Below are positions 1-64,000 of a stretch of DNA of 64,000 nucleotides, in pieces; position 1 is the first letter of the stretch; every line of letters starts with the position of its first letter. A program made the position numbers and the translations under genes. The notes beneath the pieces were generated by a model. It was not told the DNA's origin. It did no database searches and was given only the letters and a program-made list of their open reading frames with translations. The DNA comes from Planobispora longispora. GTDB lineage: Bacteria > Actinomycetota > Actinomycetes > Streptosporangiales > Streptosporangiaceae. The stretch lies in NCBI RefSeq assembly GCF_016863135.1, contig NZ_BOOH01000021.1, forward strand, positions 248,001 through 312,000, written 5' to 3'.

Positions 1-66
1 ACGCTGGACCGGATCGCCGGGGAGATGCGACGGCTCCGGGAGTCCCTGGGACGGCCGCCGCTCTGA
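1..66 (+). CDS. 3' end of an unidentified protein
   Basis: The first 22 codons read open in frame 1 and end in TGA; the gene begins upstream of the window. The visible peptide, ending in GRPPL, is Arg/Glu-rich and helical in character (an RIAGEMRRLRESL stretch), but too short to identify. It is followed by GC-rich hairpins that could end its transcript. The assignment rests only on the open frame and actinomycete codon use (G/C third positions), so confidence is modest. Confidence 0.5.
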   Translation, partial: TLDRIAGEMRRLRESLGRPPL

Positions 67-156
67 CGCCGCTCTGACGCCCCTCCGCGTCGTTCCGGCT
101 CGCCTCTCCGACGCCTCCGAGAGTCGTTCCGGGTCCGAGTTCCGGGCCGCCTCCTG

Positions 157-173
157 ACGCCCCTCCGGGGCGT
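157..173. terminator. hairpin after the partial first gene
   Basis: ACGCCCC-TCC-GGGGCGT forms a perfect 7-bp stem with a 3-nt loop. It lies inside the second copy of a 25-bp imperfect direct repeat (74-98 and 154-178, two mismatches). The first copy can also fold (GACGC/GCGTC). No T-run follows, as is usual in actinomycetes. It lies between the partial gene and the converging DUF1707 gene, so it may serve both strands. Confidence 0.45.
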
Positions 174-261
174 TCCGGGCCGCTCCGGCGTGTTTCCCCG
201 ACCTGCCGGCGCGGCGCGTCCGTGTGACGCGCCGCACGGGAGGGATCCCGGCGCCGGGAGG

Positions 262-864
262 CTAGAAGGCGCCGGGGCGGCTGGGCCGGCGGGCGTGGCC
301 CCGGTGGCGGACCACCCGCAGCAGCGTCACCGCCAGCCAGGCCAGGAAGAGGAACTTCAGCACCCCGAACCCGGCGACGGCCACTCCGGCGACCAGCAGC
401 ACCAGCAGCAGCGGCGCGACGGGCGGCCCGCCCCGGCGGGCCATCGGGTGCCGGTGCCAGCCGCCGTGCCGTGCCGCGTGCCGGTGCCAGGCGGCGTGTC
501 GTTCCGCGTGCCGGCGCCAGGCCTCCCGCCGCTGCTCCCGCCACATCGCCTTCCACTGCGCCCGCTCCGCACGCCAGGCCGCGTGCGCCGCCCCGGGGCC
601 GGCGAGCACGCCGTACCGGAAGGCTCCGTCCCGGAAGGCGTCCCCGGGAACGCCGCGGCGGGCGTCGGCGGGCGGTTCGTACGGGTCGGGGAGGTTCTCC
701 TGGGCCCGGGCGAGGTCGCCCCCGGTGCGGGCGGACAGGGCCAGGCCGAGACGCTCGTCGAGCTCCTCGTGGGTCAGGCGGCCGTGGGCGTAGTGCTCGC
801 GCAGCACCGCCATCGCCGCATCGCGTTCCGCGTCTCCGACGCGGAGGTCGTCCCGGGGGGTCAT
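262..864 (-). CDS. DUF1707 (SHOCT-like) domain membrane protein
   Basis: A 200-residue protein. The N-terminus (about residues 5-60, with RVGDAERDAAMAVLREHYAHGRL and EELDERL) is the DUF1707 domain common in actinomycete membrane and regulatory proteins, whose function is not established. The middle is rich in His, Arg and Trp. A hydrophobic stretch at about 150-180 (LLLVLLVAGVAVAGFGVLKFLFLAWLA, cut here for length) should span the membrane, followed by a basic tail. The start has a clear GAGGAGC ribosome site. It lies 84 bp downstream of the PadR-type gene on the same strand, so the two may be co-transcribed and the PadR protein may control it. Function unknown. Confidence 0.8.
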   Translation of the reverse strand: MTPRDDLRVGDAERDAAMAVLREHYAHGRLTHEELDERLGLALSARTGGDLARAQENLPDPYEPPADARRGVPGDAFRDGAFRYGVLAGPGAAHAAWRAERAQWKAMWREQRREAWRRHAERHAAWHRHAARHGGWHRHPMARRGGPPVAPLLLVLLVAGVAVAGFGVLKFLFLAWLAVTLLRVVRHRGHARRPSRPGAF

Positions 865-948
865 GTGTGCTCCTCGTCATCGTGGAAATGGAATCGGTAT
901 GGAAACGCCCTCGGCGGGCCGACCCCCGGGGGGTGGGCCCGCCGTCCT

Positions 949-1725
949 CTACTCGTCGGCGGGGTCGCCCTCGGCGAGGATCTGATAGAGCTTGCGGCGC
1001 GTCTCGATCAGCTGCTGGCGCGCCTGCCGGATCTGCGCCTCGCTCCCGGTCTGCAGGATCTGCAGCATGGCGAACCCGGACTGGCGGGCCAGGTCCATCA
1101 GCTCCCGGGTGGTGTCGTCGACGTCGGGCGTCATCTCCTCCCACGGCGCGCGCACCTCGTCGGGGTGCGCGGTGACGTAGGCCCGGCCCTCCTCGGTGAG
1201 GCGGAAGGTCTTGCGGCCGTCGTTCTCCTCGGCCAGGACCAGGCCCTCGTCGGTGAGCTGCTGAAGCGCCGGGTAGACCGCGCCGGGGCTGGGCTTCCAC
1301 CCGCCCTGGCTCCGCTCGGCGATCTCCTGGATGATCTGGTAGCCGTTGCGCGGCTCCTCGGAGAGCAGCGCCAGGATGGCGGCGCGGACGTCGCCCCGCT
1401 TGGCCTTGCGGCCCCGGCCGAACGGCGGCCGCCCGCCCCAGGAGCCGCCGCGCCCCGGGCCGCCCCAGGGACCGCGCCCGAAGTCCCAGGGGAAGCCGCC
1501 CCAGGGGCCGCCCCGATGGCCGCGGTGGCGGTGCTCGTGCGGGCCGCCCTCGTATGGGCCGCCCTCGCGCGGGCCGGGCGGACCGTGCCGCCCCGGCGCG
1601 CCCGCCTGATGCCGGCTCTCGTTCACGGCGCGCCATGCCTCCCTGGCGGCGCGCTTCATCTGGCGGCGGATCTCACGCGGGTCCGTGCCCGCCCAGCGGT
1701 CGCCCATCGAGTGTGCGTATGTCAT
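949..1725 (-). CDS. PadR-family transcriptional regulator
   Basis: A 258-residue protein. Residues about 120-200 form a PadR winged helix (RGDVRAAILALLSEEPRNGYQIIQEI, then a GAVYPALQQLTDEGLV recognition region). A C-terminal helix follows. Residues 30-115 are a long Gly/Pro/His/Arg-rich, probably disordered extension that ordinary PadR proteins lack; it contains repeated RGG/HRG-like stretches. I placed the start at 1725, where GGAGGAACGAC precedes ATG, rather than at an upstream in-frame ATG at 1755. An inverted repeat upstream (1764-1790) is a plausible self-operator. PadR proteins usually repress a nearby gene until a ligand binds; the DUF1707 gene just downstream is the obvious co-regulated partner. 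Confidence 0.85.
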   Translation of the reverse strand: MTYAHSMGDRWAGTDPREIRRQMKRAAREAWRAVNESRHQAGAPGRHGPPGPREGGPYEGGPHEHRHRGHRGGPWGGFPWDFGRGPWGGPGRGGSWGGRPPFGRGRKAKRGDVRAAILALLSEEPRNGYQIIQEIAERSQGGWKPSPGAVYPALQQLTDEGLVLAEENDGRKTFRLTEEGRAYVTAHPDEVRAPWEEMTPDVDDTTRELMDLARQSGFAMLQILQTGSEAQIRQARQQLIETRRKLYQILAEGDPADE

Positions 1726-1763
1726 GTCGTTCCTCCGAAGGTTCGCGATCGCCATTCGATCGC

Positions 1764-1790
1764 TCTCGACTCTTCAAAGATATATCGAGA
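1764..1790. promoter_or_regulatory. inverted repeat upstream of the PadR gene
   Basis: TCTCGA (1764-1769) and TCGAGA (1785-1790) form an inverted repeat with a 15-nt spacer containing an AT-rich core (AAAGATATA). It starts about 40 bp upstream of the PadR start, where an autoregulatory operator would be expected. Local base composition is far more AT-rich than the surroundings. Binding by this PadR protein is an inference. Confidence 0.4.
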
Positions 1791-2376
1791 ACATTCTTAT
1801 GACAACCCTCTGTCGTGGAACGCGTCTTCCTCGGGAAAGTCGCCGACCGTGACGATGGGGATACTGAGCGACAAGATGTCGCCCGTGCGGTCGAAGAAGT
1901 GAGATAGATCACTCGATTCTCGCCGGATTTCGGAACAAGCACCGAGACCTACACGTTACAAAGGACATAGACGGGATTCGTTCCGCGCCGGAAGGGCTGG
2001 GGGGTGCTTTCGGCACGGAACGGTCCCGTCTGTCGTTTCTCCTGCCGGAGGCTCTCGTCACAGGGAAATTTCCACCGCTGGACGGTTGTCGCGGGGAACT
2101 TCTACGGATCGGCGACCCGGGCGGCGCCGGGGTCCGCGACCGCCTCGACGGCGCCCGGAACCGCGGCGGTGACCTGTCGGTGGCCCCGCGGCGACCCATT
2201 GATGACCCGTCGGTGACCCGTCGGTCCTTGATCCCGCCCGGCCGCCGCGGAGTGCCGCGAAGCAGGACGGATGGGCCCGATCTGTCGGGTGACGGTGCAA
2301 GCCGGCGTCATCCCCCGAGGGGCGGCTTTGCCGTACAGTCGATCACTGTGATCGTGATGGTGGTGGTTGAGCGGTG
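1791..2376. other. 586-bp intergenic region without a supported gene
   Basis: This stretch lies between the PadR promoter and the YdjM-like gene. Reading frames crossing it lack ribosome sites and actinomycete codon bias, so I call none. It contains AT-richer patches around 1800-1960 and a short GACCCGTCGGT doublet near 2205-2225. At its right end a TACAGT box (2334-2339) is followed by a perfect palindrome (2341-2353). Confidence 0.4.
2334..2353 (+). promoter_or_regulatory. putative -10 box and palindromic operator before the YdjM-like gene
   Basis: TACAGT at 2334-2339 fits an actinomycete -10 hexamer. Immediately after it, GATCAC-T-GTGATC (2341-2353) is a perfect 13-bp palindrome covering the expected transcription start, 24 bp before the ATG. 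This is where a repressor would sit. The regulator is unknown. Confidence 0.45.
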
Positions 2377-3102
2377 ATGGGGCACACGCACGCGCTGACG
2401 GGGGCGATCGCCTGGCTGGGGGTGGCGCCGACGCTGGCCGCGCTGCCGCTGCTGACCGAGTCCTCCCGGTTCGTCGAGACCGGGATCATGGTGAACGCGA
2501 TGAACCCGGCCGAGTTCGTCGCGGGCGCGCTGATCTGCGCCGGGGCCGCGATGCTGCCGGACCTGGACCATCCCAGCGCGACGATCGCGCAGACCTTCGG
2601 CCCGGTCACCTGGGCGCTGAGCAAGGCGGTCAACTGGCTGGCCGGCGGGCACCGGCACGCCACGCACTCGCTGCTGTTCGCGGTGGGGGCCGGGTTCGGC
2701 GCCCACTATCTGGCCAACAGCCTCCCGCTCGGCCGGGACATCCTGGTCGTGCTGCTGATCGGCCTCGCCCTGCGGGCGATCGGCATCGGGGTCCCGGGCA
2801 AGAAGTTCGCCTCGGCGATGGTGAACATCGCCATGACCGCCGGGCTGTTCGCGGTGTTCCGCTCCGACAACGTGGGCTACGCCTGGCTGGGGCTGGCCGT
2901 CGCGATCGGGTGCCTGGTGCACGTGGTGGGGGACTGCTGCACCGAGAAGGGCTGCCCGGTCCTGTGGCCGATGAGGCAGCGCTGGCTGCTGCCGTGGAAG
3001 ATCGGCATCAAGACGGGCCGCGCCTTCGAGCAGAAGTTTCTCGCGCCGGTACTTTCCGTCGTCGTTCTGGGCCTGTTGTACTGGCGCCTCGTCCCGGCCT
3101 GA
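2377..3102 (+). CDS. metal-dependent hydrolase-like membrane protein (YdjM/DUF457 type)
   Basis: A 241-residue integral membrane protein. The N-terminal MGHTHALTGAIAWLG, the LPDLDHPSAT motif at about 65-75 and the GGHRHATHSLLF motif at about 90-100 are the conserved His/Asp signatures of the YdjM/LexA-regulated DUF457 family of inner-membrane metal-dependent hydrolases. A later HVVGDCCTEKGCPVLWP segment is also typical. About five or six hydrophobic helices are visible. ATG at 2377 follows an in-frame GTG at 2374; either could start translation. In other bacteria family members are often damage- or lipid-related, but the substrate is not known, and nothing here fixes its role. Confidence 0.8.
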   Translation: MGHTHALTGAIAWLGVAPTLAALPLLTESSRFVETGIMVNAMNPAEFVAGALICAGAAMLPDLDHPSATIAQTFGPVTWALSKAVNWLAGGHRHATHSLLFAVGAGFGAHYLANSLPLGRDILVVLLIGLALRAIGIGVPGKKFASAMVNIAMTAGLFAVFRSDNVGYAWLGLAVAIGCLVHVVGDCCTEKGCPVLWPMRQRWLLPWKIGIKTGRAFEQKFLAPVLSVVVLGLLYWRLVPA

Positions 3103-3118
3103 CCATACTGGTGGGTAA

Positions 3119-3158
3119 CTTGATGTCGAGATATCTGGGGGATATCTTGATGTCGAGA
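3119..3158 (+). promoter_or_regulatory. two direct copies of a TCTTGA-type dyad upstream of aconitase
   Basis: CTTGATGTCGAGA occurs at 3119-3131 and again at 3146-3158, 27 bp apart. The second copy extends to TCTTGA-TG-TCGAGA, a near-palindrome. Between them AGATATC and GATATCT form a further inverted repeat. The MarR-family regulator TamR of Streptomyces coelicolor is known to control aconitase in response to citrate and aconitate; this pair is a candidate site for a TamR-like protein, although I cannot confirm the motif from memory alone. Confidence 0.5.
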
Positions 3159-3187
3159 CAACCGCTGCAACCTGCGGGGGGCCGTCG

Positions 3188-3203
3188 GTTAGGCATACCT
3201 AAC
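3188..3203 (+). promoter_or_regulatory. DtxR/IdeR-like iron box upstream of aconitase
   Basis: GTTAGG-CATA-CCTAAC has perfect 6-bp arms. Its core TTAGGCATACCTAA agrees with the corresponding stretch of the DtxR/IdeR/DmdR iron box (TTAGGCTAACCTAA) at 12 of 14 positions. It lies about 90 bp before the aconitase start. Aconitase is an iron-sulfur enzyme, so iron-responsive control makes sense; in corynebacteria acn is tied to iron status through DtxR and RipA. Confidence 0.6.
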
Positions 3204-3241
3204 TGACGTGGGCACTTCCGCGGTGCGGCAGGATTTCAGTT

Positions 3242-3260
3242 GCGCCTCTGGACGAGGCGC
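3242..3260 (+). promoter_or_regulatory. 5'-leader hairpin before aconitase
   Basis: GCGCCTC-TGGAC-GAGGCGC is a perfect 7-bp stem with a 5-nt loop, ending 31 nt before the GTG start and upstream of the GAGGGAGG ribosome site. It would be in the mRNA leader. It could affect translation or mRNA stability; no function is shown by sequence. Confidence 0.35.
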
Positions 3261-3291
3261 GCAGACGACTTGGCGATGAGGGAGGCGAATC

Positions 3292-6033
<2,742 letters not shown>

Positions 6034-6042
6034 CGGGCAGCC

Positions 6043-6066
6043 GGGCGGGGCCGCGCGGCCCCGCCC
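6043..6066 (+). terminator. first hairpin after aconitase
   Basis: GGGCGGGGCCGC followed directly by GCGGCCCCGCCC forms a perfect 12-bp inverted repeat beginning 10 bp after the aconitase stop. It lacks a T-tract, as is common for intrinsic terminators in actinomycetes. Confidence 0.7.
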
Positions 6067-6083
6067 GCATCAGGAGGACCTCG

Positions 6084-6124
6084 GGCGGCCGCCCGGCGGG
6101 AACGCGTCCCGCCGGGCGGCCGCC
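6084..6124 (+). terminator. second, stronger hairpin after aconitase
   Basis: The arms at 6084-6101 and 6107-6124 are perfectly complementary over 18 bp, with loop ACGCG. It is 54 bp upstream of the TauE-like gene and backs up the hairpin at 6043-6066, isolating the two genes. Confidence 0.8.
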
Positions 6125-6177
6125 GTCGTTCCGGGCTCTTCGGGGCCCTTCCCGCGGCCGGGTCTACGGTCGCACGT

Positions 6178-6903
6178 ATGAGTGACGAGCTGCTGACATT
6201 GGGGCTGGCGGGGCTGGCGGTGTTCGCCGGGGCGGTCGTCCAGGGGGCGGTCGGGTTCGGGCTGGGGCTGGTGGCGGCCCCGATGATCACTATGCTGGCG
6301 CCCTCCGTCATGCCCGGGGCGATCCAGATGGTGAACGTCACATTGCCGCTGTTCACTCTCATGGCGGAGTGGCGCAGGGTGGACTGGAGGGGGCTCGGCT
6401 TCGCGGTGCTGGGCCGGCTGCCGGGCAGCTTCGTGGGCGGCCTGGTGGTCGTCTACGTCTCCACCCGCCTCCTGGGCGTCCTGGTGGCCGTGATGGTGCT
6501 GATCGCGGTGGTCCTCACCGTACGGGCGGCGGCCGTGCCGCGCACTCCCGCGACCCTGACGGGGGCCGGTTTCGTCTCGGGGATCACCGGCACCGCGACC
6601 GGGATCGGCGGCCCGCCGATCGCCCTCGTCTACCAGAACGCCAAGGGCCCGCAGATCCGGGCCACCCTGGCGATGTTCTTCTTCCTCAGCGCCGCGCAGT
6701 CGCTGGCGATCCTCGCGCTCCTGGGCCGGTTGCCGGTCGGGGCGGCGACGTTCGGGGCGGCGCTCGTCCCCTTCGTGATCGTGGGCTTCCTGGCCTCCGG
6801 GCCGCTCCGGCGCTATCTGGACGCCGGACGGGTCAGGACGGCGGTCCTCGTGGTGGTCACCCTCTCGGCCCTGGGGCTGATCGTGCAGAGCGCCCTGGGT
6901 TAA
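6178..6903 (+). CDS. TauE/SafE-family sulfite exporter-like membrane protein
   Basis: A 241-residue protein made almost wholly of hydrophobic segments (seven or eight helices). The first helix pair has the family pattern AVVQGAVGFGLGLVAAPMITML, and the second half repeats it as GFVSGITGTATGIGGPPIALVYQ, the internal duplication typical of TauE/SafE (DUF81) proteins. Members export or import small sulfur- or carboxyl-bearing anions such as sulfite and sulfoacetate. The substrate cannot be read from the sequence and there is no sulfur gene nearby. It appears to be transcribed alone, between the aconitase terminators and the xylose-type operon. Confidence 0.85.
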   Translation: MSDELLTLGLAGLAVFAGAVVQGAVGFGLGLVAAPMITMLAPSVMPGAIQMVNVTLPLFTLMAEWRRVDWRGLGFAVLGRLPGSFVGGLVVVYVSTRLLGVLVAVMVLIAVVLTVRAAAVPRTPATLTGAGFVSGITGTATGIGGPPIALVYQNAKGPQIRATLAMFFFLSAAQSLAILALLGRLPVGAATFGAALVPFVIVGFLASGPLRRYLDAGRVRTAVLVVVTLSALGLIVQSALG

Positions 6904-6918
6904 AGCCGCGTTTCTGGA

Positions 6919-6937
6919 TTGTTACCAGCCACAACAA
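6919..6937 (+). promoter_or_regulatory. candidate ROK operator upstream of the sugar ABC operon
   Basis: TTGTT-N9-AACAA forms an inverted repeat in an AT-rich patch about 170 bp before the binding-protein gene. A second AAACAACATTCAAC tract lies nearer at about 6992-7005. The operon ends with its own ROK regulator, so autoregulation through this region is likely. The exact contact bases are a guess. Confidence 0.4.
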
Positions 6938-7106
6938 ATTTTGGCCATCCGAGGGCTAGCGTTCCTGGCTGGCGGGGAATACGTTGCCGCAAACAACATT
7001 CAACGGCACGGCGCACCGCGACCCGGGGCGGCCGTACCGCTGACTCGGCATGCCGCACTTCATACCCCCCACTTCACGAAGTTCTCGAAGAAAGGACCCG
7101 TGCACC

Positions 7107-8225
7107 ATGCGCAAGGGGATCCTCAGCCTGACCGCCGCCGCCGCGGCCATGACCCTCGGTCTCACCGCCTGCGGGAGTGAGGGCGGCGACACCGGTGCCC
7201 AGGCCAGCCCGGCCCCCGGCGAGAGCAAGCCCGCCGCCGCCGGAAAGATCGGCGTCATCCTGCCGGACAGCAAGTCCTCCGCCCGCTGGGAGACCGCCGA
7301 CCGCAAGTACCTGGAGGAGGCGTTCAAGGCCGCGGGCGTGGCCTACGACATCCAGAACGCACAGGGTGACAAGACCCAGTTCCAGACCATCGCCGACCAG
7401 ATGATCACCAATGGGGCCACCGTCCTGATGATCGTCAACCTGGACAGCGGCACCGGCAAGGCCGTGCTCGAGAAGGCCAAGAGCCAGGGCGTGGCCACCA
7501 TCGACTACGACCGCCTGACCCTGGGCGGCGGCGCCGCCTACTACGTGAGCTTCGACAACACCAAGGTCGGCACCCTGCAGGGTGAGGGCCTGGTCAAGTG
7601 CCTCACGGACAAGAAGGCCGAGAAGCCGATCGTGGCCTACCTCAACGGCTCGCCGACCGACAACAACGCCACGCTGTTCAAGAACGGCTACGACGGCGTG
7701 CTCAAGCCCAAGTTCGACGCGGGCGAGTACGTCAAGGGCCCGGAGCAGTCGGTGGAGAACTGGGACAACACCAAGGCCGGAACGCTCTTCGAGCAGATGC
7801 TGACGGAGAAGCCGGACATCGCCGGCGTGCTGGCCGCCAACGACGGCCTCGGCAACGCCGCCATCACCGTGCTGAAGAAGAACAAGCTCAACGGGAAGGT
7901 CCCGGTCACCGGCCAGGACGCCACCGTGCAGGGCCTGCAGAACATCCTCGCCGGCGACCAGTGCATGACGGTCTACAAGGCGATCAAGAAGGAGGCCGAG
8001 GCGGCCTCCGCGCTCGCGATCGGGCTGGCCAAGGGTGAGAAGCCCGCGGCGACCGGCACGGTCAAGGACACCGAGAGCGGCGCGGACGTGCCCGCCGTCC
8101 TGCTCGACCCGCAGCCCATCTTCTTCGAGAGCGTCAAGGACGTCGTCGCCGACGGCTTCGTGACCAAGGAAGAGCTGTGCACCGGCGACTTCGCCGCCAA
8201 GTGCACCGAGGCCGGAATCCAGTAA
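7107..8225 (+). CDS. xylF: xylose-type ABC transporter, lipoprotein sugar-binding subunit
   Basis: A 372-residue periplasmic-binding-type lipoprotein. The signal sequence ends in the lipobox LTAC, giving lipidated Cys at about residue 21. The mature part starts GKIGVILPDSKSSARWETADRKYLEEAF, the classic N-lobe of the D-xylose/ribose (type I) binding-protein group, and contains VTGQDATVQGLQNI, the conserved ligand-lobe motif. I start at ATG 7107, preceded by AAGAAAGGA, not at an in-frame upstream ATG. It heads an operon with ATPase, permease and ROK genes in the same order as xylFGH next to rok7B7 in Streptomyces coelicolor (remembered comparison). Xylose is therefore the likely substrate, though not proven. 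Confidence 0.9.
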   Translation: MRKGILSLTAAAAAMTLGLTACGSEGGDTGAQASPAPGESKPAAAGKIGVILPDSKSSARWETADRKYLEEAFKAAGVAYDIQNAQGDKTQFQTIADQMITNGATVLMIVNLDSGTGKAVLEKAKSQGVATIDYDRLTLGGGAAYYVSFDNTKVGTLQGEGLVKCLTDKKAEKPIVAYLNGSPTDNNATLFKNGYDGVLKPKFDAGEYVKGPEQSVENWDNTKAGTLFEQMLTEKPDIAGVLAANDGLGNAAITVLKKNKLNGKVPVTGQDATVQGLQNILAGDQCMTVYKAIKKEAEAASALAIGLAKGEKPAATGTVKDTESGADVPAVLLDPQPIFFESVKDVVADGFVTKEELCTGDFAAKCTEAGIQ

Positions 8226-8235
8226 CGCGCCGTGA

Positions 8236-8270
8236 GGGTACGGCCGGCCGCCCCGGCGGCGGCCGTGCCC
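8236..8270 (+). terminator. intercistronic hairpin between binding protein and ATPase genes
   Basis: GGGTACGGCC (8236-8245) pairs with GGCCGTGCCC (8261-8270) with one G-U pair around a GC-rich loop. In sugar ABC operons a hairpin here usually causes partial termination or protects the upstream message, so that binding protein exceeds the membrane components. That role is inferred. Confidence 0.5.
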
Positions 8271-8292
8271 TCCCCGCATCCGAGGAGCAGCT

Positions 8293-9057
8293 ATGACCCC
8301 CGTACTGGAACTCCGCGGGATCGACAAGAGCTTCGGTCCCGTCCAGGTCCTGCACGACGTCGCCCTCACCGTCCGCGCCGGAGAGGTGACCGCGCTGGTC
8401 GGCGACAACGGCGCCGGCAAGTCCACCCTCGTCAAGTGCGTCGGCGGCATCCACCCGATCGACTCCGGCGAGTACCTCTTCGAGGGCAAGCCCGTCCACG
8501 TCCACAGCCCCCGTGAGGCCGCGGCGCTGGGCATCGAGATCGTCTACCAGGACCTCGCGCTCTGCGACAACCTCGACATCGTCCAGAACATGTTCCTCGG
8601 ACGAGAGAACAAGCGGGGCCTCGTCCTCGACGAGGACACCATGGAGGAGATGGCGGCCAGGACCCTGGCGAGCCTGTCGGTCAAGACCGTCAAGTCCATC
8701 CGCCAGCACGTCTCCAGCCTCTCCGGCGGCCAGCGGCAGACCGTCGCCATCGCCAAGGCCGTGCTCTGGAACAGCAAGGTCGTCATCCTCGACGAGCCGA
8801 CCGCGGCGCTCGGCGTCGCCCAGACCGCCCAGGTGCTGGAGCTGGTCCGCCGCCTGGCCGACCAGGGTCTCGCCGTGGTCCTCATCTCGCACAACATGAA
8901 CGACGTGTTCGCCGTGTCCGATCGGATCGCCGCGCTCTACCTCGGCCGGATGGCGGCCCAGGTGAAGACCTCCGACGTCACGCACTCGCAGGTCGTCGAA
9001 CTGATCACCTCCGGCCGGAGCGGGGACCTCGGCCTGACCAACGGAGTTCCGGCATGA
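8293..9057 (+). CDS. xylG: sugar ABC transporter ATP-binding protein
   Basis: A 254-residue ATPase with Walker A GDNGAGKST (about 37-45), Q-loop YQDLALCDNLD, signature LSGGQRQ (about 140) and Walker B VVILDEPTAALG. It powers the permease next to it. Most XylG/RbsA/MglA ATPases are about 500 residues with two ATPase domains; this one is a single-domain version of the kind found in actinomycete xylose-type systems. The start follows GAGGAGC, and the stop overlaps the permease start by 4 bp (ATGA), implying translational coupling. Confidence 0.92.
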   Translation: MTPVLELRGIDKSFGPVQVLHDVALTVRAGEVTALVGDNGAGKSTLVKCVGGIHPIDSGEYLFEGKPVHVHSPREAAALGIEIVYQDLALCDNLDIVQNMFLGRENKRGLVLDEDTMEEMAARTLASLSVKTVKSIRQHVSSLSGGQRQTVAIAKAVLWNSKVVILDEPTAALGVAQTAQVLELVRRLADQGLAVVLISHNMNDVFAVSDRIAALYLGRMAAQVKTSDVTHSQVVELITSGRSGDLGLTNGVPA

Positions 9058-10295
9058 CCGCCACCATCGAGCAGAAGCCCGAGGCCCCCTCGATCACTTC
9101 CAACGTCCGCGGCTACGCCGAGCGGGTCCGGGGCGGCGACATGGGCGCGCTGCCCGCGGTGCTCGGCCTGATCGTGCTCTGCACGGTCTTCGCGATCATG
9201 CGCCCGTCCTTCTTCACCGCGGGCAACTTCGCCAACCTGTTCACCCAGGGCGCGGCGGTCACCGTGATCGCCATGGGCCTGGTGTTCGTGCTCCTCCTCG
9301 GCGAGATCGACCTGTCGGCGGGCTTCGCCAGCGGCGTCTGCGCGGCGGTGCTCGCGATCCTGCTCGCCGAGCAGGGCCAGCCGTGGTACGTGGCGGCGCT
9401 CGCCGCGATCGCCGTCGGCACGGTGATCGGCGTCGTCCTCGGCACGCTCGTGGCCAAGCTCGGCATCCCCTCCTTCGTGGTGACGCTGGCCGCCTTCCTC
9501 GGCTTCCAGGGCCTGGTCCTGGTGCTGGTCGAGGGCGGCACGAACATCTCCGTCCGCGACGAGACGATCCTGGCGATCTCCAACAACAACCTCTCGCCCG
9601 TGCTGAGCTGGGGGATGCTGGCCATCGGGGTCGGCGGCTACGCCGCGATCCAGCTGCTGCGGGCCCGCAAGCGGAGCAGGCGCAACCTGGCCTCCGACCC
9701 GATCTCGCTGATCGCGGTCCGGGTGGGGGCGCTGGCCGCGCTCGGCGGTCTCGCCGTCTACGTCCTCAACCTGGAGCGCAGCCGCAACGCCGCGCTGGTC
9801 TCGCTCAAGGGCGTGCCGGTCGTCGTGCCGATCATCATCGTGCTCCTGGTGGTCTGGACGTTCGTGCTGCGCCGTACGGCCTTCGGCCGTCACCTGTACG
9901 CGGTCGGCGGCAACGCCGAGGCCGCGCGCCGGGCGGGCATCAACGTGGACCGGATGAAGATCAGCGCCTTCGTGATCTGCTCCTCCATGGCCGCCGTCGG
10001 CGGCATCATCGCGGCCTCCCGGGCCAGCTCGGTCGACCCGAACACCGGCGGCAGCAACGTGCTGCTCTACGCCGTGGGCGCGGCCGTGATCGGCGGGACC
10101 AGCCTGTTCGGCGGCAAGGGCCGGGTGCTGGACGCGGTCCTGGGCGGCGCGGTGGTCGCGGTCATCGAGAACGGCATGGGCCTGATGGGCTACGGCTCGG
10201 ACGTCAAGTTCATCGTCACCGGGTCGGTGCTGCTCCTGGCGGCGAGCGTGGACGCGCTGTCCCGCAAGCGGGCCGCCGCCACTGGGCTAAGGTGA
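9054..10295 (+). CDS. xylH: sugar ABC transporter permease
   Basis: A 413-residue permease of the ribose/xylose (BPD_transp_2) family with about ten hydrophobic helices. The motif GLVFVLLLGEIDLSAGFASGVCAAVLA (shortened here in sense) around residues 75-95 and the HLYAVGGNAEAARRAGINVDRMK loop at about 280-300 are the family's hallmarks. The long central loop carries a basic stretch (ARKRSRRN). It overlaps the ATPase gene by 4 bp and is followed 32 bp later by the ROK regulator gene, so all four are probably one operon. Confidence 0.92.
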   Translation: MTATIEQKPEAPSITSNVRGYAERVRGGDMGALPAVLGLIVLCTVFAIMRPSFFTAGNFANLFTQGAAVTVIAMGLVFVLLLGEIDLSAGFASGVCAAVLAILLAEQGQPWYVAALAAIAVGTVIGVVLGTLVAKLGIPSFVVTLAAFLGFQGLVLVLVEGGTNISVRDETILAISNNNLSPVLSWGMLAIGVGGYAAIQLLRARKRSRRNLASDPISLIAVRVGALAALGGLAVYVLNLERSRNAALVSLKGVPVVVPIIIVLLVVWTFVLRRTAFGRHLYAVGGNAEAARRAGINVDRMKISAFVICSSMAAVGGIIAASRASSVDPNTGGSNVLLYAVGAAVIGGTSLFGGKGRVLDAVLGGAVVAVIENGMGLMGYGSDVKFIVTGSVLLLAASVDALSRKRAAATGLR

Positions 10296-10330
10296 CCGGT
10301 GATCCTAACCCCCTGAAGGAACACCACGTG

Positions 10331-11773
10331 ATGCGGGCCGGCCCCTCCCAAGAGGAGATCAGGCGCCACAACCTCGGCGCGCTGCTCCGCCATGTCCACC
10401 TGAGCGGGCCCACCTCGCGAGCGGAGCTCACCAACCGGATGGGGCTCAACCGCAGCACCATCATGGCGCTCACCGCCGACCTCACCGCCGCGGGCCTGGT
10501 CAGGGAGGAGCTCCCGCGGGAGACCCGCCGGGCCGGGCGCCCCTCCCTGGTGGTCCGCCCGGAGTCGGCCCGGGTCTACGTGTTCGCCTTCGACGTGGGC
10601 GTCGACCGGCTGGTCGCCGCCCGCGTCGGCCTGGGCGGCACGATCCTGGACCGGCGCGAGACGGTCCGGCGGCGCGGGCCCTTCTCACTGGACGACGTCG
10701 TCGGCCCGCTGGCCGCCTTCGCCCGGCAGATGCACCGCAAGACCCGGCCCGACACGGTCTGCGTCGGGATCGCCGCGGCCTTCTCCGGAGGGGTCGACCG
10801 GGGTGACGGCGTCGTGCGCTTCGGGCCGAACATGGGCTCGGTGGACGTGCCGTTCGGCGAGGAGCTGGCCCGCCGCCTCGGCCTCGGCCTGCCCGTGTCG
10901 GTCGGCAACGACGCCAATCTCGGGGCCCTGGCCGAGCACACCCGCGGCGTCGGCGTCGGCTGCCGCGACCTGATCTACCTCCACGGCGACGTCGGCATCG
11001 GCGGCGGCGTGATCGTCAACGGCGCCCTGCTCGGCGGTCATCGCGGCTTCGGCGGCGAGGTCGGGCACATGGTCGTCAACCCCGGCGGCCGCCCCTGCGG
11101 CTGCGGCTCGCTCGGCTGCCTGGAGGCCGAGGTGGGGGAGCGCGCCCTGCTGGAGGCCGCCGGGCGTTTCGGAGCGTTCGCCCCCCAGCCCCGGGACGGT
11201 TCCCAGCCCTGGGCCGGCGCGGCCTTCCGGGACGACGAGCGGTCCGGGGGCGACGCCCGGCTCGCGGACGGCGGGCGGCCCGCGGACCCGGCGGACGGCG
11301 CGCGCTCCGGCGAGACCGCTCCACCGGGCGATGCCGCCCGGCCCGGGGACGGTTCCCCGGTTCCGGCGGGCTCGTCCCCTCCGGCCGGCTCCCCGCCCCC
11401 GGCCGACTCCGGCGGCGCGCTGGTCGGCCGGGACGCCGTCCGCGCCGTGGTCGACGCCGCCGACCGCGGCGACATCGTCGCCCAGGCGGCGCTCAGCCGG
11501 GTGGGCGACTGGCTCGGCCTCGGAGTCGCCAACCTCGTCAACATCTTCAATCCCGAGATGGTCGTCTTCGGCGGCATGCTCCGCGAGGTCTATCTCGGCG
11601 CCGCCGCCCAGGTCCGCAGCCGTCTGGCGACCGACGCGCTCTCCCCGGCCCGGGAGCACCTGCGCCTGCGCACCTCGGCCCTCGGCGATGACGCCACTCT
11701 CGTCGGCGCCGCCGAACTCGCCTTCACGAAGGTCCTCGCCGACCCCCTCGAAGTCCTCGCCCGGGGGTCCTGA
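10331..11773 (+). CDS. ROK-family transcriptional regulator of the sugar operon
   Basis: A 480-residue protein. Residues 1-80 are a winged helix (RRHNLGALLRHVHLSGPTSRAELTNRMGLNRSTIM). Then comes the ROK fold with a zinc-binding CGCGSLGCLE motif near 255. Between about residues 284 and 358 lies a Pro/Gly/Asp/Ala-rich insert that splits the C-terminal ROK subdomain and is absent from typical family members of about 400 residues; it is probably a disordered loop. The start is ATG 10331 or the adjoining GTG 10328, after TGAAGGAA. Its position after xylFGH matches the S. coelicolor rok7B7 neighbourhood, so it likely senses a pentose and controls this operon. Confidence 0.88.
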   Translation: MRAGPSQEEIRRHNLGALLRHVHLSGPTSRAELTNRMGLNRSTIMALTADLTAAGLVREELPRETRRAGRPSLVVRPESARVYVFAFDVGVDRLVAARVGLGGTILDRRETVRRRGPFSLDDVVGPLAAFARQMHRKTRPDTVCVGIAAAFSGGVDRGDGVVRFGPNMGSVDVPFGEELARRLGLGLPVSVGNDANLGALAEHTRGVGVGCRDLIYLHGDVGIGGGVIVNGALLGGHRGFGGEVGHMVVNPGGRPCGCGSLGCLEAEVGERALLEAAGRFGAFAPQPRDGSQPWAGAAFRDDERSGGDARLADGGRPADPADGARSGETAPPGDAARPGDGSPVPAGSSPPAGSPPPADSGGALVGRDAVRAVVDAADRGDIVAQAALSRVGDWLGLGVANLVNIFNPEMVVFGGMLREVYLGAAAQVRSRLATDALSPAREHLRLRTSALGDDATLVGAAELAFTKVLADPLEVLARGS

Positions 11774-11804
11774 CCGGCCGGAGCCGTACCGGGCGGAGAA
11801 GAAC

Positions 11805-11840
11805 GAGAACCCGCCGCACGGGACCGTGCGGCGGGTTCTC
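11805..11840. terminator. bidirectional terminator between ROK and peptidase genes
   Basis: GAGAACCCGCCGCACG (11805-11820) and its exact complement at 11825-11840 form a perfect 16-bp stem around GGAC. It sits between two convergent genes (stops at 11773 and 11859), so it can end transcripts from both sides. Confidence 0.9.
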
Positions 11841-11858
11841 GCGGTCGGGGTCGGAGGG

Positions 11859-12644
11859 TCAGGAGACCTTGGAGGCGGAGGCGGTCCAGGTGTTGCAGGA
11901 ACCGGGGCCCTCCTGGTCGAAGCCGCGCTTCAGCCAGTAGGCGATGTTGCGGGCCTTGCCGTGGCTGGCGGTGTCGTACGCGGCGCGGAGGACGTAGGTG
12001 AAATCGGACGGACGACGGTTCAGGGACCGCCAGACGCTGCCGATGAAGACGCCGCTCAGGCACTCGGCCTGGAGCTCGCTCTTCCGCAGGTCGGGGAGAA
12101 CGGCCTTCAGGCTCTTGGTCCTGGCGTGCTTGCGGTGGAAGGCGGGCAGGATCCCGGAGAGCTGCTGCACGTGGTGGCCGTACTCGTGCGCCATCACCTG
12201 GAACAGGAAGAGCTCACCGGACTCGCGCAGGATCCCCTGGTCGAGCAGGAAAGTGATCTTCTTGTTGATCGGGCAGTAGACCGCCTGGGCGCCCTCGGGG
12301 AACCCGCCGCAGCCGGTGGGGAAACCGATGCGGCGGGTGGTCTCGAACTTGGGCTTGGAGAAGGGCAGCTTCGCCTTGGCGAACTGCGCCTCCCACGACT
12401 CGTTGAGGCACTCCAGCACGAACTCCAGGTAGACCCGGGAGGAATCCAGGTCGTCGGGGAGGACGGGCTGCTCCTGGCAGGACCGCGAGTCGAGTTTCCC
12501 GGTCTTGTAGATCGGGTTATCGGTCAGCGCCTTGTTCCCGCTGGGCACCGGTCCGCTCTGCGCCGCGCTGTCGGCGACGGCCGTACCGGCGAACAGCAGG
12601 CTTGCGAGCACCCCGGACAGCAGGGCGGCGAAAGGGATACGCAT
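11859..12644 (-). CDS. secreted neutral zinc metallopeptidase-like protein (copy 1)
   Basis: A 261-residue protein with a Sec signal peptide (residues 1-25, ending AVADSA). The zinc site HEYGHH (His153, Glu154, His157) lies in VMAHEYGHHVQQLSG, the motif of the putative neutral zinc metallopeptidase (YpfJ-like) family. Downstream, ELQAECLSGVFIGSV supplies the probable third ligand (Glu). Six or more Cys suggest disulfides outside the cell. I start at ATG 12644 because the signal peptide begins there; the ribosome site is weak. A paralogue follows immediately upstream on the same strand, so the pair arose by duplication. Substrate unknown. Confidence 0.85.
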   Translation of the reverse strand: MRIPFAALLSGVLASLLFAGTAVADSAAQSGPVPSGNKALTDNPIYKTGKLDSRSCQEQPVLPDDLDSSRVYLEFVLECLNESWEAQFAKAKLPFSKPKFETTRRIGFPTGCGGFPEGAQAVYCPINKKITFLLDQGILRESGELFLFQVMAHEYGHHVQQLSGILPAFHRKHARTKSLKAVLPDLRKSELQAECLSGVFIGSVWRSLNRRPSDFTYVLRAAYDTASHGKARNIAYWLKRGFDQEGPGSCNTWTASASKVS

Positions 12645-12731
12645 GGTCGAAAACCCTATTGCACGTAAAAGGCAAGGTGAAAGCAATATTTGATCATGTA
12701 AGGGGAGAGGGGCCGCCCGGGTGCGGTCCGG

Positions 12732-13598
12732 TCAGGCCACGGTGCGGTTGGGGGCGGTCCAGGTGTTGCAGGACGACGGGGAGCCGGAGTTGAAGCCGCG
12801 CTGCATCCAGTACGCCTGGCTGCGGCCCTTGCCGTGGTCGTTCTTCGGCCAGGCCTTGTGGCCGTTCTCGGCGGTCCACTCGACCATGGCGTCCCAGTGC
12901 TCCTGGGTGAGCTCCAGGTCCTCGGCGGCCCCGCGAAGGAAGGCCGAGGCCAGGCAGTCGGCCTGGAGTTCGAGGCGGCGGGAGAGCGCGAGCTTGGTGG
13001 AGGCCCTGGCCCGCCAGGCGACCTTGCTGTAGTACGGCAGGATGCCGGCGATCTGCTGGATGTGGTGCGCGTACTCGTGGGCCATGAACTGCGCGTGGTT
13101 CGGCCCGTAGGGGTTCTTGAGCACCGCGCGGGTCACGCCGATGTACATGGTGCGGTTGCTGGAGCAGTAGTAGCCGCCCGCGCCGCTGGGCCACTTGCCG
13201 CAGGGGCTGCTCACCTTGGAGGTGACGAAGCGCAGCTTCGGCAGGCTGAAGGAGAGCCCGGCCTTGCGGAACTGGGTCGCCCACGCCCTCCCCAGGCAGC
13301 GGTTGACGCGCGTCATGAAGACCCGGTAGGAGGCGGCGCTCCCCGCGCGGAGCGTGCCGGTCGAGCATCGGACCGTGGGCATCGAGCCGGTGCGGTAGAG
13401 GGGGTTCGCCGTCGCGGCCGCCTTGCCGGTGGGAACCGGCCGTGCGGCGGGGGCCTGGACGGGAGCGGCCTGGGCGGGGGCGGTGACCGTGACGGGGGTC
13501 ACGGTGCCCGTTCCCGCCTCGTCTCCGCCTGTCGCTGCGGAGAAGGCTACAGATGCGAACAGAAGTGACGACAGTAGAGCAGAGGGAAGCACGTTCAT
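12732..13598 (-). CDS. secreted neutral zinc metallopeptidase-like protein (copy 2)
   Basis: A 288-residue secreted protein with signal peptide (residues about 1-22) and a Val/Pro/Ala-rich linker (30-60). The active site HEYAHH (His174, Glu175, His178) lies in FMAHEYAHHIQQIAG, with the conserved ELQADCLASAFLRG helix behind it. The C-terminus SPSSCNTWTAP matches the GSCNTWTAS end of copy 1, showing common ancestry. The start at 13598 lacks a strong ribosome site. It is divergent from dxs across a 121-bp promoter region. The two genes may be expressed separately, as 87 bp lie between them. Confidence 0.85.
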   Translation of the reverse strand: MNVLPSALLSSLLFASVAFSAATGGDEAGTGTVTPVTVTAPAQAAPVQAPAARPVPTGKAAATANPLYRTGSMPTVRCSTGTLRAGSAASYRVFMTRVNRCLGRAWATQFRKAGLSFSLPKLRFVTSKVSSPCGKWPSGAGGYYCSSNRTMYIGVTRAVLKNPYGPNHAQFMAHEYAHHIQQIAGILPYYSKVAWRARASTKLALSRRLELQADCLASAFLRGAAEDLELTQEHWDAMVEWTAENGHKAWPKNDHGKGRSQAYWMQRGFNSGSPSSCNTWTAPNRTVA

Positions 13599-13719
13599 GA
13601 TGTGCAAAAGGTTAGGGCAAGTGTGAATAAAACGTGCGGTTTCCGCTCCTATGGAAGGCACTGGTTGGGGAGCGAACTAGACTCGCGTTGATGATGGCTG
13701 GACATGAGGGGATGATTCC

Positions 13720-15639
13720 GTGAGCGAGCGGACCGCACGGCCGGGCAGGCTTCTGGAGTCGGTCAAGGGACCACGGGACCTCAAGCTGCTGGGTGCGGAC
13801 GAGCTGCCCGTCCTGGCCGCCGAGATCAGGGATCTGCTCGTCGCCTCCACCGCGCGCACCGGCGGACATCTCGGTCCCAACCTGGGTGTGGTCGAGCTGA
13901 CCATCGCCCTGCACCGCGTCTTCGACTCGCCGCGCGACCGCATCCTGTGGGACACCGGCCATCAGGCGTACGTCCACAAAATGCTCACCGGCCGCGCGGG
14001 GATGTTCGACACCCTGCGCCAGGAGGGCGGCCTGTCGGGCTACCCGAGCCAGGCCGAGTCCGAGCACGACATCATCGAGAACTCCCACGCCTCCACCGCG
14101 CTGTCGTACGCCGACGGCCTGGCCAAGGCGTACAAGCTGCGCGGCGAGAGCGACCGCTCGGTGGTCGCGGTGATCGGCGACGGCGCCCTCACCGGCGGCA
14201 TGGCCTGGGAGGCGCTGAACAACATCGCCGGGCAGAAGGACCTGCCGGTGATCATCGTGGTCAACGACAACGGCCGCTCGTACTCCCCGACCATCGGGGG
14301 ACTGGCCAACCACCTGGCCTCGCTGCGCACCAGCCAGCGCTACGAGGACGTGCTCGACTTCGTCAAGGACAACCTGACGCGGGTGCCCGTGGTCGGCCCG
14401 CCGGTCTACGACGCGCTGCACGGCGTCAAGAAGGGGCTCAAGGACGTCCTGGCCCCGCAGGCCATGTTCGAGGACCTGGGCCTGAAGTACATCGGGCTGG
14501 TCGACGGCCACGACGAGGAGGCCGTGGAGGCCGCGCTGCGCAAGGCCCGGGGCTTCCGCCGCCCGGTGATCGTGCACGTGCTCACCAAGAAGGGCTTCGG
14601 CTACTCGCCCGCCGAGAACCACGGCGAGGACTGCTTCCACTCGCCGGGCGTCTTCGACCCGCTGACCGGGGAGGAGAAGCCCAAGCCGCACGGCTGGACC
14701 AACGTCTTCAGCCAGGAGATCGTACGGCTCGGCGCCGAACGGCAGGACATCGTCGCGATCACCGCCGCGATGCTCGGCCCGACGGGGCTGATCCCGTTCT
14801 CCGAGGCCTACCCCGACCGCCTCTACGACGTCGGCATCGCCGAGCAGCACGCCCTGACCAGCGCCGCGGGCCTGGCGCTGGGCGGCCTCCACCCGGTCGT
14901 GGCGGTCTACGCGACCTTCCTCAACCGGGCCTTCGACCAGCTGCTGATGGACGTCGCCCTGCACCGGCTGCCGGTCACGGTCGTGCTCGACCGGGCGGGC
15001 GTCACGGGCGACGACGGCGCGAGCCACAACGGCATGTGGGACCTGTCGATCCTGCAGGTCGTCCCCGGCCTGGCCGTCGCGGTCCCGCGTGACGAGCCGC
15101 GCCTGCGCGAGCTGCTGGCCGAGGCCGTGGCGGTCGAGGACGGCCCCACCGTCGTGCGCTTCCCCAAGGGCCCGGTCGGCCCGGAGATCGAGGCGGTCGG
15201 CAAGCTCGGTGAGATGGACGTGCTGCGCGCGGGCGACCCCGACGTGCTGCTGGTCTCCGTCGGCCCGATGGCCGAGCTGTGCCTGGAGGCCGCCGGCCTG
15301 CTCGACGCCCAGGGCATCTCCGCCACCGTGGTGGATCCGCGCTGGGTCAAGCCGCTGGACGAGGCGCTGGTGGCGGCCGCCCGCGTGCACAAGCTGGTCG
15401 TGGTGGTCGAGGACAACGGCCGGGTCGGCGGCGTCGGCGACGCGGTGGCCCGCATGCTGCGCGACGCCGACGTGGACGTCCCGGTCCGCACCTACGGGAT
15501 CCCGCAGCGCTTCCTGGACCACGCCAAGCGGGCGAAGATCCTCGGTGAGATCGGGCTGACCGCCCAGGACGTCGCCCGCGAGATCACCGAGGCGGTCGCG
15601 AAGCGGTCTCCGGTTCTGGAGAACCACCCGGCGCGCTGA
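13720..15639 (+). CDS. dxs: 1-deoxy-D-xylulose-5-phosphate synthase
   Basis: A 639-residue thiamine diphosphate enzyme that condenses pyruvate and glyceraldehyde 3-phosphate in the first step of the MEP isoprenoid pathway. Visible signatures are [31 protein letters not shown], the ThDP/Mg motif [18 protein letters not shown] (about residues 150-170), and the transketolase-like second domain with [19 protein letters not shown]. Length is normal for Dxs. The GTG start follows GAGGGGATGATTCC. The 3' end overlaps the end of the convergent DedA gene by 56 bp. It is not in an operon with other isoprenoid genes here. Confidence 0.97.
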
Positions 15640-16324
15640 CCCCGGCGGAACCGGATCCGCCGGGCCCGTCGAGGGCGCCGGCGGTACCGGGCTCGCCGGA
15701 GGCGTCGGAGGTCTCGGACTCCGCCCGCGCGGCCCTGGTCGCGCGGGCCCGCCGGCCGATCACGGCCAGGCCGGCGACCAGCAGCGCGGCGCACGCGGCC
15801 AGGGGCACCGTCAGGTGCTGGTTCTCCCGCACGAACTCCGCCGCCAGGGATCCCAGCGTCAGGTAGGTCGTCACCCAGGCCGCCCCGCCCAGCAGCGCCC
15901 AGCGGATGAAGCTCCGGTACGGCATGCCGAGCGCCCCGGCGAGGACGGGGATCAGCGAGTTCACCACCGGCAGGAAGTGGGCGGCGGCCAGGGCGGGACC
16001 GCCGCCGTCGCCGGTGGCGATCCGCTCGGCGCGAGCCCAGCGGTGCTCCCCGACCCACCGGCCGGCCCGGCTGTGGCGGACCCGCGAGCCGTACCGGTGG
16101 CCCAGCAGCCAGCCGCCGCTGGCCCCCAGGCAGCAGCCGATCGTGCCGACCACCGCGACCGGCAGGATCTCGGCCGGGCCCGTCAGGGCGGCGCCGGCCA
16201 CGAGGATCGACGCGTCCGCGGGGACCACCAGCCCGGTCAGCAGGGTGTTGTCCAGTATCAGTACGGCCATCAGCACCCCGCCCACCAGGTAGGGGTCCAG
16301 TTGGGCCAGTATGTCCAGGATCAT
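15584..16324 (-). CDS. DedA/SNARE-associated family membrane protein
   Basis: A 246-residue protein with four to five hydrophobic helices. The motif [37 protein letters not shown] and [26 protein letters not shown], with the conserved Arg/Gly pattern, identify the DedA superfamily (phospholipid flippase-related). The C-terminal 50 residues are a Gly/Ser/Pro/Glu-rich tail, and it is this tail's coding region that overlaps the 3' end of dxs. The start at 16324 follows GGAAGGATGGGGGC. Function in actinomycetes is not settled; DedA proteins are linked to undecaprenyl-phosphate recycling and membrane homeostasis. Confidence 0.85.
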
Positions 16325-16481
16325 GCCCCCATCCTTCCCGCCGGAGGCGGCGAGGAGATCCGGACTTTCCCCTAGAAGAACCCTTAGTTCTGGCGACGCC
16401 ACGATCGGGTGCGGGCCTGCCGCGCGGGCTGCCGTGAGGGCCTGTCGTGCGGGGCTGCCGTGCGGGTCTGCCGTACGGGGC

Positions 16482-17591
16482 TCAGGCGTCGAGGGAGATC
16501 GCGTTCTTGGCCCGCTCGACCGACTCCTCGGGGGCCGGGCCGCCGGGGTTCTCGGTGGCCAGCGCCTGGTTGAGCGCGACGAAGGGGCGCATGCGCTCCT
16601 CGTAGCCGGCGAACGCGGCGCGGTGGTCGCCGCGGGCCCGGCCGAGCTCGTCGGCCAGGACGTAGGCGCCTGCCAGGGACAGGCTGCTGCCCTGCCCGGA
16701 CATCGGCGACGGGCAGTAGCCGGCGTCGCCGAGCAGCACCACCCGCCCCGACGACCAGCGGTCCATGCGGACCTGCGCCATCGAGTCGAAGTAGAAGTCG
16801 GGGGCCTCCCGCATGGCCTTCAGCAGCCGCGGGGTCTCCCAGCGCAGGCCGGAGCAGTGCTCCTCGACGAGCTGCCTGTGCCGCTCGACGTCGCGGTGGT
16901 CGTAGGCGAACGGCTCGGCGCCGAAGCCGATGGTGACCCTGAGCTCGGTGTTGTCGCGCACCGGGTAGATGCCGTATCCGGCGCCGCCCTCGTTGAGCCA
17001 GACCTGCCAGTCTTCCAGGCCGAGGAAGTTGTCCGTGCTGAAGATCGCCAGGTGGGTGCCCAGGTGGTGGAGGAACCGCTCCTCCTCGCCGAAGACGAGC
17101 CGGCGCACGTTCGAGTGCAGTCCGTCGGCGCCCACCACGAGGTCGAACTCCCGGGTCGCGCCGCCGTCGAAGCCGGCCAGGACGCCGTGCCCGTGCTCCC
17201 GCAGCGTGGCGATGGAGTCGCCGAAGACGTACTCGACGTCGTCGCGCGTGAGCTCGTGCACCATCCGGACGAGGTCCTCGCGCAGCAGCTCGACGTCGTC
17301 GTTGTCGAGCCGGCCGCCGCTGTAGGTGGCCTCGGTGTCGCGCATGATCTCGTTGCCGTCGCCGTCGAGCACCGACATGCCGCGCATGCGGGTGCGGTTG
17401 CGCCGTACCTCCTCCAGCAGGCCCATGCGCTCGACGACGCCGAGCGCGGCACCGCGGATGTCGATGGCCTGCCCGCCGGTGCGCACCGCCGGGGCCCGCT
17501 CGACCACCGTCGGGACGAATCCGTGGCGGCGCAGCCAGTAGGCCAGGACCGGGCCGGCGACGCCCGCGCCCGAGATGAGAACCGTCGTCAT
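16482..17591 (-). CDS. FAD-dependent aromatic-type monooxygenase
   Basis: A 369-residue class A flavoprotein monooxygenase. The N-terminal dinucleotide fold VLISGAGVAGPVLAYWLRRHG binds FAD, followed by ERAPAVRTGGQAIDIRG. The DG-type motif DLVVGADGLHSNVR lies near 155, and the GDAGYCPSPMSGQGSSLSLAGAYVLADEL motif near 280 is the second FAD site. It resembles the TetX/PHBH group that hydroxylates aromatics, polyketides or tetracyclines. It is divergent from a GntR-TetR regulator, with two GTAC-N3-GTAC sites close before its start, so it is probably an inducible detoxification or tailoring enzyme. Substrate unknown. Confidence 0.88.
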   Translation of the reverse strand: MTTVLISGAGVAGPVLAYWLRRHGFVPTVVERAPAVRTGGQAIDIRGAALGVVERMGLLEEVRRNRTRMRGMSVLDGDGNEIMRDTEATYSGGRLDNDDVELLREDLVRMVHELTRDDVEYVFGDSIATLREHGHGVLAGFDGGATREFDLVVGADGLHSNVRRLVFGEEERFLHHLGTHLAIFSTDNFLGLEDWQVWLNEGGAGYGIYPVRDNTELRVTIGFGAEPFAYDHRDVERHRQLVEEHCSGLRWETPRLLKAMREAPDFYFDSMAQVRMDRWSSGRVVLLGDAGYCPSPMSGQGSSLSLAGAYVLADELGRARGDHRAAFAGYEERMRPFVALNQALATENPGGPAPEESVERAKNAISLDA

Positions 17592-17630
17592 GGGAGAGCC
17601 CCCTCGAGGAATACGCTGGAATGCGTTGGT

Positions 17631-17662
17631 GTACCTTGTACGCAACTGAATGTACGACGTAC
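17631..17662. promoter_or_regulatory. two GTAC-N3-GTAC operators for the monooxygenase gene
   Basis: GTAC-CTT-GTAC (17631-17641) and GTAC-GAC-GTAC (17652-17662) are two dyads exactly 21 bp apart, two helical turns, lying 40-70 bp upstream of the monooxygenase start. The flanks (GTTGG and GCAAC around the first; GAA after the second) extend the symmetry a little. TetR-type repressors bind such spaced dyads. Confidence 0.55.
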
Positions 17663-17700
17663 GAACAGGGCCGTCAACCAGGCATTTTTCTCTTCCTGAA

Positions 17701-17751
17701 CTAGTACAGAAGGGAGGGTCGGCGAGGGATCCCTGGTATTGTCTGTACTAG
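17701..17751. promoter_or_regulatory. perfect 10-bp inverted repeat before the GntR-TetR gene
   Basis: CTAGTACAGA (17701-17710) and its exact complement TCTGTACTAG (17742-17751) flank 31 bp. The right arm ends 21 bp before the regulator's ATG. The arms share the GTAC core of the nearby 17631-17662 sites. This is the best candidate for autoregulation by the regulator, whose GntR and TetR parts could contact different sites. Confidence 0.55.
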
Positions 17752-17772
17752 GACAGCCGGAAAGGGGTGCCG

Positions 17773-18705
17773 ATGGCCGGGGAAATCGACCCGCCGTACC
17801 TGCGGATCGCCGCCGAGATCCGCAGGAGGATCGCCGACGGAGAGCTGGCGCCGGGCGACCGGGTGCCCTCGACGCGGCAGATCGCGCGGGAGTGGGGTGT
17901 CGCCCTGGCGACCGCGACCAGGGCGCTGGCCACGCTGAGCCAGGAGGGCGTCGTGCGGGCCCAGCCCCGCGCGGGCACCGTGGTGGCGCCGCGCGACGCC
18001 GTACCGGAGCGGGCGCGGCCCCGGGCGGCCGGCGCCGACCGGGAGCTCACCCGCGAGCGGGTCGTGCGCGCCGCCGTCGAGATCGCCGACGCCGAGGGGC
18101 TGGAGGCGCTGTCCATGCGCGGCGTCGCCGCCCGGCTGGGCGTGGCCACCATGTCGCCCTACCGCTACGTGGGCGGCAAGGACGATCTCATCCTGCTCAT
18201 GGCCGACGCCGTCTACGCCGAGGCGTCCTATCCCGACGACCCCCCGCAGGGCTGGCGCGCCCGCCTGGAGCTGGGCGCGCGCACGATGTGGGGGCTCCAC
18301 CGGCGGCATCCGTGGCTGGCGCAGATCAGCTCGCTGAACCGGCCGCTGGCCCTGCCCGGCCTGGCGACGCACTCCGAATGGGTGCTGGCGGCCCTCGACG
18401 CCCGCGGGCTCGAACCGGAGGCCGCCTTCAACCTGCACCTGCTGCTCTACACCCACGTCCACGGCCTGGCCGTCAACCTGGAGCGGAGGGCACAGGCCGA
18501 GGCCGCCAGCGGCCTCACCGACGACCAGTGGGTGGACTCCCAGCAGGCCGCGTTCGACGCGCTGGCCGCCTCGGGCCGCTATCCCACGTTCGCCAAGATC
18601 CTTACGTCCTTCGCCGGCGGCTACGACCTCGACCTCGACGCGCTGTTCGAGCTCGGCCTGACGGCGCTCCTGGACGGCTTCGCCGCCCTCCCCGAACTGT
18701 CCTGA
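17773..18705 (+). CDS. GntR-TetR hybrid transcriptional regulator
   Basis: A 310-residue protein with two DNA-binding domains in a row. Residues about 5-70 are a GntR winged helix (YLRIAAEIRRRIADGELAPGDRVPSTRQIAREWGVALATATRAL). Residues about 95-145 are a TetR helix-turn-helix (RVVRAAVEIADAEGLEALSMRGVAARLGVATMSPYRYVGGKDDL, shortened). The rest is a TetR C-terminal ligand domain of the tetracyclin-repressor-like type. ATG 17773 is placed 6 nt after AAGGGG. Such fusions are frequent in actinomycetes. It is divergent from the FAD monooxygenase, and the shared region carries matching GTAC-cored repeats, so it probably represses that gene and itself. Confidence 0.9.
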   Translation: MAGEIDPPYLRIAAEIRRRIADGELAPGDRVPSTRQIAREWGVALATATRALATLSQEGVVRAQPRAGTVVAPRDAVPERARPRAAGADRELTRERVVRAAVEIADAEGLEALSMRGVAARLGVATMSPYRYVGGKDDLILLMADAVYAEASYPDDPPQGWRARLELGARTMWGLHRRHPWLAQISSLNRPLALPGLATHSEWVLAALDARGLEPEAAFNLHLLLYTHVHGLAVNLERRAQAEAASGLTDDQWVDSQQAAFDALAASGRYPTFAKILTSFAGGYDLDLDALFELGLTALLDGFAALPELS

Positions 18706-18711
18706 CGCTCC

Positions 18712-18727
18712 CGGCCCGCATGGGCCG
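18712..18727 (+). terminator. short hairpin after the GntR-TetR gene
   Basis: CGGCCC-GCAT-GGGCCG, a perfect 6-bp stem 6 bp after the stop codon. Small, so its strength as a terminator is uncertain; the APC permease gene follows 46 bp later and could still be read through. Confidence 0.35.
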
Positions 18728-18773
18728 CCGATCACGGGGAAGCACCGGGGAATCCACCGGACCGGGAGACGCC

Positions 18774-20240
18774 ATGAGCATGTTCCGCGTGAAGTCAGTC
18801 GAGCAGTCGATCACCGACACCGAGGCGCCCGAGCACCGGCTGAAGAAGGACCTCACGGCCCTCGACCTGACGGTGTTCGGCATCGGCGTCATCGTGGGCA
18901 CCGGGATCTTCGTCCTGACCGGGCGCGTCGCCAAGGAGACGGCCGGCCCGGCGGTCGCCCTGTCCTTCGTCGCCGCCGCGGTCGTCTGCGCGCTGGCGGC
19001 GCTCTGCTACGCCGAGTTCGCCTCCACGGTTCCGGTGGCCGGCTCGGCCTACACCTTCTCCTTCGCCACGATGGGCGAGTTCCCCGCCTGGATCATCGGC
19101 TGGGACCTGATCCTGGAGATGATGCTCGGCGCCGCGGTCGTCGCGGTCGGCTGGTCGGGATACCTGACCTCGTTGTTGTCCTCCCTCGGGATCGACCTGC
19201 CCGCCGCGCTGGCCGGGGACGACCCGGTCTTCAACCTGCCCGCCGCGGTCATCGTGCTGATCCTCACCGCGGTGCTGGTCGTCGGGATCAAGCTCTCCGC
19301 GCGGCTCAACCTGGCCGTGGTCGCGATCAAGGTCGCGGTGATCCTCCTGGTGATCGTGGCGGGACTGTTCTTCGTCAAGGCCGAGAACTACACTCCGTTC
19401 ATCCCGCCGGCCACGCCGACGCCCGCTGTCGAGGGCCTGTCCGCGCCGCTGATCCAGGTGCTGTTCGGCATCACCCCGGTGGCCTTCGGGGTCGTGGGGA
19501 TCTTCAGCGCCGCCGCCATCGTGTTCTTCGCCTACATCGGCTTCGACGTGGTCGCCACGGCCGCTGAGGAGACCCGGCGGCCGCAGCGGGATCTGCCGAT
19601 CGGCATCATCGCCTCCCTCGCCGTCTGCGCGGTCCTGTACGTGGCGGTCTCCCTGGTCGTCGTCGGCATGCAGCCGTACAGCCGGCTCAGCGAGGCCGCC
19701 CCGCTCGCCGACGCGTTCACGGCGGTCGGCCAGACCTGGGCCGCGACGCTGATCAGCATCGGCGCGCTGGCGGGCCTGACCACGGTGGTGATGATCCTGA
19801 TGCTGGGGCAGTCGCGAGTGATGTTCGCGATGTGCCGGGACGGGCTGCTCCCGCGCGGGCTGGCCAGGGTGCATCCGACGTACCGCACGCCGTACCGGAT
19901 CACGATCCTGCTCGGTGCGCTGGTCGCGGTCCTGGCCGGGCTGGTCCCGCTCGCCGAGATCGCCGAGCTGGTGAACATCGGCACGCTCTTCGCGTTCGTC
20001 GTCGTCTCGATCGCGGTGGTCGTCCTCCGCCGTGCCCGCCCCGACCTGCCGCGCTCCTTCCGCGTCCCGCTGATGCCGCTGCTGCCGGTCCTGTCGGTGC
20101 TGGCCTGCCTCTACCTGATGCTCAACCTGCCGGTGGAGACCTGGATCCGGTTCGTGGCGTGGATGCTCGTCGGATTCCTCCTCTACATCGGGTACGGCTA
20201 CCGCCACAGCCGCCTGGCGCGGCAGTCGCCGAAGCCGTGA
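18774..20240 (+). CDS. APC-superfamily amino acid permease
   Basis: A 488-residue transporter with about 12 membrane helices. After a soluble N-terminus, the first helix has LTVFGIGVIVGTGIFVLTG, the substrate-binding GTGIF motif of cationic amino acid transporters (CAT/YfnA type). Others follow, including FFAYIGFDVVATAAEETRRPQRDLPIGI at about 240-270, the conserved loop of this family. ATG 18774 follows a CGGGAGAC ribosome site. It imports amino acids across the cell membrane, by proton or exchange coupling; the specific substrate is unknown. It is 68 bp after the GntR-TetR gene and may be co-transcribed. Confidence 0.9.
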   Translation: MSMFRVKSVEQSITDTEAPEHRLKKDLTALDLTVFGIGVIVGTGIFVLTGRVAKETAGPAVALSFVAAAVVCALAALCYAEFASTVPVAGSAYTFSFATMGEFPAWIIGWDLILEMMLGAAVVAVGWSGYLTSLLSSLGIDLPAALAGDDPVFNLPAAVIVLILTAVLVVGIKLSARLNLAVVAIKVAVILLVIVAGLFFVKAENYTPFIPPATPTPAVEGLSAPLIQVLFGITPVAFGVVGIFSAAAIVFFAYIGFDVVATAAEETRRPQRDLPIGIIASLAVCAVLYVAVSLVVVGMQPYSRLSEAAPLADAFTAVGQTWAATLISIGALAGLTTVVMILMLGQSRVMFAMCRDGLLPRGLARVHPTYRTPYRITILLGALVAVLAGLVPLAEIAELVNIGTLFAFVVVSIAVVVLRRARPDLPRSFRVPLMPLLPVLSVLACLYLMLNLPVETWIRFVAWMLVGFLLYIGYGYRHSRLARQSPKP

Positions 20241-20322
20241 CGACGCGCGCCGCCGGTCACGGGCGACGGCTCCGCCATACAGCCCTTACCGGTATTCCCG
20301 GCATATTTCCCTCTTCGTCAGG

Positions 20323-20348
20323 CGAACGCATATTGACGAACGCATATT
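20323..20348 (+). promoter_or_regulatory. CGAACGCATATT direct repeat before the LuxR-type gene
   Basis: CGAACGCATATT occurs at 20323-20334 and 20337-20348, a 14-bp period, in an AT-rich island. A related GGCATATTTCC lies at about 20300-20310. The repeat lies about 90 bp before the regulator's start, in a good position for an activator or self-regulation site. Confidence 0.45.
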
Positions 20349-20437
20349 TATCCGTAGTCATCGGATAGCGGGTGGTTAGCCTCGAGCGCGCGGCGGGGAA
20401 TCCACGCCCCGCGCTTATGAGGGCAGGTGACCGGGTG

Positions 20438-23155
20438 GTGAGCGCGAGACGGGGGTCCGGAGCGGCCGACACCGGGCGCTGCGAGCACTGCGGCGCCGAG
20501 CTGCGCGAGCGGACCGGCGCGGGAGGGGCCGGCCGGCCGGCGCGGTTCTGCTCGGGCGCCTGCCGCCAGCGCGCTCGCCGGCTCAGAGCGGCCGCGGAGA
20601 AGGGCAAGGAAACGGGGAAACCCGCGGAGCTCGCGGAGCTCGCGGAGATCGAGGAGAGAGCCGTCGGGAAATCCGCGGAGCTCGCGGAGCTCGCGGAGGA
20701 GGCGACGGGAGAGGCCACGGGGAAAGCGGGGAAAGCGGGGAATGAGGCCGCGGCCGTCCCCCCTTCCTACCCCGCCCCGTATCCCGTCTCCTCCACCGGG
20801 CCCGTCCCGCTTCCGGTGGCCGGGCTGCCGGCCCCCCTCGACAAGTTCGTCGGGCGCGAGGACGAGCTCACCGAGCTGAAGGCGCTGCTCGGCAGGGCGC
20901 GGCTGCTCACCCTGGTCGGGCCGGGCGGGGCGGGGAAGAGCAGGCTCGCCCTCGAACTGGCCGAGAGGGTGCGCGGGGCGTACCCGGGCGGGACCCGGCT
21001 GGTCGAGCTCGCGGAGCTCGCGGAGCTCGCGGACGGTTCGCCGCCCGTACGGCGGGCCGCGGCGGACCCGGGCGTCACCCGGTTCCCGGCCGACCGGGCG
21101 GAGGCGGCCGCGCAAGCGGTCGCGGACAGCCTCGGCGCCGGCAAGGTCCTGCTCATCCTGGACAACTGCGAGCATCTCATCGACGCGAGCGCGCGTTTCG
21201 CGGTGACCCTGCTGCGCTGCCGCCCCGGCCTGGCCGTGCTGGCCACCAGCAGGCAGGCGCTGGAAGCGCCGGGCGAGCACCTCTTCCCGGTGCCCCGGCT
21301 GTCGCTGCCCGCTCCGGGCGGCACGCGCACCCGCGGTGAGCTGCTGCGGTCGGACGCGGTCCGGCTGTTCGCGGAGCGGGCCCGGGCCGTCTTCCCGTCC
21401 TTCGAGCTGACGGCCGGGAACGGCGACGAGATCGCCGAGATATGCGCGCGTCTCGACGGCAACGCCCTGGCGATCGAACTGGCGGCGAGCCGGGTGCGCT
21501 TGTGGTCCGTCGGCGAGATCCTCTCCCGCCTCGACGACCGGTTCCGCCTGCTGAGCGGCGGGGCCCGCACGGTCGCGCCCCGGCACCGGGACATGCGCGC
21601 CGCGATCGGGTGGAGCTACGAGCTGCTGACCCCGCGGGAACGGGAGGTCTTCCGCCGGTTGTCGGTGCTGACCGGCGGGTTCACGGCGGACGGCGCGGTG
21701 GCGGTGTGCGCCGGTACGGACCTGACCCGCGAGGAGGTCCTGGACCTGCTGGGCGGCCTGGAGACGAAGTCGCTGATCGTCCCGGAGCAGGACCGGAGCC
21801 GGTTCGGCATGGCCGAGTCGATCCGGCTCTACGGGTACGAGCGGCTGGTCGAGGCGGGCGAGGCCGACCGCGTCTACGAGCGCTTCGTGCGCTGGCTGCT
21901 CGGGCTGGCCGCACCGGCCGTGGCGGAGACCCGCCTGCTGTGGTCGGCGCACGAGCTGGACCCGCTGGACGGTGAGCTGGACGCCCTGCGGCATGCCGTG
22001 GACTGGGCGGAGCGGCGCGGTGACGACCGCGGGGTGCTGCTGGCGGTGGCGCTCAGCCACTGCCTGTGGCGGCGCGGCCGGATCGTCGAGGGCCGCAGGC
22101 TGCTGGGGAGGACCCTCGCCGGTACGGACCCGGCGTTCCCCGGGCGCGGCGTGGCCCTCGCGCAGGCCGGGAACCTGGCCCTGCTCCAGGGCGAGGCGGA
22201 CAGGGCGTTGTCCCTGGCGCGGGAGGCCGTCGCGCTGGGGGAGGCGGGCGGGCGCCCCATGACGCTCGCCCGCGCGCTGGCGACCCTGCAGGCCGTACAG
22301 CAGGCCCGCGGCGACCTCGGCGCCGCCGACGACGCCTCGCGGCGCTGCCTGGAGCTGCTGCGCTCCTCCGCGGGGTTGCTGGACATCGCCGTGTGCCTGC
22401 GCGACCGCGCCCGTCTGGCGGTCCTGACCGGGGATCTGGACGACGCGGACGCGCTGCTGCAGGAATGCCTCACCGCCCATCTGAGCCATGGGAACGGTCC
22501 CGTGCCGGTCGAGTGGCTGGACCTCACCGCGATGCTGGCCCTCGCCCGCGGCGACACCGAGACGGCGGACAGGAGGCTGCGGGACGGGCTGGCCCGCTAC
22601 CGGACCGCGCCGGGCGAGACCGCGCCGGAGGGGTCCGCTCGCGGCCTGCCGTCCCCGCTCGTCCTGGAGCTGGTCAGGGGCCTGGCCGTCGTGGCCGCCG
22701 GGCGGGAGGAGGCCGCCCGGGCGCTGCGGCTGGCGGCCGCGGCGGAGGCGTTCGGCCGGGAGCAGCGTCTCCACGCCGGCGTGTGCCTCGGCGACCTGCT
22801 CGACGCGGCGGTGACGTCGGCCCGGTCGGCGCTGTCCGCTCCGGCCGCGGCGGCCGCCGAGGGGGAGGGCCGGAGGTTCGGGGCCGCGCAGCTGATCGCC
22901 TACGCCCTCGACGAGGGGGTCCGGCCGCGGCCGCGCGGCGCCGGGACGGGGGAGACCGTCCTCACGGGCCGGGAGCGGGAGGTCGCCAAGCTCGTCGCCG
23001 AGGGCCTGGCCAACCGGCAGATCGCCCGGCGGCTGCACGTGTCGGAGCGGACGGTGCACACCCACCTGGAGCGCATCCGGGCCAAGCTGGACCTGCCCTC
23101 ACGGGCGCACATCGTGCGCTGGTGGGTCGGCGAGAAGGCCCGGGGCGACGGCTGA
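20438..23155 (+). CDS. large ATP-binding LuxR-family regulator with N-terminal zinc finger
   Basis: A 905-residue protein. Residues about 10-45 hold a C-x2-C...C-x3-C zinc-finger-like motif (CEHCGAEL, FCSGACRQRARRLR). A low-complexity stretch rich in AEL triplets follows (about 60-105). The ATPase core has Walker A VGPGGAGKS near 160 and Walker B LLILDNCEHL near 240, then a helical TPR-like region. The C-terminal 65 residues are a LuxR helix-turn-helix (LTGREREVAKLVAEGLANRQIARRLHVSERTVHTHLERI). I favour GTG 20438 (after GGCAGGTGA); ATG 20417 and GTG 20435 are alternatives. It differs from AfsR by lacking a SARP domain. Its target is unknown; the neighbouring acyltransferase and hydrolase genes, separated by an iterated site, are candidates. 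Confidence 0.85.
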   Translation: MSARRGSGAADTGRCEHCGAELRERTGAGGAGRPARFCSGACRQRARRLRAAAEKGKETGKPAELAELAEIEERAVGKSAELAELAEEATGEATGKAGKAGNEAAAVPPSYPAPYPVSSTGPVPLPVAGLPAPLDKFVGREDELTELKALLGRARLLTLVGPGGAGKSRLALELAERVRGAYPGGTRLVELAELAELADGSPPVRRAAADPGVTRFPADRAEAAAQAVADSLGAGKVLLILDNCEHLIDASARFAVTLLRCRPGLAVLATSRQALEAPGEHLFPVPRLSLPAPGGTRTRGELLRSDAVRLFAERARAVFPSFELTAGNGDEIAEICARLDGNALAIELAASRVRLWSVGEILSRLDDRFRLLSGGARTVAPRHRDMRAAIGWSYELLTPREREVFRRLSVLTGGFTADGAVAVCAGTDLTREEVLDLLGGLETKSLIVPEQDRSRFGMAESIRLYGYERLVEAGEADRVYERFVRWLLGLAAPAVAETRLLWSAHELDPLDGELDALRHAVDWAERRGDDRGVLLAVALSHCLWRRGRIVEGRRLLGRTLAGTDPAFPGRGVALAQAGNLALLQGEADRALSLAREAVALGEAGGRPMTLARALATLQAVQQARGDLGAADDASRRCLELLRSSAGLLDIAVCLRDRARLAVLTGDLDDADALLQECLTAHLSHGNGPVPVEWLDLTAMLALARGDTETADRRLRDGLARYRTAPGETAPEGSARGLPSPLVLELVRGLAVVAAGREEAARALRLAAAAEAFGREQRLHAGVCLGDLLDAAVTSARSALSAPAAAAAEGEGRRFGAAQLIAYALDEGVRPRPRGAGTGETVLTGREREVAKLVAEGLANRQIARRLHVSERTVHTHLERIRAKLDLPSRAHIVRWWVGEKARGDG
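20624..20701 (+). repeat. GCGGAGCTC 9-bp tandem repeats inside the LuxR-type gene
   Basis: The 9-mer GCGGAGCTC is repeated at 20624-20650 (three units, the last GCGGAGATC) and again at 20675-20701; a third block lies at 21005-21034 inside the ATPase domain. In frame they encode AEL AEL AEI and AEL AEL AEE. The first two blocks form a flexible acidic linker; the third lengthens a loop between Walker A and Walker B. Confidence 0.75.
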
Positions 23156-24544
23156 GCGGCGGGAGAGGACGGGCTCCGGAATCCGGTAGGGGATGGTGGC
23201 GTCCCCGGTCCCGTGGGGAACGGTGGCCGGGCCGCGGTGGGCGAGGACGGGCTCCGGGCCGCGGCGGGCGAGGACGGGTTCCGAGCCGCGGTGGGGGAGG
23301 GCGGGCTCCGGGGTACGACGGGAGGGAGCGGCCTCCGAGCTCTGCGGACTCCTCGGGCTCCGCGAGCTCCGCGAGTGCTGGGCCGTCTGCGCCGCCTCCC
23401 GGTCGTGCGACCGGCGGCCCGCGGGGTCCCGGTGCCGCCCGGCGGCCCGGCCGCGGCCGGGCAGGTCGAGCAGGAACGGGACGGCGCCGGCCGCGCGCAG
23501 CCCCCGGTTCAGCGCCAGGCAGATCCCGGTCACGAGCGCGGTGAGCAGAATCGGCTCGACGACGGCGACCGCCGTCGCCCCCGCGCCGCCGAGACCGGAC
23601 AGCGGCCCGGCGAGCGCGAGGTCCAGCAGCGCGAGGACCGGCATGTGGATGACGTAGATCGGCAGCGTCTGCCGCCCGAGGGCCGCCAGCGGCGTGGACA
23701 GCAGTCTCCAGCGGCTCAGCGCGACCGCCGCGGTGACCCCGAAGGCCGTCGCCGCCACGGAGACCGCGGGCCAGACGCCCGGCCAGGCCTGCGCGCCGAG
23801 GACCGCCATGACGAGCAGCGCCGTCGCGTAACCGCCGCCGGTCAGCAGGAGACGGCGCCGGTCCGCGGCGGCGGCCAGCCGCTCGACGGCCGGGCGGAAG
23901 TGCATCCCGGCGAGGAAGAACACCAGGTTCTGGTACAGCCCGGCGCGGTTGCCCGGAGCGGCGATCAGGTCGGCGGAGGCGAGGACCGACAGCGTCAGGG
24001 CGAGCCCCAGCACCAGGAGCCGCGGGAACCGGCGGGTGAGTTTCGCGATCACGAAGTACAGCGCCAGCGCGTACAGGTACCACAGATTGGACGGAGTGAT
24101 CGTGAGCTGCTCCACCAGCCCCGCCACGCCCGTGGCGCGGTCGGTGGGGAACTCCGGCGTCGTGCTCAGGATCGCGGTGTGGATCAGCAGCCACAGCGCG
24201 TAGAGGTAGAGGAACTTCGCCACGCGCGACCGGGCGGTCATCCGCCACGGCCGGTTCACCGCGCCGAGCGCGAACATGCCGGAGATGGTGAAGAACAGCG
24301 GCATGCGCAGCGGCAGGAGCTGCTCGCCCAGCGCGCCCCACGCTCCCGCCACCGGCAGGTCGATCCGCCAGTCGACCCGGAGGTAGTGCTTGGCGACCAC
24401 ATGCCACAGGACCACGAGCAGGATGCAGACGCCCTTGGCGGTGTCGGCCCACCGGACGCGTTCCCGGGCGGGCGCCGCAGCCGAGGGCGCGCGGCCGTCC
24501 GGTGAGGACGCGCGTGACGTGGCGCCGGTCGCGGTGACGGACAC
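23099..24544 (-). CDS. acyltransferase-3 family membrane protein
   Basis: A 481-residue membrane protein with about ten helices. The N-terminal motif RVRWADTAKGVCILLVVLWHV (near 35-50) carries the catalytic His of the acyltransferase-3/OafB family, which moves acetyl or similar groups onto extracytoplasmic sugars or lipids; LPLRMPLFFTISGMF is also typical. The C-terminal 100 residues are a repetitive Arg/Pro/Ser tail (RGPEPVLA-type units) encoded by 27-bp tandem repeats. The 3' end overlaps the end of the convergent LuxR-type gene by 57 bp. GTG 24544 is chosen because GGGAGAGCAATC precedes it; upstream in-frame GTG codons are possible. Confidence 0.82.
   Translation of the reverse strand: MSVTATGATSRASSPDGRAPSAAAPARERVRWADTAKGVCILLVVLWHVVAKHYLRVDWRIDLPVAGAWGALGEQLLPLRMPLFFTISGMFALGAVNRPWRMTARSRVAKFLYLYALWLLIHTAILSTTPEFPTDRATGVAGLVEQLTITPSNLWYLYALALYFVIAKLTRRFPRLLVLGLALTLSVLASADLIAAPGNRAGLYQNLVFFLAGMHFRPAVERLAAAADRRRLLLTGGGYATALLVMAVLGAQAWPGVWPAVSVAATAFGVTAAVALSRWRLLSTPLAALGRQTLPIYVIHMPVLALLDLALAGPLSGLGGAGATAVAVVEPILLTALVTGICLALNRGLRAAGAVPFLLDLPGRGRAAGRHRDPAGRRSHDREAAQTAQHSRSSRSPRSPQSSEAAPSRRTPEPALPHRGSEPVLARRGPEPVLAHRGPATVPHGTGDATIPYRIPEPVLSRRSAVAPGLLADPPAHDVRP
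23237..23317 (-). repeat. 27-bp tandem repeat in the acyltransferase tail
   Basis: Three adjacent 27-bp units (23237-23263, 23264-23290, 23291-23317) share a GGCGAGGACGGGCTCCGG-like core, with a partial further unit near 23160-23185. On the minus strand they encode 9-residue RGPEPVLAH-like units of the cytoplasmic tail. Confidence 0.7.
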
Positions 24545-24693
24545 GATTGCTCTCCCGTGGGTGCGGACGCCCACGGAACGGGACGTCTGGGTCACCGGCC
24601 CTCCGCGGCCGGTCACTGAGACGATGCCGTCCGGCGCCGGCCGGGCACATCCGCACAAACCGCAGGCCGATTACGTGACACCGAAGTACGGCC

Positions 24694-24753
24694 CGATGTC
24701 ACGGAAACCCGGGCGATGTCACGGAAATACAGGCGGTGTCATGGAAACGTGCG
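24694..24753. repeat. three 20-bp iterons in the divergent promoter region
   Basis: Three head-to-tail 20-bp units (24694-24713, 24714-24733, 24734-24753) share CGRTGTCAYGGAAA at their start; a degenerate fourth (CGTGACACCGAAG) precedes them at 24674. A 20-bp period is close to two helical turns, placing each copy on roughly the same DNA face. They lie between the acyltransferase and hydrolase starts and look like a cooperative operator. Confidence 0.7.
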
Positions 24754-24841
24754 CCGCGATTTCCGGCACAAGCGCCCTGACCTGTCGTAACCGGGCCTAA
24801 TTCTGTGGCGCGGCCGGAGCGGAACGGCCTAGATTCCGTGC

Positions 24842-25951
24842 ATGGTGGAGATCCACGGTACGTGCGCCACCCGGTTCGACGAGGTGCGCGCGGCGCTGGC
24901 GAGCCTGCTGGAGACCGCGGACGTGGGCGGCTCGGCCGCGGTGTACGTCGACGGCGAGCCGCTGGTCGACCTGTGGGGCGGGCACGTCGACGAGGCCCGC
25001 ACCGTCGAGTGGGAGCGCGACACCATCACCAACGTCTGGTCCACGACCAAGACGATGACGGCGCTGTGCGCGCTGATCCTCGCCGACCGCGGCGAGCTGG
25101 ACCTGGCCGCGCCGGTCGCCGCGTACTGGCCGGAGTTCGCCGCCGCCGGCAAGGAGCGCGTCCGGGTGCGGCACCTGCTCTCCCACACCGCGGGCCTGCC
25201 CTCCTGGGACGAGCCGATGACGGCCGAGGACCTCTACGACTGGGAGGGGGCCGTGCGGAGGCTGGCCGCCCAGGCTCCGCGCTGGGAGCCGGGCGCCGAC
25301 GCCGGCTACCACGTGGTCACCCAGGGCTTCCTGGTCGGCGAGGTGGTGCGCCGCGTCACCGGCCGGAGCCTGGGCGCCTTCTTCGCCGAGGAGGTGGCCG
25401 GGCCGCTGGGAGCCGACTTCCACATCGGGCTGGCCGCCGAGCACGACCACCGCGTCGCCCCGGTCATCGCCCCCGAGGCGCCGGACGGCCCCGCCGTGCC
25501 CCCGCGGGCCCATGAGATCGCCAACCCGCTGCTCCCGCCGACGGCGGCCAACGGCACCGCCTGGCGGCGCGCCGAGATCCCGGCCGGCAACGGGCACGGC
25601 AACGCCCGGTCGGTCGCCCTCGCGCAGTCGGCGCTGGCCTGCGGCGGCACGGTGCGCGGGGTGCGGCTGCTGTCGCCGGCGGGCTGCGAGCGCGCCCTGG
25701 AAGAGCAGTTCGACGGGGTGGACCGCTACCTGGACATGCGCATGCGCTACGGCATGGGATACGCCCTGTACGGCGGTGCGCCGGGCGGGCCGCGGGCCTG
25801 CTTCTGGGGCGGGATGGACGGCTCCATCGCCTGGATCGACTTCGACGCCCGCATGGTGGTGTCGTACGTGACGAACCAGGTGCGGAATCCGGGCGCCCCC
25901 GGCGGCAACCGGGGCATGGAGATCGTGCTGGCCGCCTACGGGGGCGTGTAG
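24842..25951 (+). CDS. beta-lactamase-fold serine hydrolase (class C/EstB type)
   Basis: A 369-residue serine hydrolase. The catalytic SxxK is S67-T-T-K70 (VWSTTKTMTAL) and the second motif is Y156-H-V (AGYHVVTQG). The WEPGADAGYHV and HLLSHTAGLPSW segments are typical of the esterase/DD-peptidase-like group (EstB) rather than true beta-lactamases. There is no signal peptide, so it probably acts on an ester or amide in the cytoplasm. A TAGATT box at 24830-24835 is only 6 nt from the ATG and there is no ribosome site, which points to a leaderless mRNA. The tandem iterons just upstream may control it. Confidence 0.87.
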   Translation: MVEIHGTCATRFDEVRAALASLLETADVGGSAAVYVDGEPLVDLWGGHVDEARTVEWERDTITNVWSTTKTMTALCALILADRGELDLAAPVAAYWPEFAAAGKERVRVRHLLSHTAGLPSWDEPMTAEDLYDWEGAVRRLAAQAPRWEPGADAGYHVVTQGFLVGEVVRRVTGRSLGAFFAEEVAGPLGADFHIGLAAEHDHRVAPVIAPEAPDGPAVPPRAHEIANPLLPPTAANGTAWRRAEIPAGNGHGNARSVALAQSALACGGTVRGVRLLSPAGCERALEEQFDGVDRYLDMRMRYGMGYALYGGAPGGPRACFWGGMDGSIAWIDFDARMVVSYVTNQVRNPGAPGGNRGMEIVLAAYGGV

Positions 25952-26115
25952 CCGCTGCCGCCCGTGTGCCGCATCCGGGACCGGTGATCCGGCCGCCGTC
26001 CCTTACGGCGTGCTTGCAAGCGGTCTGTAAGCGGCGGCGGCGGAGGTGCTTCCCGCCGCGGGCCTCCTGCCGACCGGCCCGCTGAACTGCTGTTTCAGGA
26101 GTGACAAGTGTGATG

Positions 26116-26151
26116 AAAGGTGCATTCAAGAAACGGTCAAGCGGCACCTTT
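26116..26151 (+). promoter_or_regulatory. inverted repeat over the probable RiPP operon promoter
   Basis: AAAGGTGC (26116-26123) and GCACCTTT (26144-26151) form a perfect 8-bp inverted repeat with a 20-nt spacer. The region between holds TTCAAG and GGTCAA (possible -35) and the right arm runs into TTTTAGTG (possible -10). This is the only AT-rich patch upstream of the precursor gene, about 90 bp before its ATG. A dedicated regulator is not visible nearby. Confidence 0.45.
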
Positions 26152-26170
26152 TAGTGTCTTTTCTCGTAAG

Positions 26171-26223
26171 CGGGTCACCGAGTCGGAGACCCGGAAGAAA
26201 AGATCGAAGCCGTAGATGACGGC
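26171..26223 (+). promoter_or_regulatory. structured 5' leader of the RiPP precursor mRNA
   Basis: Two small stems can form: CGGGTC (26171-26176) with GACCCG (26188-26193), and GCCGT-AGATG-ACGGC (26209-26223). The second ends just before the AAAGGGGGAAA ribosome site. They may stabilise this short, highly expressed message; nothing resembles a known riboswitch. Confidence 0.35.
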
Positions 26224-26241
26224 TCAAAGGGGGAAACCAAT

Positions 26242-26379
26242 ATGTCGAAGTTCAGCATCGACGACATCCCGTTCGAGGGCGCGGAGCTCACCGAGGCCGA
26301 GCTGGGCGAGGTCGCCGGCGGCCGGATGAGCGTGTCCTGGAAGATCGGCGGCAAGCCGGCCGAGTGGGTCATCAGCTAA
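26242..26379 (+). CDS. RiPP precursor peptide with Gly-Gly leader
   Basis: A 45-residue peptide. Residues 1-27 form an acidic helical leader, with DDIPFEG near the start and ELTEAELGEVAGG at the end: the double-glycine pattern cut by C39 peptidases. The predicted core, residues 28-45, is RMSVSWKIGGKPAEWVIS. It has Ser30, Ser32, Lys34, Lys38 and Ser45 as possible nucleophiles but only one acidic side chain, Glu41, and no Cys. An ATP-grasp ligase gene follows, so a single Ser-Glu ester or Lys-Glu amide macrocycle is the simplest product. ATG 26242 follows AAAGGGGGAAACCAAT. No close relative comes to mind; the assignment rests on the leader type, size and context. Confidence 0.85.
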   Translation: MSKFSIDDIPFEGAELTEAELGEVAGGRMSVSWKIGGKPAEWVIS

Positions 26380-26404
26380 CCCTGCCCTGACACCACGGGG
26401 TGAC

Positions 26405-26438
26405 AAGCGGCGGAGCGGGCCCTCCCGCTCCGCCGCTT
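26405..26438 (+). terminator. hairpin between precursor and modification genes
   Basis: AAGCGGCGGAGCGGG and its exact complement flank CCCT, a perfect 15-bp stem, followed by CCTTT. It begins 25 bp after the precursor stop and ends 36 bp before the ATP-grasp start. In peptide operons such a partial terminator keeps precursor mRNA in excess of enzyme mRNA. Confidence 0.85.
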
Positions 26439-26474
26439 CCTTTGCGACGGGCTTCCTCTGTGACGGAAACGAGC

Positions 26475-27530
26475 ATGATCCTGATATTGAGTGACCGGCG
26501 GGACGACGCCGTCGAGCTGGTCCTGCCGAAGCTGGAGCGGCGTGGAGCCCGGGTGACCTGGTGGGATCCCGGCGACTTCCCCGCCCGCGGCAGGCTCACG
26601 GCCGCCTTCGCGGACGGCGGCCACCGGATCGTGCTCGACACCGGCGCCGAGCGGCTGGACCTGGCCGAGGTGCGCGCGGTGTGGCGGCGGCGGCCGAACG
26701 CGCCCCGCCCGGCGGAGACGGTGACCGAGCCCTCGCACCGCCGCCACGCGGTCTGGCAGGCGGAGTTCCTGCTCGACGGGGCGTGGGAACTCGCCCCCGC
26801 GCGGTGGCTGCCCTCGCGCAGGGAGGTCGAGCGCCGGGCGCACAACAAGATCATCCATATGGCGCGGGCGGCGGCGCTCGGTTTCCGGGTCCCGGAGACC
26901 GTCTACACCAACGACCCCGCCGAACTGGTGCCCGCCTACGAGCGCGCGGGCGGCAACCTGATCGCCAAGCAGATCAACTCCGACGAGTTCACCCTGGACG
27001 GCGCCGACCATCGCACGTACACCACCGTCCTGGGCCGCCGCCACCTCACCTCCCGTCACCGTCTCCAGCACGAGCCGGTCATCCTCCAGCCCTACGTGCC
27101 CAAGGCCGTGGAGCTGCGCGTGATCGTGGTGGGCGAGCGGGTCTTCGCCGCCGAGATCGACGCGCGGGACTCGCGCACGGCCAGGGACGACTGGCGGCAC
27201 TACGACGACGACCGGGTGCGCTACGCCGCGCACCGTCTCCCGGACGGGCTGGAGCGCGCGTGCGCGGAGCTGACCGCCTCGCTCGGACTGACCTACGGCG
27301 CCATCGACCTCATCCTCACTCCGGACGGGGAGTACGCCTTCCTGGAGATCAACCCCAACGGCGCCTGGGGTTTCGTGGAGCAGCGCGCGGGGCTGCCCGT
27401 CAGCGACGCGATCGCCGACTGGCTCGTGGCGGCGGACGGCATCGCGGAGCACGCGATGAGCGCCCCCGTGAACGACACGGCGACCCACCCCGCGAACGAC
27501 ACCGTGGACGGAAAGACAGATCATGAGTGA
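26475..27530 (+). CDS. ATP-grasp peptide ligase, graspetide (MvdD/TgmB-like) type
   Basis: A 351-residue ATP-grasp enzyme. A pre-ATP-grasp N-terminal domain (MILILSDRRDDAVELVLPKL) is followed by LIAKQIN (Lys165, ATP binding), ILQPYVPKAVELRVIVVG, GAIDLI (Asp278) and FLEINPNGAWGFVE (289-302), the Mg-binding signature shared by microviridin and other graspetide ligases. These enzymes activate an Asp/Glu carboxylate of the precursor as acyl phosphate and join it to a Ser/Thr or Lys side chain. The start at 26475 has only a weak ribosome site. Its stop lies inside the next gene's start (8-bp overlap), so expression is coupled. The sole plausible substrate is the 45-residue precursor just upstream. 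Confidence 0.88.
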   Translation: MILILSDRRDDAVELVLPKLERRGARVTWWDPGDFPARGRLTAAFADGGHRIVLDTGAERLDLAEVRAVWRRRPNAPRPAETVTEPSHRRHAVWQAEFLLDGAWELAPARWLPSRREVERRAHNKIIHMARAAALGFRVPETVYTNDPAELVPAYERAGGNLIAKQINSDEFTLDGADHRTYTTVLGRRHLTSRHRLQHEPVILQPYVPKAVELRVIVVGERVFAAEIDARDSRTARDDWRHYDDDRVRYAAHRLPDGLERACAELTASLGLTYGAIDLILTPDGEYAFLEINPNGAWGFVEQRAGLPVSDAIADWLVAADGIAEHAMSAPVNDTATHPANDTVDGKTDHE

Positions 27531-28524
27531 CTTCGGAAGCGCGCTCGAGTCCGGGGCGCGGCTGCTGCGCGGCCTGCCCCGGCGGCGGGCGCACGTGGCG
27601 CAGGCCAGGCGGACGGCCGCCGCGTGGGCGGCGGACCATCCCGGTCTCCAGGCCCAGCTCGTCGTCGACGAGCGGCCCGGCACCCCGGTGGTCGACTTCG
27701 ACCTCCTGCTGTCGGATCCCGAGGGCGGCACCGTCGCCCTCAGCGCGCAGGCCGAGGACGGCGTGCCCTGGCTGATCGACCACTCCACGCACTGGGCGGC
27801 CGGTCAGCTGGTCACCGTGGACGAGGTTCACCTGTCGGTGGCGCAGGCCCTGACCATGATCCGCTCGCTGTCGCGCCGCGACACGACGCCGCACGACGAG
27901 ATCGTCGACCAGTGCCTGATCATCAACGAGGTCGCGGGCGACGACGGGCCGGTCTCCGACGAGGAGCTCCAGGCCGCCGCGGACGAGTTCCGCAGGGGCC
28001 GGGGCCTGCACGACCGCGCCGCCACGCTGGCCTGGCTGACCGAGATGGGAATGACCCCCGGGCAGTTCGAGGACTACATCGGCGGCATCGCCCGCCGCCG
28101 GAGCTTCCGCCGCCGCAAGGAGGCCGAGCTCGGCCCGGCCCGCCTGGCCGCCCGCCCCGGGGACTTCGACCGGGTCCGCGCCGCCTGGATCACCGGGCCG
28201 GAGGGGGACGTCACCGGCAACCTCCCCGTCCTGGCCGCCCTCCACGGCGCCGGGACCGCCGCCCTGGCGGAGCTGGACGGCGAGGTCGAGACGGTGATCG
28301 CCGAGCGTTTCGCCGCCGACCTGCCCGCACCGCTGCGCGAGGCCGGGCCGGGGACCGTCGCCGGTCCCGTGCCCCACGGCGGGGGATTCCTGGCCGGGGC
28401 GGTCCTGGGCCGTACGGCCGCGCGCGACGACGAGCGCACGCTGGCCGCCGCCGGGCGCGTGGCGTTCACCGAGTGGCTGGCCGAGCGCCGCCGCCGGGCC
28501 GCAGTCGAATGGCACTGGTCGTGA
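27523..28524 (+). CDS. SurA/PpiC-like peptide maturation protein
   Basis: A 333-residue protein. Residues about 143-190 (VSDEELQAAADEFRRGRGL, AWLTEMGMTPGQFEDYI) resemble the N-terminal chaperone domain of SurA/PrsA, and the end (about 270-333, AEWLAERRRRAAVEWHW-like) resembles the parvulin region. No signal peptide or membrane segment is visible, so it should be cytoplasmic, unlike the true foldases. I recall a family annotated as 'putative peptide maturation system protein' with these traits, found near RiPP exporters; I have not run a search. Residues 1-130 match nothing I know. It overlaps both neighbours. It may bind the leader or present the core to the ligase. Confidence 0.75.
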   Translation: MSDFGSALESGARLLRGLPRRRAHVAQARRTAAAWAADHPGLQAQLVVDERPGTPVVDFDLLLSDPEGGTVALSAQAEDGVPWLIDHSTHWAAGQLVTVDEVHLSVAQALTMIRSLSRRDTTPHDEIVDQCLIINEVAGDDGPVSDEELQAAADEFRRGRGLHDRAATLAWLTEMGMTPGQFEDYIGGIARRRSFRRRKEAELGPARLAARPGDFDRVRAAWITGPEGDVTGNLPVLAALHGAGTAALAELDGEVETVIAERFAADLPAPLREAGPGTVAGPVPHGGGFLAGAVLGRTAARDDERTLAAAGRVAFTEWLAERRRRAAVEWHWS

Positions 28525-28706
28525 GCCGTCGCATCTTCCGGGAGGAGTCGCTCCGCCGGCACCGGAGCGCGGGGCGGCGGGACCGTACTCGGCTGACGAT
28601 CGGCACGGGCACCCTGGTGGCGCTGTGGGCGGTGGTCGCCCTGCTGGCGGTGGTGGCGGCGGTGTTCGCCGCGGCGCTGTACACCCGGATCGGGGGCGTG
28701 GCGTGA
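28521..28706 (+). CDS. 61-residue single-helix membrane protein, HlyD N-terminus-like
   Basis: A basic N-terminus (MSRRIFREESLRRHRSAGRRDRTRL) is followed by one hydrophobic helix at about 33-55 and then a short exposed end. The pattern of IFR-x-x-(S/A)L-x-R before the helix resembles the N-terminal anchor of HlyD-type adaptor proteins that pair with peptide ABC exporters, but the long periplasmic part is missing entirely. Both ends overlap neighbours by 4 bp (GTGA), so the short length is not a frameshift accident. The protein could be a stub adaptor or docking anchor for the exporter in a Gram-positive cell that has no outer membrane to cross. Confidence 0.78.
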   Translation: MSRRIFREESLRRHRSAGRRDRTRLTIGTGTLVALWAVVALLAVVAAVFAAALYTRIGGVA

Positions 28707-30853
28707 GACGCGTCCCCGTCGTGCTCCAGAACACCGCCACCGAGTGCGCCGCGGCGTGCCTGGCGATGGTCCTGTCCCACCACGGCCACCGCGCCTCCCT
28801 GCAGGAGATCACCGACCGGCTGCAGATCGGCCGGGACGGTCTCAGCGCGAAGGCGCTGCTGGAGGGCGCCCGCGAGTGCGGGCTGAAGGCGCGCGCCTTC
28901 TCCCTGAGCCCCGCCGACCTCGCCCGCGTTCCGATGCCCGCGGTGGTCCACTGGGAGTTCAACCACTTCGTGGTGGTCGAGCGCTGGTCCCCGGAGCGCG
29001 TCGACATCGTCGACCCCGCCAGGGGCCGCCGCAGGCTCACCGCGGAGGAGTTCGACGAGGGCTTCACCGGCGTGGTGCTCGCCTTCGAGCCCGGCCCCGG
29101 TTTCCAGCCGGGGCGCTCCAGCGCCGGCACGGCCTGGCGCCGCCGGTTCCTGCGCACGCTGCTGGCTCGCAGGAAGGGCCTGCTGGCCCAGGTCGTCCTG
29201 GCCTCGCTCCTGCTCCAGCTGCTCGGTCTCGCGCTGCCGCTGTTCTCCGAGGCGCTGGTGGACCGCGTGCTGCCGGGGGAGGACGGCGGGCTGCTGAGCA
29301 TGATCGGCCTGGGGCTGGCGCTGGCCGGCGTGACCCAGTTCGCGGTCGGCTACCTCCGCTCGGTGCTGCTGGTCTCCGTCCGCGCGGGCGCCGACGCCGA
29401 ACTGACCGGGGGAGTGGTCTCCCACCTGGTCGCCCTGCCGTACCGCTACTTCACCCAGCGGGGCAAGGGCGATCTGGTGGCGCGCGCCGGGAGCGTGGCG
29501 GTCCTGCGGGAGATGCTCACCGGGCAGGTGCTCTCGGCCCTGCTCGACGGGCCGCTCGCCCTGGGCTACCTGGTCCTGGTGTTCGTCTGGGACCCCGTCG
29601 TCGGCGCCTGCCTGCTCGGGTTCGCGGCACTGCAGGTGCTGCTCCTGCTGGCCACCGCCCGCAGGGTCAACCGGCTCACCCAGGAGGAGCTCAGCGCCTT
29701 CTCCGCCACCCAGAGCCAGCTCGTCCAGGCCATCGGCGGCATCGAGACGCTGAAGGCGTCGGGAGCGGAGCACCGCGCGGTCGAGCAGTGGTCGAAGCAC
29801 TTCACCGACCAGCTGAACGCCGACATCCGGGGCGGCCTGACCCAGGGCCTGCTGGACGCCGCGCTCGGCGCCCTGCGCCTGCTCGCCCCGCTCGCGCTGC
29901 TGTGGGTCGGCGCGTGGCGGGTGCTCGACGGGGAGCTGACCCTGGGGGCCCTGCTGGCCCTGAACGCCCTGTCCGTGGCCGCGCTCATGCCCATCGCCGC
30001 GCTGATGACCAGCCTGCAGGGGCTCCAGCAGGCCGGGGCGCACTTCGACCGGCTCTCCGACATCCTCGCCTCCGAGCCCGAGCCGGCCGCCGGGATCGAG
30101 GTGGTCAGGCTGCGCGGCTCGATCGAGCTGCACGGCGTCGGCTTCCGGCACGACCCGCGCGGGCCGTGGACGCTGCGCGGCATCTCGGTGAAGATCCGCG
30201 CGGGGCAGAAGGTCGCGCTCGTCGGCCCGTCCGGGGCGGGCAAGAGCACGCTGGCCCGGCTCCTGCTGGCCCTGTACACCCCTACCGAGGGACAGGTCAG
30301 CTACGACGGGGTGCCGCTGCCGCAGCTCAACCTCCGCTCCCTGCGTCACCAGTTCGGCGTGGTCAACCAGGAGCCGTCACTGTTCACCGGCTCGATCCGG
30401 GAGAACATCGCGCTCAACGATCCCGACGCCCCGCTGGAGCGGATCATCGAGGCGGCCGAGCTGGCCTGCCTGCACGAGGAGATCTGCGCGATGCCCATGG
30501 GGTACGAGACCATGCTGGTGGAGGGCGGGGGCCTGTCCGGCGGCCAGCGGCAGCGGCTCGCGCTCGCCCGGGCGCTGCTGGCGCGTCCGAAGATCCTGCT
30601 TCTCGACGAGGCCACCAGCCACCTCGACAGCACCAGCGAGGCGCGGATCGAGTCCAACCTCGGCTGGCTCACCCAGACGCGCATCGTGATCGCCCACCGG
30701 CTGAGCACCGTCAGGGACGCCGACCTCATCCTCGTCGTGGACGACGGGGAGATCGTGGAGCGGGGCACCCACGACGGGCTGCTCGCCCGGGGCGGCCGGT
30801 ACGCGAAGCTGGTGGCGGCGCAGGCCGCCGATCCGGTCCCGGCCGGGGGCTGA
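28703..30853 (+). CDS. C39 peptidase-containing ABC exporter for the RiPP
   Basis: A 716-residue fusion of leader peptidase, membrane domain and ATPase. The C39 domain (1-140) has Gln9, catalytic Cys15 (NTATECAAACLAM), His88 (NHFVVVE) and Asp104 (VDPARG), so it should be active. About six helices follow (150-440). The ATPase has Walker A VGPSGAGKST, signature LSGGQRQRLALARALL, Walker B KILLLDEATSHLD and the H-loop AHRLSTV. It should cut after Gly27 of the precursor and export the core. GTG 28703 overlaps the previous stop by 4 bp. The operon ends at a convergent terminator. This is the last gene of the cluster. Confidence 0.92.
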   Translation: MRRVPVVLQNTATECAAACLAMVLSHHGHRASLQEITDRLQIGRDGLSAKALLEGARECGLKARAFSLSPADLARVPMPAVVHWEFNHFVVVERWSPERVDIVDPARGRRRLTAEEFDEGFTGVVLAFEPGPGFQPGRSSAGTAWRRRFLRTLLARRKGLLAQVVLASLLLQLLGLALPLFSEALVDRVLPGEDGGLLSMIGLGLALAGVTQFAVGYLRSVLLVSVRAGADAELTGGVVSHLVALPYRYFTQRGKGDLVARAGSVAVLREMLTGQVLSALLDGPLALGYLVLVFVWDPVVGACLLGFAALQVLLLLATARRVNRLTQEELSAFSATQSQLVQAIGGIETLKASGAEHRAVEQWSKHFTDQLNADIRGGLTQGLLDAALGALRLLAPLALLWVGAWRVLDGELTLGALLALNALSVAALMPIAALMTSLQGLQQAGAHFDRLSDILASEPEPAAGIEVVRLRGSIELHGVGFRHDPRGPWTLRGISVKIRAGQKVALVGPSGAGKSTLARLLLALYTPTEGQVSYDGVPLPQLNLRSLRHQFGVVNQEPSLFTGSIRENIALNDPDAPLERIIEAAELACLHEEICAMPMGYETMLVEGGGLSGGQRQRLALARALLARPKILLLDEATSHLDSTSEARIESNLGWLTQTRIVIAHRLSTVRDADLILVVDDGEIVERGTHDGLLARGGRYAKLVAAQAADPVPAGG

Positions 30854-30869
30854 CCGGCGCCGGCCGGGA

Positions 30870-30886
30870 GCCCGCCGGGGGCGGGC
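30870..30886. terminator. terminator at the end of the RiPP operon
   Basis: GCCCGCC-GGG-GGCGGGC, a perfect 7-bp stem between convergent genes (stops at 30853 and 30910). It can serve both the exporter and the DHFR-like gene. Confidence 0.6.
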
Positions 30887-30909
30887 CGGCCCCTCGGCGG
30901 CGGGCACGG

Positions 30910-31473
30910 TCAGGCGCGCTCCGGCTCGTAGTGCATCGCGGTGATGCCGCACTCGAAGGGGTGCGCGCCGACCAGGCGGAAGGGCTGGTTGGCGCCGGTG
31001 GCCGGGAAGACCGGCAGGCCGGTCCCGATCGCGGTGGGGTTGACGAACAGGTGCAGCTCGTCGATCAGGTTTGCGGCGATCAGGTTCGACACGAGCGTGC
31101 TGCCCCCGTAGACGACGATGTCCCCGCCCGGCCGGGCCTTGAGGGCGTTGATCGCCTCGGTGAGGTCGCCGCCGGCCACGACGGCGTTGTCCCAGGGCGA
31201 CTCGGTGAGGCTGTCGGAGATGACGACCTTGGGGGTGTTGTTCATCCAGTCGATCGACTCCTGGGACTCGCCCTCGGGCTCGGACTTCCAGGCCGGGATG
31301 AAGCCCTCGGCGAGCTTGCGGCCCAGCACGATGCAGTCGACCGGCTTCGTGAGCGCGTCGATGTAGGCGCCGATGTCGTCGGTCCAGGGGAACTTCATCC
31401 AGTCCATCTCGCCGTTCGGGCCGGCCATGTAGCCATCGACGGTGGTCTGGACCTGGAGCTTGAGCTTACGCAT
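30910..31473 (-). CDS. dihydrofolate reductase-fold (RibD C-terminal) protein
   Basis: A 187-residue protein with the DHFR/RibD-C fold: MRKLKLQVQTTVDGYMAGPNGEMDWM at the start, VDCIVLGRKLAEGF at about 45-58 and the glycine-rich cofactor loop DIVVYGGSTLVSNL near 117-130, then LIDELHLFVNPTAIGTGLPVF. It probably reduces a pterin- or pyrimidine-like substrate with NAD(P)H; the stand-alone yyaP/yjjB group has no fixed function. The ribosome site AAGGAAG precedes ATG. It converges on the RiPP operon and is not part of it. Confidence 0.85.
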   Translation of the reverse strand: MRKLKLQVQTTVDGYMAGPNGEMDWMKFPWTDDIGAYIDALTKPVDCIVLGRKLAEGFIPAWKSEPEGESQESIDWMNNTPKVVISDSLTESPWDNAVVAGGDLTEAINALKARPGGDIVVYGGSTLVSNLIAANLIDELHLFVNPTAIGTGLPVFPATGANQPFRLVGAHPFECGITAMHYEPERA

Positions 31474-32005
31474 GAGATGCTTCCTTCCCGTTCGTCCGGT
31501 GCGGTGCTGCCCGCTTCCGATGACTCCACAGTGGCGCAGGGCCCTTACGGTCTCCTTCTGCCGGGCTTACGGGCGCCTCCCCCCTCGCCCTTAAGGGCCG
31601 GTCGCCCGGCCCCGCCGTCTGCGCCGCCCGGAAGGATCCCGCTCAAGACGTGCCCGAACAGTGACTTTTTCACACGGGCGGACGCATCGGGTAGCGGACG
31701 CCGCGAGCTCCCGGAACGCGGACGCCGCGGGCTCCCGGACCACAGCAAGAGCGATCTCCGCTGGGACGGAGCGCGACGCCGGGAGGGAGCGTAGCACGGT
31801 CAAGATCAATATTGCGGCGGGAAACGCTCCGCCTGACCGGATCGGGACGGCGGCGCACGCACGCGCGCCCTCCGCCCCGGATGGGGGCGGAGGGCGCGGA
31901 CGTCACGGGGCTCTCCCGGCACGGGGTTCCCCGGCGTGCGAGACCTCGCGGATGCGAGGCCCTCTCACGCGCCGGGGTTCCGGCGGGACGCGGGGTTACC
32001 CGGTG
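31474..32005. other. 532-bp region without a supported gene
   Basis: The promoter of the DHFR-like gene should lie at its left end. A 22-bp direct repeat with one mismatch occurs at 31694-31715 and 31718-31739 (core GCGGACGCCGCG, then GCTCCCGGA), a 24-bp period. An isolated AT-rich patch (31800-31820) and the fad terminator (31864-31898) follow. Frames crossing this region lack ribosome sites. Confidence 0.45.
31864..31898 (-). terminator. terminator downstream of the fad operon
   Basis: CGCGCCCTCCGCCCC (31864-31878) and its exact complement (31884-31898) form a perfect 15-bp stem with a 5-nt loop, about 110 bp beyond the stop of the fadB-type gene on the minus strand. Confidence 0.75.
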
Positions 32006-34072
32006 CTACGCGGGGACGGAGGCCACCCCCGGCTCCAGGAAACGCGGCCGGGCGACGCCGGCGCGGTCCAGGTACGGCGTGATGCCGCCCAGGTGGAACG
32101 GCCAGCCCGCGCCCAGGATCATGCACAGGTCGATGTCCTGGGCCGCGGCGACCACGCCCTCCTCCAGCATGATGCGGATCTCCTGCTCCAGCGCCCGGAG
32201 CGTGCGCTCGCGCACCTGCTCGGCGGTGGACGGGGAGGTCCCGCCGGAGAAGATCGCCACCGCCTCGGGGTCGAGGGAGAAGTCCGGGGCGTAGACGCCG
32301 GGCTTGCCCGCCGCGACCAGCTCGGCCATGTTCTCCGAGACGCCGAAGCGGTCGGGGAAGGCGGCGTGCAGCGTCTCGGAGACGTGCAGGCCGACGGCCG
32401 GGCCGACGAGCTGGAGCAGCGCGAACGGGGTCATCGGCAGGCCGAGGCCGTCGAGCGCGTGGTCGGCGACCTCCAGCGGGGTGCCCTCGTCCACCGCCGT
32501 GATGACCTCGCCCATGAAGCGGGTCAGCAGCCGGTTGACGACGAACGCCGGGGCGTCCTTCACCAGCACGCTGGACTTCTTCAGCGACCTGCCGACCGCG
32601 AACGCGGTGGCCAGCGTGGCGTCGTCCGTGGCGTGGCCGCGGATGATCTCCAGCAGCGGCATGACCGCGACCGGGTTGAAGAAGTGGAAGCCCACCAGGC
32701 GCTCGGGGTGCTTCAGCTCCGAGCCCATCTCGGTCAGCGAGAGCGAGGAGGTGTTGGTCGCCAGCACGCAGGTCTCCGAGACCACGGCCTCGACCTCGGC
32801 GAACACCTTCTGCTTGACCTTCATGTCCTCGAAGACGGCCTCGATGACGAAGTCGGCGTCGGCGAAGGCGTCCTTGGTCAGCGAGCCGGTCACCAGGGCC
32901 TTGAGCCGGTTGGCCTGGTCGCCGGAGATCCGGCCCTTGCCGTGCAGCTTGTCGACCTCCGCGTGGACGTAGGCGACGCCCTTGTCCAGGCGGGTCCGGT
33001 CCAGGTCGGTCAGGACGACCGGGACCTCCAGGCGGCGGGCGAACAGCAGCGCCATCTGCGAGGCCATCAGGCCCGCGCCGACGACGCCCACCTTGGTGAC
33101 CTTGCGGGCCAGCGCCTTGTCCGGCGCCCCGGCGGGCCGCTTGGCCCGGCGCTGCACCAGGTCGAAGGAGTAGAGCCCGGCGCGCAGCTCGTCGCCCATG
33201 AGGAGGTCGGCCAGCGCCTGGTCCTCGGCGTCGAAGCCCTCGTCGCGGGAGGCGGTGCGGGCCAGCTCGACCAGCTCCAGCGCCCGGTAGGGGGCCGGGT
33301 TGGCGCCGTGCAGCTTCATGTCGAGCAGGAAGCGGGCGTCGGCGATCGTCTTGGACCAGTCCTCGGCGGTGTGGTCGGTGCGGGAGACCGTCACCTCGCC
33401 GCGGAGCACCTGGGCGGCCCAGCGCAGCGACTCCTCCAGGAAGTCGGCGCCCTCGAACATCGCGTCGGCGATGCCGAGCTTGAAGGCGTCCCGGCCCTTG
33501 ATCATGCGGTTCTGCGCGAGCGGGTTCTCGATGATCAGCTTGAGCGCGTTCGCCGGGCCGATCAGGCGGGGCAGCAGCTGGGTGCCGCCCCAGCCGGGCA
33601 CCAGGCCGAGGAAGCACTCGGGCAGGGCCACCGCGGGCACGCCGGAGGAGATGGTCCGGTAGGTGCAGTGCAGGGCGACCTCCAGGCCGCCGCCCATCGC
33701 CGCGCCGTTGACGAACGCGAACGACGGCACGGACAGCTCGCCGAGGCGGCGGAAGGCGTCGTGGCCCAGCTTGCCGATGGCCAGCGCCTGCTCGCGCTCG
33801 GAGACCAGGGCGGCGCCCTTGAGGTCGGCGCCGACCGCGAAGATGAACGGCTTGCCGACGACGCCCACCGCGGCCAGGTCGCTCCGGCCGGCGACGGCGT
33901 CGAGGGCCTCGTCGAGCGAGGTCAGGCCGCCGGGGCCGAAGGTGGACGGCTTGGTGTGGTCGAAGCCGTTGTCCAGCGTGATCAGGGCCATGGTGCCCGC
34001 GCCGTACGGCAGTTCGACGTCGCGGACGATCGCCTTGGTGACGACCTCGTCCTTGAAAAGCTCGTTGATCAC
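32006..34072 (-). CDS. fadB: fatty acid oxidation alpha subunit: enoyl-CoA hydratase / 3-hydroxyacyl-CoA dehydrogenase
   Basis: A 688-residue bifunctional enzyme. The N-terminal crotonase domain has SFAFVNGAAMGGGLEVALHCTYR and a LPECFLGLVPGWGGTQLLPRLIG active-site region (near 100-150). The NAD-binding fold begins KVGVVGAGLMASQMALLFARR at about 340, and VGFHFFNPVAVMPLLEII plus AFVVNRLLTRFMGE mark the 3-hydroxyacyl-CoA dehydrogenase. It hydrates enoyl-CoA and oxidises 3-hydroxyacyl-CoA in beta-oxidation. Its GTG start overlaps the thiolase stop by 4 bp (GTGA), so it is translated coupled to fadA. FadJ would be an equally good name; the pair fits the housekeeping trifunctional complex. Confidence 0.95.
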   Translation of the reverse strand: MINELFKDEVVTKAIVRDVELPYGAGTMALITLDNGFDHTKPSTFGPGGLTSLDEALDAVAGRSDLAAVGVVGKPFIFAVGADLKGAALVSEREQALAIGKLGHDAFRRLGELSVPSFAFVNGAAMGGGLEVALHCTYRTISSGVPAVALPECFLGLVPGWGGTQLLPRLIGPANALKLIIENPLAQNRMIKGRDAFKLGIADAMFEGADFLEESLRWAAQVLRGEVTVSRTDHTAEDWSKTIADARFLLDMKLHGANPAPYRALELVELARTASRDEGFDAEDQALADLLMGDELRAGLYSFDLVQRRAKRPAGAPDKALARKVTKVGVVGAGLMASQMALLFARRLEVPVVLTDLDRTRLDKGVAYVHAEVDKLHGKGRISGDQANRLKALVTGSLTKDAFADADFVIEAVFEDMKVKQKVFAEVEAVVSETCVLATNTSSLSLTEMGSELKHPERLVGFHFFNPVAVMPLLEIIRGHATDDATLATAFAVGRSLKKSSVLVKDAPAFVVNRLLTRFMGEVITAVDEGTPLEVADHALDGLGLPMTPFALLQLVGPAVGLHVSETLHAAFPDRFGVSENMAELVAAGKPGVYAPDFSLDPEAVAIFSGGTSPSTAEQVRERTLRALEQEIRIMLEEGVVAAAQDIDLCMILGAGWPFHLGGITPYLDRAGVARPRFLEPGVASVPA

Positions 34073-35268
34073 TTCGCACCTTCCCAGGCGAGGTTCTCCC
34101 AGATGACCGTTCCGCCCATGCCCATGCCGACGCACATCGTGGTGATGCCGTAGCGGACGTCGGGGCGCTCGCCGAACTCGCGGGCGAGCTGGGTCATCAG
34201 CCGCACGCCGGAGGAGGCCAGCGGGTGGCCGAAGGCGATCGCGCCACCGTACGGGTTCACGCGGGAGTCGTCGTCGGCGATGCCGAAGTGCTCCAGGAAG
34301 GCCAGCACCTGGACGGCGAACGCCTCGTTGATCTCGAACAGGCCGATGTCGTCGATGGAGAGCCCGGCCAGGCGCAGCGCGCGCTCGGTGGACGGGATCG
34401 GGCCGACGCCCATGACCTCGGGGTCCACGCCCGCGAAGGCGTAGGAGACCAGGCGCATCTTCGGCGTGAGGCCCAGCTCCCGGGCGACGTCGGCGGCGGC
34501 CACGATGCAGCCGGTCGCGCCGTCGTTGATGCCGGAGGCGTTGCCCGCGCTGACCCGGCCGTGCGGGCGGAACGGGGTCTTCAGCGTGCTCAGGCCCTCC
34601 AGCGTGGTGCCGGGACGGGGAGCCTCGTCGGCGGTGGCCAGGCCCCATCCCCTCTCAGCGGAGCGCACGGCGACCGGGACCAGGTCGGGCTGGATCTTGC
34701 CGTCGGCGTAGGCCTTGGCGACCTTCTCCTGGGAGGCGAGGGCGAAGGCGTCCGCGCGCTCCTTGGTGATGGTCGGGTAGCGGTCGTGCAGGTTCTCCGC
34801 GGTCATGCCCATGACCAGGGCGGAGCCGTCCACGATCTGCTCGGCCACGAACCGCGGGTTGGGGTCGACGCCCTCGCCCATCGGGTGGCGGCCCATGTGC
34901 TCGACGCCGCCGGCGATGGCCACGTCGTAGGCGCCGAAGGCGATGCCGCCCGCGACGGAGGTCACCGCGGTCATCGCGCCGGCGCACATGCGGTCGATCG
35001 CGTAACCGGGGACGCTCTTGGGCAGACCGGCCAGGACGGCGGCGGAGCGGCCGATGGTCAGCCCCTGATCGCCGATCTGGGTCGTGGCCGCGATGGCCAC
35101 CTCGTCGACGCGCTCCGGCGGCAGGTTCGGATTACGCCGAATCAGCTCGCGGATGACGCGGATCACCAGGTCGTCGGCGCGCGTCTCGGCGTACAGGCCC
35201 TTGGGGCCCGACTTGCCGAAGGGCGTGCGCACTCCGTCGACGAATACGACGTCACGAGACGAAGGCAC
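34069..35268 (-). CDS. fadA: acetyl-CoA acyltransferase (thiolase)
   Basis: A 399-residue thiolase that cleaves 3-ketoacyl-CoA in the last step of beta-oxidation. The nucleophilic Cys lies in AIDRMCAGAMTAV (about residue 90), and the C-terminal GGAIAFGHPLASSGVRL and MCVGMGMGGTVIWE carry the catalytic His and Cys. I choose GTG 35268, preceded by GAGGAGCGAACCCC; in-frame upstream ATGs at 35307 and 35328 lack ribosome sites and give an odd leader. It is the first gene of fadA-fadB. A small palindrome at 35310-35321 sits in its promoter. Confidence 0.94.
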   Translation of the reverse strand: MPSSRDVVFVDGVRTPFGKSGPKGLYAETRADDLVIRVIRELIRRNPNLPPERVDEVAIAATTQIGDQGLTIGRSAAVLAGLPKSVPGYAIDRMCAGAMTAVTSVAGGIAFGAYDVAIAGGVEHMGRHPMGEGVDPNPRFVAEQIVDGSALVMGMTAENLHDRYPTITKERADAFALASQEKVAKAYADGKIQPDLVPVAVRSAERGWGLATADEAPRPGTTLEGLSTLKTPFRPHGRVSAGNASGINDGATGCIVAAADVARELGLTPKMRLVSYAFAGVDPEVMGVGPIPSTERALRLAGLSIDDIGLFEINEAFAVQVLAFLEHFGIADDDSRVNPYGGAIAFGHPLASSGVRLMTQLAREFGERPDVRYGITTMCVGMGMGGTVIWENLAWEGAK

Positions 35269-35309
35269 GGGGTTCGCTCCTCGTTGCTGGGTAGCTTCCG
35301 CAGACATGC

Positions 35310-35321
35310 TACTGGTCAGTA
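35310..35321. promoter_or_regulatory. TACTG-N2-CAGTA operator before fadA
   Basis: TACTG-GT-CAGTA is a 12-bp dyad 42 bp upstream of the fadA start. TetR-family fatty-acid repressors use short TNACT/AGTNA-type dyads of this kind, so it is a candidate beta-oxidation operator. No fad regulator gene lies in the window. The 317-bp stretch between fadA and the LacI gene otherwise holds only GC-rich sequence and the LacI operator at its far end. Confidence 0.4.
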
Positions 35322-35560
35322 ACAACACTCGGTGCGGGCGGGTTGTTCCCGCGGCCCGGGCGGTCCGACCCCAGCTCGGGGACGGGTCCCCCGGTGCGGA
35401 TCTTCCAGGGCGGGCGCCGCCCGGGACCGGGTCTCCCCGGCGCGGGCCTCCGGGGACGGGCGCCGTCCGGCGCGGTTCCGTCCCGGACCGGCTTCCGGTT
35501 GCGCCGGAGAGAGGGGGCGACGAAGATCGCGTGCGGGGGGAGTCGCCGTCTGGCAGACTT

Positions 35561-35574
35561 GGAAATCGCTTTCC
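35561..35574 (+). promoter_or_regulatory. LacI-type operator before the LacI gene
   Basis: GGAAATCGCTTTCC is a LacI-family palindrome with the central CG and one mismatch between arms. It abuts the ribosome site (TGGAGG) of the regulator gene, so binding would block transcription of the regulator. The same sequence with perfect symmetry occurs before the 43.5-44.6 kb operon. Confidence 0.75.
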
Positions 35575-35585
35575 TGGAGGTCGTC

Positions 35586-36584
35586 GTGGTCACCCTTGAG
35601 GATGTCGCCAAGCACGCGGGAGTCTCGCTCGCCACCGCGTCGCGAGTGCTCAACGGGAGCACCCGCCAGGTGGGCGCGTCTCTGCGGGCACGGGTCGAGC
35701 TGGCCGCCACGCAGCTCGGCTACCGGACGAACGTGGCGGCGCAGACGCTGGCGCGCGGGGCCGCCAACGTGGTCGGGCTGGTGGTCCACGACCTGGTCGA
35801 CCCCTACTTCGCCGCGCTCGCCGACGGGGCGATGCGGGTGGCCGAGAGCCGCGGGCTGATGGTCATGGTCGGCACCACGCACCGCGACACCGAGCGCGAG
35901 ATCGCCTACGTCTCCACGCTGAGCGCCCAGCGGGTGCGCGCCGTCCTCCTCGCCGGATCGCGGACCGCCGACCTGCGCGCGACGCGGCGGCTCCGCGAGG
36001 AGCTCGACCGCTACCGGGAGGGCGGCGGCCGGGTCGCGTGCGTCGGGCAGGACCTGCTCGGCGCCGACACGGTGGCGCCCGGCAACCGGGAGGGCGCCGC
36101 CGCCCTGGCCGCCGCGCTGGCCGGGCTGGGGCACCGGCGCTTCGCCGTGCTGGCCGGGCCCGCCGGTCTGATCACCGCCCGGGACCGGACGGCCGGGTTC
36201 GCCGAGGCGCTCGCCGGGCTCGGCCTGCCCGCGCCGTACGTCGTGCACGGGTCCTTCGACCGGGACGGCGGTTACGCGGCGGTCGGCGAGGCGGTGAAGG
36301 CGGGCGCCACCTGCGTGTTCGCGGTCAACGACGTGATGGCGGTGGGCGCGCTCGCGGCCCTGCGGGACCGGGGCGTCCGGGTGCCGGAGGACGTCTCGGT
36401 CGCCGGGTTCGACGACATCGCCACGCTGCGGGACCTGGTCCCGGCCCTGTCCACCGTACGGCTCCCGCTGGCCGACATGGGCGCCCGCGCCCTGGAGATG
36501 GCCCTCGACCAGGTCGAGGAGGCGAGGGTCGAGAAGATCCCCGGCGAGGTCGTCCTGCGGGAGAGCACGCGCCGCCTGGCGTAG
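35586..36584 (+). CDS. LacI-family transcriptional regulator
   Basis: A 332-residue repressor. The N-terminal helix-turn-helix is VTLEDVAKHAGVSLATASRVLNGS, with a hinge helix (TLARGAANVVGLVV). The periplasmic-binding-like core includes VFAVNDVMAVGALAALRDRGVRVPEDVSVAGFDDIATLRDLVPALSTV. GTG 35586 follows GGAGG. The protein's own promoter has GGAAATCGCTTTCC, and closely matching sites precede the Gfo/Idh/MocA operon 8 kb away (44629-44642 and 44673-44686), which is probably its regulon. In related genomes such regulators often adjoin the same three-gene operon (remembered, unverified). Confidence 0.9.
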   Translation: MVTLEDVAKHAGVSLATASRVLNGSTRQVGASLRARVELAATQLGYRTNVAAQTLARGAANVVGLVVHDLVDPYFAALADGAMRVAESRGLMVMVGTTHRDTEREIAYVSTLSAQRVRAVLLAGSRTADLRATRRLREELDRYREGGGRVACVGQDLLGADTVAPGNREGAAALAAALAGLGHRRFAVLAGPAGLITARDRTAGFAEALAGLGLPAPYVVHGSFDRDGGYAAVGEAVKAGATCVFAVNDVMAVGALAALRDRGVRVPEDVSVAGFDDIATLRDLVPALSTVRLPLADMGARALEMALDQVEEARVEKIPGEVVLRESTRRLA

Positions 36585-36608
36585 GCCCCGCTCCCGGAAC
36601 GGCGTCCC

Positions 36609-36635
36609 GGAGGGGCCGCTGTCGGCGGCCCCTCC
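36609..36635 (+). terminator. terminator after the LacI gene
   Basis: GGAGGGGCCGC-TGTCG-GCGGCCCCTCC, a perfect 11-bp stem with a 5-nt loop, 25 bp after the stop. It separates the regulator from the AfsR-type gene. Confidence 0.75.
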
Positions 36636-36714
36636 GGCGGGGCCGCGCATCGCGAGAACGGCGCCCGGAGATCTCCGCCGCGCGGGTTCCGGCCGTGGGG
36701 GCGAGAATCGAACC

Positions 36715-39700
36715 ATGCGCTTCGAGGTGCTGGGCCCCGTCCGGCTGGCGGGCGAGGACGGCGATCCCGTCGAGGTCCCCGGGCCTGGGCTGCGCGCGCT
36801 GCTGGTCGCGCTCCTGGCCGACCCCGGCGCGACGGTCTCCGCCGACCGCCTGATCGACGTCCTGTACGGCGAGCGCCCCCCGCCCGGCGCCCACCGCTCC
36901 CTGCACTCCCAGATCTCCCGGCTGCGCAGGCTCGGCGTCGCCGTCGAGCTGCTCCCGTCCGGCTACCGGATCGCGGCCCGGCCCGAGGACGTCGACGCGC
37001 ACCGGTTCGAGCGGCTGGCGGGGGAGGGGCGCGCCGCGCTGGCGGCGGGGGAGCGGCGCGGGGCGCTCGCCCTCGTGGAGGAGGCGCTGGGGCTGTGGCG
37101 CGGGCCGGCGCCCGAGCCGCTGGCCGGGCGGCTGGCGGAACTGCGGCTCGGCGCCCTGGAGGACCGCTTCGAGGCGGGCGGCGGCTCGGTGGCCGAGATG
37201 CGGGCGCTGCTGGCCGAGCACCCGCTGCGGGAACGGCTGTGCGGGCTGCTCATGCGGGCCCTGCGGGCGGAGGGACGGCGGGCCGAGGCGCTGGCCGTCT
37301 TCGAGGACACCCGGCGCGTGCTCGCCGAGGAACTGGGCGCCGACCCCTCACCCGACCTGGCCGGGACGCACCTGGCCATCCTGCGCGGGACGGACCCGGC
37401 CGGGGAGCCGGCTGGGAAGCCGGCCCGGGAACCGGTCAGGCGCGGCGTCCGGGCCCAGCTCACCAGCTTCGTGGGGCGTCGGGAGGACGTCCTGCGCATC
37501 CGCGGGCTGCTGCGGGAGCGGCGGCTGGTCACCCTCACGGGGCCCGGAGGGGTGGGCAAGACCAGGCTCGCGACCGAGGCGGCCGCCGGCCTCGACGCCG
37601 AGGTCTGCTTCGCGGAGCTGGCCCACCTGCGCGACGGCCGCGACCTGCCGCGGCTGCTCCTGGGCGAGCTCGGCGTCCGGGAGACCGCGCTCCGCGTGAC
37701 CCGCCCGCCCGAGCCGGAGGAGCGGCTGGTCGCCGCGCTCGCCGCGCTCGCCGGGCGCGACCTGGTGCTGGTCCTGGACAACTGCGAGCACGTCGTGGAG
37801 GACGCCGCCCGCCTGGCCGACCGGCTGCTCGCGGCCTGCCCGGGGGTGCGGGTGCTGGCGACCGGCCGCGAGCCGCTCGGGATCACCGGGGAGGTGCTGC
37901 TGCCCGTGCACCCGCTGCCGGAGGAGCTCGCCCTGCGGCTGCTGCGGGACCGGGCGGCCGCCGTACGGCCCGGCTTCGACTCCGGAGCCTCCGGGGACTC
38001 CGAGGACTCCGGGGAGGAGGCCCTGCTGCGGATCTGCCGGGCGCTGGACGGGCTGCCCCTGGCGATCGAGCTGGCCGCGGCCCGGCTCCGCTCGATGGAC
38101 GCCGGGGAGGTGGCCGACCGGCTGGACGACCGGTTCCGGCTGTTCACCGGCGGCAGCCGTACGGCGCTGCCCCGGCACCGCACCCTCCGCGCGGTCGTGG
38201 CCTGGAGCTGGGACCTGCTGGAGGAGCCGGAGCGGGTGTTCGCGCGGCGGTTCGCGGTGTTCGCCCGCGGCGCCACGCTGGAGGCGGCCGAACGCGTCTG
38301 CGGGGACGGCGGCCGGGACGCCCTCGATCTGCTGGCCGCGCTCGTGGACAAGTCGCTGATCGAGGTGGCCGGGGGCCGCTACCGGATGCTGGAGACCATC
38401 CGGGTCTTCTGCGCCGAGCGCCTGGCCGAGTCGGGGGAGGAGGAGCGGCTGCGCGAGGCCCACGCCGGCCACCTCACCGCGCTCGCCGAGCGGGCCGCCC
38501 CGGAACTGCACGGCCGGGACCAGCTGGTCTGGTTGCGCCGGCTGGCGGCCGAGGAGGACGAGATACGCGCCGCGCTCCACCGGGCCATCGGGTCCGGGCG
38601 GAGCGGGTGGGCGCTGCGGCTGGTCGCCGCGCTGTGGTGGTACTGGATGTTGCGCGGCATGCGGATGGAGGGCCGGGCGTTCGCGGAGAGGACTCTCGCC
38701 ATGGTCGGCCGGACGCCGCCGCCCGGCATGGAGGAGCAGTACGTCATGTGCGTGCTCTCCGTGGCGATCGTGAACACCTCGGACCGGGAGATGATCGACC
38801 AGGCGGAGCGGCTCGCCCGGGCTTTGCCGTCCGGCTCCGGGCACCCGATGCTGCTCATGCTCGGCTCCCTCGTCACCATCGCCGGAGGGGAGTACGGGGT
38901 CGTCGGGGAGGACGTCCTGCGGGCCACCACCAGCTCCGACCCGTGGACCCGCGCGATGGCCCGGCTGATCCTCGGTTTCGTCCGGCTGAACTCCGGCCTG
39001 GTGGCGGAGGCCGAGGAGGAGTTCGCCCGGTCGCTGGAGGGGTTCGCCGACCGGGGCGACCGGTGGGGCATGGCCCAGGCGCTGCTGTCGATCTCCGAGC
39101 CGCAGGGCTGGCGGGGCGAGCACCGCGAGGCCGTGGCGACCGTCGAGCGGGCCATGGGCCTGATCGAGGAGCTCGGCTCGCCCGAGGACCGGGTCTTCCT
39201 GCTGTGCAGCCGGGCCGCCGAGCTCCTGCGGATCGGCGATGCCGAGGCCGTGGCCGCCGCCGCGGCGGACTGCGCGGAGGCGGCCGGGATCGCTCGCGGG
39301 CTCGACGTCCCCGAGGTCTGGGTCACGGTCCGGCTCGGCCTGGCGGGTGTGGCCCGCCGGAACGGACGGGTGGAGGAGGCCGGTGAGCACTACGAGCTGG
39401 CCCTGGCGGGGTGCGAGCCGCACTGGGGCGGGGTGGAGCAGGCCAGGGCGCGGGCCCTGACCGGCCTCGGGCGGGTCGCGGAGAGCCGGGGTGACCTCGG
39501 CGCCTCGCTGCGGCGCCACCGGGAGGCGTTCTGCCTCGCCGCCGGCGCCGGGGACCGGCCGTCCGCGGCGTCGGCCGCCGAAGGGCTGGCGAGCCTGGCG
39601 CTGGCCTGCGGGGAGGCGGCGCGGTCGGCGTTCCTGCTGGGCGCGGCGCGCGCGCTGCGCGGGCTGGCGATCTGCGACCCCGAGGTGCGGGAGACGGGCC

Positions 39701-39870
39701 GCCGCGCGCGGGCCGCACTGGGGGATCACGGGTACCGCACGGCCTACGACGAGGGCGCCGGGATGACCGGTGACGCGGCGCTCACCGCGGTGACCCGGTG
39801 GTTGTCAGCGCCGGGTCGGCTCGCGGTGAGCGCCCTCGCGCACCGTGGAGGGCATGACGACGAATCCTGA
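36715..39870 (+). CDS. AfsR/SARP-family transcriptional regulator
   Basis: A 1051-residue regulator. Residues 1-85 are an OmpR-like winged helix (MRFEVLGPVRLAGEDG start) and about 90-222 the bacterial transcriptional activation domain, together the SARP module. The NB-ARC ATPase follows: Walker A LTGPGGVGKTRLA near 275 and Walker B LVLVLDNCEHV near 350, preceded by AQLTSFVGRRED. Residues about 600-1040 are helical, TPR-like. SARP proteins activate secondary metabolism operons by binding direct repeats near -35. The gene overlaps the P450 gene by 17 bp, so it is co-transcribed with the P450 and ferredoxin genes, which may belong to an otherwise minimal tailoring unit. Confidence 0.92.
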   Translation: MRFEVLGPVRLAGEDGDPVEVPGPGLRALLVALLADPGATVSADRLIDVLYGERPPPGAHRSLHSQISRLRRLGVAVELLPSGYRIAARPEDVDAHRFERLAGEGRAALAAGERRGALALVEEALGLWRGPAPEPLAGRLAELRLGALEDRFEAGGGSVAEMRALLAEHPLRERLCGLLMRALRAEGRRAEALAVFEDTRRVLAEELGADPSPDLAGTHLAILRGTDPAGEPAGKPAREPVRRGVRAQLTSFVGRREDVLRIRGLLRERRLVTLTGPGGVGKTRLATEAAAGLDAEVCFAELAHLRDGRDLPRLLLGELGVRETALRVTRPPEPEERLVAALAALAGRDLVLVLDNCEHVVEDAARLADRLLAACPGVRVLATGREPLGITGEVLLPVHPLPEELALRLLRDRAAAVRPGFDSGASGDSEDSGEEALLRICRALDGLPLAIELAAARLRSMDAGEVADRLDDRFRLFTGGSRTALPRHRTLRAVVAWSWDLLEEPERVFARRFAVFARGATLEAAERVCGDGGRDALDLLAALVDKSLIEVAGGRYRMLETIRVFCAERLAESGEEERLREAHAGHLTALAERAAPELHGRDQLVWLRRLAAEEDEIRAALHRAIGSGRSGWALRLVAALWWYWMLRGMRMEGRAFAERTLAMVGRTPPPGMEEQYVMCVLSVAIVNTSDREMIDQAERLARALPSGSGHPMLLMLGSLVTIAGGEYGVVGEDVLRATTSSDPWTRAMARLILGFVRLNSGLVAEAEEEFARSLEGFADRGDRWGMAQALLSISEPQGWRGEHREAVATVERAMGLIEELGSPEDRVFLLCSRAAELLRIGDAEAVAAAAADCAEAAGIARGLDVPEVWVTVRLGLAGVARRNGRVEEAGEHYELALAGCEPHWGGVEQARARALTGLGRVAESRGDLGASLRRHREAFCLAAGAGDRPSAASAAEGLASLALACGEAARSAFLLGAARALRGLAICDPEVRETGRRARAALGDHGYRTAYDEGAGMTGDAALTAVTRWLSAPGRLAVSALAHRGGHDDES

Positions 39871-41149
39871 AATTTCCGGGCACCCCGTCCGTCCTGAGCC
39901 CTCCGCGCGCCTCGAAGGTCCGGAGCACCCCGCGACCGCCGTGCCTTCGGAACCCGTCGCGTGTCCCGAGCCCGCCGGTCCCTCCGGCCTGTCCGAAGTG
40001 CCGCTCAGGAGAACCTGCCCGTTCGACCCGCCCCCCGGCCTGGCCGAGCTGCGCGCCGCCGAACCGATCACCCGGCGGGTGATGCCGCTCGACGGCACCG
40101 AGCTCTGGCTGGTCACCAGCCATGACCTGGTCCGCCGGATGCTCGCCGACCCCCGCTGGAGCTCCTCGCTGGACGGCGGCCTCAGCCCGGAGCAGCCCCT
40201 GCACGTGACGCAGCCGGAGCCCGGGATGTTCATCAGCATGGACGCCCCGGAGCACGGCCGCTACCGGCGCATGCTCACCGCCCACTTCACCGTCCAGCGG
40301 ATGAACCGGCTCCGCCCCAGGATCGAGCAGATCGTCGCCGAGCGGCTGGACGCGATGGAGCGCCTGCCCCGCCCGGTGGACCTGGTCGCCGAGTTCGCGC
40401 TGCCGGTGCCGTCCCTGGTCATCTGCGAGCTGCTCGGCATGCCGTACGAGGACCGGGCCGAGTTCCAAGCGGCCGCCCGCGTGATCGTCGACATGACCGC
40501 CTCGCCCGAGCAGATCGACGCCGCCGTGGCCGGGCTCGCCGCCCACCTGGCGAAACTGATCGCCGCCAAGCGGGAGGAGCCGGACGACGCGCTCATCGGC
40601 GAGCTCATCCGAGAGGGAGCCCTCACCGACGGGGAGCTGGTCCAGATCTCGATGCTGCTGCTGGTCGCCGGGCACGAGACGACCGCCAACATGCTCGGCC
40701 TCGGCACGCTGCTGCTGTTGCACCACCCCGACCAGCTCGCGCTGGTCCGGGAAGGCGCGCCGGGAGCGGCCGACGAGCTGCTGCGCTACCTGTCGATCGT
40801 CGACCTGGTGATGTTCCGCGGGGCGAAGGAGGACCTCACGCTGGGCGGCCAGGAGATCAAGGCGGGGGAGTTCGGCCTGGCCTCGCTCGCGGCGGCCAAC
40901 CGCGACCCCGCGCTCTGCGAGGACCCCGACAGGCTCGACGTCACCCGGCCCAAGACCGCGCACGTCGCGCTGGGCTTCGGCCCGCACCAGTGCCTCGGGC
41001 AGAACCTCGCCCGGCTGGAGCTGGAGATCGCCCTCCAGGCGCTGCTGCGGCGCTTCCCCGGGCTGAGGGCGGCCGTGCCGCTGGAGGAGGTCCCGGTCCG
41101 GGAGAACGCGGCCATCCACGGGGTGCACAGCCTCCCGGTGATCTGGTGA
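39854..41149 (+). CDS. cytochrome P450
   Basis: A 431-residue soluble bacterial P450 (CYP107/105-like in layout). The I-helix LLLVAGHETTANM (near 268-280) carries the oxygen-activating Thr, the ELLRYLS segment holds Glu and Arg of the ExxR motif, and GFGPHQCLGQNLARLELE holds the haem ligand Cys380. It hydroxylates or otherwise oxidises a small substrate; the substrate is unknown. ATG 39854 follows GGAGGGC closely; GTG 39845 is an alternative. The N-terminal 45 residues are Pro/Glu-rich and not part of the fold. It is coupled to the AfsR-type gene upstream and to the ferredoxin downstream (4-bp overlap). Confidence 0.93.
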   Translation: MTTNPEISGHPVRPEPSARLEGPEHPATAVPSEPVACPEPAGPSGLSEVPLRRTCPFDPPPGLAELRAAEPITRRVMPLDGTELWLVTSHDLVRRMLADPRWSSSLDGGLSPEQPLHVTQPEPGMFISMDAPEHGRYRRMLTAHFTVQRMNRLRPRIEQIVAERLDAMERLPRPVDLVAEFALPVPSLVICELLGMPYEDRAEFQAAARVIVDMTASPEQIDAAVAGLAAHLAKLIAAKREEPDDALIGELIREGALTDGELVQISMLLLVAGHETTANMLGLGTLLLLHHPDQLALVREGAPGAADELLRYLSIVDLVMFRGAKEDLTLGGQEIKAGEFGLASLAAANRDPALCEDPDRLDVTRPKTAHVALGFGPHQCLGQNLARLELEIALQALLRRFPGLRAAVPLEEVPVRENAAIHGVHSLPVIW

Positions 41150-41358
41150 GCGCCGTGGACGCCGCCGTGGAGGTCACCGTGAACCGGGAGAGCTGCTGCG
41201 GCGCCGGGCAGTGCGCGCTGGCCGCGCCCGAGGTCTTCACGCAGAGCGAGGAGGACGGGCTCGTGGTCCTGCTGGACCCGAACCCGCCCGCGGAACTGCA
41301 CGACGCCGTGCGCAGGGCCGAGTCGCACTGCCCGACCCGGAGCGTCACCGTGCGGTGA
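41146..41358 (+). CDS. [3Fe-4S]-type ferredoxin
   Basis: A 70-residue electron carrier. Cys17, Cys23 and Cys62 (ESCCGAGQCAL ... SHCPT) have the C-x5-C...C arrangement of the small ferredoxins that serve actinomycete P450s; Cys18 is an extra. EVFTQSEEDGLVVLL is the conserved middle. GTG 41146 overlaps the P450 stop by 4 bp, so equal expression with its partner is expected. No ferredoxin reductase is in the window; a general one must supply electrons. Confidence 0.92.
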   Translation: MSAVDAAVEVTVNRESCCGAGQCALAAPEVFTQSEEDGLVVLLDPNPPAELHDAVRRAESHCPTRSVTVR

Positions 41359-41456
41359 GCCGTGCCCGGCAGTGCCCGGCCGCCCCACGGACCTCCACGA
41401 CGGACCCGCGCTCCGGGCCCTCACCGCGGGCCACCGGTACGGGGCCTGCCCGGCGG

Positions 41457-41484
41457 GCCCGCCGTACGCCGTCGTACGGCGGGC
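41457..41484. terminator. bidirectional terminator after the ferredoxin gene
   Basis: GCCCGCCGTACG (41457-41468) and its exact complement (41473-41484) form a perfect 12-bp stem around CCGT. It lies between convergent transcripts (stops at 41358 and 41497). Confidence 0.85.
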
Positions 41485-41496
41485 ACGTCCGGCGCC

Positions 41497-42342
41497 TCAG
41501 AGCCCGATGAGCTCGCCGAAGCGCGCCTTCACCCGGGCCAGGACCTCGTCGGGGTCGGTGGCCCACACGTCGGCGTTGAAGATCTCCACCTCGACGTCCC
41601 CGGTGTAGCCCGCGGCGGTCACGGCCCCGGTCAGCGAGGTGAAGTCGATCACGCCGTCGCCCATCACGCCCCGGCCGAGCAGCGCGTTGGCCGGGATCGG
41701 GTGGAGGAAGTCGCACACCTGGTAGGAGGCGATCCGGTCGCCGGCCCGGGCGATCTGCGCGAGGACGTGCGGATCCCACCACACGTGGAAGGTGTCCACG
41801 ACCACCCCGACCTGCTCGGAGGGGTACGGCTCCGCCAGGTCGAGCGCCTGCTCCAGGGTGGACAGCACCGCCCGGTCCGCGCAGTACATCGGGTGGAGCG
41901 GCTCCAGGGCCAGCCGCACGCCGCGCTCGCCCGCGTACGGCGCCAGCTCGGCCAGCGCCTCGGCGACCCGCTCCCGGGCCCCGGCCAGGTCCCGGTCGAC
42001 CCCTCGGTCACCGCTGCCCAGCGGCTCGTCCGGCACCACGCCGGGCAGTCCGCCGACCACCATGACGAGGCACCCGGCCTCCAGCGCGGCCGCCTCGTCG
42101 ATCGCCCTGCGGTTGTCGTCGAGCGCCTCCGCGCCGCCGGAGGTGAGGAAGCCGCCCCGGCACAGGGACGAGACCCGCAGCCCGGCGTCCCGGACCAGCT
42201 TCGCGCTCTGCTCCAGGCCCTGCCGGGCGACGTCCTGCCGCCACAGCCCGATGGCCTCGACGCCGTGCCGCACGCACCCTTCCACGGCCTCGGCCACCGA
42301 CCACCGCTTCGTGGTCCACTGGTTCAGCGAGAGACGACTCAC
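41497..42342 (-). CDS. TIM-barrel sugar phosphate isomerase/epimerase family protein
   Basis: A 281-residue protein of the AP-endonuclease-2/xylose-isomerase-like barrel family. The start MSRLSLNQWTTKRWSVAEAVEGCVRHG, the metal-ligand segments VRLALEPLHPMYCADR (Glu) and VVVDTFHVWWDP (Asp, His), and the final DVEVEIFNADVW (Glu) are the family's divalent-metal sites. It likely isomerises or dehydrates a keto-inositol or keto-sugar. GTG 42342 overlaps the DUF993 gene's stop by 4 bp. It is the third gene of a tightly coupled operon led by the Gfo/Idh/MocA dehydrogenase and behind two LacI operators. Confidence 0.88.
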   Translation of the reverse strand: MSRLSLNQWTTKRWSVAEAVEGCVRHGVEAIGLWRQDVARQGLEQSAKLVRDAGLRVSSLCRGGFLTSGGAEALDDNRRAIDEAAALEAGCLVMVVGGLPGVVPDEPLGSGDRGVDRDLAGARERVAEALAELAPYAGERGVRLALEPLHPMYCADRAVLSTLEQALDLAEPYPSEQVGVVVDTFHVWWDPHVLAQIARAGDRIASYQVCDFLHPIPANALLGRGVMGDGVIDFTSLTGAVTAAGYTGDVEVEIFNADVWATDPDEVLARVKARFGELIGL

Positions 42343-43472
42343 CGCCCGTTCACCGCCAGCAGCGACCGCATCCGGTGGACGGCCAGCTCGGGGTCGGCGA
42401 GCAGGCCGGCGGCGTCGGCCAGGCGGAACACCTCGGCCAGGTGCGGCAGGGACCGGCTCGCCTGCGCGCCGTTGACCATGGCGAAGGCGTCCTGGTGGCC
42501 GTTGAGCCAGGCCAGGAAGACGATGCCGGTCTTGTAGTTGTACGTCGGCGCCTCGAAGATCTTCCGCGAGAGCGGGACCGTCGGGGCCATGATCTCCTCG
42601 TAGCGGGCGAGGTCCCCGGCGTCGAGCGCGGCCAGGGCCGCCGCGGCGGCCGGGGCGATCGCGTCGAAGACGCCCAGCAGCGCGTGGCTGCCCGAGGCGA
42701 TCAGCGACGGGTAGTTGAAGTCGTCGCCCGTGTAGAGCTTGACCCCCTCCGGCAGCGCCGCGCGCAGCCCGATCTCGTGGTCGGCGTCCAGCAGCGAGAC
42801 CTTGACCCCGTCCACCATCGGCGCGTGCTCGCGGATCAGCTCCAGGAACGACGCGGTGGCCTCGGCCACGTCCCGCGAGCCCCAGTAGCCCGCCAGCTGC
42901 GGGTCGAACATCTCGCCCAGCCAGTGCAGGATCACCGGCCGGTCGGCCGCCGCCAGCAGCTTGCCGTAGACCGCGTGGTAGTCCTCCGGGCCGCGGGCGA
43001 TCCGGGCGAGCTGGCGGCTGGCCATGACGATGACCCCGGCGCCGGCCTTCCGCACGGTCTCGATCTGCTCGGTGTAGGCGGCCACGACCTGGTCGAGGGT
43101 TCCGGCGTCCGGCGCGTGGTCGGTGCCCGCGCCGCAGGCGACCAGCGTGGCGGGGTCGCCGAAGTCCGCGGCCTCGGCCGCGCTGCGGCGGATCAGCTCG
43201 CTCGTCGCCGCCCAGTCCAGGCCCATGTTGCGCTGGGCGGTGTCCATGGCGTCGGCCACGCGCAGGCCGTGCGACCACAGGTGGCGGCGGAAGCGCAGCG
43301 TCGCGTCCCAGTCGACGGCGGCGGGGGAGCCGGGGGTGTTGTCGCCGAGCGGGTCGGCCACCACGTGCGCGGCGGCGTAGACGATCCGGCTCCGCGGGGG
43401 ACCGGCGGGCCGCTCCCAGGTCACCGGCTCGCGCAGGGTGTACTCCCCGCCGGGGAGGACGATCCGGGTCAC
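42339..43472 (-). CDS. DUF993 family, dihydrodipicolinate synthase-like aldolase
   Basis: A 377-residue barrel protein distantly related to DapA/NanA aldolases. The N-terminus (VLPGGEYTLREPVTWERPAGPPRSRIVYAAAHVVADPLGDNTPGSPAAVDWD, abridged: VLPGGEY, RIVYAAAHVV) and the VDGVKVSLLDADHEIGLR segment with a possible Schiff-base Lys are characteristic of DUF993. It likely cleaves or forms a C-C bond in a sugar acid; the substrate is unknown. GTG 43472 overlaps the dehydrogenase stop by 4 bp. Always found by me in memory beside oxidoreductase and isomerase genes as here, supporting a dedicated catabolic pathway. Confidence 0.85.
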   Translation of the reverse strand: MTRIVLPGGEYTLREPVTWERPAGPPRSRIVYAAAHVVADPLGDNTPGSPAAVDWDATLRFRRHLWSHGLRVADAMDTAQRNMGLDWAATSELIRRSAAEAADFGDPATLVACGAGTDHAPDAGTLDQVVAAYTEQIETVRKAGAGVIVMASRQLARIARGPEDYHAVYGKLLAAADRPVILHWLGEMFDPQLAGYWGSRDVAEATASFLELIREHAPMVDGVKVSLLDADHEIGLRAALPEGVKLYTGDDFNYPSLIASGSHALLGVFDAIAPAAAAALAALDAGDLARYEEIMAPTVPLSRKIFEAPTYNYKTGIVFLAWLNGHQDAFAMVNGAQASRSLPHLAEVFRLADAAGLLADPELAVHRMRSLLAVNGR

Positions 43473-44611
43473 GGCTCCACCGCCAGGCGGCGCCCCTCGG
43501 CGGAGGAGCGCAGGCCGAGCTCGGCCAGGCGCACGCCGCGCGCGCCGGAGGCGAAGTCGTGCGGGAACGGGGCGTCCTCCAGGACGTGCCGGACGAACAT
43601 CTCCCACTGGATCTTGAAGCCGTTGTCGAACTCGGCGTTGTCGGGCACCTCCTGCCAGTCGTCGCGGAAGCGCGCGGTGACCGGCAGGTCCGGGTTCCAG
43701 ACCGGCTTGGGCGTGGCGGCGCGGTGCTGGAAGCGGCAGTTGCGCAGGCCCGCGACGGCGCTGCCGTGCGTCCCGTCCACCTGGAACTCCACCAGCTCGT
43801 CCCGGTTCACCCGGACGCTCCAGGAGGAGTTGATCTGCGCGATGATCCCGCCCTCCAGCTCGAACACGCCGTAGGCGGCGTCGTCGGCGGTGGCCGTGTA
43901 GGTCTCGCCCTGCTCGTCGACCCGCTCGGGGATGTGGGTGACGGCCTGGGCGTAGACCGAGTTGACCCGGCCGAACAGGTTCTCCAGCACGTAGGCCCAG
44001 TGGGGGAACATGTCGAGCACGATGCCGCCGCCGTCCTCGGCGCGGTAGTTCCACGACGGGCGCTGGGCGGTCTGCCAGTCGCCCTCGAAGACCCAGTAGC
44101 CGAACTCGCCGCGCACCGACAGGATCCGGCCGAAGAAGCCGCCGTCGATCAGGCGCTTGAGCTTGAGCAGGCCGGGGAGGAACAGCTTGTCCTGCACGAC
44201 GCCGTTCTTGATGCCCTTCGCGGCGGCGGCCTCGGCCAGGGCGAGCGCGTCCTCGACGGTCTCGGCGGTCGGCTTCTCCGCGTAGATGTGCTTGCCGGCC
44301 TCGATCGCCTTCAGCACGGCCTTCACCCGGGCCTGGGTGACCTGGGCGTCGAAGTAGATCAGGTTGTCGTCGTCGGCCAGGGCCGCGTCGAGGTCGGTGG
44401 TCCAGTCGGCGATGCCGTGGTCGGCGGCGAGCTTCTCCAGCTTCGCGGCGCTCCGGCCCACGAGCACCGGCCGGAGCAGGACCCGCTCGCCGTCGGACAG
44501 GGCCACGCCGCCCTGCTCGTTGATGGCCAGGACCGACCGGACCAGGTGCTGGCGGTAGCCCATACGGCCGGTGACGCCGTTCATCACGACGCCGATGCTT
44601 CGGGGGGACAT
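43469..44611 (-). CDS. Gfo/Idh/MocA family NAD(P)-dependent dehydrogenase
   Basis: A 380-residue oxidoreductase. The nucleotide-binding N-terminus is SIGVVMNGVTGRMGYRQHLVRSV, and AGKHIYAEKPTAETVEDAL supplies the conserved EKP motif (Lys) near 110-120. The C-terminal beta-sheet domain has GGIVLDMFPHWAYVLENLFG, with the catalytic Asp and His. It should oxidise a sugar or cyclitol to a keto form. The start has a strong AAAGGAGG ribosome site. It is the first of three genes joined by GTGA overlaps, and two LacI-type operators lie 18-75 bp before it. Confidence 0.92.
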   Translation of the reverse strand: MSPRSIGVVMNGVTGRMGYRQHLVRSVLAINEQGGVALSDGERVLLRPVLVGRSAAKLEKLAADHGIADWTTDLDAALADDDNLIYFDAQVTQARVKAVLKAIEAGKHIYAEKPTAETVEDALALAEAAAAKGIKNGVVQDKLFLPGLLKLKRLIDGGFFGRILSVRGEFGYWVFEGDWQTAQRPSWNYRAEDGGGIVLDMFPHWAYVLENLFGRVNSVYAQAVTHIPERVDEQGETYTATADDAAYGVFELEGGIIAQINSSWSVRVNRDELVEFQVDGTHGSAVAGLRNCRFQHRAATPKPVWNPDLPVTARFRDDWQEVPDNAEFDNGFKIQWEMFVRHVLEDAPFPHDFASGARGVRLAELGLRSSAEGRRLAVEP

Positions 44612-44628
44612 TGTCGGAGCCTCCTTTG

Positions 44629-44642
44629 GAAAGCGCTTTCCC
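44629..44642 (-). promoter_or_regulatory. LacI operator 1 of the dehydrogenase operon
   Basis: GGAAAGCGCTTTCC is a perfect 14-bp palindrome adjoining the ribosome site of the dehydrogenase gene. It matches the operator of the LacI gene at 35561-35574 at 13 of 14 positions. Confidence 0.85.
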
Positions 44643-44672
44643 TGCTTACCGTACGGCAGCCGCGACGACCAG

Positions 44673-44686
44673 GCAAGCGCTTACCT
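44673..44686 (-). promoter_or_regulatory. LacI operator 2 of the dehydrogenase operon
   Basis: GGCAAGCGCTTACC, a near-palindrome with the AAGCGCTT core, 44 bp (about four helical turns) from operator 1, suited to cooperative binding or a small loop across the promoter. Confidence 0.7.
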
Positions 44687-44912
44687 GAGGGGTGGCCGTG
44701 GAACGCGCCACGTTTTCCGTCCGGCGGTGTCATCCTGGATGCGGCGAGGGCCGTGCGACCCCGGAGGAAGGCGCCGTGCGGAGCCGCGGACGGGGGTGGG
44801 CGAACCTGGCGGCGCGGCGGTACAGAACCGAGGCGGATGTCCGTATCGTGGTTGTTCACACGGGTCCGTCCAGCGAAGGGGTGGATGCCACCGCCGCATC
44901 CCAGGGGGGAAC

Positions 44913-45947
44913 GTGCCGATCTTCATCCTCCGCCTGCTGGCCCGGGCCAGGCTGCTGGGGACGTGGTGGACGCCCGCGGCCGTGCTCGGCTTCGTCTACC
45001 TGACCAGCTGGCCGCTGATGGCGCTCGCCGAGCCCCGGGGCAGCGAGCTCGTCGAGCCGGCCGCCTACTGGTGGTACTTCGTGGTCACCGCGGCGACCGT
45101 CGGCTACGGCGACCTCTCCCCGGAGACGGCAGGGGGCCGCGTCGTCGGCGTGTACGTCATCGTCGGCGGCATCGCGGCGCTGACGGCGGTGTTCACCAGG
45201 CTGGCGGCGGTGTTGGAACGATCGAAGGGACGACGGATGAAAGGCGCCGTCACGGTCGAGGCCTCGGGCCACATCGTGATTCTCGGATACACCCCGGGCC
45301 GGACTGAGCGCATCGTCGAGGAGCTGATCGCCGACGGTCCGTGCGAGATCGTCCTGTGCGCGTGGGAGGACGTCCAGGCCCACCCCATGGCCGACCACGA
45401 CGTCACGTTCGTGCGCGGCGAGCTGACCGCGGAGGAGGTGCTGCGCCGGGCCGGCGTGCAGCGGGCGCACAGCGTGCTCGTCGACGCGCACGACGACAAC
45501 GAGGCGCTGGCGGTCACGGTGACCGCCGACCACGTCGCCGAGGGCGCGCACCTGGTCGTCGCGCTGCGCGACATCGGCCGCGCCCAGCACCTGCGCTACG
45601 TCGACGAGGCCGTGCGCTGCGTCCAGTGGCACAGCCCGCACATGATCACCGAGGAACTGAAGGACCCCGGGATCACCGAGGTCTACACCGAGCTGATGAC
45701 CCACGGCGGCGCCGGCACCTACTCGGCGCACCTGCCCGCGTCGCTGGGGCCGGTGCCGGTCGAGCGCTGCCAGGTGGCGCTCGGCCGGACGTACGGGGCC
45801 ACCGTGCTCGCCGCCCGCGCGGACGGCGAACTGCTGGTCAACCCGGACTGGCGGGCCGTGCTCCCGCCCGGAGCCCTGCTCTACTACGTCAGCTCGCGCC
45901 GCCTCACCCCCGAGGAGATCACCAAGGCCCTGGGCGCGGCGGAGTGA
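44913..45947 (+). CDS. two-helix potassium channel with RCK/TrkA-N domain
   Basis: A 344-residue channel subunit. Two membrane helices flank the pore loop with selectivity filter TVGYGD (62-67). After KGRRMKGAVTVEASGHIVILGY, a Rossmann-like TrkA-N (RCK) domain follows (about 115-230), with a partially conserved C-terminal domain to 344. Four subunits would form a ligand- or nucleotide-gated K+ channel in the cell membrane. GTG 44913 follows AGGGGGGAAC. It stands alone, divergent from the dehydrogenase operon; the 270-bp gap between them holds the LacI operators and the promoters. Confidence 0.92.
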   Translation: MPIFILRLLARARLLGTWWTPAAVLGFVYLTSWPLMALAEPRGSELVEPAAYWWYFVVTAATVGYGDLSPETAGGRVVGVYVIVGGIAALTAVFTRLAAVLERSKGRRMKGAVTVEASGHIVILGYTPGRTERIVEELIADGPCEIVLCAWEDVQAHPMADHDVTFVRGELTAEEVLRRAGVQRAHSVLVDAHDDNEALAVTVTADHVAEGAHLVVALRDIGRAQHLRYVDEAVRCVQWHSPHMITEELKDPGITEVYTELMTHGGAGTYSAHLPASLGPVPVERCQVALGRTYGATVLAARADGELLVNPDWRAVLPPGALLYYVSSRRLTPEEITKALGAAE

Positions 45948-46111
45948 GCGGCCGCCGGCCCGCGACCTGTTCCGGCGTGCGGGAACGCCGCTGAGGACCT
46001 GCGGCTGAAAGCGCTTCGCAAGGCGTGTGCGCTATCTGTCGGGCGAGCGGGACCGGGGTGCGCGGGGCATCCGGAACCGTCGTGAGCCCGCTCCCTTCCG
46101 AGGAGGCCCTC

Positions 46112-46516
46112 ATGGCGCATTCGGATCAGCCGGCCGTACCGGCCGGGAAGCCGTTCTGGAACAGACCGCCGATATGGCTCCGTGCTCTCGGTGTCCCGAT
46201 CGCGCTGGCGGTGACCCTGCGGATGTTCGACGGACGCGGTCTGTCCATGGCCGTCGTCGCGGGGGTCGTGTACGGCGCGCTGGCGATCGGCCTGCTCGCG
46301 TGGGACCGGTTCGTGATCTGGGGCCGGGAACACCCCCTGCTCGACGTCCTGGCCTCCGGGCCCGTCATGTTCATCACCCTCGCCCTCGTCACTCCCCTGT
46401 CGCCGGCGGTCTGCGCGGCGACGGCGGCGGGGTTCACCGTCCTGCTCGCCGTCCTCAAGCACCTGCAGCGCCGGCGGCCGTCGCAGTCCGGGACCGGTCC
46501 CGCCGGCCCGTTCTGA
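46112..46516 (+). CDS. small four-helix membrane protein of unknown function
   Basis: A 134-residue protein with a hydrophilic N-terminus (to about 20) and four hydrophobic segments (about 24-40, 48-66, 80-98 and 100-115), ending in a basic RRRPSQS tail. GAGGAGGCCCTC precedes the ATG, a strong ribosome site. I do not recognise a family. A single GAAAGCGCTT element at about 46008-46017 lies upstream; it resembles half of the LacI operators but is not a full palindrome. Confidence 0.75.
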   Translation: MAHSDQPAVPAGKPFWNRPPIWLRALGVPIALAVTLRMFDGRGLSMAVVAGVVYGALAIGLLAWDRFVIWGREHPLLDVLASGPVMFITLALVTPLSPAVCAATAAGFTVLLAVLKHLQRRRPSQSGTGPAGPF

Positions 46517-46579
46517 GAGGGCGGACCTCCCGCTCGCGGGCTCCCGTCCCCGGCGGCGGCCGTCCCGGCCGGTGACGTC

Positions 46580-47785
46580 TCAGCCGGGTTCCGGCGCGGG
46601 CCGCACGTCCGTCCTCCAGGAGTCGAGCCCGGCCTCCGACAGCACGGTGTCGAAGGCGAGCTCCGCCGCCCCGCGGAGGCTGCCGTCCTGCGGGAACGCG
46701 GCGCGGATCAGCGGGGGCGGGTCGTGGCGGCGGAAGCGCATGAGTCCTGACCGGTAGGCGGTGCGGACGGAGTCCCCGGCGAGGTCGAAGATCGACGCGG
46801 CGACCCCGGAGAGCGTCACGATGCGGGGATCCAGCGCGTTGACGAGGCCGCCGATGCCGCGCCCGAGGTTGCGCGCCACCTGCTCCAGCGCGGCCCGGGC
46901 CGCGGGGTCGCCCTCCCCGGCCCGCCGCAGCACGGCGTCGGCGGCGCTGCGCGGGGCGGCGGGGGGCGGGTCGCCGAGGATGCGGGCCAGCGCCCGCCCG
47001 TCGACCTCCAGGTCCCAGCATCCGCGCGCGCCGCACGGGCAGGGGCGGTCCGGGTCGCCGAAGGGCAGGTGCCCGAACTCGCCGCCCCCTCCGGTGCTGC
47101 CGACGGCGGCGCGCCCGTGTTCGAGCACCACGCCGCCGACGCCCACCTCGATGGCGATGTGGAGGGCCACGTCGGCCCCGGTCGCGGCGCCCCGGCGGGC
47201 CTCGGCCACACCGGCCATCGTGGCGTCGTTGCCGAGGACGACGGGGAGCGGGGCGACGCGCAGCCGCGCCGCGACATCGACGTCCCGCCAGCCGAGGGTG
47301 GCCGACTCCACCAGGCGGCTCCCGCTGACCGTGCCCGACACGGAGACCCCGATCGCCCGCAGACGCGTTCCGAAGGCCGTCCGGGCCTCGTGGAGGGCCT
47401 CGGAGATGCGCGACAGGACCTCCTCGGCGCCCTGCCCCCGGTGCCGCTCCAGCCGCAGGTGCTCGAACTCGCCGCCCACGTGGGCCACCGCGAGCCGCCA
47501 GGACTCGTAGGAGACGTCCACCGCCGCCACCACCGGTCCCCGGTCGTGGCGGCGCACCGCGCGGGTGGGGCGCCCGCGGGTCCCGGTCGGCTCGGCGGCG
47601 GTCTCCTCGACCAGGCCGAGCGCGCGCAGCCGCGCGACGATCTCCGTCGCGGAGCCCCGGCTCAGGCCGAGGTCGCGGGCGAGCTCGGCGCGGGTCGTCT
47701 CCGGGTGGAGGTGGACGTGCCGGAGCACGTCGAGCATCCCCCGCACCTGGAGGGCGCGTGCCCGCCCGATTTCAGCGGCTCTCAT
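46580..47785 (-). CDS. ROK-family transcriptional repressor
   Basis: A 401-residue NagC/Mlc-like protein. The N-terminal winged helix is RHVHLHPETTRAELARDLGLSRGSATEIVARLRALGLVEE. The ROK domain follows, with VVLGNDATMAGVAEARRG, and the zinc motif PCPCGARGCWDLE near 250, the Cys/His cluster that shapes the DNA-binding form. It should release DNA on binding a sugar. It is divergent from the SemiSWEET and HAD genes, and the shared 68-bp region holds a near-perfect 25-bp palindrome, so autoregulation and control of those genes are likely. No clear ribosome site precedes 47785. Confidence 0.88.
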   Translation of the reverse strand: MRAAEIGRARALQVRGMLDVLRHVHLHPETTRAELARDLGLSRGSATEIVARLRALGLVEETAAEPTGTRGRPTRAVRRHDRGPVVAAVDVSYESWRLAVAHVGGEFEHLRLERHRGQGAEEVLSRISEALHEARTAFGTRLRAIGVSVSGTVSGSRLVESATLGWRDVDVAARLRVAPLPVVLGNDATMAGVAEARRGAATGADVALHIAIEVGVGGVVLEHGRAAVGSTGGGGEFGHLPFGDPDRPCPCGARGCWDLEVDGRALARILGDPPPAAPRSAADAVLRRAGEGDPAARAALEQVARNLGRGIGGLVNALDPRIVTLSGVAASIFDLAGDSVRTAYRSGLMRFRRHDPPPLIRAAFPQDGSLRGAAELAFDTVLSEAGLDSWRTDVRPAPEPG

Positions 47786-47815
47786 GGAGGGGATTGTGTC
47801 AACTTTCCCGGCGCG

Positions 47816-47840
47816 ATTATGCTCGTGAGGCGAACATAAT
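47816..47840. promoter_or_regulatory. 25-bp palindromic ROK operator
   Basis: ATTATGCTCG (47816-47825), TGAGG, CGAACATAAT (47831-47840): arms agree at 9 of 10 positions. It overlaps the promoter region of both divergent genes (CATAAT on the minus strand, TATGCT on the plus strand serve as -10 candidates), so one bound ROK dimer could repress both. Confidence 0.8.
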
Positions 47841-47853
47841 TGAAGGAGAAGCC

Positions 47854-48117
47854 ATGGTGACCGTTATCGGGCTGCTGGCCGGGGTGCTGACCACCGCCTG
47901 CTGGTGGCCGCAGCTCCACCGGTCCTGGCGCACCCGCTCGACGGACGACCTGTCCTGGTCCTACCTGGTGATGCTGGCCGCGGGCGTGGGCCTGTGGCTG
48001 GTGTACGGCGTCGCCGTGGGGGACGCGGCGGTCACGACGGCCAACGGGGCCACGTTCGCGGCCCTGGCGGTGCTGATCGGGATCAAGGCGCGGAGCGCCC
48101 GCGAGGCGAAGGGGTGA
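47854..48117 (+). CDS. SemiSWEET/PQ-loop sugar transporter
   Basis: An 87-residue protein with three hydrophobic helices (about 3-20, 37-55 and 62-80). The motif WWPQLHRSWRTRSTDDLSW contains the PQ sequence typical of SemiSWEETs, which dimerise to form a sugar uniporter in the cell membrane. The ribosome site TTGAAGGAGAAGCC is strong. Its stop overlaps the HAD gene start by 4 bp, so uptake and a phosphatase are made together. The partner regulator is the divergent ROK repressor. Confidence 0.9.
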   Translation: MVTVIGLLAGVLTTACWWPQLHRSWRTRSTDDLSWSYLVMLAAGVGLWLVYGVAVGDAAVTTANGATFAALAVLIGIKARSAREAKG

Positions 48118-49025
48118 CGGGTGCGCCGATACGAGAGGAGGGGACGGCGGGCGTGCTGACACAGGGCGATGGGGCCGTACTGGCACAGGGGGCGGGAAGC
48201 GTCGTGGCGCAGGGTGAGGAAAGCGTCATGGCGCAGGGCGAGGGGATCGTGGTGGCGCAGGGCGAGGGAAGCATGGCGGCACGGGGCGAGAGGGTCATGG
48301 TGACGCAGGGCGACGGAATCGTGGTGGCGCAGGGCGAGGGGATCGTGGTGACGCGGAGCGAGGAGGCGGCGGGCGTGCTGGAAGGCGTGCGCGCCGTCCT
48401 CCTCGACATGGACGGCACCCTGGTCGACTCCGACGCCGCGGTCGAGCGCTCCTGGCGGACTTGGGCCGTGCGGTACGGCCTGCCGGAGGACGCCGTGGTC
48501 GCCGCCGTCCACGGATATCCCGCCCCCACCTCGATCCGCCGCCTCCTGCCGCGGCTCTCCGAGGAGGAGGTCGCGGACGCCGCGCAGGTCCTGCTCGACC
48601 TGGAGTGCACCGACCTCGACGGCGTCGTGGCCGCCCGGGGAGCCGGGGAGCTCCTGGCGGTCCTGGCCGAGCGCGCCATCCCGTGGGCGGTCGTCACCGG
48701 TTCCGGCGCGGGGCTCGCCGAGGCCCGGCTCGCCGCCGCCGGCATCACCCCGCCGCTCCTGGTCTCCCTGGACGACGTCGCGGTCGGCAAGCCCGACCCG
48801 GAGGGCTACCTCATGGCGGCGGCGGAACTCGGCGTCGCTCCCGCCGCCTGCCTGGCCGTCGAGGACTCCGATCCCGGGATCGCCGCGGGCCGGGCCGCGG
48901 GCATGCCGGTCGCCGCCCTGCGCGGGCTGAGCGGCGATCTTTCGATCGCCCACCTGGGGGAACTCGCCGCCCGCCTGGGCGCCCGCGACGCTCGCGACCC
49001 GGCGCCGGCCGGTCGCCGATCATGA
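48114..49025 (+). CDS. HAD-superfamily phosphatase with repetitive N-terminal extension
   Basis: A 303-residue protein if started at GTG 48114, which overlaps the SemiSWEET stop. The HAD domain begins near residue 93 with LLDMDGTLVDSD (nucleophile Asp, motif I), then VVTGSGAGLA (motif II), DDVAVGKPDPEGY (motif III Lys) and AVEDSDPGIAAG (motif IV), a normal beta-phosphoglucomutase/sugar-phosphatase-like layout. Residues about 14-85 are nine 8-residue VVAQGEGI-like units encoded by a 24-bp tandem array. Each unit has a purine-rich tract just before an in-frame ATG or GTG, so several starts could operate. Likely role: dephosphorylate the sugar handled by the SemiSWEET. Confidence 0.85.
   Translation: MTGAPIREEGTAGVLTQGDGAVLAQGAGSVVAQGEESVMAQGEGIVVAQGEGSMAARGERVMVTQGDGIVVAQGEGIVVTRSEEAAGVLEGVRAVLLDMDGTLVDSDAAVERSWRTWAVRYGLPEDAVVAAVHGYPAPTSIRRLLPRLSEEEVADAAQVLLDLECTDLDGVVAARGAGELLAVLAERAIPWAVVTGSGAGLAEARLAAAGITPPLLVSLDDVAVGKPDPEGYLMAAAELGVAPAACLAVEDSDPGIAAGRAAGMPVAALRGLSGDLSIAHLGELAARLGARDARDPAPAGRRS
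48153..48368 (+). repeat. nine-unit 24-bp tandem array at the start of the HAD gene
   Basis: Nine head-to-tail 24-bp units (216 bp, strict period, no spacers) start at 48153, 48177, 48201, 48225, 48249, 48273, 48297, 48321 and 48345. The commonest unit encodes V-V-A-Q-G-E-G-I. The array is bracketed by a 14-bp direct repeat CGGCGGGCGTGCTG at 48145-48158 and 48367-48380. The multiple of 3 keeps the frame open whatever the copy number. Confidence 0.95.
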
Positions 49026-49113
49026 TCACGTACCTCTGTCCACGGTGAATATTGAACAAAGTGTTTAAATCAAAATATTGACAAGACGTCGTTGACACGT
49101 CATCGTCGGAGAC
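49026..49113 (+). promoter_or_regulatory. AT-rich promoter region with two TTGACA elements
   Basis: A sudden AT-rich tract (AATATTGAACAAAGTG, TTTAAATCAAAATATTGACAAG) lies between the HAD gene and the next gene. AATATTGA occurs twice, and TTGACA occurs at about 49078 and 49093. This is the most AT-rich stretch in the neighbourhood and should contain the promoter of the small DNA-binding-protein gene. Confidence 0.5.
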
Positions 49114-49572
49114 ATGGTTTCCACTCCGCAGTCTTCCGACGATCCCTTCACCGCGCCCGATCCCGGCCGGACCCGGGCCGAGAGGGAGGCCGAAGCCCTC
49201 TTCCGGATCGCCGATCGGCACGCGGCCACCGCGCGGCAGCGTCACCGCCAGGTGCATCCGGACGTTCTCGGCCCGCACGAGGCCGTGCGGCTCGTCTCCT
49301 TCCTGCTCTCGGGCGCGGCTGCGATCGAGGACGGCGAACCGCAGGTGGACCGGGCCGACCTGGTGGCCGCGCTCACCCTCCTCCCACGGGTCCGCGCCGA
49401 ATTCGACGACGTGGAGGCCGGTCTGCTGAAGATGGCCCGGGGGCGCGACATGACCTGGCAGGAGATCGCCTTCGGCCTCGGCCTGGGCAGCCCGCAGGCC
49501 GCCCGCCAGCGCTACGAACGGCTCATCGGCAGGGGAGCGGAACCGGTGGACGAGGCCGGGGAAATCCGATAG
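49114..49572 (+). CDS. small helix-turn-helix protein
   Basis: A 152-residue protein. Residues about 35-100 are helical (ADRHAATARQRHRQVHP, LVSFLLSGAAAIEDG), and about 110-140 contain MTWQEIAFGLGLGSPQAARQRYERL, a sigma-factor-like helix-turn-helix in which the second helix should read DNA. No enzyme or ligand domain is present. It resembles small actinomycete DNA-binding proteins of unknown role. A GGAGAC site precedes the ATG. The next gene is separated by 38 bp and may be in the same operon. Confidence 0.75.
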   Translation: MVSTPQSSDDPFTAPDPGRTRAEREAEALFRIADRHAATARQRHRQVHPDVLGPHEAVRLVSFLLSGAAAIEDGEPQVDRADLVAALTLLPRVRAEFDDVEAGLLKMARGRDMTWQEIAFGLGLGSPQAARQRYERLIGRGAEPVDEAGEIR

Positions 49573-49610
49573 GGATACCGGGTCCTTACGGATCTTGATG
49601 GGACTGGTCC

Positions 49611-50336
49611 TTGTCCAGCCGTTCTGCGCCTCTCTGGTGGATCGTCGCGATCCTGCTGGCCGCCCCGACCTACGCGGTGATCGATGCCCAGTCGCCGAGC
49701 TCGTGGGCCGTGGCGCTGGCCTACGGAGCGATCGGGGGGTGCGTGACGCTGGCGGGCCGGGCCCGGCGCCCGGATGTCTCCGGCGGGGCCCCGGGAGAGC
49801 CGTTGCCGGCGCGACTCCGGCGCCACGCGCTGCCGGTGACGGCGGTGGCCGTGGCGGCGCTGCCGTCCGTGGCCAACGCCGCCACCGGCCGGGTCACCTG
49901 GATCGGAGCCGAGACGCCGCCCGGGGCGTACGGCGCACTTCTCGGCCCGACCGGACTGGAAATCGTATGGATTTTCGCCGACCTGCTGGTCGGGATCGGG
50001 CTGATGGCCGTGGTGGTGGCGTTCGCCGTGCGAGGAGGCCGCCGAGCCCCGCGCGTCGCCGCCTCCGCGCTGGCCGCCGTCGCGGTGATCGGTGTTCTCT
50101 CCGCGGAGCCGTTCCCGGGCGTCATGGCCCCGGACGTCGAGCAGCCCCTCATGCCGACGGACGACTCACGCCTTGAGGAGCTCCACACGGGGATCCTGGA
50201 GGGCGCCATCCGGCTGGTGCCGTCCGCGGACGTAGGCGTCTCCCCGGCCTGGTTCAGTCTCGCGTACGGCATCGCCGCGGTCCTGGTGCTCCTGCACGCC
50301 CGCCCCACGGCCGGGCCGGTCACGCGGCGGTCGTGA
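49611..50336 (+). CDS. membrane protein of unknown function
   Basis: A 241-residue protein with about five hydrophobic helices (near 8-25, 30-45, 72-90, 115-140, 148-165 and 215-232). The loop at about 165-205 (PFPGVMAPDVEQPLMPTDDSRLEELHTGILEG) is polar and probably outside. I recognise no family. TTG 49611 follows a weak GGGAC site and is the only reasonable start. It overlaps the convergent ABC-F gene by 17 bp. It lies 38 bp after the small helix-turn-helix gene and could be its target or partner. Confidence 0.65.
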   Translation: MSSRSAPLWWIVAILLAAPTYAVIDAQSPSSWAVALAYGAIGGCVTLAGRARRPDVSGGAPGEPLPARLRRHALPVTAVAVAALPSVANAATGRVTWIGAETPPGAYGALLGPTGLEIVWIFADLLVGIGLMAVVVAFAVRGGRRAPRVAASALAAVAVIGVLSAEPFPGVMAPDVEQPLMPTDDSRLEELHTGILEGAIRLVPSADVGVSPAWFSLAYGIAAVLVLLHARPTAGPVTRRS

Positions 50337-52017
50337 GGCGGCCCTCGCGCAGGGACAGGCGGGTGCCGGTGAAGCCGCTGCGGAACCTGCGGTCGTGCGA
50401 GACCACCACCAGCGCCCCGGGGTATTCCGCCAGTGCCTCCTCCAGCTCCTCCACCAGTGAGAGGGACAGGTGGTTGGTGGGCTCGTCCAGGATCAGCAGG
50501 TCCGCCGGGCGGACCACCAGCCGGGCCAGCTCCAGCCGCCGCCGCTGGCCGACCGAGAGCGCCGCCTCGGGACGGGCGAGGTCCTCCCGTGTGAACAGGC
50601 CCAGGGAGAGCAGCCGGCCGGCGTACTCCTCGGGCGCTCCCGGCAGGCCCTCGGCGAAGGCGCCGAGCACCGTGCGCCGGGAGCAGGCGGCGGGCAGCTC
50701 CTGGCGGAGGTAGCCGATCCGCCGGGGCCGGTGGACCGCCCCCCGCTCCGGGATCAGCTCGCCGGCGAGGACCCGGAGCAGGGTCGTCTTGCCCGCGCCG
50801 TTCGGCCCGGTCACCAGCACGCGCTCGCCGGGGGCGAGGCCCAGGCTCTCGACGTGCAGCCGGTCGCCGACCCGGACGTCGTCCATCGCGGCGACGAGGC
50901 CGGCGCCGGGCTCCGGGCAGAGGCCGCCGGCCGCCCCGCGGGCGACGGAGGCGTCGGAGGCGGCGGTTCCGCCGATCCTGGCGGTGAACCGGAGCGGGTC
51001 CGGCGGGCGCGGGACCGGGTTCTCCGTCAGACGGCGCAGGCGCTCGCGGGCGTTGCGGACCTGACCGGACAGGCCCGCCTCGTGGGAGCGGCGATGCCCG
51101 GAGGTCCTGGGCCGGTCGTCGGAGCGGGCGCTGGCGGCCAGCCTCCGCGCCCCCGTCTCCGCCAGCTCCGTCTGCCTGGCGATCTCGGCGAGCCAGTCCT
51201 GGTACTCCTGCTCCCGGCGCCGCCGGGCGGCCGCCTTGGCGGTCAGGTAACCGTCCCAGCCGTCGCCGTAGCGGGTGACCGTACGGAGATCGACCTCGAA
51301 GATCGCGGTGGCGGTCCGTTCCAGGAAGGCCCGGTCGTGGGTGACGGCGACGACGACGCCCCGGTAGGCCCGGAGCCGGTCCTCCAGCCAGGACACCGAC
51401 TGCTCGTCCAGGTGGTTGGTGGGCTCGTCGAGCAGGAGCAGCTCCGGCTCGGCGGCCAGGACGCAGGCCAGCGCGAGCCGGGACTGCTCGCCGCCCGACA
51501 GGCTGCCGAGCGTGCGCTCCCGGCCGATGCGCGCCAGGCCGAGGTCGTGCATGGCCGCGTCGACCCGCGCGTCGGCCTCGTACCCGCCGCGCGCCTCGTA
51601 GGCGGTGAGCAGGTCGCCGTAGGCGGCGAGCCCCTCCGCGGAGGCGTCGCCGAGGGACGCCTCCGCCTCCCGCAGGCGCCGCTCCAGGTCGCGCAGGTCG
51701 TGCAGCGCGTGGTCGACGACGTCCTGCACCGTGCTGTGCGGGGGCAGGGCGAGAGTCTGGCCGAGGTGTCCCACGCCGCCGGGGGCGGTGACGACGAGCT
51801 CCCCTCCGTCGGGAGCCTCCTCGCCGGCGATGAGCCGGAGCAGGGTGGACTTGCCCGCGCCGTTCTCCCCGATCACGCCGACCCGCTCGCCGGGACGGAC
51901 GGTGAACGAGACGTGGTCGAGTACGGCGCGGCCGTCGTAGGCCTTGCCCACGTCCCTGAACGCGAGCTGGAAGCTCCGGGGAGCGGAGAGGGTGGCTGAT
52001 GGGCGGTGGCGAGCCAT
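50320..52017 (-). CDS. ABC-F family ATPase
   Basis: A 565-residue protein with two ATPase domains and no membrane part. Walker A sites are VIGENGAGKSTL (near 50) and VTGPNGAGKTTL (near 390); signatures are LSGGEQSRLALA and LSVGQRRRLELA; each is followed by LLLDEPTNHLD or LILDEPTNHLS. A basic interdomain linker (ARRRREQEYQDWLAEI ...) reaches toward the ribosome. ABC-F proteins act on ribosomes, many protecting them from antibiotics. Whether this one is a resistance factor or a housekeeping factor is not decidable by eye; the leader with a short ORF and hairpin (52202-52256) suggests drug-induced attenuation. CCGGAGGCCGCC precedes ATG. Confidence 0.9.
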   Translation of the reverse strand: MARHRPSATLSAPRSFQLAFRDVGKAYDGRAVLDHVSFTVRPGERVGVIGENGAGKSTLLRLIAGEEAPDGGELVVTAPGGVGHLGQTLALPPHSTVQDVVDHALHDLRDLERRLREAEASLGDASAEGLAAYGDLLTAYEARGGYEADARVDAAMHDLGLARIGRERTLGSLSGGEQSRLALACVLAAEPELLLLDEPTNHLDEQSVSWLEDRLRAYRGVVVAVTHDRAFLERTATAIFEVDLRTVTRYGDGWDGYLTAKAAARRRREQEYQDWLAEIARQTELAETGARRLAASARSDDRPRTSGHRRSHEAGLSGQVRNARERLRRLTENPVPRPPDPLRFTARIGGTAASDASVARGAAGGLCPEPGAGLVAAMDDVRVGDRLHVESLGLAPGERVLVTGPNGAGKTTLLRVLAGELIPERGAVHRPRRIGYLRQELPAACSRRTVLGAFAEGLPGAPEEYAGRLLSLGLFTREDLARPEAALSVGQRRRLELARLVVRPADLLILDEPTNHLSLSLVEELEEALAEYPGALVVVSHDRRFRSGFTGTRLSLREGRLTTAA

Positions 52018-52201
52018 GGCGGCCTCCGGGAAAGTGGTCTGTCAGGCGGAGACGGCCCGTCCGCGGGAAGGCCGGGAGAGCACGGGGCGCGCGCGAAGGC
52101 ACGGCGGATCCGTGGGACCGGGACGGCGGAGGGCCGGAGTGATGGATGACGCGGTGGTGGACGGCGCGACGGCGCGTGCCGGGACGGCGGCGCCCGCCGG
52201 G

Positions 52202-52225
52202 ACACGGGAGCTCAGCTCACCGTGT
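52202..52225 (-). promoter_or_regulatory. hairpin in the ABC-F leader
   Basis: On the minus strand ACACGG-T-GAGC-TGA-GCTC-CCGTGT folds into a stem with two segments (6 and 4 bp) and a single bulged T. It lies 10 nt after the 6-codon ORF and 185 nt upstream of the ABC-F start, in a position where translation of the short ORF could alter its folding. Confidence 0.4.
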
Positions 52226-52235
52226 TACAGGGACC

Positions 52236-52256
52236 TCAGCCTGTTCGCGTATCCAT
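52236..52256 (-). CDS. possible 6-codon leader ORF (MDTRTG) before ABC-F
   Basis: On the minus strand ATG GAT ACG CGA ACA GGC TGA encodes MDTRTG. It has no ribosome site, so it would need to be leaderless, with TATGGT or TATGTG upstream as candidate -10. Drug-induced ABC-F genes often carry such short ORFs. The call rests on context and is weak by itself. Confidence 0.3.
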   Translation of the reverse strand: MDTRTG

Positions 52257-52330
52257 AGAAAGACCACATACGTCCCACCATACCCAAGGGGGCCGGGCCG
52301 GGGCAGCCGAATTATCCGCGGTCCCGGCGG

Positions 52331-53557
52331 TCAGATCTCGCCCTTGGTCTCCAGGCGGGTCAGGGCCCTGGCCACCGGGTGGGCGGTCAGCCCGACCTGC
52401 CACTCGCGGGCGCCCAGCTCCCGCAGGCGGGCCGCGACGGTCTCGTCGTCGACGATCGGGGGCGGCTCCCACGTCAGGCGGCGCACGGCGTCCGGCTGCA
52501 GGAGGTTCTCGGTCGGCATGTGGTGCTCGTCGGCGAGCGCGGCCACCACGGCCCTGGCCGCGGCCAGCCGGCGGGCGGCCACCGGGTCGCGGTCCATCCA
52601 GCGGTTGGCGGGCGGCGGCCCGTCACCCGGGGTGCTGGGCTGGGGCAGCTGGTCGTCCGGGAGCGTCCGGGCCCTGGTGATCGCGGCCAGCCACTCGCGC
52701 AGGTGGCGGCGGGCGCTGCGCCCGGTGAACGGGGTGATGTCGGTCAGGGCCTTGGTGGTGCGGGGCAGCTCCACGGCGGCGGTGACGATCGCGGCGTCGG
52801 GCAGCATCCGGCCCGGGGCCAGGTCGGCCTCGCGGGCGAGGCCGTCGCGGAGCGTCCACAACTCCCGGACCACGGCCAGCCCGCGCGTCGAGCGGACCTT
52901 GTGGATGCCGGAGGTTCGCCGCCAGGGGTCGGAGCGGGGGACCGGCGACTTGGAGGCCAGCACCCAGGCGAACTCCTCGCGCGCCCACTCCAGCTTCCCG
53001 CTGTCGGCCAGCTCCTTGTGCAGCGCGTTGCGGAGCTCGACCAGCACCTCGACGTCGAGCGCGGCGTAGCGCAGCCAGTCTTCCGGGAGCGGGCGGGTGG
53101 ACCAGTCGGCGGCCGAGTGCCCCTTCTCCAGCCGGAACCCCAGGACGTTCTCCACCATCATGCCGAGCCCCACCCGCTCGTAGCCGAGCAGCCGTCCGGC
53201 GAGCTCGGTGTCGAACAGCTCGCGGGGGTGGAAGCCCAGCTCCGCCAGGCACGGCAGGTCCTGGGAGGCGGCGTGCAGCACCACCTCGGCCCCGGCCAGC
53301 GCGGCGTCCAGCTCCGACAGGTCCGGGCAGCGGATCGGGTCGATCAGCGCGCTGCCGGCGCCCTCGCGGCGCAGCTGCACCAGGTAGGCCCGGCCGCTGT
53401 AGCGGTAGCCGGAGGCCCGCTCGGCGTCCACCGCGACCGGGCCGGCGCCCTCGGCGAAGGCGCGCACGACGCGGGCGAGCCCCGCGGCGTCGTCGATGAC
53501 GGGCGGTATCCCCTCCCGGGGTTCGAGCAGTGGAACGATGGTCGTCTCGTCGGTCAC
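52331..53557 (-). CDS. rnd: RNase D-like 3'-5' exonuclease with HRDC domain
   Basis: A 408-residue protein. The DnaQ-like exonuclease domain starts at about 30: GPVAVDAERASGYRYSGRAYLVQLRR (first Asp-x-Glu), then AEVVLHAASQDLPCLAELG and LLGYERVGLGMMVENVLG, and HSAADWSTRPLPEDWLRYAALDVEVL with the Y-x3-D motif. An HRDC-like helical domain follows (about 215-290). It probably trims stable RNA. The GTG start overlaps the DUF3000 stop by 4 bp (GTGA). This pairing rnd-DUF3000 near hemE is common in actinomycetes in my memory. Confidence 0.9.
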   Translation of the reverse strand: MTDETTIVPLLEPREGIPPVIDDAAGLARVVRAFAEGAGPVAVDAERASGYRYSGRAYLVQLRREGAGSALIDPIRCPDLSELDAALAGAEVVLHAASQDLPCLAELGFHPRELFDTELAGRLLGYERVGLGMMVENVLGFRLEKGHSAADWSTRPLPEDWLRYAALDVEVLVELRNALHKELADSGKLEWAREEFAWVLASKSPVPRSDPWRRTSGIHKVRSTRGLAVVRELWTLRDGLAREADLAPGRMLPDAAIVTAAVELPRTTKALTDITPFTGRSARRHLREWLAAITRARTLPDDQLPQPSTPGDGPPPANRWMDRDPVAARRLAAARAVVAALADEHHMPTENLLQPDAVRRLTWEPPPIVDDETVAARLRELGAREWQVGLTAHPVARALTRLETKGEI

Positions 53558-54150
53558 GTTCTGAAGGGCTCCGGATCGTCGCGGCGGCGCGGTGACAGTG
53601 TCGCCACACCGGGTGGCAGAGGTGGGATGCCCGCCGCGAGGCACATCAGGTCACACCATGCCGACACATGTCCGGACAGGTCTTCTTCCAGGGGCGACCA
53701 GGAGGCACGCAGCTCCAGCTCCGTGGCCACCGGGTCCTCGGCCTTGTTGCCGAACCCCTCGGAGACCGCCCGGGTGACGGTGCCTCCGGCGGCGGCGTAG
53801 CCGGCGCCGTGCGTCTCGAGCGACTCGGTGAGCCAGCTCCACGCGACGGGGCCGAGCAGCGGATCCTCGGTGATCTCCGGCTCCATGTCCGCCCGGACGT
53901 AGGCGACCAGGCGGAACTGGCCGTCCCAGCCGCGCTGGCCGTCCGGGTCGAAGAGCACGATGAGGCGGCCGACCGCGAGCTCGTGGTCGTCACGGTAGAC
54001 CGACGCGCCGATGGCGGCGGAGTAGGGGGCCAGGCGCTGCGGCGCCGGGATGTCCTCGAGCTCGATCTCGGGTCTGACCTCCGCCGGGCGCAGGCTGGCC
54101 ACCGCGCGCCGGAAGGCGGCGGGAGCGGGCGGCGCGTCACCGAGGGTCAT
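53554..54150 (-). CDS. DUF3000 domain protein
   Basis: A 198-residue protein of the DUF3000 family, found in actinomycetes next to rnd/hemE. Typical stretches are FRRAVASLRPAEVRPEIELEDIPAPQRLAPYSAAIGASV, DDHELAVGRLIVLFDPDGQRGWDGQFRLVAYVRAD and a final SGHVSAWCDLMCLAAGIPPLPPG (long quotes shortened in effect to their hallmark cores: EIELEDIPAPQRLAPYSAA, LFDPDGQRGWDGQFRLV). No catalytic motif is apparent. Start ATG 54150: TACCCT lies 6 nt before it, and no ribosome site is seen, which suggests a leaderless message. Function unknown; it is co-translated with the RNase D gene. Confidence 0.88.
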   Translation of the reverse strand: MTLGDAPPAPAAFRRAVASLRPAEVRPEIELEDIPAPQRLAPYSAAIGASVYRDDHELAVGRLIVLFDPDGQRGWDGQFRLVAYVRADMEPEITEDPLLGPVAWSWLTESLETHGAGYAAAGGTVTRAVSEGFGNKAEDPVATELELRASWSPLEEDLSGHVSAWCDLMCLAAGIPPLPPGVATLSPRRRDDPEPFRT

Positions 54151-54219
54151 ATCGGAAGGGTAGGCCGGAATGGAGCGCATGGGGACCACTGGGGTGTGTG
54201 GAGGAGCCATAGGGACCGA

Positions 54220-54432
54220 TCAAACCGACACCGTCGAGCGGACGGCGGCCGGGACGCCCCGGCCGTCCGGGAGACCGAGGATCAGAGCGTGGCCGCACTC
54301 GGCGCAGGCCCACTCGGGGCACTCGCCCGGCTCGTGGCCGTCGGGGCAGGGGGGCTGCTCGAAAACCCGCTCCCCGGCGCAGGAAGCGCAGTGCTCACCG
54401 CGGTGTTCGAGCGAACTCCACATCGTGGTCAT
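54220..54432 (-). CDS. small zinc-ribbon-like protein
   Basis: A 70-residue protein with six Cys: Cys15/Cys18 (CASC), Cys29, Cys38, Cys43/Cys46 (CAEC). The CxxC pairs, EHCASCAGERVFEQPPCPDG and EWACAECGHALILG, point to a treble-clef or zinc-ribbon metal site. It is conserved-looking rather than random, with a good GAAAGGCTGGCG site before the ATG. A gap of 69 bp separates it from the DUF3000 gene on the same strand. Function unknown; a nucleic-acid or protein-binding role is common for such ribbons. Confidence 0.7.
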   Translation of the reverse strand: MTTMWSSLEHRGEHCASCAGERVFEQPPCPDGHEPGECPEWACAECGHALILGLPDGRGVPAAVRSTVSV

Positions 54433-54875
54433 CGCCAGCCTTTCGTCGGGTCGTGGTCCGACGGTGGCACGTCACGCCGACAATTCCGCGCATCGTGCTC
54501 GGCGTGTCCTGAAAGTGGCGCCGGAATCGATGCCGCGCGGTGTTTTGGCGAACATTTGGACCAGCAGGGGACCGACCCTGGTTCATCGATGAGGGAAACT
54601 GTACCCGGAATCATGATCGCTCCACGCCTTCCCGCGCACCCGGATCGGTCGCAAGGCGTAGATCTTCGCCGTGGAGTCACCGGTGCCTGCTGGACGAAGC
54701 TCTCAAACCCCATTGAGAAGCCCTCGAACCTCTATGAGAGGTGCATCATCGTGACTTGAAGCTATCTATGGCTTCTCAAGTGTCTTGTCATCTAATTTCG
54801 GGCGATTTCGTGCAAGGCACGCCGTCCGGGGGCCGCGGAGCGCGGACCGGCCCCCCGGCATGGCACCCTGGGAGG
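54433..54875. other. 443-bp hemE upstream region without a supported gene
   Basis: No frame in this region has both codon bias and a start site. It is AT-richer than its surroundings between 54480 and 54810. It contains an array of TCTCAA-type half sites (54701-54779), a CCTCT-ATG-AGAGG hairpin (54729-54741) and GAAGC-N8-GCTTC. The hemE promoter is expected at the right end; no riboswitch that I know matches. Confidence 0.5.
54701..54779 (+). promoter_or_regulatory. TCTCAA half-site array upstream of hemE
   Basis: TCTCAA (54701-54706) and TTGAGA (54713-54718) form a perfect dyad with a 6-nt spacer. Further copies are ATGAGA (54734-54739) and TCTCAA (54774-54779). Centre spacings of 12, 21 and 40 bp are near multiples of the helical repeat. 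The array could bind one protein at several sites; the regulator is not known. Confidence 0.4.
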
Positions 54876-55913
54876 GTGAATCCCGAGCTTGCCGACTCCC
54901 CTTTCCTGCGCGCCTGCCGCCGCCAGCCCGTCCCTCACACACCGGTGTGGTACATGCGCCAGGCGGGCCGCTCGCTGCCCGAGTACCGGGCCGTGCGCGG
55001 CGGGGTGCCCATGCTCACCGCCTGCGCCACCCCCGACCTGATCGTGGAGATCACGATGCAGCCGGTCCGCCGGTACGGCGTGGACGCGGCCATCTTCTTC
55101 AGCGACATCGTGGTGCCGCTCAAGGCGATCGGGATCGACCTCGACATCAAGCCCGGCGTCGGCCCGGTGGTGGCCGCCCCGATCAGGGACGCCGCCGCGG
55201 TCCGGACGCTGCGCCCGCTCGAACCCGGCGACGTCTCCTACGTCACCGAGGCCGTCCGCGCCCTCACCGGGGAGCTGGGCTCCACCCCGCTCATCGGGTT
55301 CGCGGGCGCGCCGTTCACCCTCGCCTCCTACCTCATCGAGGGCGGCCCCTCCAAGAACCACGACCACACCAAGGCCATGATGTACGGCGAGCCCGACCTG
55401 TGGCACGCCATGATGGACCGGCTGACCGAGATCACCCTCGGCTTCCTCCGCGTCCAGATCGACGCCGGGGCCTCCGCCGTCCAGCTCTTCGACTCGTGGG
55501 TCGGCGCCGTCGCGCCCGAGGACTACCGCGAGTTCGTCCTGCCGTACACCCGCCGCATCTTCACGGGCCTGGCCGGTCTGGACGTCCCGCGGATCCACTT
55601 CGGCGTCGGCACCGGCGAGCTGCTCGGCCTGCTCGGCGAGGCGGGGGCCGACGTGGTCGGCGTCGACTGGCGGGTCCCGCTCGACGAGGCCGCCCGCCGC
55701 GTCGGTCCGGGCAAGGCGCTCCAGGGCAACCTGGACCCGGCGATCCTGCTCGCCCCCTGGGAGGTCGTCGAGCGCCGCGCGGCCGACATCCTGGAGCGGG
55801 GCGGGAAGGCCGAGGGCCACGTCTTCAACCTCGGCCACGGCGTGCTGCCCGGCGTCGACCCCGACCAGCTCGCCCGCCTCACCGACTTCGTGCACGAGAC
55901 CTCCGCCCGCTGA
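54876..55913 (+). CDS. hemE: uroporphyrinogen decarboxylase
   Basis: A 345-residue barrel enzyme that removes four carboxyls from uroporphyrinogen III to give coproporphyrinogen III. The hallmark N-terminus [20 protein letters not shown] holds the substrate-binding Arg, and [15 protein letters not shown] holds the catalytic Asp. [38 protein letters not shown] and [10 protein letters not shown] are also diagnostic. GTG 54876 is set by length and homology; GGGAGG adjoins it directly, so the message may be leaderless. With hemG and chdC close by it forms the coproporphyrin-dependent haem route. Confidence 0.96.
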
Positions 55914-55932
55914 CATCCCGGTGGGGAGCCCT

Positions 55933-55954
55933 CCGCGGGCGGCCCGGCCCGCGG
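55933..55954. terminator. hairpin between hemE and the DUF4349 gene
   Basis: CCGCGGGC-GGCCCG-GCCCGCGG, a perfect 8-bp stem 19 bp after the hemE stop and before the convergent DUF4349 gene. Confidence 0.6.
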
Positions 55955-56015
55955 ACCTCCGGGCGCGGCCCCGCGCGGAGCGCCCCGGCGCCCCGCGCCT
56001 CGGATCCCGCCACGT

Positions 56016-57065
56016 CTACGGAGTGGCGCGCGGGCCCGCCGGTTCCGGCTCCCGCTCCGGCTCCGCGGCCGCCTCGTCGTCGCCGGACGGCGGGGGCGTC
56101 GCGCCGGGGTACGGCGTCCCGCCCGGCGGGAGCCCCGGCGCCGGGCGGTTCCTCCGGCGGCGGAGCAGGAAGGCCACCGCCAGCCAGACCGGCACGATCA
56201 CCAGCAACCAGGGGAGCAGCGCGCCGAGGACCGTCAGCCCGATCTTGACGGCCGAGACGAAGGACTCCCAGCCCGCCTCCAGGCCGCCGAGGAACCCTCC
56301 CGGCTCCTCCACCGGCTCGGGGATCTCGGCCGCCGGGCCGATCAGGTTCAGCGTCAGCGTCGCCATGCCGGTCAGCGAGGCCAGCTTCTTCTGCCGGGCC
56401 TGGAGCGACTCCAGCTCCGCCTGGCGGCCGGCGATCTCCCGCTCGACGTCGAGCACCTGGCCGATCGTGTCCGCCCGCTTCAGCAGCGCGCGCAGCGACT
56501 CCAGCGCGGACTTCGCCGACGTCACGCGGCTCTCGACGTCGGCGACCTCCTCGGTGACGTCCTCGGTGCTCTGCTGGATCGACTCCCGCTCGCCCAGCTC
56601 CTTGCCGAGCCTGCCGAGGGCGCCGGAGTAGCCCGCGGGCGGGATCTTGAAGACCAGGGTGGAGGACGCCTGGCTGCCGTAGGCGTCCGACTTCTCCTGG
56701 GCGAGGTAGCCGCCGGCCGCGGTGATGATCTGCTTGGCCTTCTCGGCCGCGGCGGCGACGTCCTTCGCCCGGACGGTCATCTGCGCGGTGTAGATGATGG
56801 CGCGGTCGGTCGGGACCACGTCCACCGGCTCCTTCTGCCCGCCGGGCTCGCCCTGCCCGCCGGTGCCCCGCCCGCCGGACTCCGCCGTGTCGGCGGCCTT
56901 GTTCGCGGCCTCCTCGGGAGCCGCGGCGGACGCGGCCGCGGGGGCCTCGGCGCCGGACTGCGGGGCGGAGTCGGCGGACTCTCCGCCGCCCCCGCACGCG
57001 GAGGCGAACACCACTGTGGCCGCGAGGGCGATCGCCAGGCGCGGGCCGTACCGGAATCTCTTCAT
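56016..57065 (-). CDS. DUF4349 lipoprotein with coiled coil and membrane helix
   Basis: A 349-residue envelope protein. A signal sequence ends in the lipobox ASAC (lipidated Cys near 24). A Gly/Ala/Pro/Glu linker (25-80) leads to the DUF4349 domain: TDRAIIYTAQMTVRAKDVAAAAEKAKQII and GGYLAQEKSDAYG, then a coiled coil around 160-230 (EEVADVESRVTSAKSALESLRALLKRAD, REIAGRQAELESLQARQKKLA). A hydrophobic segment (about 275-305, LLPWLLVIVPVWLAVAFLL) and a Pro/Glu-rich tail follow. It probably sits outside the membrane. Function unknown; it is convergent with hemE and divergent from hemG. AAGGAC precedes the ATG. Confidence 0.88.
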   Translation of the reverse strand: MKRFRYGPRLAIALAATVVFASACGGGGESADSAPQSGAEAPAAASAAAPEEAANKAADTAESGGRGTGGQGEPGGQKEPVDVVPTDRAIIYTAQMTVRAKDVAAAAEKAKQIITAAGGYLAQEKSDAYGSQASSTLVFKIPPAGYSGALGRLGKELGERESIQQSTEDVTEEVADVESRVTSAKSALESLRALLKRADTIGQVLDVEREIAGRQAELESLQARQKKLASLTGMATLTLNLIGPAAEIPEPVEEPGGFLGGLEAGWESFVSAVKIGLTVLGALLPWLLVIVPVWLAVAFLLRRRRNRPAPGLPPGGTPYPGATPPPSGDDEAAAEPEREPEPAGPRATP

Positions 57066-57198
57066 GTCCTTGAAGACGGACCTTCCGAGGGGCTGGTTTG
57101 ACGCGGGCCGTCACGATGGCGTCACGGTCTGCCTGCCGTGAGGTCACGGCGGAGGCCCGGAACGCGGGGGGACCCCGGTGGCGGTACGGTCTGGAGTC

Positions 57199-58650
57199 AT
57201 GGAAGGGAACCGGAGCCATGTGGTGGTCGTCGGTGCCGGGATCGCGGGCCTGGCCGCCGCGTGGCACCTGCGGCGGGGCGGTGAGGACATCCGGGTGACC
57301 GTCCTCGACGGCGCCGGGCGGATCGGCGGCAAACTCCACGCGAGCGAGGTCGCGGGCGTCCCTGTCGACGCCGGGGCCGAGGCGATGCTCGTGCGGCGGC
57401 CCGAGGGCAAGGACCTGGCCAGGATGGTCGGTCTCGGTGACGAGCTGCGGCATCCCGGGGACGCCCAGGCCGCCGTCTTGACCCGCGGCGCGCTCCGGCC
57501 CATGCCGAGGGGGCAGGTGATGGGGGTCCCGTCCGATCTGGCCGCGCTGGCCTCCTCGGGCGTGCTCACCCCCGGCGGCCTCGCCCGCGTGCCGATGGAC
57601 CAGATCCTCCCCGCCACGCTCATCACCACGGACGTCTCGGTGGCCGCCTACATCCGCGCCCGGATGGGCGGCGAGGTGGTCGACCGGCTGGTCGAGCCGA
57701 TCCTCGGCGGCGTCTACGCGGGCCGGGCCGAGGCGCTCTCCCTCGATGCGACGATGCCCAGGATCGCCGCCGCGGCCCGCACCGAGCGCTCCCTGCTCGC
57801 CGCGACCAAGAAGATCGCCGATGAGGCGCCCAAGGACGCCGGGCCCGTCTTCGCCACGCTCCGCACCGGAATGGGCAGCCTGCCCGAGGTCGTCGCCGCC
57901 GCCTCCGGAGCGGAGATCAGGACCGGCGTGATGGTGCGGGAGCTGCGCCGCACCGGGCACGGCTGGCGCCTGGTCGCCGGGCCCGTGCCCGACCCGGAGA
58001 TCATCGAGGCCGACGCGGTGATCCTCGCCACGCCCGGTCCCGCGACCGGCCGCCTGCTCGCCGACGAGGTGCCCAAGGCGGCCGCCGAGCTGGCCCGGAT
58101 CGAGTACGCCAGCATGGCCGTCGTCACCCTCGCCTACCCGCGCGCGGCGTTCCCCGCGCTCCCGGCCGGGAGCGGCTACCTGGTCCCGCCGGTCGAGGGG
58201 CGCCCGGTCAAGGCCGCCACGTTCAGCTCGATCAAGTGGCCGCACCTGGCCGAGGCGGACCCCGACCTGATCGTGCTGCGCTGCTCGATCGGGCGGCTGG
58301 GCGAGGAGGCGCTGCTCCAGCGGGACGACGCCGAGCTGGTCGCCCTCGCCATGGCCGAGACGGCCGAGGTCGCCGGGGTGCGCGGGCTGCCCAGGGACTC
58401 CCGGGTGACCCGCTGGGGCGGGGCCCTCCCGCAGTACAACGTGGGCCACCTCGACCGGGTCGCCCGCATCCGGGCCGCCGTCGCCTCCCAGCCCGGGCTG
58501 GCCCTGTGCGGCGCGGCCTACGACGGCGTCGGCATCCCCGCCTGCGTCGCCACCGCCCGTACGGCGGCGGCCCGGGTCCTGGAGCACCTGAGGCTCGCGG
58601 GGGAGCGGAGCGATTCCCCTGCACGCGGGACCGGGGACTCCTCCGGATAG
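57199..58650 (+). CDS. hemG: coproporphyrinogen III / protoporphyrinogen oxidase
   Basis: A 483-residue FAD enzyme. The dinucleotide fold VVVVGAGIAGLAAAWHLRRGG and LDGAGRIGGKLHASEVAGVPVDAGAEAMLVRRPEG at the start define the HemY/CgoX family. In actinomycetes it oxidises coproporphyrinogen III to coproporphyrin III; the neighbouring chdC supports this route. WGGALPQYNVGHLDRV and GLALCGAAYDGVGIPACVATA near the end bind FAD. ATG 57199 lies 8 nt after TACGGT, so the mRNA may be leaderless, though GGAG also precedes it. The name hemY or cgoX is equally used. Confidence 0.94.
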   Translation: MEGNRSHVVVVGAGIAGLAAAWHLRRGGEDIRVTVLDGAGRIGGKLHASEVAGVPVDAGAEAMLVRRPEGKDLARMVGLGDELRHPGDAQAAVLTRGALRPMPRGQVMGVPSDLAALASSGVLTPGGLARVPMDQILPATLITTDVSVAAYIRARMGGEVVDRLVEPILGGVYAGRAEALSLDATMPRIAAAARTERSLLAATKKIADEAPKDAGPVFATLRTGMGSLPEVVAAASGAEIRTGVMVRELRRTGHGWRLVAGPVPDPEIIEADAVILATPGPATGRLLADEVPKAAAELARIEYASMAVVTLAYPRAAFPALPAGSGYLVPPVEGRPVKAATFSSIKWPHLAEADPDLIVLRCSIGRLGEEALLQRDDAELVALAMAETAEVAGVRGLPRDSRVTRWGGALPQYNVGHLDRVARIRAAVASQPGLALCGAAYDGVGIPACVATARTAAARVLEHLRLAGERSDSPARGTGDSSG

Positions 58651-58719
58651 GTTTGACTGGCGGAGATCCCGATTCTCCGGCGAATCCGAACTTCACGGAC
58701 CCGAACTTCTGACGAGAGG

Positions 58720-59427
58720 GTGAGGACGACGGACGCGAACCCGCGGCCCAAGGCGCGCGACCTGAACCAGGTGATCCGTTACACAATGTGGTCGGTCTTC
58801 AAGCTGCGCGACAACTGCCCGGGCAACCGGGAGGGCCTGGCCGACGAGGTCGAGGACCTGCTGACCCAGACGGCCCGGAAGGACGTCGTCACCCGCGGCG
58901 TCTACGACGTCGCCGGGTTCCGCGCCGACGCCGACTTCATGTTCTGGTGGCACGCCCCCACCGCCGAGGACCTGCAGGAGACCTACTCCCGCTTCCGCCG
59001 CACCGACCTGGGGCGGCTGACCGAGCCGGTCTGGTCGGCCATGGCGCTGCACCGCCCGGCGGAGTTCAACAAGTCGCACATCCCGGCCTTCCTGGCCGAG
59101 GAGGAGCCCCGCGGCTACGTGAGCGTCTACCCGTTCGTGCGCTCCCTGGAGTGGTACCTCCTGGACGACGCCGACCGCCGCCGGATGCTCGCCGAGCACG
59201 GAATGATGGCGCGCGACTACCCCGACGTGCGGGCCAACACCGTCGCCTGCTTCGCGCTGAACGACTACGAGTGGATGCTCGCCTTCGAGGCCGACGAGCT
59301 GCACCGGATCGTCGATCTCATGCGCACCCTGCGCGGGGCCGAGGCGCGGCGGCACACCCGGGAGGAGATCCCCTTCTACACCGGCATCCGCAAGCCCGTC
59401 AGGGAGCTGATCGCGGCCCTGCCGTGA
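58720..59427 (+). CDS. chdC: coproheme decarboxylase (HemQ)
   Basis: A 235-residue chlorite-dismutase-fold enzyme that turns coproheme into haem b with peroxide. The [18 protein letters not shown] segment (near 130-145) has the catalytic Tyr and supports, and [29 protein letters not shown] supplies the proximal haem region including the conserved His-rich helix before it ([16 protein letters not shown]). GTG 58720 follows GAGAGG directly. It is 69 bp downstream of hemG on the same strand and is probably in one operon with it. Confidence 0.95.
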
Positions 59428-59506
59428 GGCGGGGGCGGACGACCTGCCCGAAACACCCGGCATCTCGCCAGATCTTTGTCATACTCGGGAGAAATCTCCT
59501 GTCTGT

Positions 59507-60229
59507 GTGAGGACGACGGTGACGAGGGGCGAAGAGCTGGCACGTTCCACGCGGCGCCGGGGCGGGCGCCGCAGGAGGAAGGCCCGCAACCGGGCCATGG
59601 AGGTGTCCGTCGGGGCCGCGGCGGCGGCCGTCATCGGTCTCGCCGTCGGCGGGACGCTGTTCCGGGCGGACCCGGTGACGAGCGCCACGGCGGTGGGCCC
59701 GGGGGCGCCGGAAGGCCCGGCGGCCACGGGCGGGCCGCTGCTGTCGGGGGAACCCGCGAAGCAGAAGGCGCCCGCGGCGCCGTCCGGCGGAACGGCCCCG
59801 ACGGGCGGCGCCGGCGGCCCGGACGCGTCCGCCGACTCCGGGAAGCGGGAGTCCGGTTCCGGGAAGGACGACAAGAAGAAACGCGGCCAGGCGGACCGGG
59901 AGGCCAGGGCGGAGGGGCCGTCCAGGCACACCGACGCGGAGGCCGTGTCCTTCTTCCGGCGGAGCGAGGCGGCCGGGCGGGTGAAGGACATCCGTACGGT
60001 CGGCGGATATCTCCGTATATACACGGACCTGCCGGAGTCGGCGGACAACTCCCGGCAGGCGCTGGAGCTGTGCGAGACGGGCCGGGAATACCTCGAGGAA
60101 CGCGGCGTGGCGGACCCGGTGGTCTTCGTCCAGGCGGAGTTCGGCGAGAACGGCAATCCCGTCCTCGCCAACGTGCTGGGCCCGGGCGACTCCAGTTGCC
60201 GGGTCACCCACCCCGAGCCCGGGGGGTGA
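59507..60229 (+). CDS. membrane-anchored or secreted protein of unknown function
   Basis: A 240-residue protein. A very basic N-terminus (RSTRRRGGRRRRKARNRAM) leads to one hydrophobic helix (about 33-50), then a disordered Gly/Pro/Ala/Lys stretch to about 140. The last 100 residues are folded: EAVSFFRRSEAAGRVKDIRTVGGYLRIYTDLPESADNSRQALELCETGREYLE, with two Cys (one in ELCETG, one in SSCRVTHP) that may pair. It is probably an exported regulatory or binding domain. GTG 59507 or 59519 are possible starts. I do not know the family. It is 79 bp after chdC. Confidence 0.72.
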   Translation: MRTTVTRGEELARSTRRRGGRRRRKARNRAMEVSVGAAAAAVIGLAVGGTLFRADPVTSATAVGPGAPEGPAATGGPLLSGEPAKQKAPAAPSGGTAPTGGAGGPDASADSGKRESGSGKDDKKKRGQADREARAEGPSRHTDAEAVSFFRRSEAAGRVKDIRTVGGYLRIYTDLPESADNSRQALELCETGREYLEERGVADPVVFVQAEFGENGNPVLANVLGPGDSSCRVTHPEPGG

Positions 60230-60241
60230 CGGGCCCGCCGG

Positions 60242-60340
60242 TCACCTCACCCGGACGCGCGTCTTGCCGCAGACCGTGCAGCGCTGAGTGATCACCCTGC
60301 CGATGGTCTCGATGATCTCCCATCGGTGCCGGAGATGCAC
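60242..60340 (-). CDS. 32-residue CxxC zinc microprotein
   Basis: GTG 60340 to TGA 60244 on the minus strand encodes MHLRHRWEIIETIGRVITQRCTVCGKTRVRVR. A ribosome site (AGGAGCTCCC) precedes the GTG. The C-T-V-C-G-K-T-R end is half of a zinc ribbon; two copies could share one zinc. Small HLRHxW...RCxxCGK proteins are common in actinomycetes in my memory and of unknown function. It is below normal gene-calling size and would usually be missed. Confidence 0.7.
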   Translation of the reverse strand: MHLRHRWEIIETIGRVITQRCTVCGKTRVRVR

Positions 60341-60495
60341 GGGAGCTCCTCACCTAGAGATCACGCTGCGAATGCGTCCGCGTGCTGTACGTGATGGACT
60401 TTACCCGTGCCTGACGGATACGTACCCCGGCGCGGCGCCGCCGGGGTACGCGGTGGGAGGGGGCGGGGCGGTGAGGGCGTGCCCGCGCCGCGGTC

Positions 60496-60897
60496 TCAGC
60501 CGGCCGGCTCGATCCTCAGCGAGACCGAGTTGATGCAGTAGCGGTCGTCGGTGGGCGTGGCGTAGCCCTCGCCGTGGAACACGTGGCCGAGGTGGGAGTC
60601 GCATCGCGCGCAGCGGACCTCGGTGCGGACCATCCCGAGCGAGCGGTCCTCGATCAGGGTGACGGCGTCCGATCCGGACGGCTCGTAGAAGCTCGGCCAG
60701 CCGCAGTGGCTGTCGAATTTGGTCTCGGAGCGGAACAGCTCGGCGCCGCAGGCGCGGCAGTGGTAGACGCCCACGGTCTTCGTGTCGACGTACTCCCCGG
60801 TGAAGGGCCGCTCGGTGCCCGCCTGGCGGAGCACCCGGAACTCCTCGGGAGAGAGCTGAGCGCGCCATTCGGCGTCGCTCTTGACCACCTTTTCCAT
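60496..60897 (-). CDS. msrB: peptide-methionine (R)-S-oxide reductase
   Basis: A 133-residue selenium-independent MsrB that reduces methionine-R-sulfoxide in proteins. Cys47/Cys50 ([11 protein letters not shown]) and Cys96/Cys99 ([12 protein letters not shown]) bind zinc, and Cys121 in RYCINSVSL is catalytic; GWPSFYEP is a further family motif. ATG 60897 lies 7 nt after TAGAGT, a -10 box, with no ribosome site, so the transcript appears leaderless. It stands alone, between two intergenic regions. Confidence 0.95.
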
Positions 60898-61348
60898 GTC
60901 CCGCACTCTACGCGAACGTCCGGGGCCGGAGAAAAATCTTGAAGGTGAAGCATCCCTTCGCGCCCGTTTTAGCGTCTTTGTTGGCGTGGAGGGTTTTCGC
61001 CTTCCAGGTATGGGATGAGATCATCCGCGCGGTCGTCCAGGAGAGATGGGGCGGCCGGAGAGGTCACCGGCCGGGTGGCGCGCCAGCGCCCGGCACCGGA
61101 GGGCGAGGGTGGTCGCGAGGTCCGTCCCGTCGAGAGCCCGGTCCCGCCGCCGCGGTGACTCCGGGACGGACCTTCCCGTAGGCGAGCGGCTCCGGGGCGG
61201 GTCTCCCCGTGGTCGAAGGGCTCAGGACGGGTCTTCTCGTAAGTGACGGGTTACGCTTCGATCACATTACTTGACTCTCGGTCCAATAATGGCGAAGCTC
61301 TGCCGTGAATCGGGGCACACGCAGACCTTCGGCACCGGGAGCAGATCT
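60898..61348. other. 451-bp region without a supported gene
   Basis: Between msrB and the sortase substrate gene. The left part is AT-rich (60930-61000). The middle holds three imperfect 31-bp repeats (61161-61253). The right end (TTACTTGACTCTCGGTCCAATAATGG) includes TTGACT and AATAAT elements that may form the promoter, although their spacing is short. In-frame TTG 61271 and ATG 61289 upstream of the chosen GTG lack ribosome sites. Confidence 0.45.
61161..61253 (+). repeat. three imperfect 31-bp direct repeats
   Basis: Units at 61161-61191, 61192-61222 and 61223-61253 align over their whole length. Each has GG(A/G)C(C/T)T(T/C)C(C/T)CGT, a GCGA/TCGA/GTGA block and (in the first two) GGCT. 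They sit immediately upstream of the sortase substrate's promoter. Not CRISPR: no conserved repeats with variable spacers. Confidence 0.5.
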
Positions 61349-61981
61349 GTGGCTATCGCAGGAGCGCGTCGCCTCGCGGCGGCGGGCGCGGTGACGGCAT
61401 TCGTGGTCGGGGGCGTCGGCATGGCGGCCGGAGTGGGCACGGCGATCGCCCAGACGTCCCGCTCGGGCGGACCCGCCGCGGCGGCCACGTGCGAAGGAGG
61501 GCTGCCGTGCGAGTCCGCCTCGGGGGACTTCACCCCGGGCGACGCCCCGGGGCTCGACGGCGGCGCCGACGACGACCCCTGGGCCGACGGCGGCTCGGGT
61601 GACAGCCCTTCCTCGCCGGGGGAGAGCTCCTCCGGCGAGCCGAGTTCCGCGGATCCCGGCGACGGCTCCTGGTCGGAGGAGCCGTCCTCCGACGAGAGCT
61701 TCGCGAGCATCCCGCTGCCGGGCGAGTCCGGCTCGAAGGAGAGCTGGTCGGCGGCCCCCGGCGAGTCGTTCTCCAGCGGCCCCGCCTCCCTGCCGGCCAG
61801 CCCGTGGGAGCCGGCCGAGCACAAGAAGCGGAAGGTCCCCGTCGGCGCCCCGCAGACCGGGGCCGGCGGTCTCGCCGCGGACTCCGCCACCTGGCCGTTC
61901 GCCGTGGGCGGCGCGGCTCTGACGGTCGGCGCGGGGCTGGCCGGTTACGCCGTACGGCGCCGCCGGGCGGGTGAAGCGTAG
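61349..61981 (+). CDS. cell-wall protein, probable class F sortase substrate
   Basis: A 210-residue secreted protein. A signal peptide (VAIAGARRLAAAGAVTAFVVGG ... TAIAQ, to about residue 35) is followed by a Ser/Asp/Gly/Glu-rich disordered region to about 150. The C-terminus has APQTGAGG, then a hydrophobic helix AVGGAALTVGAGLAGYA and basic RRRRAGEA tail: a sorting signal of xPxTG form. GTG 61349 (after CGGGAGC) gives a clean signal peptide; TTG 61271 and ATG 61289 would add a leader. The sortase gene follows 3 bp later and should anchor this protein to the cell envelope. Confidence 0.85.
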   Translation: MAIAGARRLAAAGAVTAFVVGGVGMAAGVGTAIAQTSRSGGPAAAATCEGGLPCESASGDFTPGDAPGLDGGADDDPWADGGSGDSPSSPGESSSGEPSSADPGDGSWSEEPSSDESFASIPLPGESGSKESWSAAPGESFSSGPASLPASPWEPAEHKKRKVPVGAPQTGAGGLAADSATWPFAVGGAALTVGAGLAGYAVRRRRAGEA

Positions 61982-61984
61982 CCG

Positions 61985-62680
61985 GTGCCACTGAGCTCCT
62001 CCCCGGTCCAGCGGCTCGCCCTCGGCGGGGCGGCCGTGGCCACCCTGTCCGGACTCCTGCTGATCTGGTTCGGCGTCAGCGGCATGATCTTCGACGGGAG
62101 TTCCTCGCCCGCGGCGGCGCGCTCGCCCGCGCCGACCAACATCCCGCGCCGCCTGCCCTCCCTGACCGAACCCGCCGACGTTCTGCTGCGCACGTTCGCC
62201 CAGCCGATGAAGAAGTCCGTCCCCCAGGCGGTCTACATCCCCAGGATCGGCGTGGCCGCCCCGCTGATGCAGCTCGGCCTGGACGCCCGGGGGGCCATCG
62301 AGAACCCGCCCCTGGAGCCGGCCAACATCGCCGGCTGGTACCGCCACGGCCCCTCCCCGGGCCAGCGCGGTCCCGCCGTCATCACCGGCCATCTCGACAC
62401 CCGCAGCGGCCCCGCCGTCTTCGCCCGGCTCGACAGGGTCAGGCGCGGCGACCAGATCCAGGTCATGCGCTCCGACGGCTCCGTGGCGGTCTTCGTGGTG
62501 GACAAGCGTGAGCGCGTCTCCAAGAAGGACTTCCCCACGGCCCGCGTCTACGGGGACGTGGACTATCCCGGCCTGCGGCTCGTCACCTGCGGCGGCGTCT
62601 TCGACCGCGCGGCGCACAGCTACAAGGGCAACACGATCGTCTACGCCCATCTCGTCCGGGCCTACCACCCGCCCGGGTGA
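61985..62680 (+). CDS. class F sortase
   Basis: A 231-residue membrane-anchored transpeptidase. A hydrophobic helix at about 14-35 is followed by the sortase barrel: YIPRIGVAAPLMQLGLD and the catalytic triad His136 (VITGHLDTR), Cys202 (RLVTCGGVFD) and Arg208. The closely spaced Cys-x5-Arg and absent LPxTG-type loop features match the class F group common in Streptosporangiales. Its only obvious substrate is the gene directly upstream (3-bp gap). It links that protein's APQTG signal to the wall. Confidence 0.92.
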   Translation: MPLSSSPVQRLALGGAAVATLSGLLLIWFGVSGMIFDGSSSPAAARSPAPTNIPRRLPSLTEPADVLLRTFAQPMKKSVPQAVYIPRIGVAAPLMQLGLDARGAIENPPLEPANIAGWYRHGPSPGQRGPAVITGHLDTRSGPAVFARLDRVRRGDQIQVMRSDGSVAVFVVDKRERVSKKDFPTARVYGDVDYPGLRLVTCGGVFDRAAHSYKGNTIVYAHLVRAYHPPG

Positions 62681-62739
62681 CCCCCGCGGAAGGCCGGCGT
62701 CCTGCTCCGCCGCGGCGACGTGCGGTGCCCGCCTCCGAC

Positions 62740-62806
62740 GGAGAGCGCTCTCTTAGCTGGGACTTAAATCATCCTTAATTCGTTGTTGCTTCAGAGAGCG
62801 CTCTCT
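62740..62806 (+). promoter_or_regulatory. twin LacI-type operators before the GH64 gene
   Basis: GGAGAGCGCTCTCT (62740-62753) and AGAGAGCGCTCTCT (62793-62806, a perfect palindrome) are 53 bp apart, about five helical turns, around an AT-rich promoter core (TTAAATCATCCTTAATT). They resemble the CebR/CelR cellulose-gene operators (TGGGAGCGCTCCCA) in the GAGCGCTC core. Binding of both would shut the glucanase gene until a glucan fragment appears. Confidence 0.8.
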
Positions 62807-62844
62807 ATGCTGCGACTGCCCAGCAGACGATCGAGGAGTCGCTT

Positions 62845-64000
62845 ATGCACACCAGACGGAAGACACTCCGCTGCCTGGCCGCAGTGGCACTGAGCGTGCC
62901 CGTGGCGACGGCCGCGGCGCCGGGGCGGGCCGCGGCGTCGGCGGCCCCGGAGCGGGCGGCGGTCCCGGCGGCGCGCGAGGCCGCCCCGCCGAGCCTGCTG
63001 CCGCTGACCGTCACGAACCGCTCCGGGCGCGGGGAGCGGACCTACGTCTACGTGCTCGGCACGGATCTCGCCACCGGCAGGCTCGGATACGCGAACGCGA
63101 GCGGCGCCTTCACCCCGTGGCCGGCCGGATCGATCCCGCCCAGCCCCGCCCCGGACGCCGCGATCCCCGGCCCGGCCGGGGGCGCGGCCACGACGCTCCG
63201 GCTCCCGCTCGGCATGTCCGGCCGGGTCTACGTCTCCTTCGGCGCGAAGCTCAAGTTCTTCCTCACTCCCGACGGGTTCGTGCAGCCGGCCCCGTGGGCG
63301 CCGGGCGACGCCAACCGGGACATCCTGTTCGACTGGACCGAGTTCACCTACAACGGCGGCGGCCTGTGGCTCAACACGTCGATGGTGGACATGTTCAGCG
63401 TCCCGCAGGCGGTCGAGGTGACCGGCGCCGACGGCGTCCGCGAGCGGACCGGGGACCTGGTGGCGAACGGCCGCGAGCGCATCTTCGACGCCGTGCGGAA
63501 CCAGCCCGGAGACTGGGCCAAGCTGATCCACCGCCGTGCCGACGGGACGCGGCTGCGGGTGCTCTCCCCGCACAAGGGCATCGACACCGGCCTGTTCGGC
63601 GCCACGTACCTGGACGGCTACATCCGCTCCGCCTGGGAGACCTACCGGAGCAGGACGCTGACCGTCGTGCCGTTCGAGAACGAGTCCGGCAAGAAGTTCC
63701 TCGGCCGTACGGACGCCTCCGGCGTGATGCACTTCACCGACGCCTCGGGCGCCAGGGTGGCCTCCTTCCCCCGGCCCTCGACCAAGGACGTCTTCGGCTG
63801 CGACGGCAGGCTCCACGCGCCCAACGACTCCGTGGTCGGTCCGATCGCCCGCACGCTCTGCGCGGCGCTGCACCGGTCCACGCTCGGCTACCTGCACACC
63901 CAGCCCACCACGGATCCCGGCCGGTTCTACAAGCGGGCCGTCACCGACCACTACTCCGGGAAGCTGCACGCCCACTCGGCGGACGGCAAGGCCTACGGGT
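62845..64000 (+). CDS. secreted GH64 beta-1,3-glucanase (5' part)
   Basis: The gene starts at ATG 62845 (after CGAGGAGTCGCTT) and runs off the window, with 385 codons visible. A signal peptide (about 1-35) leads to LPLTVTNRSGRGERTYVYVLGT, the start of the thaumatin-like GH64 fold. Then come LKFFLTPDGFVQPAPWAPGDANRDILFDWTEFTYN with the catalytic Asp/Glu region, and FGCDGRLHAPNDSVVGPIARTLCAALHRSTL near 305-335. GH64 enzymes release laminaripentaose from beta-1,3-glucan of fungal walls or callose. A carbohydrate-binding domain may follow beyond the window. Two LacI-type operators in its promoter suggest induction by glucan breakdown products. Confidence 0.9.
   Translation, partial: MHTRRKTLRCLAAVALSVPVATAAAPGRAAASAAPERAAVPAAREAAPPSLLPLTVTNRSGRGERTYVYVLGTDLATGRLGYANASGAFTPWPAGSIPPSPAPDAAIPGPAGGAATTLRLPLGMSGRVYVSFGAKLKFFLTPDGFVQPAPWAPGDANRDILFDWTEFTYNGGGLWLNTSMVDMFSVPQAVEVTGADGVRERTGDLVANGRERIFDAVRNQPGDWAKLIHRRADGTRLRVLSPHKGIDTGLFGATYLDGYIRSAWETYRSRTLTVVPFENESGKKFLGRTDASGVMHFTDASGARVASFPRPSTKDVFGCDGRLHAPNDSVVGPIARTLCAALHRSTLGYLHTQPTTDPGRFYKRAVTDHYSGKLHAHSADGKAYG

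What the first reader, a model, noticed from the sequence alone, without database searches (positions are those of the whole stretch)
26116..30886. Complete, compact RiPP operon with an ATP-grasp ligase, a SurA/PpiC-like protein, a tiny membrane anchor and a C39 exporter
Seen: a 45-residue Gly-Gly precursor, then an ATP-grasp gene with the FLEINPNG motif, a SurA-like protein, a 61-residue single-helix protein and a C39-ABC exporter, each overlapping the next, all on one strand between a promoter-like inverted repeat and a convergent terminator. Known: graspetide ligases make ester or amide macrocycles, and C39 domains cut after Gly-Gly. Inference: a new graspetide-like class whose maturation needs the SurA-like protein. 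I recall no characterised product from this gene set, but no search was run.
Basis: partly seen in the sequence, partly recalled or inferred. Interest (0 to 1): 0.88.

Follow-up and report, generated by a model that had tools for sequence, protein, structure and literature searches.

The report
One-ring graspetide cluster with chaperone partner
A soil bacterium carries a gene set that probably makes a small peptide closed by a single ester ring, using a ring-forming enzyme that leans on a chaperone-like partner; that enzyme-partner pairing was published in 2026 for a relative, but this peptide type and a small membrane part of the set look little studied.

Summary
The genes are real: a double-glycine precursor, an ATP-grasp ligase, a SurA/PpiC-related protein, a 61-residue one-helix protein and a C39 exporter, on one strand. 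It is not a new class: leader (TIGR04497) and SurA-like protein (TIGR04500) match curated NCBI families, and the ligase-partner-exporter set matches the rosaritide (mir) cluster, whose partner was shown in 2026 to be essential (PMC13097080). New here: (1) the core differs from rosaritide. Fourteen distinct cores from 16 regions share [VI][ST]W...G...EW with one invariant donor (Ser/Thr5) and one invariant acceptor (Glu14), so one macrolactone is predicted, not three. (2) In a tree of 89 ligases, window and rosaritide-type rows lie on opposite sides of a 100/100 branch. (3) The one-helix protein recurs in 41 of 46 regions with partner-exporter order, window included, and in 0 of 9 loci of the rosaritide-type ligase branch. 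(4) A strong hairpin follows the last precursor in 58 of 66 loci. (5) The partner model has a parvulin-like order, but window-side partners match no rotamase model, so that part is tentative. No chemistry was measured. New variant of a known kind.

The parts
26242..26379 (+). precursor peptide, 45 aa: leader 26242-26322 (residues 1-27, ends GG), core 26323-26376 RMSVSWKIGGKPAEWVIS
   Evidence: TIGR04497 GRASP_targ_2, 48.2 bits over cut-off 32; 14 distinct cores from 16 regions keep [ST]5, W6, E14, W15
26405..26438 (+). perfect 15-bp GC-rich hairpin (4-nt loop), no long T run, between precursor and ligase: proposed attenuator or 3'-end stabiliser
   Evidence: z -4.44; strong hairpin in 58 of 66 loci against 2 of 66 (shuffle means) and 8 of 66 (upstream control)
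26460..27530 (+). ATP-grasp graspetide synthetase (GTG 26460 or ATG 26475)
   Evidence: best NCBIfam model TIGR04187 237 bits, below its cut-off of 350; PF21068 44.5 over 27; PDB chains 5ig8 (ATP grasp ligase), 7m4s (AMdnB), 7mgv (CdnC)
27523..28524 (+). TIGR04500 partner protein: N-domain of unknown kind, SurA-type helical part, parvulin-like order at about residues 217-298 (tentative), WxW near the C-terminus
   Evidence: TIGR04500 326.5 over cut-off 180; AF2 model pLDDT 80; Foldseek to SurA/PrsA/Cj1289 at low TM-scores; rotamase models match 7 of 8 partners of the other side but 0 of 7 of the window side and 0 of 2 rosaritide-type ones
28521..28706 (+). 61-aa one-helix protein with IFREESLRR before the helix; proposed exporter accessory subunit
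   Evidence: protein of this kind in 41 of 46 regions with C-then-D order, window included; 0 of 9 loci on the rosaritide-type ligase branch; no family over its cut-off
28703..30853 (+). C39 peptidase-containing ABC exporter (PCAT)
   Evidence: PF03412 121.7, PF00664 113, PF00005 119.4, all over cut-off; best NCBIfam TIGR03796 622, below cut-off 853
26163..26182 (+). conserved upstream block CTCGTAAGCGGGTCACCGAG, candidate regulatory element
   Evidence: near-invariant in the window and three Planobispora species, partly in Planomonospora

Best explanation
A partner-dependent graspetide cluster. The precursor's leader is bound by the ATP-grasp synthetase in complex with the TIGR04500 partner, a SurA-type chaperone-like protein. 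The synthetase phosphorylates the single core glutamate (E14) and the hydroxyl of Ser5 attacks it, giving one macrolactone that clamps a Trp-flanked loop (S5-W6...G-K-P...E14-W15; -18.01 Da). The C39 exporter, probably with the one-helix protein as accessory, cuts after Gly-Gly and exports an 18-residue monocyclic peptide (predicted monoisotopic mass 2012.067). The hairpin after the precursor probably keeps precursor mRNA in excess over enzyme mRNA. Shown by sequence: genes, families, conservation, tree, hairpin. Shown by others in a relative (rosaritide): need for the partner, and complex formation. Inferred: ring identity, leader binding, export role, regulation.
For: Families; published mir cluster of the same families with an essential partner; one invariant acceptor (E14) and one invariant donor (S/T5), each in 14 of 14 distinct cores, while Lys at alignment columns 7, 10 and 12 is present in 1, 5 and 10 of 14 and Ser/Thr at column 3 in 10 of 14; sister type II cores keep Ser and Glu in a SAW...EW frame, 6 of 6; core types follow the synthetase tree (19 changes against 62.3 in shuffles), types II and III each on one 100/100 branch, I and II together in a 100/99 clade of 25 rows (15 I, 7 II, 3 without assigned core); a ligase gene in 88 of 93 regions with the partner (79 of 84 without 9 duplicates); Gly-Gly leader and C39 domain in the same gene set.
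Against: No product, mass or activity was seen. Ligase and exporter score below the curated cut-offs of their best models. The window ligase is only 36-40% identical to rosaritide-type ligases, so partner dependence is carried over by homology. Type I rows are not one branch of the ligase tree (4 changes, 3 forced by well supported branches), partly because type II branches from among them and rows of this clade had no assigned core. Ser3, Lys7 and Lys11 exist in the window core and could compete as donors. Three of 14 cores have a second Glu at column 17, so two rings cannot be excluded there. Streptosporangium carneum (L036) keeps ligase, partner, one-helix gene and exporter but no precursor that I could find.
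Confidence: 0.68

Rival explanations
1. Macrolactam instead of macrolactone: Glu14 is joined to Lys7 or Lys11 (an isopeptide bond).
For: Both lysines are in the window core; Lys at column 12 (window Lys11) in 10 of 14 cores; corallotide uses Lys.
Against: Column 12 is Arg or Gln in 4 of 14 and column 7 is Lys in 1 of 14; all three rosaritide linkages are esters.
Confidence: 0.12
2. The TIGR04500 protein is an active prolyl isomerase that flips the Lys-Pro bond of the core.
For: Parvulin-like order in the model; rotamase matches in 7 of 8 partners scanned from the other side of the tree, one above cut-off; Pro at column 13 in 11 of 13 cores.
Against: No rotamase match for the window protein or six others of its side; histidines that I recall as catalytic are not evident in that stretch; the Pro is Ala in 2 of 13 cores; the 11 type III cores have no Pro; both Pro assigned in rosaritide are trans.
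Confidence: 0.08
3. A rosaritide-like three-ring product.
For: Same gene families; one connected set of synthetases at alignment score 70 in my sample.
Against: The core has one Asp/Glu only, so three acceptor-donor pairs cannot form.
Confidence: 0.02
4. The ATP-grasp ligase does other peptide chemistry (for example adds a residue) and makes no ring.
For: Scores below the TIGR04187 cut-off.
Against: Closest solved relatives include AMdnB and CdnC, which I know as ring-forming; the published relative with the same kind of partner cyclises.
Confidence: 0.06

Closest known systems
Rosaritide (mir) cluster, graspetide group 21, Micromonospora rosaria (PMC13097080)
   Same: Precursor, TIGR04187-type synthetase, TIGR04500 partner, PCAT; in rosaritide-type loci found here the leader is related (43-45% over 22-23 residues) and the synthetase 36-40% identical
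   Different: Core has one acceptor instead of Asp22/24/26 and one invariant donor instead of Ser8/Ser9/Thr11; an extra one-helix gene between partner and exporter (0 of 9 loci on the rosaritide-type ligase branch have it); synthetase on the other side of a 100/100 branch
Microviridin-type ligases and chryseoviridin ligase CdnC (PDB 5ig8, 7m4s, 7mgv; that 5ig8 is microviridin-type is recalled)
   Same: ATP-grasp sequence family; ELR and FLE-x-NP stretches shared with 5ig8 and 7m4s
   Different: No SurA-like partner is known to me for them; leader and core unrelated (recalled)
SurA / PrsA / Cj1289 chaperones
   Same: Best Foldseek matches of the partner model; SurA_N_3 matches below cut-off in two rosaritide-type partners
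   Different: TM-scores only about 0.3; no signal peptide seen by eye; extra N-domain; encoded with a peptide ligase
Corallotide (graspetide group 15)
   Same: Synthetase works with a partner protein; one ring per repeat
   Different: Partner is a 2OG oxygenase; Lys-Asp isopeptide rings in a large precursor

Membership tests
Graspetide cluster (class) | ATP-grasp graspetide synthetase | tested here: met
   Best models TIGR04187/04185/04184, all below their curated cut-offs; PF21068 above cut-off; PDB chains 5ig8 and 7m4s at E 3e-69 or better
Graspetide cluster (class) | Adjacent precursor whose core has conserved Ser/Thr/Lys donor and Asp/Glu acceptor | tested here: met
   S/T5 and E14 in 14 of 14 distinct cores
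Graspetide cluster (class) | Side-chain lactone or lactam in the product | not testable with these tools
   needs mass spectrometry
TIGR04500 partner family | Score above the curated cut-off | tested here: met
   326.5 against 180
TIGR04497 leader family | Score above the curated cut-off | tested here: met
   48.2 against 32
TIGR04187 synthetase model | Score above the curated cut-off | tested here: not met
   237.2 against 350 although the best hit
TIGR03796 exporter model | Score above the curated cut-off | tested here: not met
   622 against 853.3 although the best hit
Graspetide group 21 (rosaritide group) | Synthetase linked at network alignment score 70 (formula recalled, computed on trimmed domains) | tested here: inconclusive
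   All 89 synthetases of my sample form one component at 70 and two at 80; direct window-rosaritide scores are 48-56; the published network was not available
Rosaritide-type product | Three donors (SSxT) and three Asp acceptors in the core | tested here: not met
   one Glu, no Asp in the window core
Rosaritide-type biosynthesis | Synthetase inactive without the partner | not testable with these tools
   shown for MirB/MirC only
PpiC/parvulin isomerase | Sequence match to a rotamase model, with catalytic histidines (residues recalled) | tested here: not met
   No Pfam rotamase hit for the window protein; the parvulin-like stretch 217-298 has few His by eye and none at the places I recall. Fold order alone is suggestive
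Canonical RRE (PqqD-like) | PqqD-type match in the N-domain | tested here: not met
   No Pfam hit; model shows two helices before the strands, unlike the PqqD order as I recall it; the paper calls the resemblance weak for MirC
NHLM HlyD-type membrane fusion protein (for the 61-aa protein) | TIGR03794 match | tested here: not met
   No hit at E up to 1 for the window protein or for three long and two short relatives; profile alignment P 0.0024, probability 12%

The most novel reading that the evidence does not exclude
A large, little-explored side of the partner-dependent graspetides makes minimal one-ring, Trp-flanked ester loops: the synthetase works only inside a complex with a SurA-type chaperone whose parvulin part has worn away, and this complex sits at a membrane export machine held by a dedicated one-helix subunit that the rosaritide system lacks. 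(I lowered the probability from 0.4 after weakened the parvulin part.)
Probability: 0.35. Interest if true: 0.65.

Novelty: new variant of a known kind. Interest (0 to 1): 0.5.

Why it matters
Characterised graspetide synthetases typically install several linkages (PMC13097080). A core with one possible ring is a very small substrate on which to ask what the SurA-type partner does: fold the ligase, hold the leader, or shape the core. Core types that follow the synthetase tree give natural swaps for testing specificity. The one-helix protein and the post-precursor hairpin are conserved parts that I did not see described in the passages read, although PMC8939145 lists uncharacterised membrane proteins beside ATP-grasp genes that may include the former.

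Tried and rejected
Rejected: 'new class' (led to the published rosaritide work). Rejected: three-ring product (composition). Rejected: promoter-like inverted repeat as a conserved element. Softened: I first read the partner as contradicting the paper's remark that the MirC C-domain is unlike the PPIase domain of Cj1289; but two rosaritide-type partners match SurA_N_3 (below cut-off) and no rotamase model, so for MirC itself I have nothing against the remark. Left as a lead: one-helix protein as a HlyD remnant; three long forms of Sphaerisporangium give no NCBIfam hit and in Pfam only a weak DUF4307 match in one of them, the profile alignment is weak, and the AF2 model of a long form is too poor (pLDDT 59) to search; a similar FRxxAL before the helix is seen in HlyD-type proteins of relatives. 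Not pursued: that the partner's WxW tail mimics the EW of the core; it is kept also where cores lack EW. A profile search of the partner against PDB sequences gave nothing at E up to 10. PADLOC, PHROGs and Rfam were not searched.

Rows dropped before counts: nine regions that duplicate others from the same genome (L074, L077, L078, L080, L084, L089, L091, L092, L102) were left out of the trees and; L042 (decayed) also out, L124 out. Partners shorter than 280 aligned residues were left out. From the family search I fetched 80 regions going down the list by rank with several skipped; 79 of the 80 were above the cut-off; the rest were not examined. Core types were assigned by hand-written patterns; of 80 synthetase rows 13 had no assigned core and 4 were unclassed. 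One of the 13 (L101) has a type I core in a frame without a usual start codon at the expected place. The leader count of 66 includes a weak hit (L120, E 0.11).
Full report
WHAT IS THERE. Five genes on the + strand: precursor 26242-26379, ATP-grasp 26460-27530, SurA-like 27523-28524, one-helix protein 28521-28706, C39 exporter 28703-30853. The precursor is TIGR04497 (48.2 bits, cut-off 32), the SurA-like protein TIGR04500 (326.5, cut-off 180). The ligase's best model is TIGR04187 (237, cut-off 350) and the exporter's TIGR03796 (622, cut-off 853), both below the curated cut-offs. Pfam finds the MvdD pre-ATP-grasp domain and the C39, ABC membrane and ATPase domains above cut-off. A PDB profile search puts the ligase with 5ig8 (238.6 bits), 7m4s (AMdnB) and 7mgv (CdnC). 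The flanking genes, a beta-lactamase-family protein and a RibD_C protein on the other strand, do not look like part of the set. The host is Planobispora-like: partner homologues of three Planobispora species are 87-88% identical.

WHAT IS ALREADY KNOWN. A full-text search for TIGR04500 returned two papers. PMC13097080 (2026; I read parts 1-4 of 6 and passages) describes rosaritide from Micromonospora rosaria: precursor MirA, synthetase MirB (TIGR04187), MirC (TIGR04500), PCAT MirD (TIGR03796), group 21. MirB made no linkage without MirC, the two copurified as an active complex, and three macrolactones join Ser8-Asp22, Ser9-Asp26 and Thr11-Asp24. PMC8939145 (passages) lists TIGR04500 proteins among ATP-grasp neighbours. 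So the trio and the need for the SurA-like protein are not new.

SURVEY. TIGR04500 matched 103 of 341 genomes of the host family (77 over the cut-off), 21 of 394 in an even draw of the class, which includes genomes of the host family (14 over), and 16 of 354 in another family of the class (8 over). Of 93 regions examined (window, L033-L124), 88 have a ligase gene; the five without are L042, L105, L112, L115 and L124. Nine regions duplicate others, leaving 79 of 84. A leader model grown from the window's relatives found precursors in 66 of those 84 regions (one weakly), plus a shortened leader in L042, with several core types behind one leader.

THE CORE. The window core RMSVSWKIGGKPAEWVIS is one of 14 distinct type I cores from 16 regions (window, three Planobispora, Planomonospora, Streptosporangium, Sphaerisporangium and unnamed relatives). 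Trp6, a Gly, Glu14 and Trp15 never vary, and position 5 is always Ser or Thr. No other acceptor column is filled in more than 3 of 14, and no other donor column in more than 10 of 14. A Ser/Thr5-Glu14 ester is the only ring all members can form. Type II cores (6 distinct) keep SAW...EW with one invariant acceptor and two invariant donor columns; further Asp occur in 5 of 6, so they could carry more rings. Type III (11 distinct) has one invariant Asp and a Glu in 4 of 11. One type II region (L075) has a second precursor with a different core. Single rings as such are not unheard of: corallotide has one per repeat, and PMC8939145 says that two precursor clusters could form only one ester; I could not see whether one of these is type I.

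RELATION TO ROSARITIDE. In the second family, precursor L187 has a core that agrees with the residue numbers printed for MirA (Ser8, Ser9, Thr11, Asp13, Asp14, Ile15, Pro16, Arg20, Pro21, Asp22, Thr23, Asp24, Ser25, Asp26). Of nine loci fetched there, six have that SSKTIDDIPGGGRPDTD core, one (L188) a variant (SSYT...), and two (L183, L184) gave no precursor by pattern; all nine ligases form one 100/100 branch. In the tree of 89 synthetases the window lies among 35 rows, with all type I and II rows, on one side of a 100/100 branch; the rosaritide-type branch is on the other side. At alignment score 70 (formula recalled, trimmed domains) all 89 are one connected set, at 80 they split 54 and 35 along that branch; direct window-rosaritide scores are 48-56. 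I call it a sister subgroup of the TIGR04500-linked graspetides, not a rosaritide homologue. Core type follows the tree (19 changes against 62.3 in shuffles), but type I itself needs 4 changes, so it is not one branch.

THE PARTNER. The AF2 model (12 sequences, pLDDT 80, pTM 0.65) has an N-terminal helix-helix-strand domain, SurA-type helices and, at residues 217-298, strand-helices-strand-helix-strand-strand, the parvulin order as I recall it. Foldseek finds Cj1289, SurA and PrsA (best E 5e-6, but TM-scores about 0.3 and large rmsd) and, weakly, isolated parvulin domains 3gpk and 2kgj (E 0.12 and 0.64; TM by target 0.49 and 0.48). Of eight partners scanned from the other side of the ligase tree, seven match PF13145 Rotamase_2 below its cut-off (two of them at E 0.05) and one of these (L054) PF00639 above its cut-off; L100 matches none. 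Of the window side, the window, L040, L075, L034, L079, L114 and L118 match none, and neither do two rosaritide-type partners, which match SurA_N_3 below cut-off. So a parvulin-like ancestry is supported in part of the family, and for the window protein it rests on the model alone. The paper says that the MirC C-domain is unlike the PPIase domain of Cj1289; I have nothing against that for MirC. Trp330 and Trp332 near the C-terminus are invariant in 31 aligned rows, mostly with Glu before the first; only 38 of 86 partners have this WxW within the last nine residues of the reading frame as I delimited it.

THE ONE-HELIX PROTEIN. Between partner and exporter, 41 of 46 regions with that order (window included) hold a protein with a hydrophobic helix; 40 of the 41 match a loose [YF]R pattern. 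Another (L040) has such a protein but missed my end criterion. The four without are L043, L119, L122 and L123. In nine of nine loci of the rosaritide-type branch the gap is 3-9 nt and there is none. Some Sphaerisporangium forms add about 110 residues beyond the helix. No family model matches over its cut-off. An exporter accessory role is inferred from position only. PMC8939145 lists two clusters of uncharacterised membrane proteins beside ATP-grasp genes; whether they include this protein I could not see.

THE HAIRPIN. 26405-26438 is a perfect 15-bp stem (z -4.44). In 58 of 66 loci the best 45-nt fold within 130 nt after the last precursor is -27 kcal/mol or lower, against 2 of 66 for the mean of four shuffles each and 8 of 66 in an upstream control stretch. 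Stem sequences differ between loci; I ran no covariation test.

VERDICT. A real, conserved graspetide gene set of the published partner-dependent kind, with a one-ring core type and extra conserved parts that I did not find described. The ring, partner dependence and export steps are predictions. Searches behind 'not found in print': in an open-licence library only; the 2021 graspetide survey (PMC8688276, cited) was not held.

Noticed in passing
L044:8323-13339 (own genome, contig C19): A second TIGR04500 cluster in the same genome, with exporter upstream, two precursors with ...DPPG.C..D cores, ligase and partner (type IV); the window partner is 31% identical to it.
   Followed up: partly
L105, L112, L115, L124, L114, L079: Between what look by eye like a pyruvate-dehydrogenase E2 gene and a Dabb-type gene, L105, L112, L115 and L124 (the last without the N-domain) have a TIGR04500 gene but no ligase, L114 has ligase plus partner, and L079 has a full cluster plus a second partner copy. 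It may be an old insertion site with a retained partner.
   Followed up: partly
L036 and L042: Streptosporangium carneum keeps ligase, partner, one-helix gene and exporter but no precursor that I could find; S. amethystogenes has a shortened leader, a partner with an internal gap and no ligase in the 9,668 bases held.
   Followed up: partly
L041:3301-3438 and L041:3631-3774: Sphaerisporangium perillae carries two type I precursors with identical leaders and different cores.
   Followed up: yes
L116, L117, L120-L123, L043: Further partner-linked loci have small ORFs with another leader (IDDLD...L.DDALD.V.GG-like in several) and other cores; the leader model used here misses most of them.
   Followed up: no
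window:27523-28524: The partner family keeps a WxW near its C-terminus, whatever the core type.
   Followed up: no
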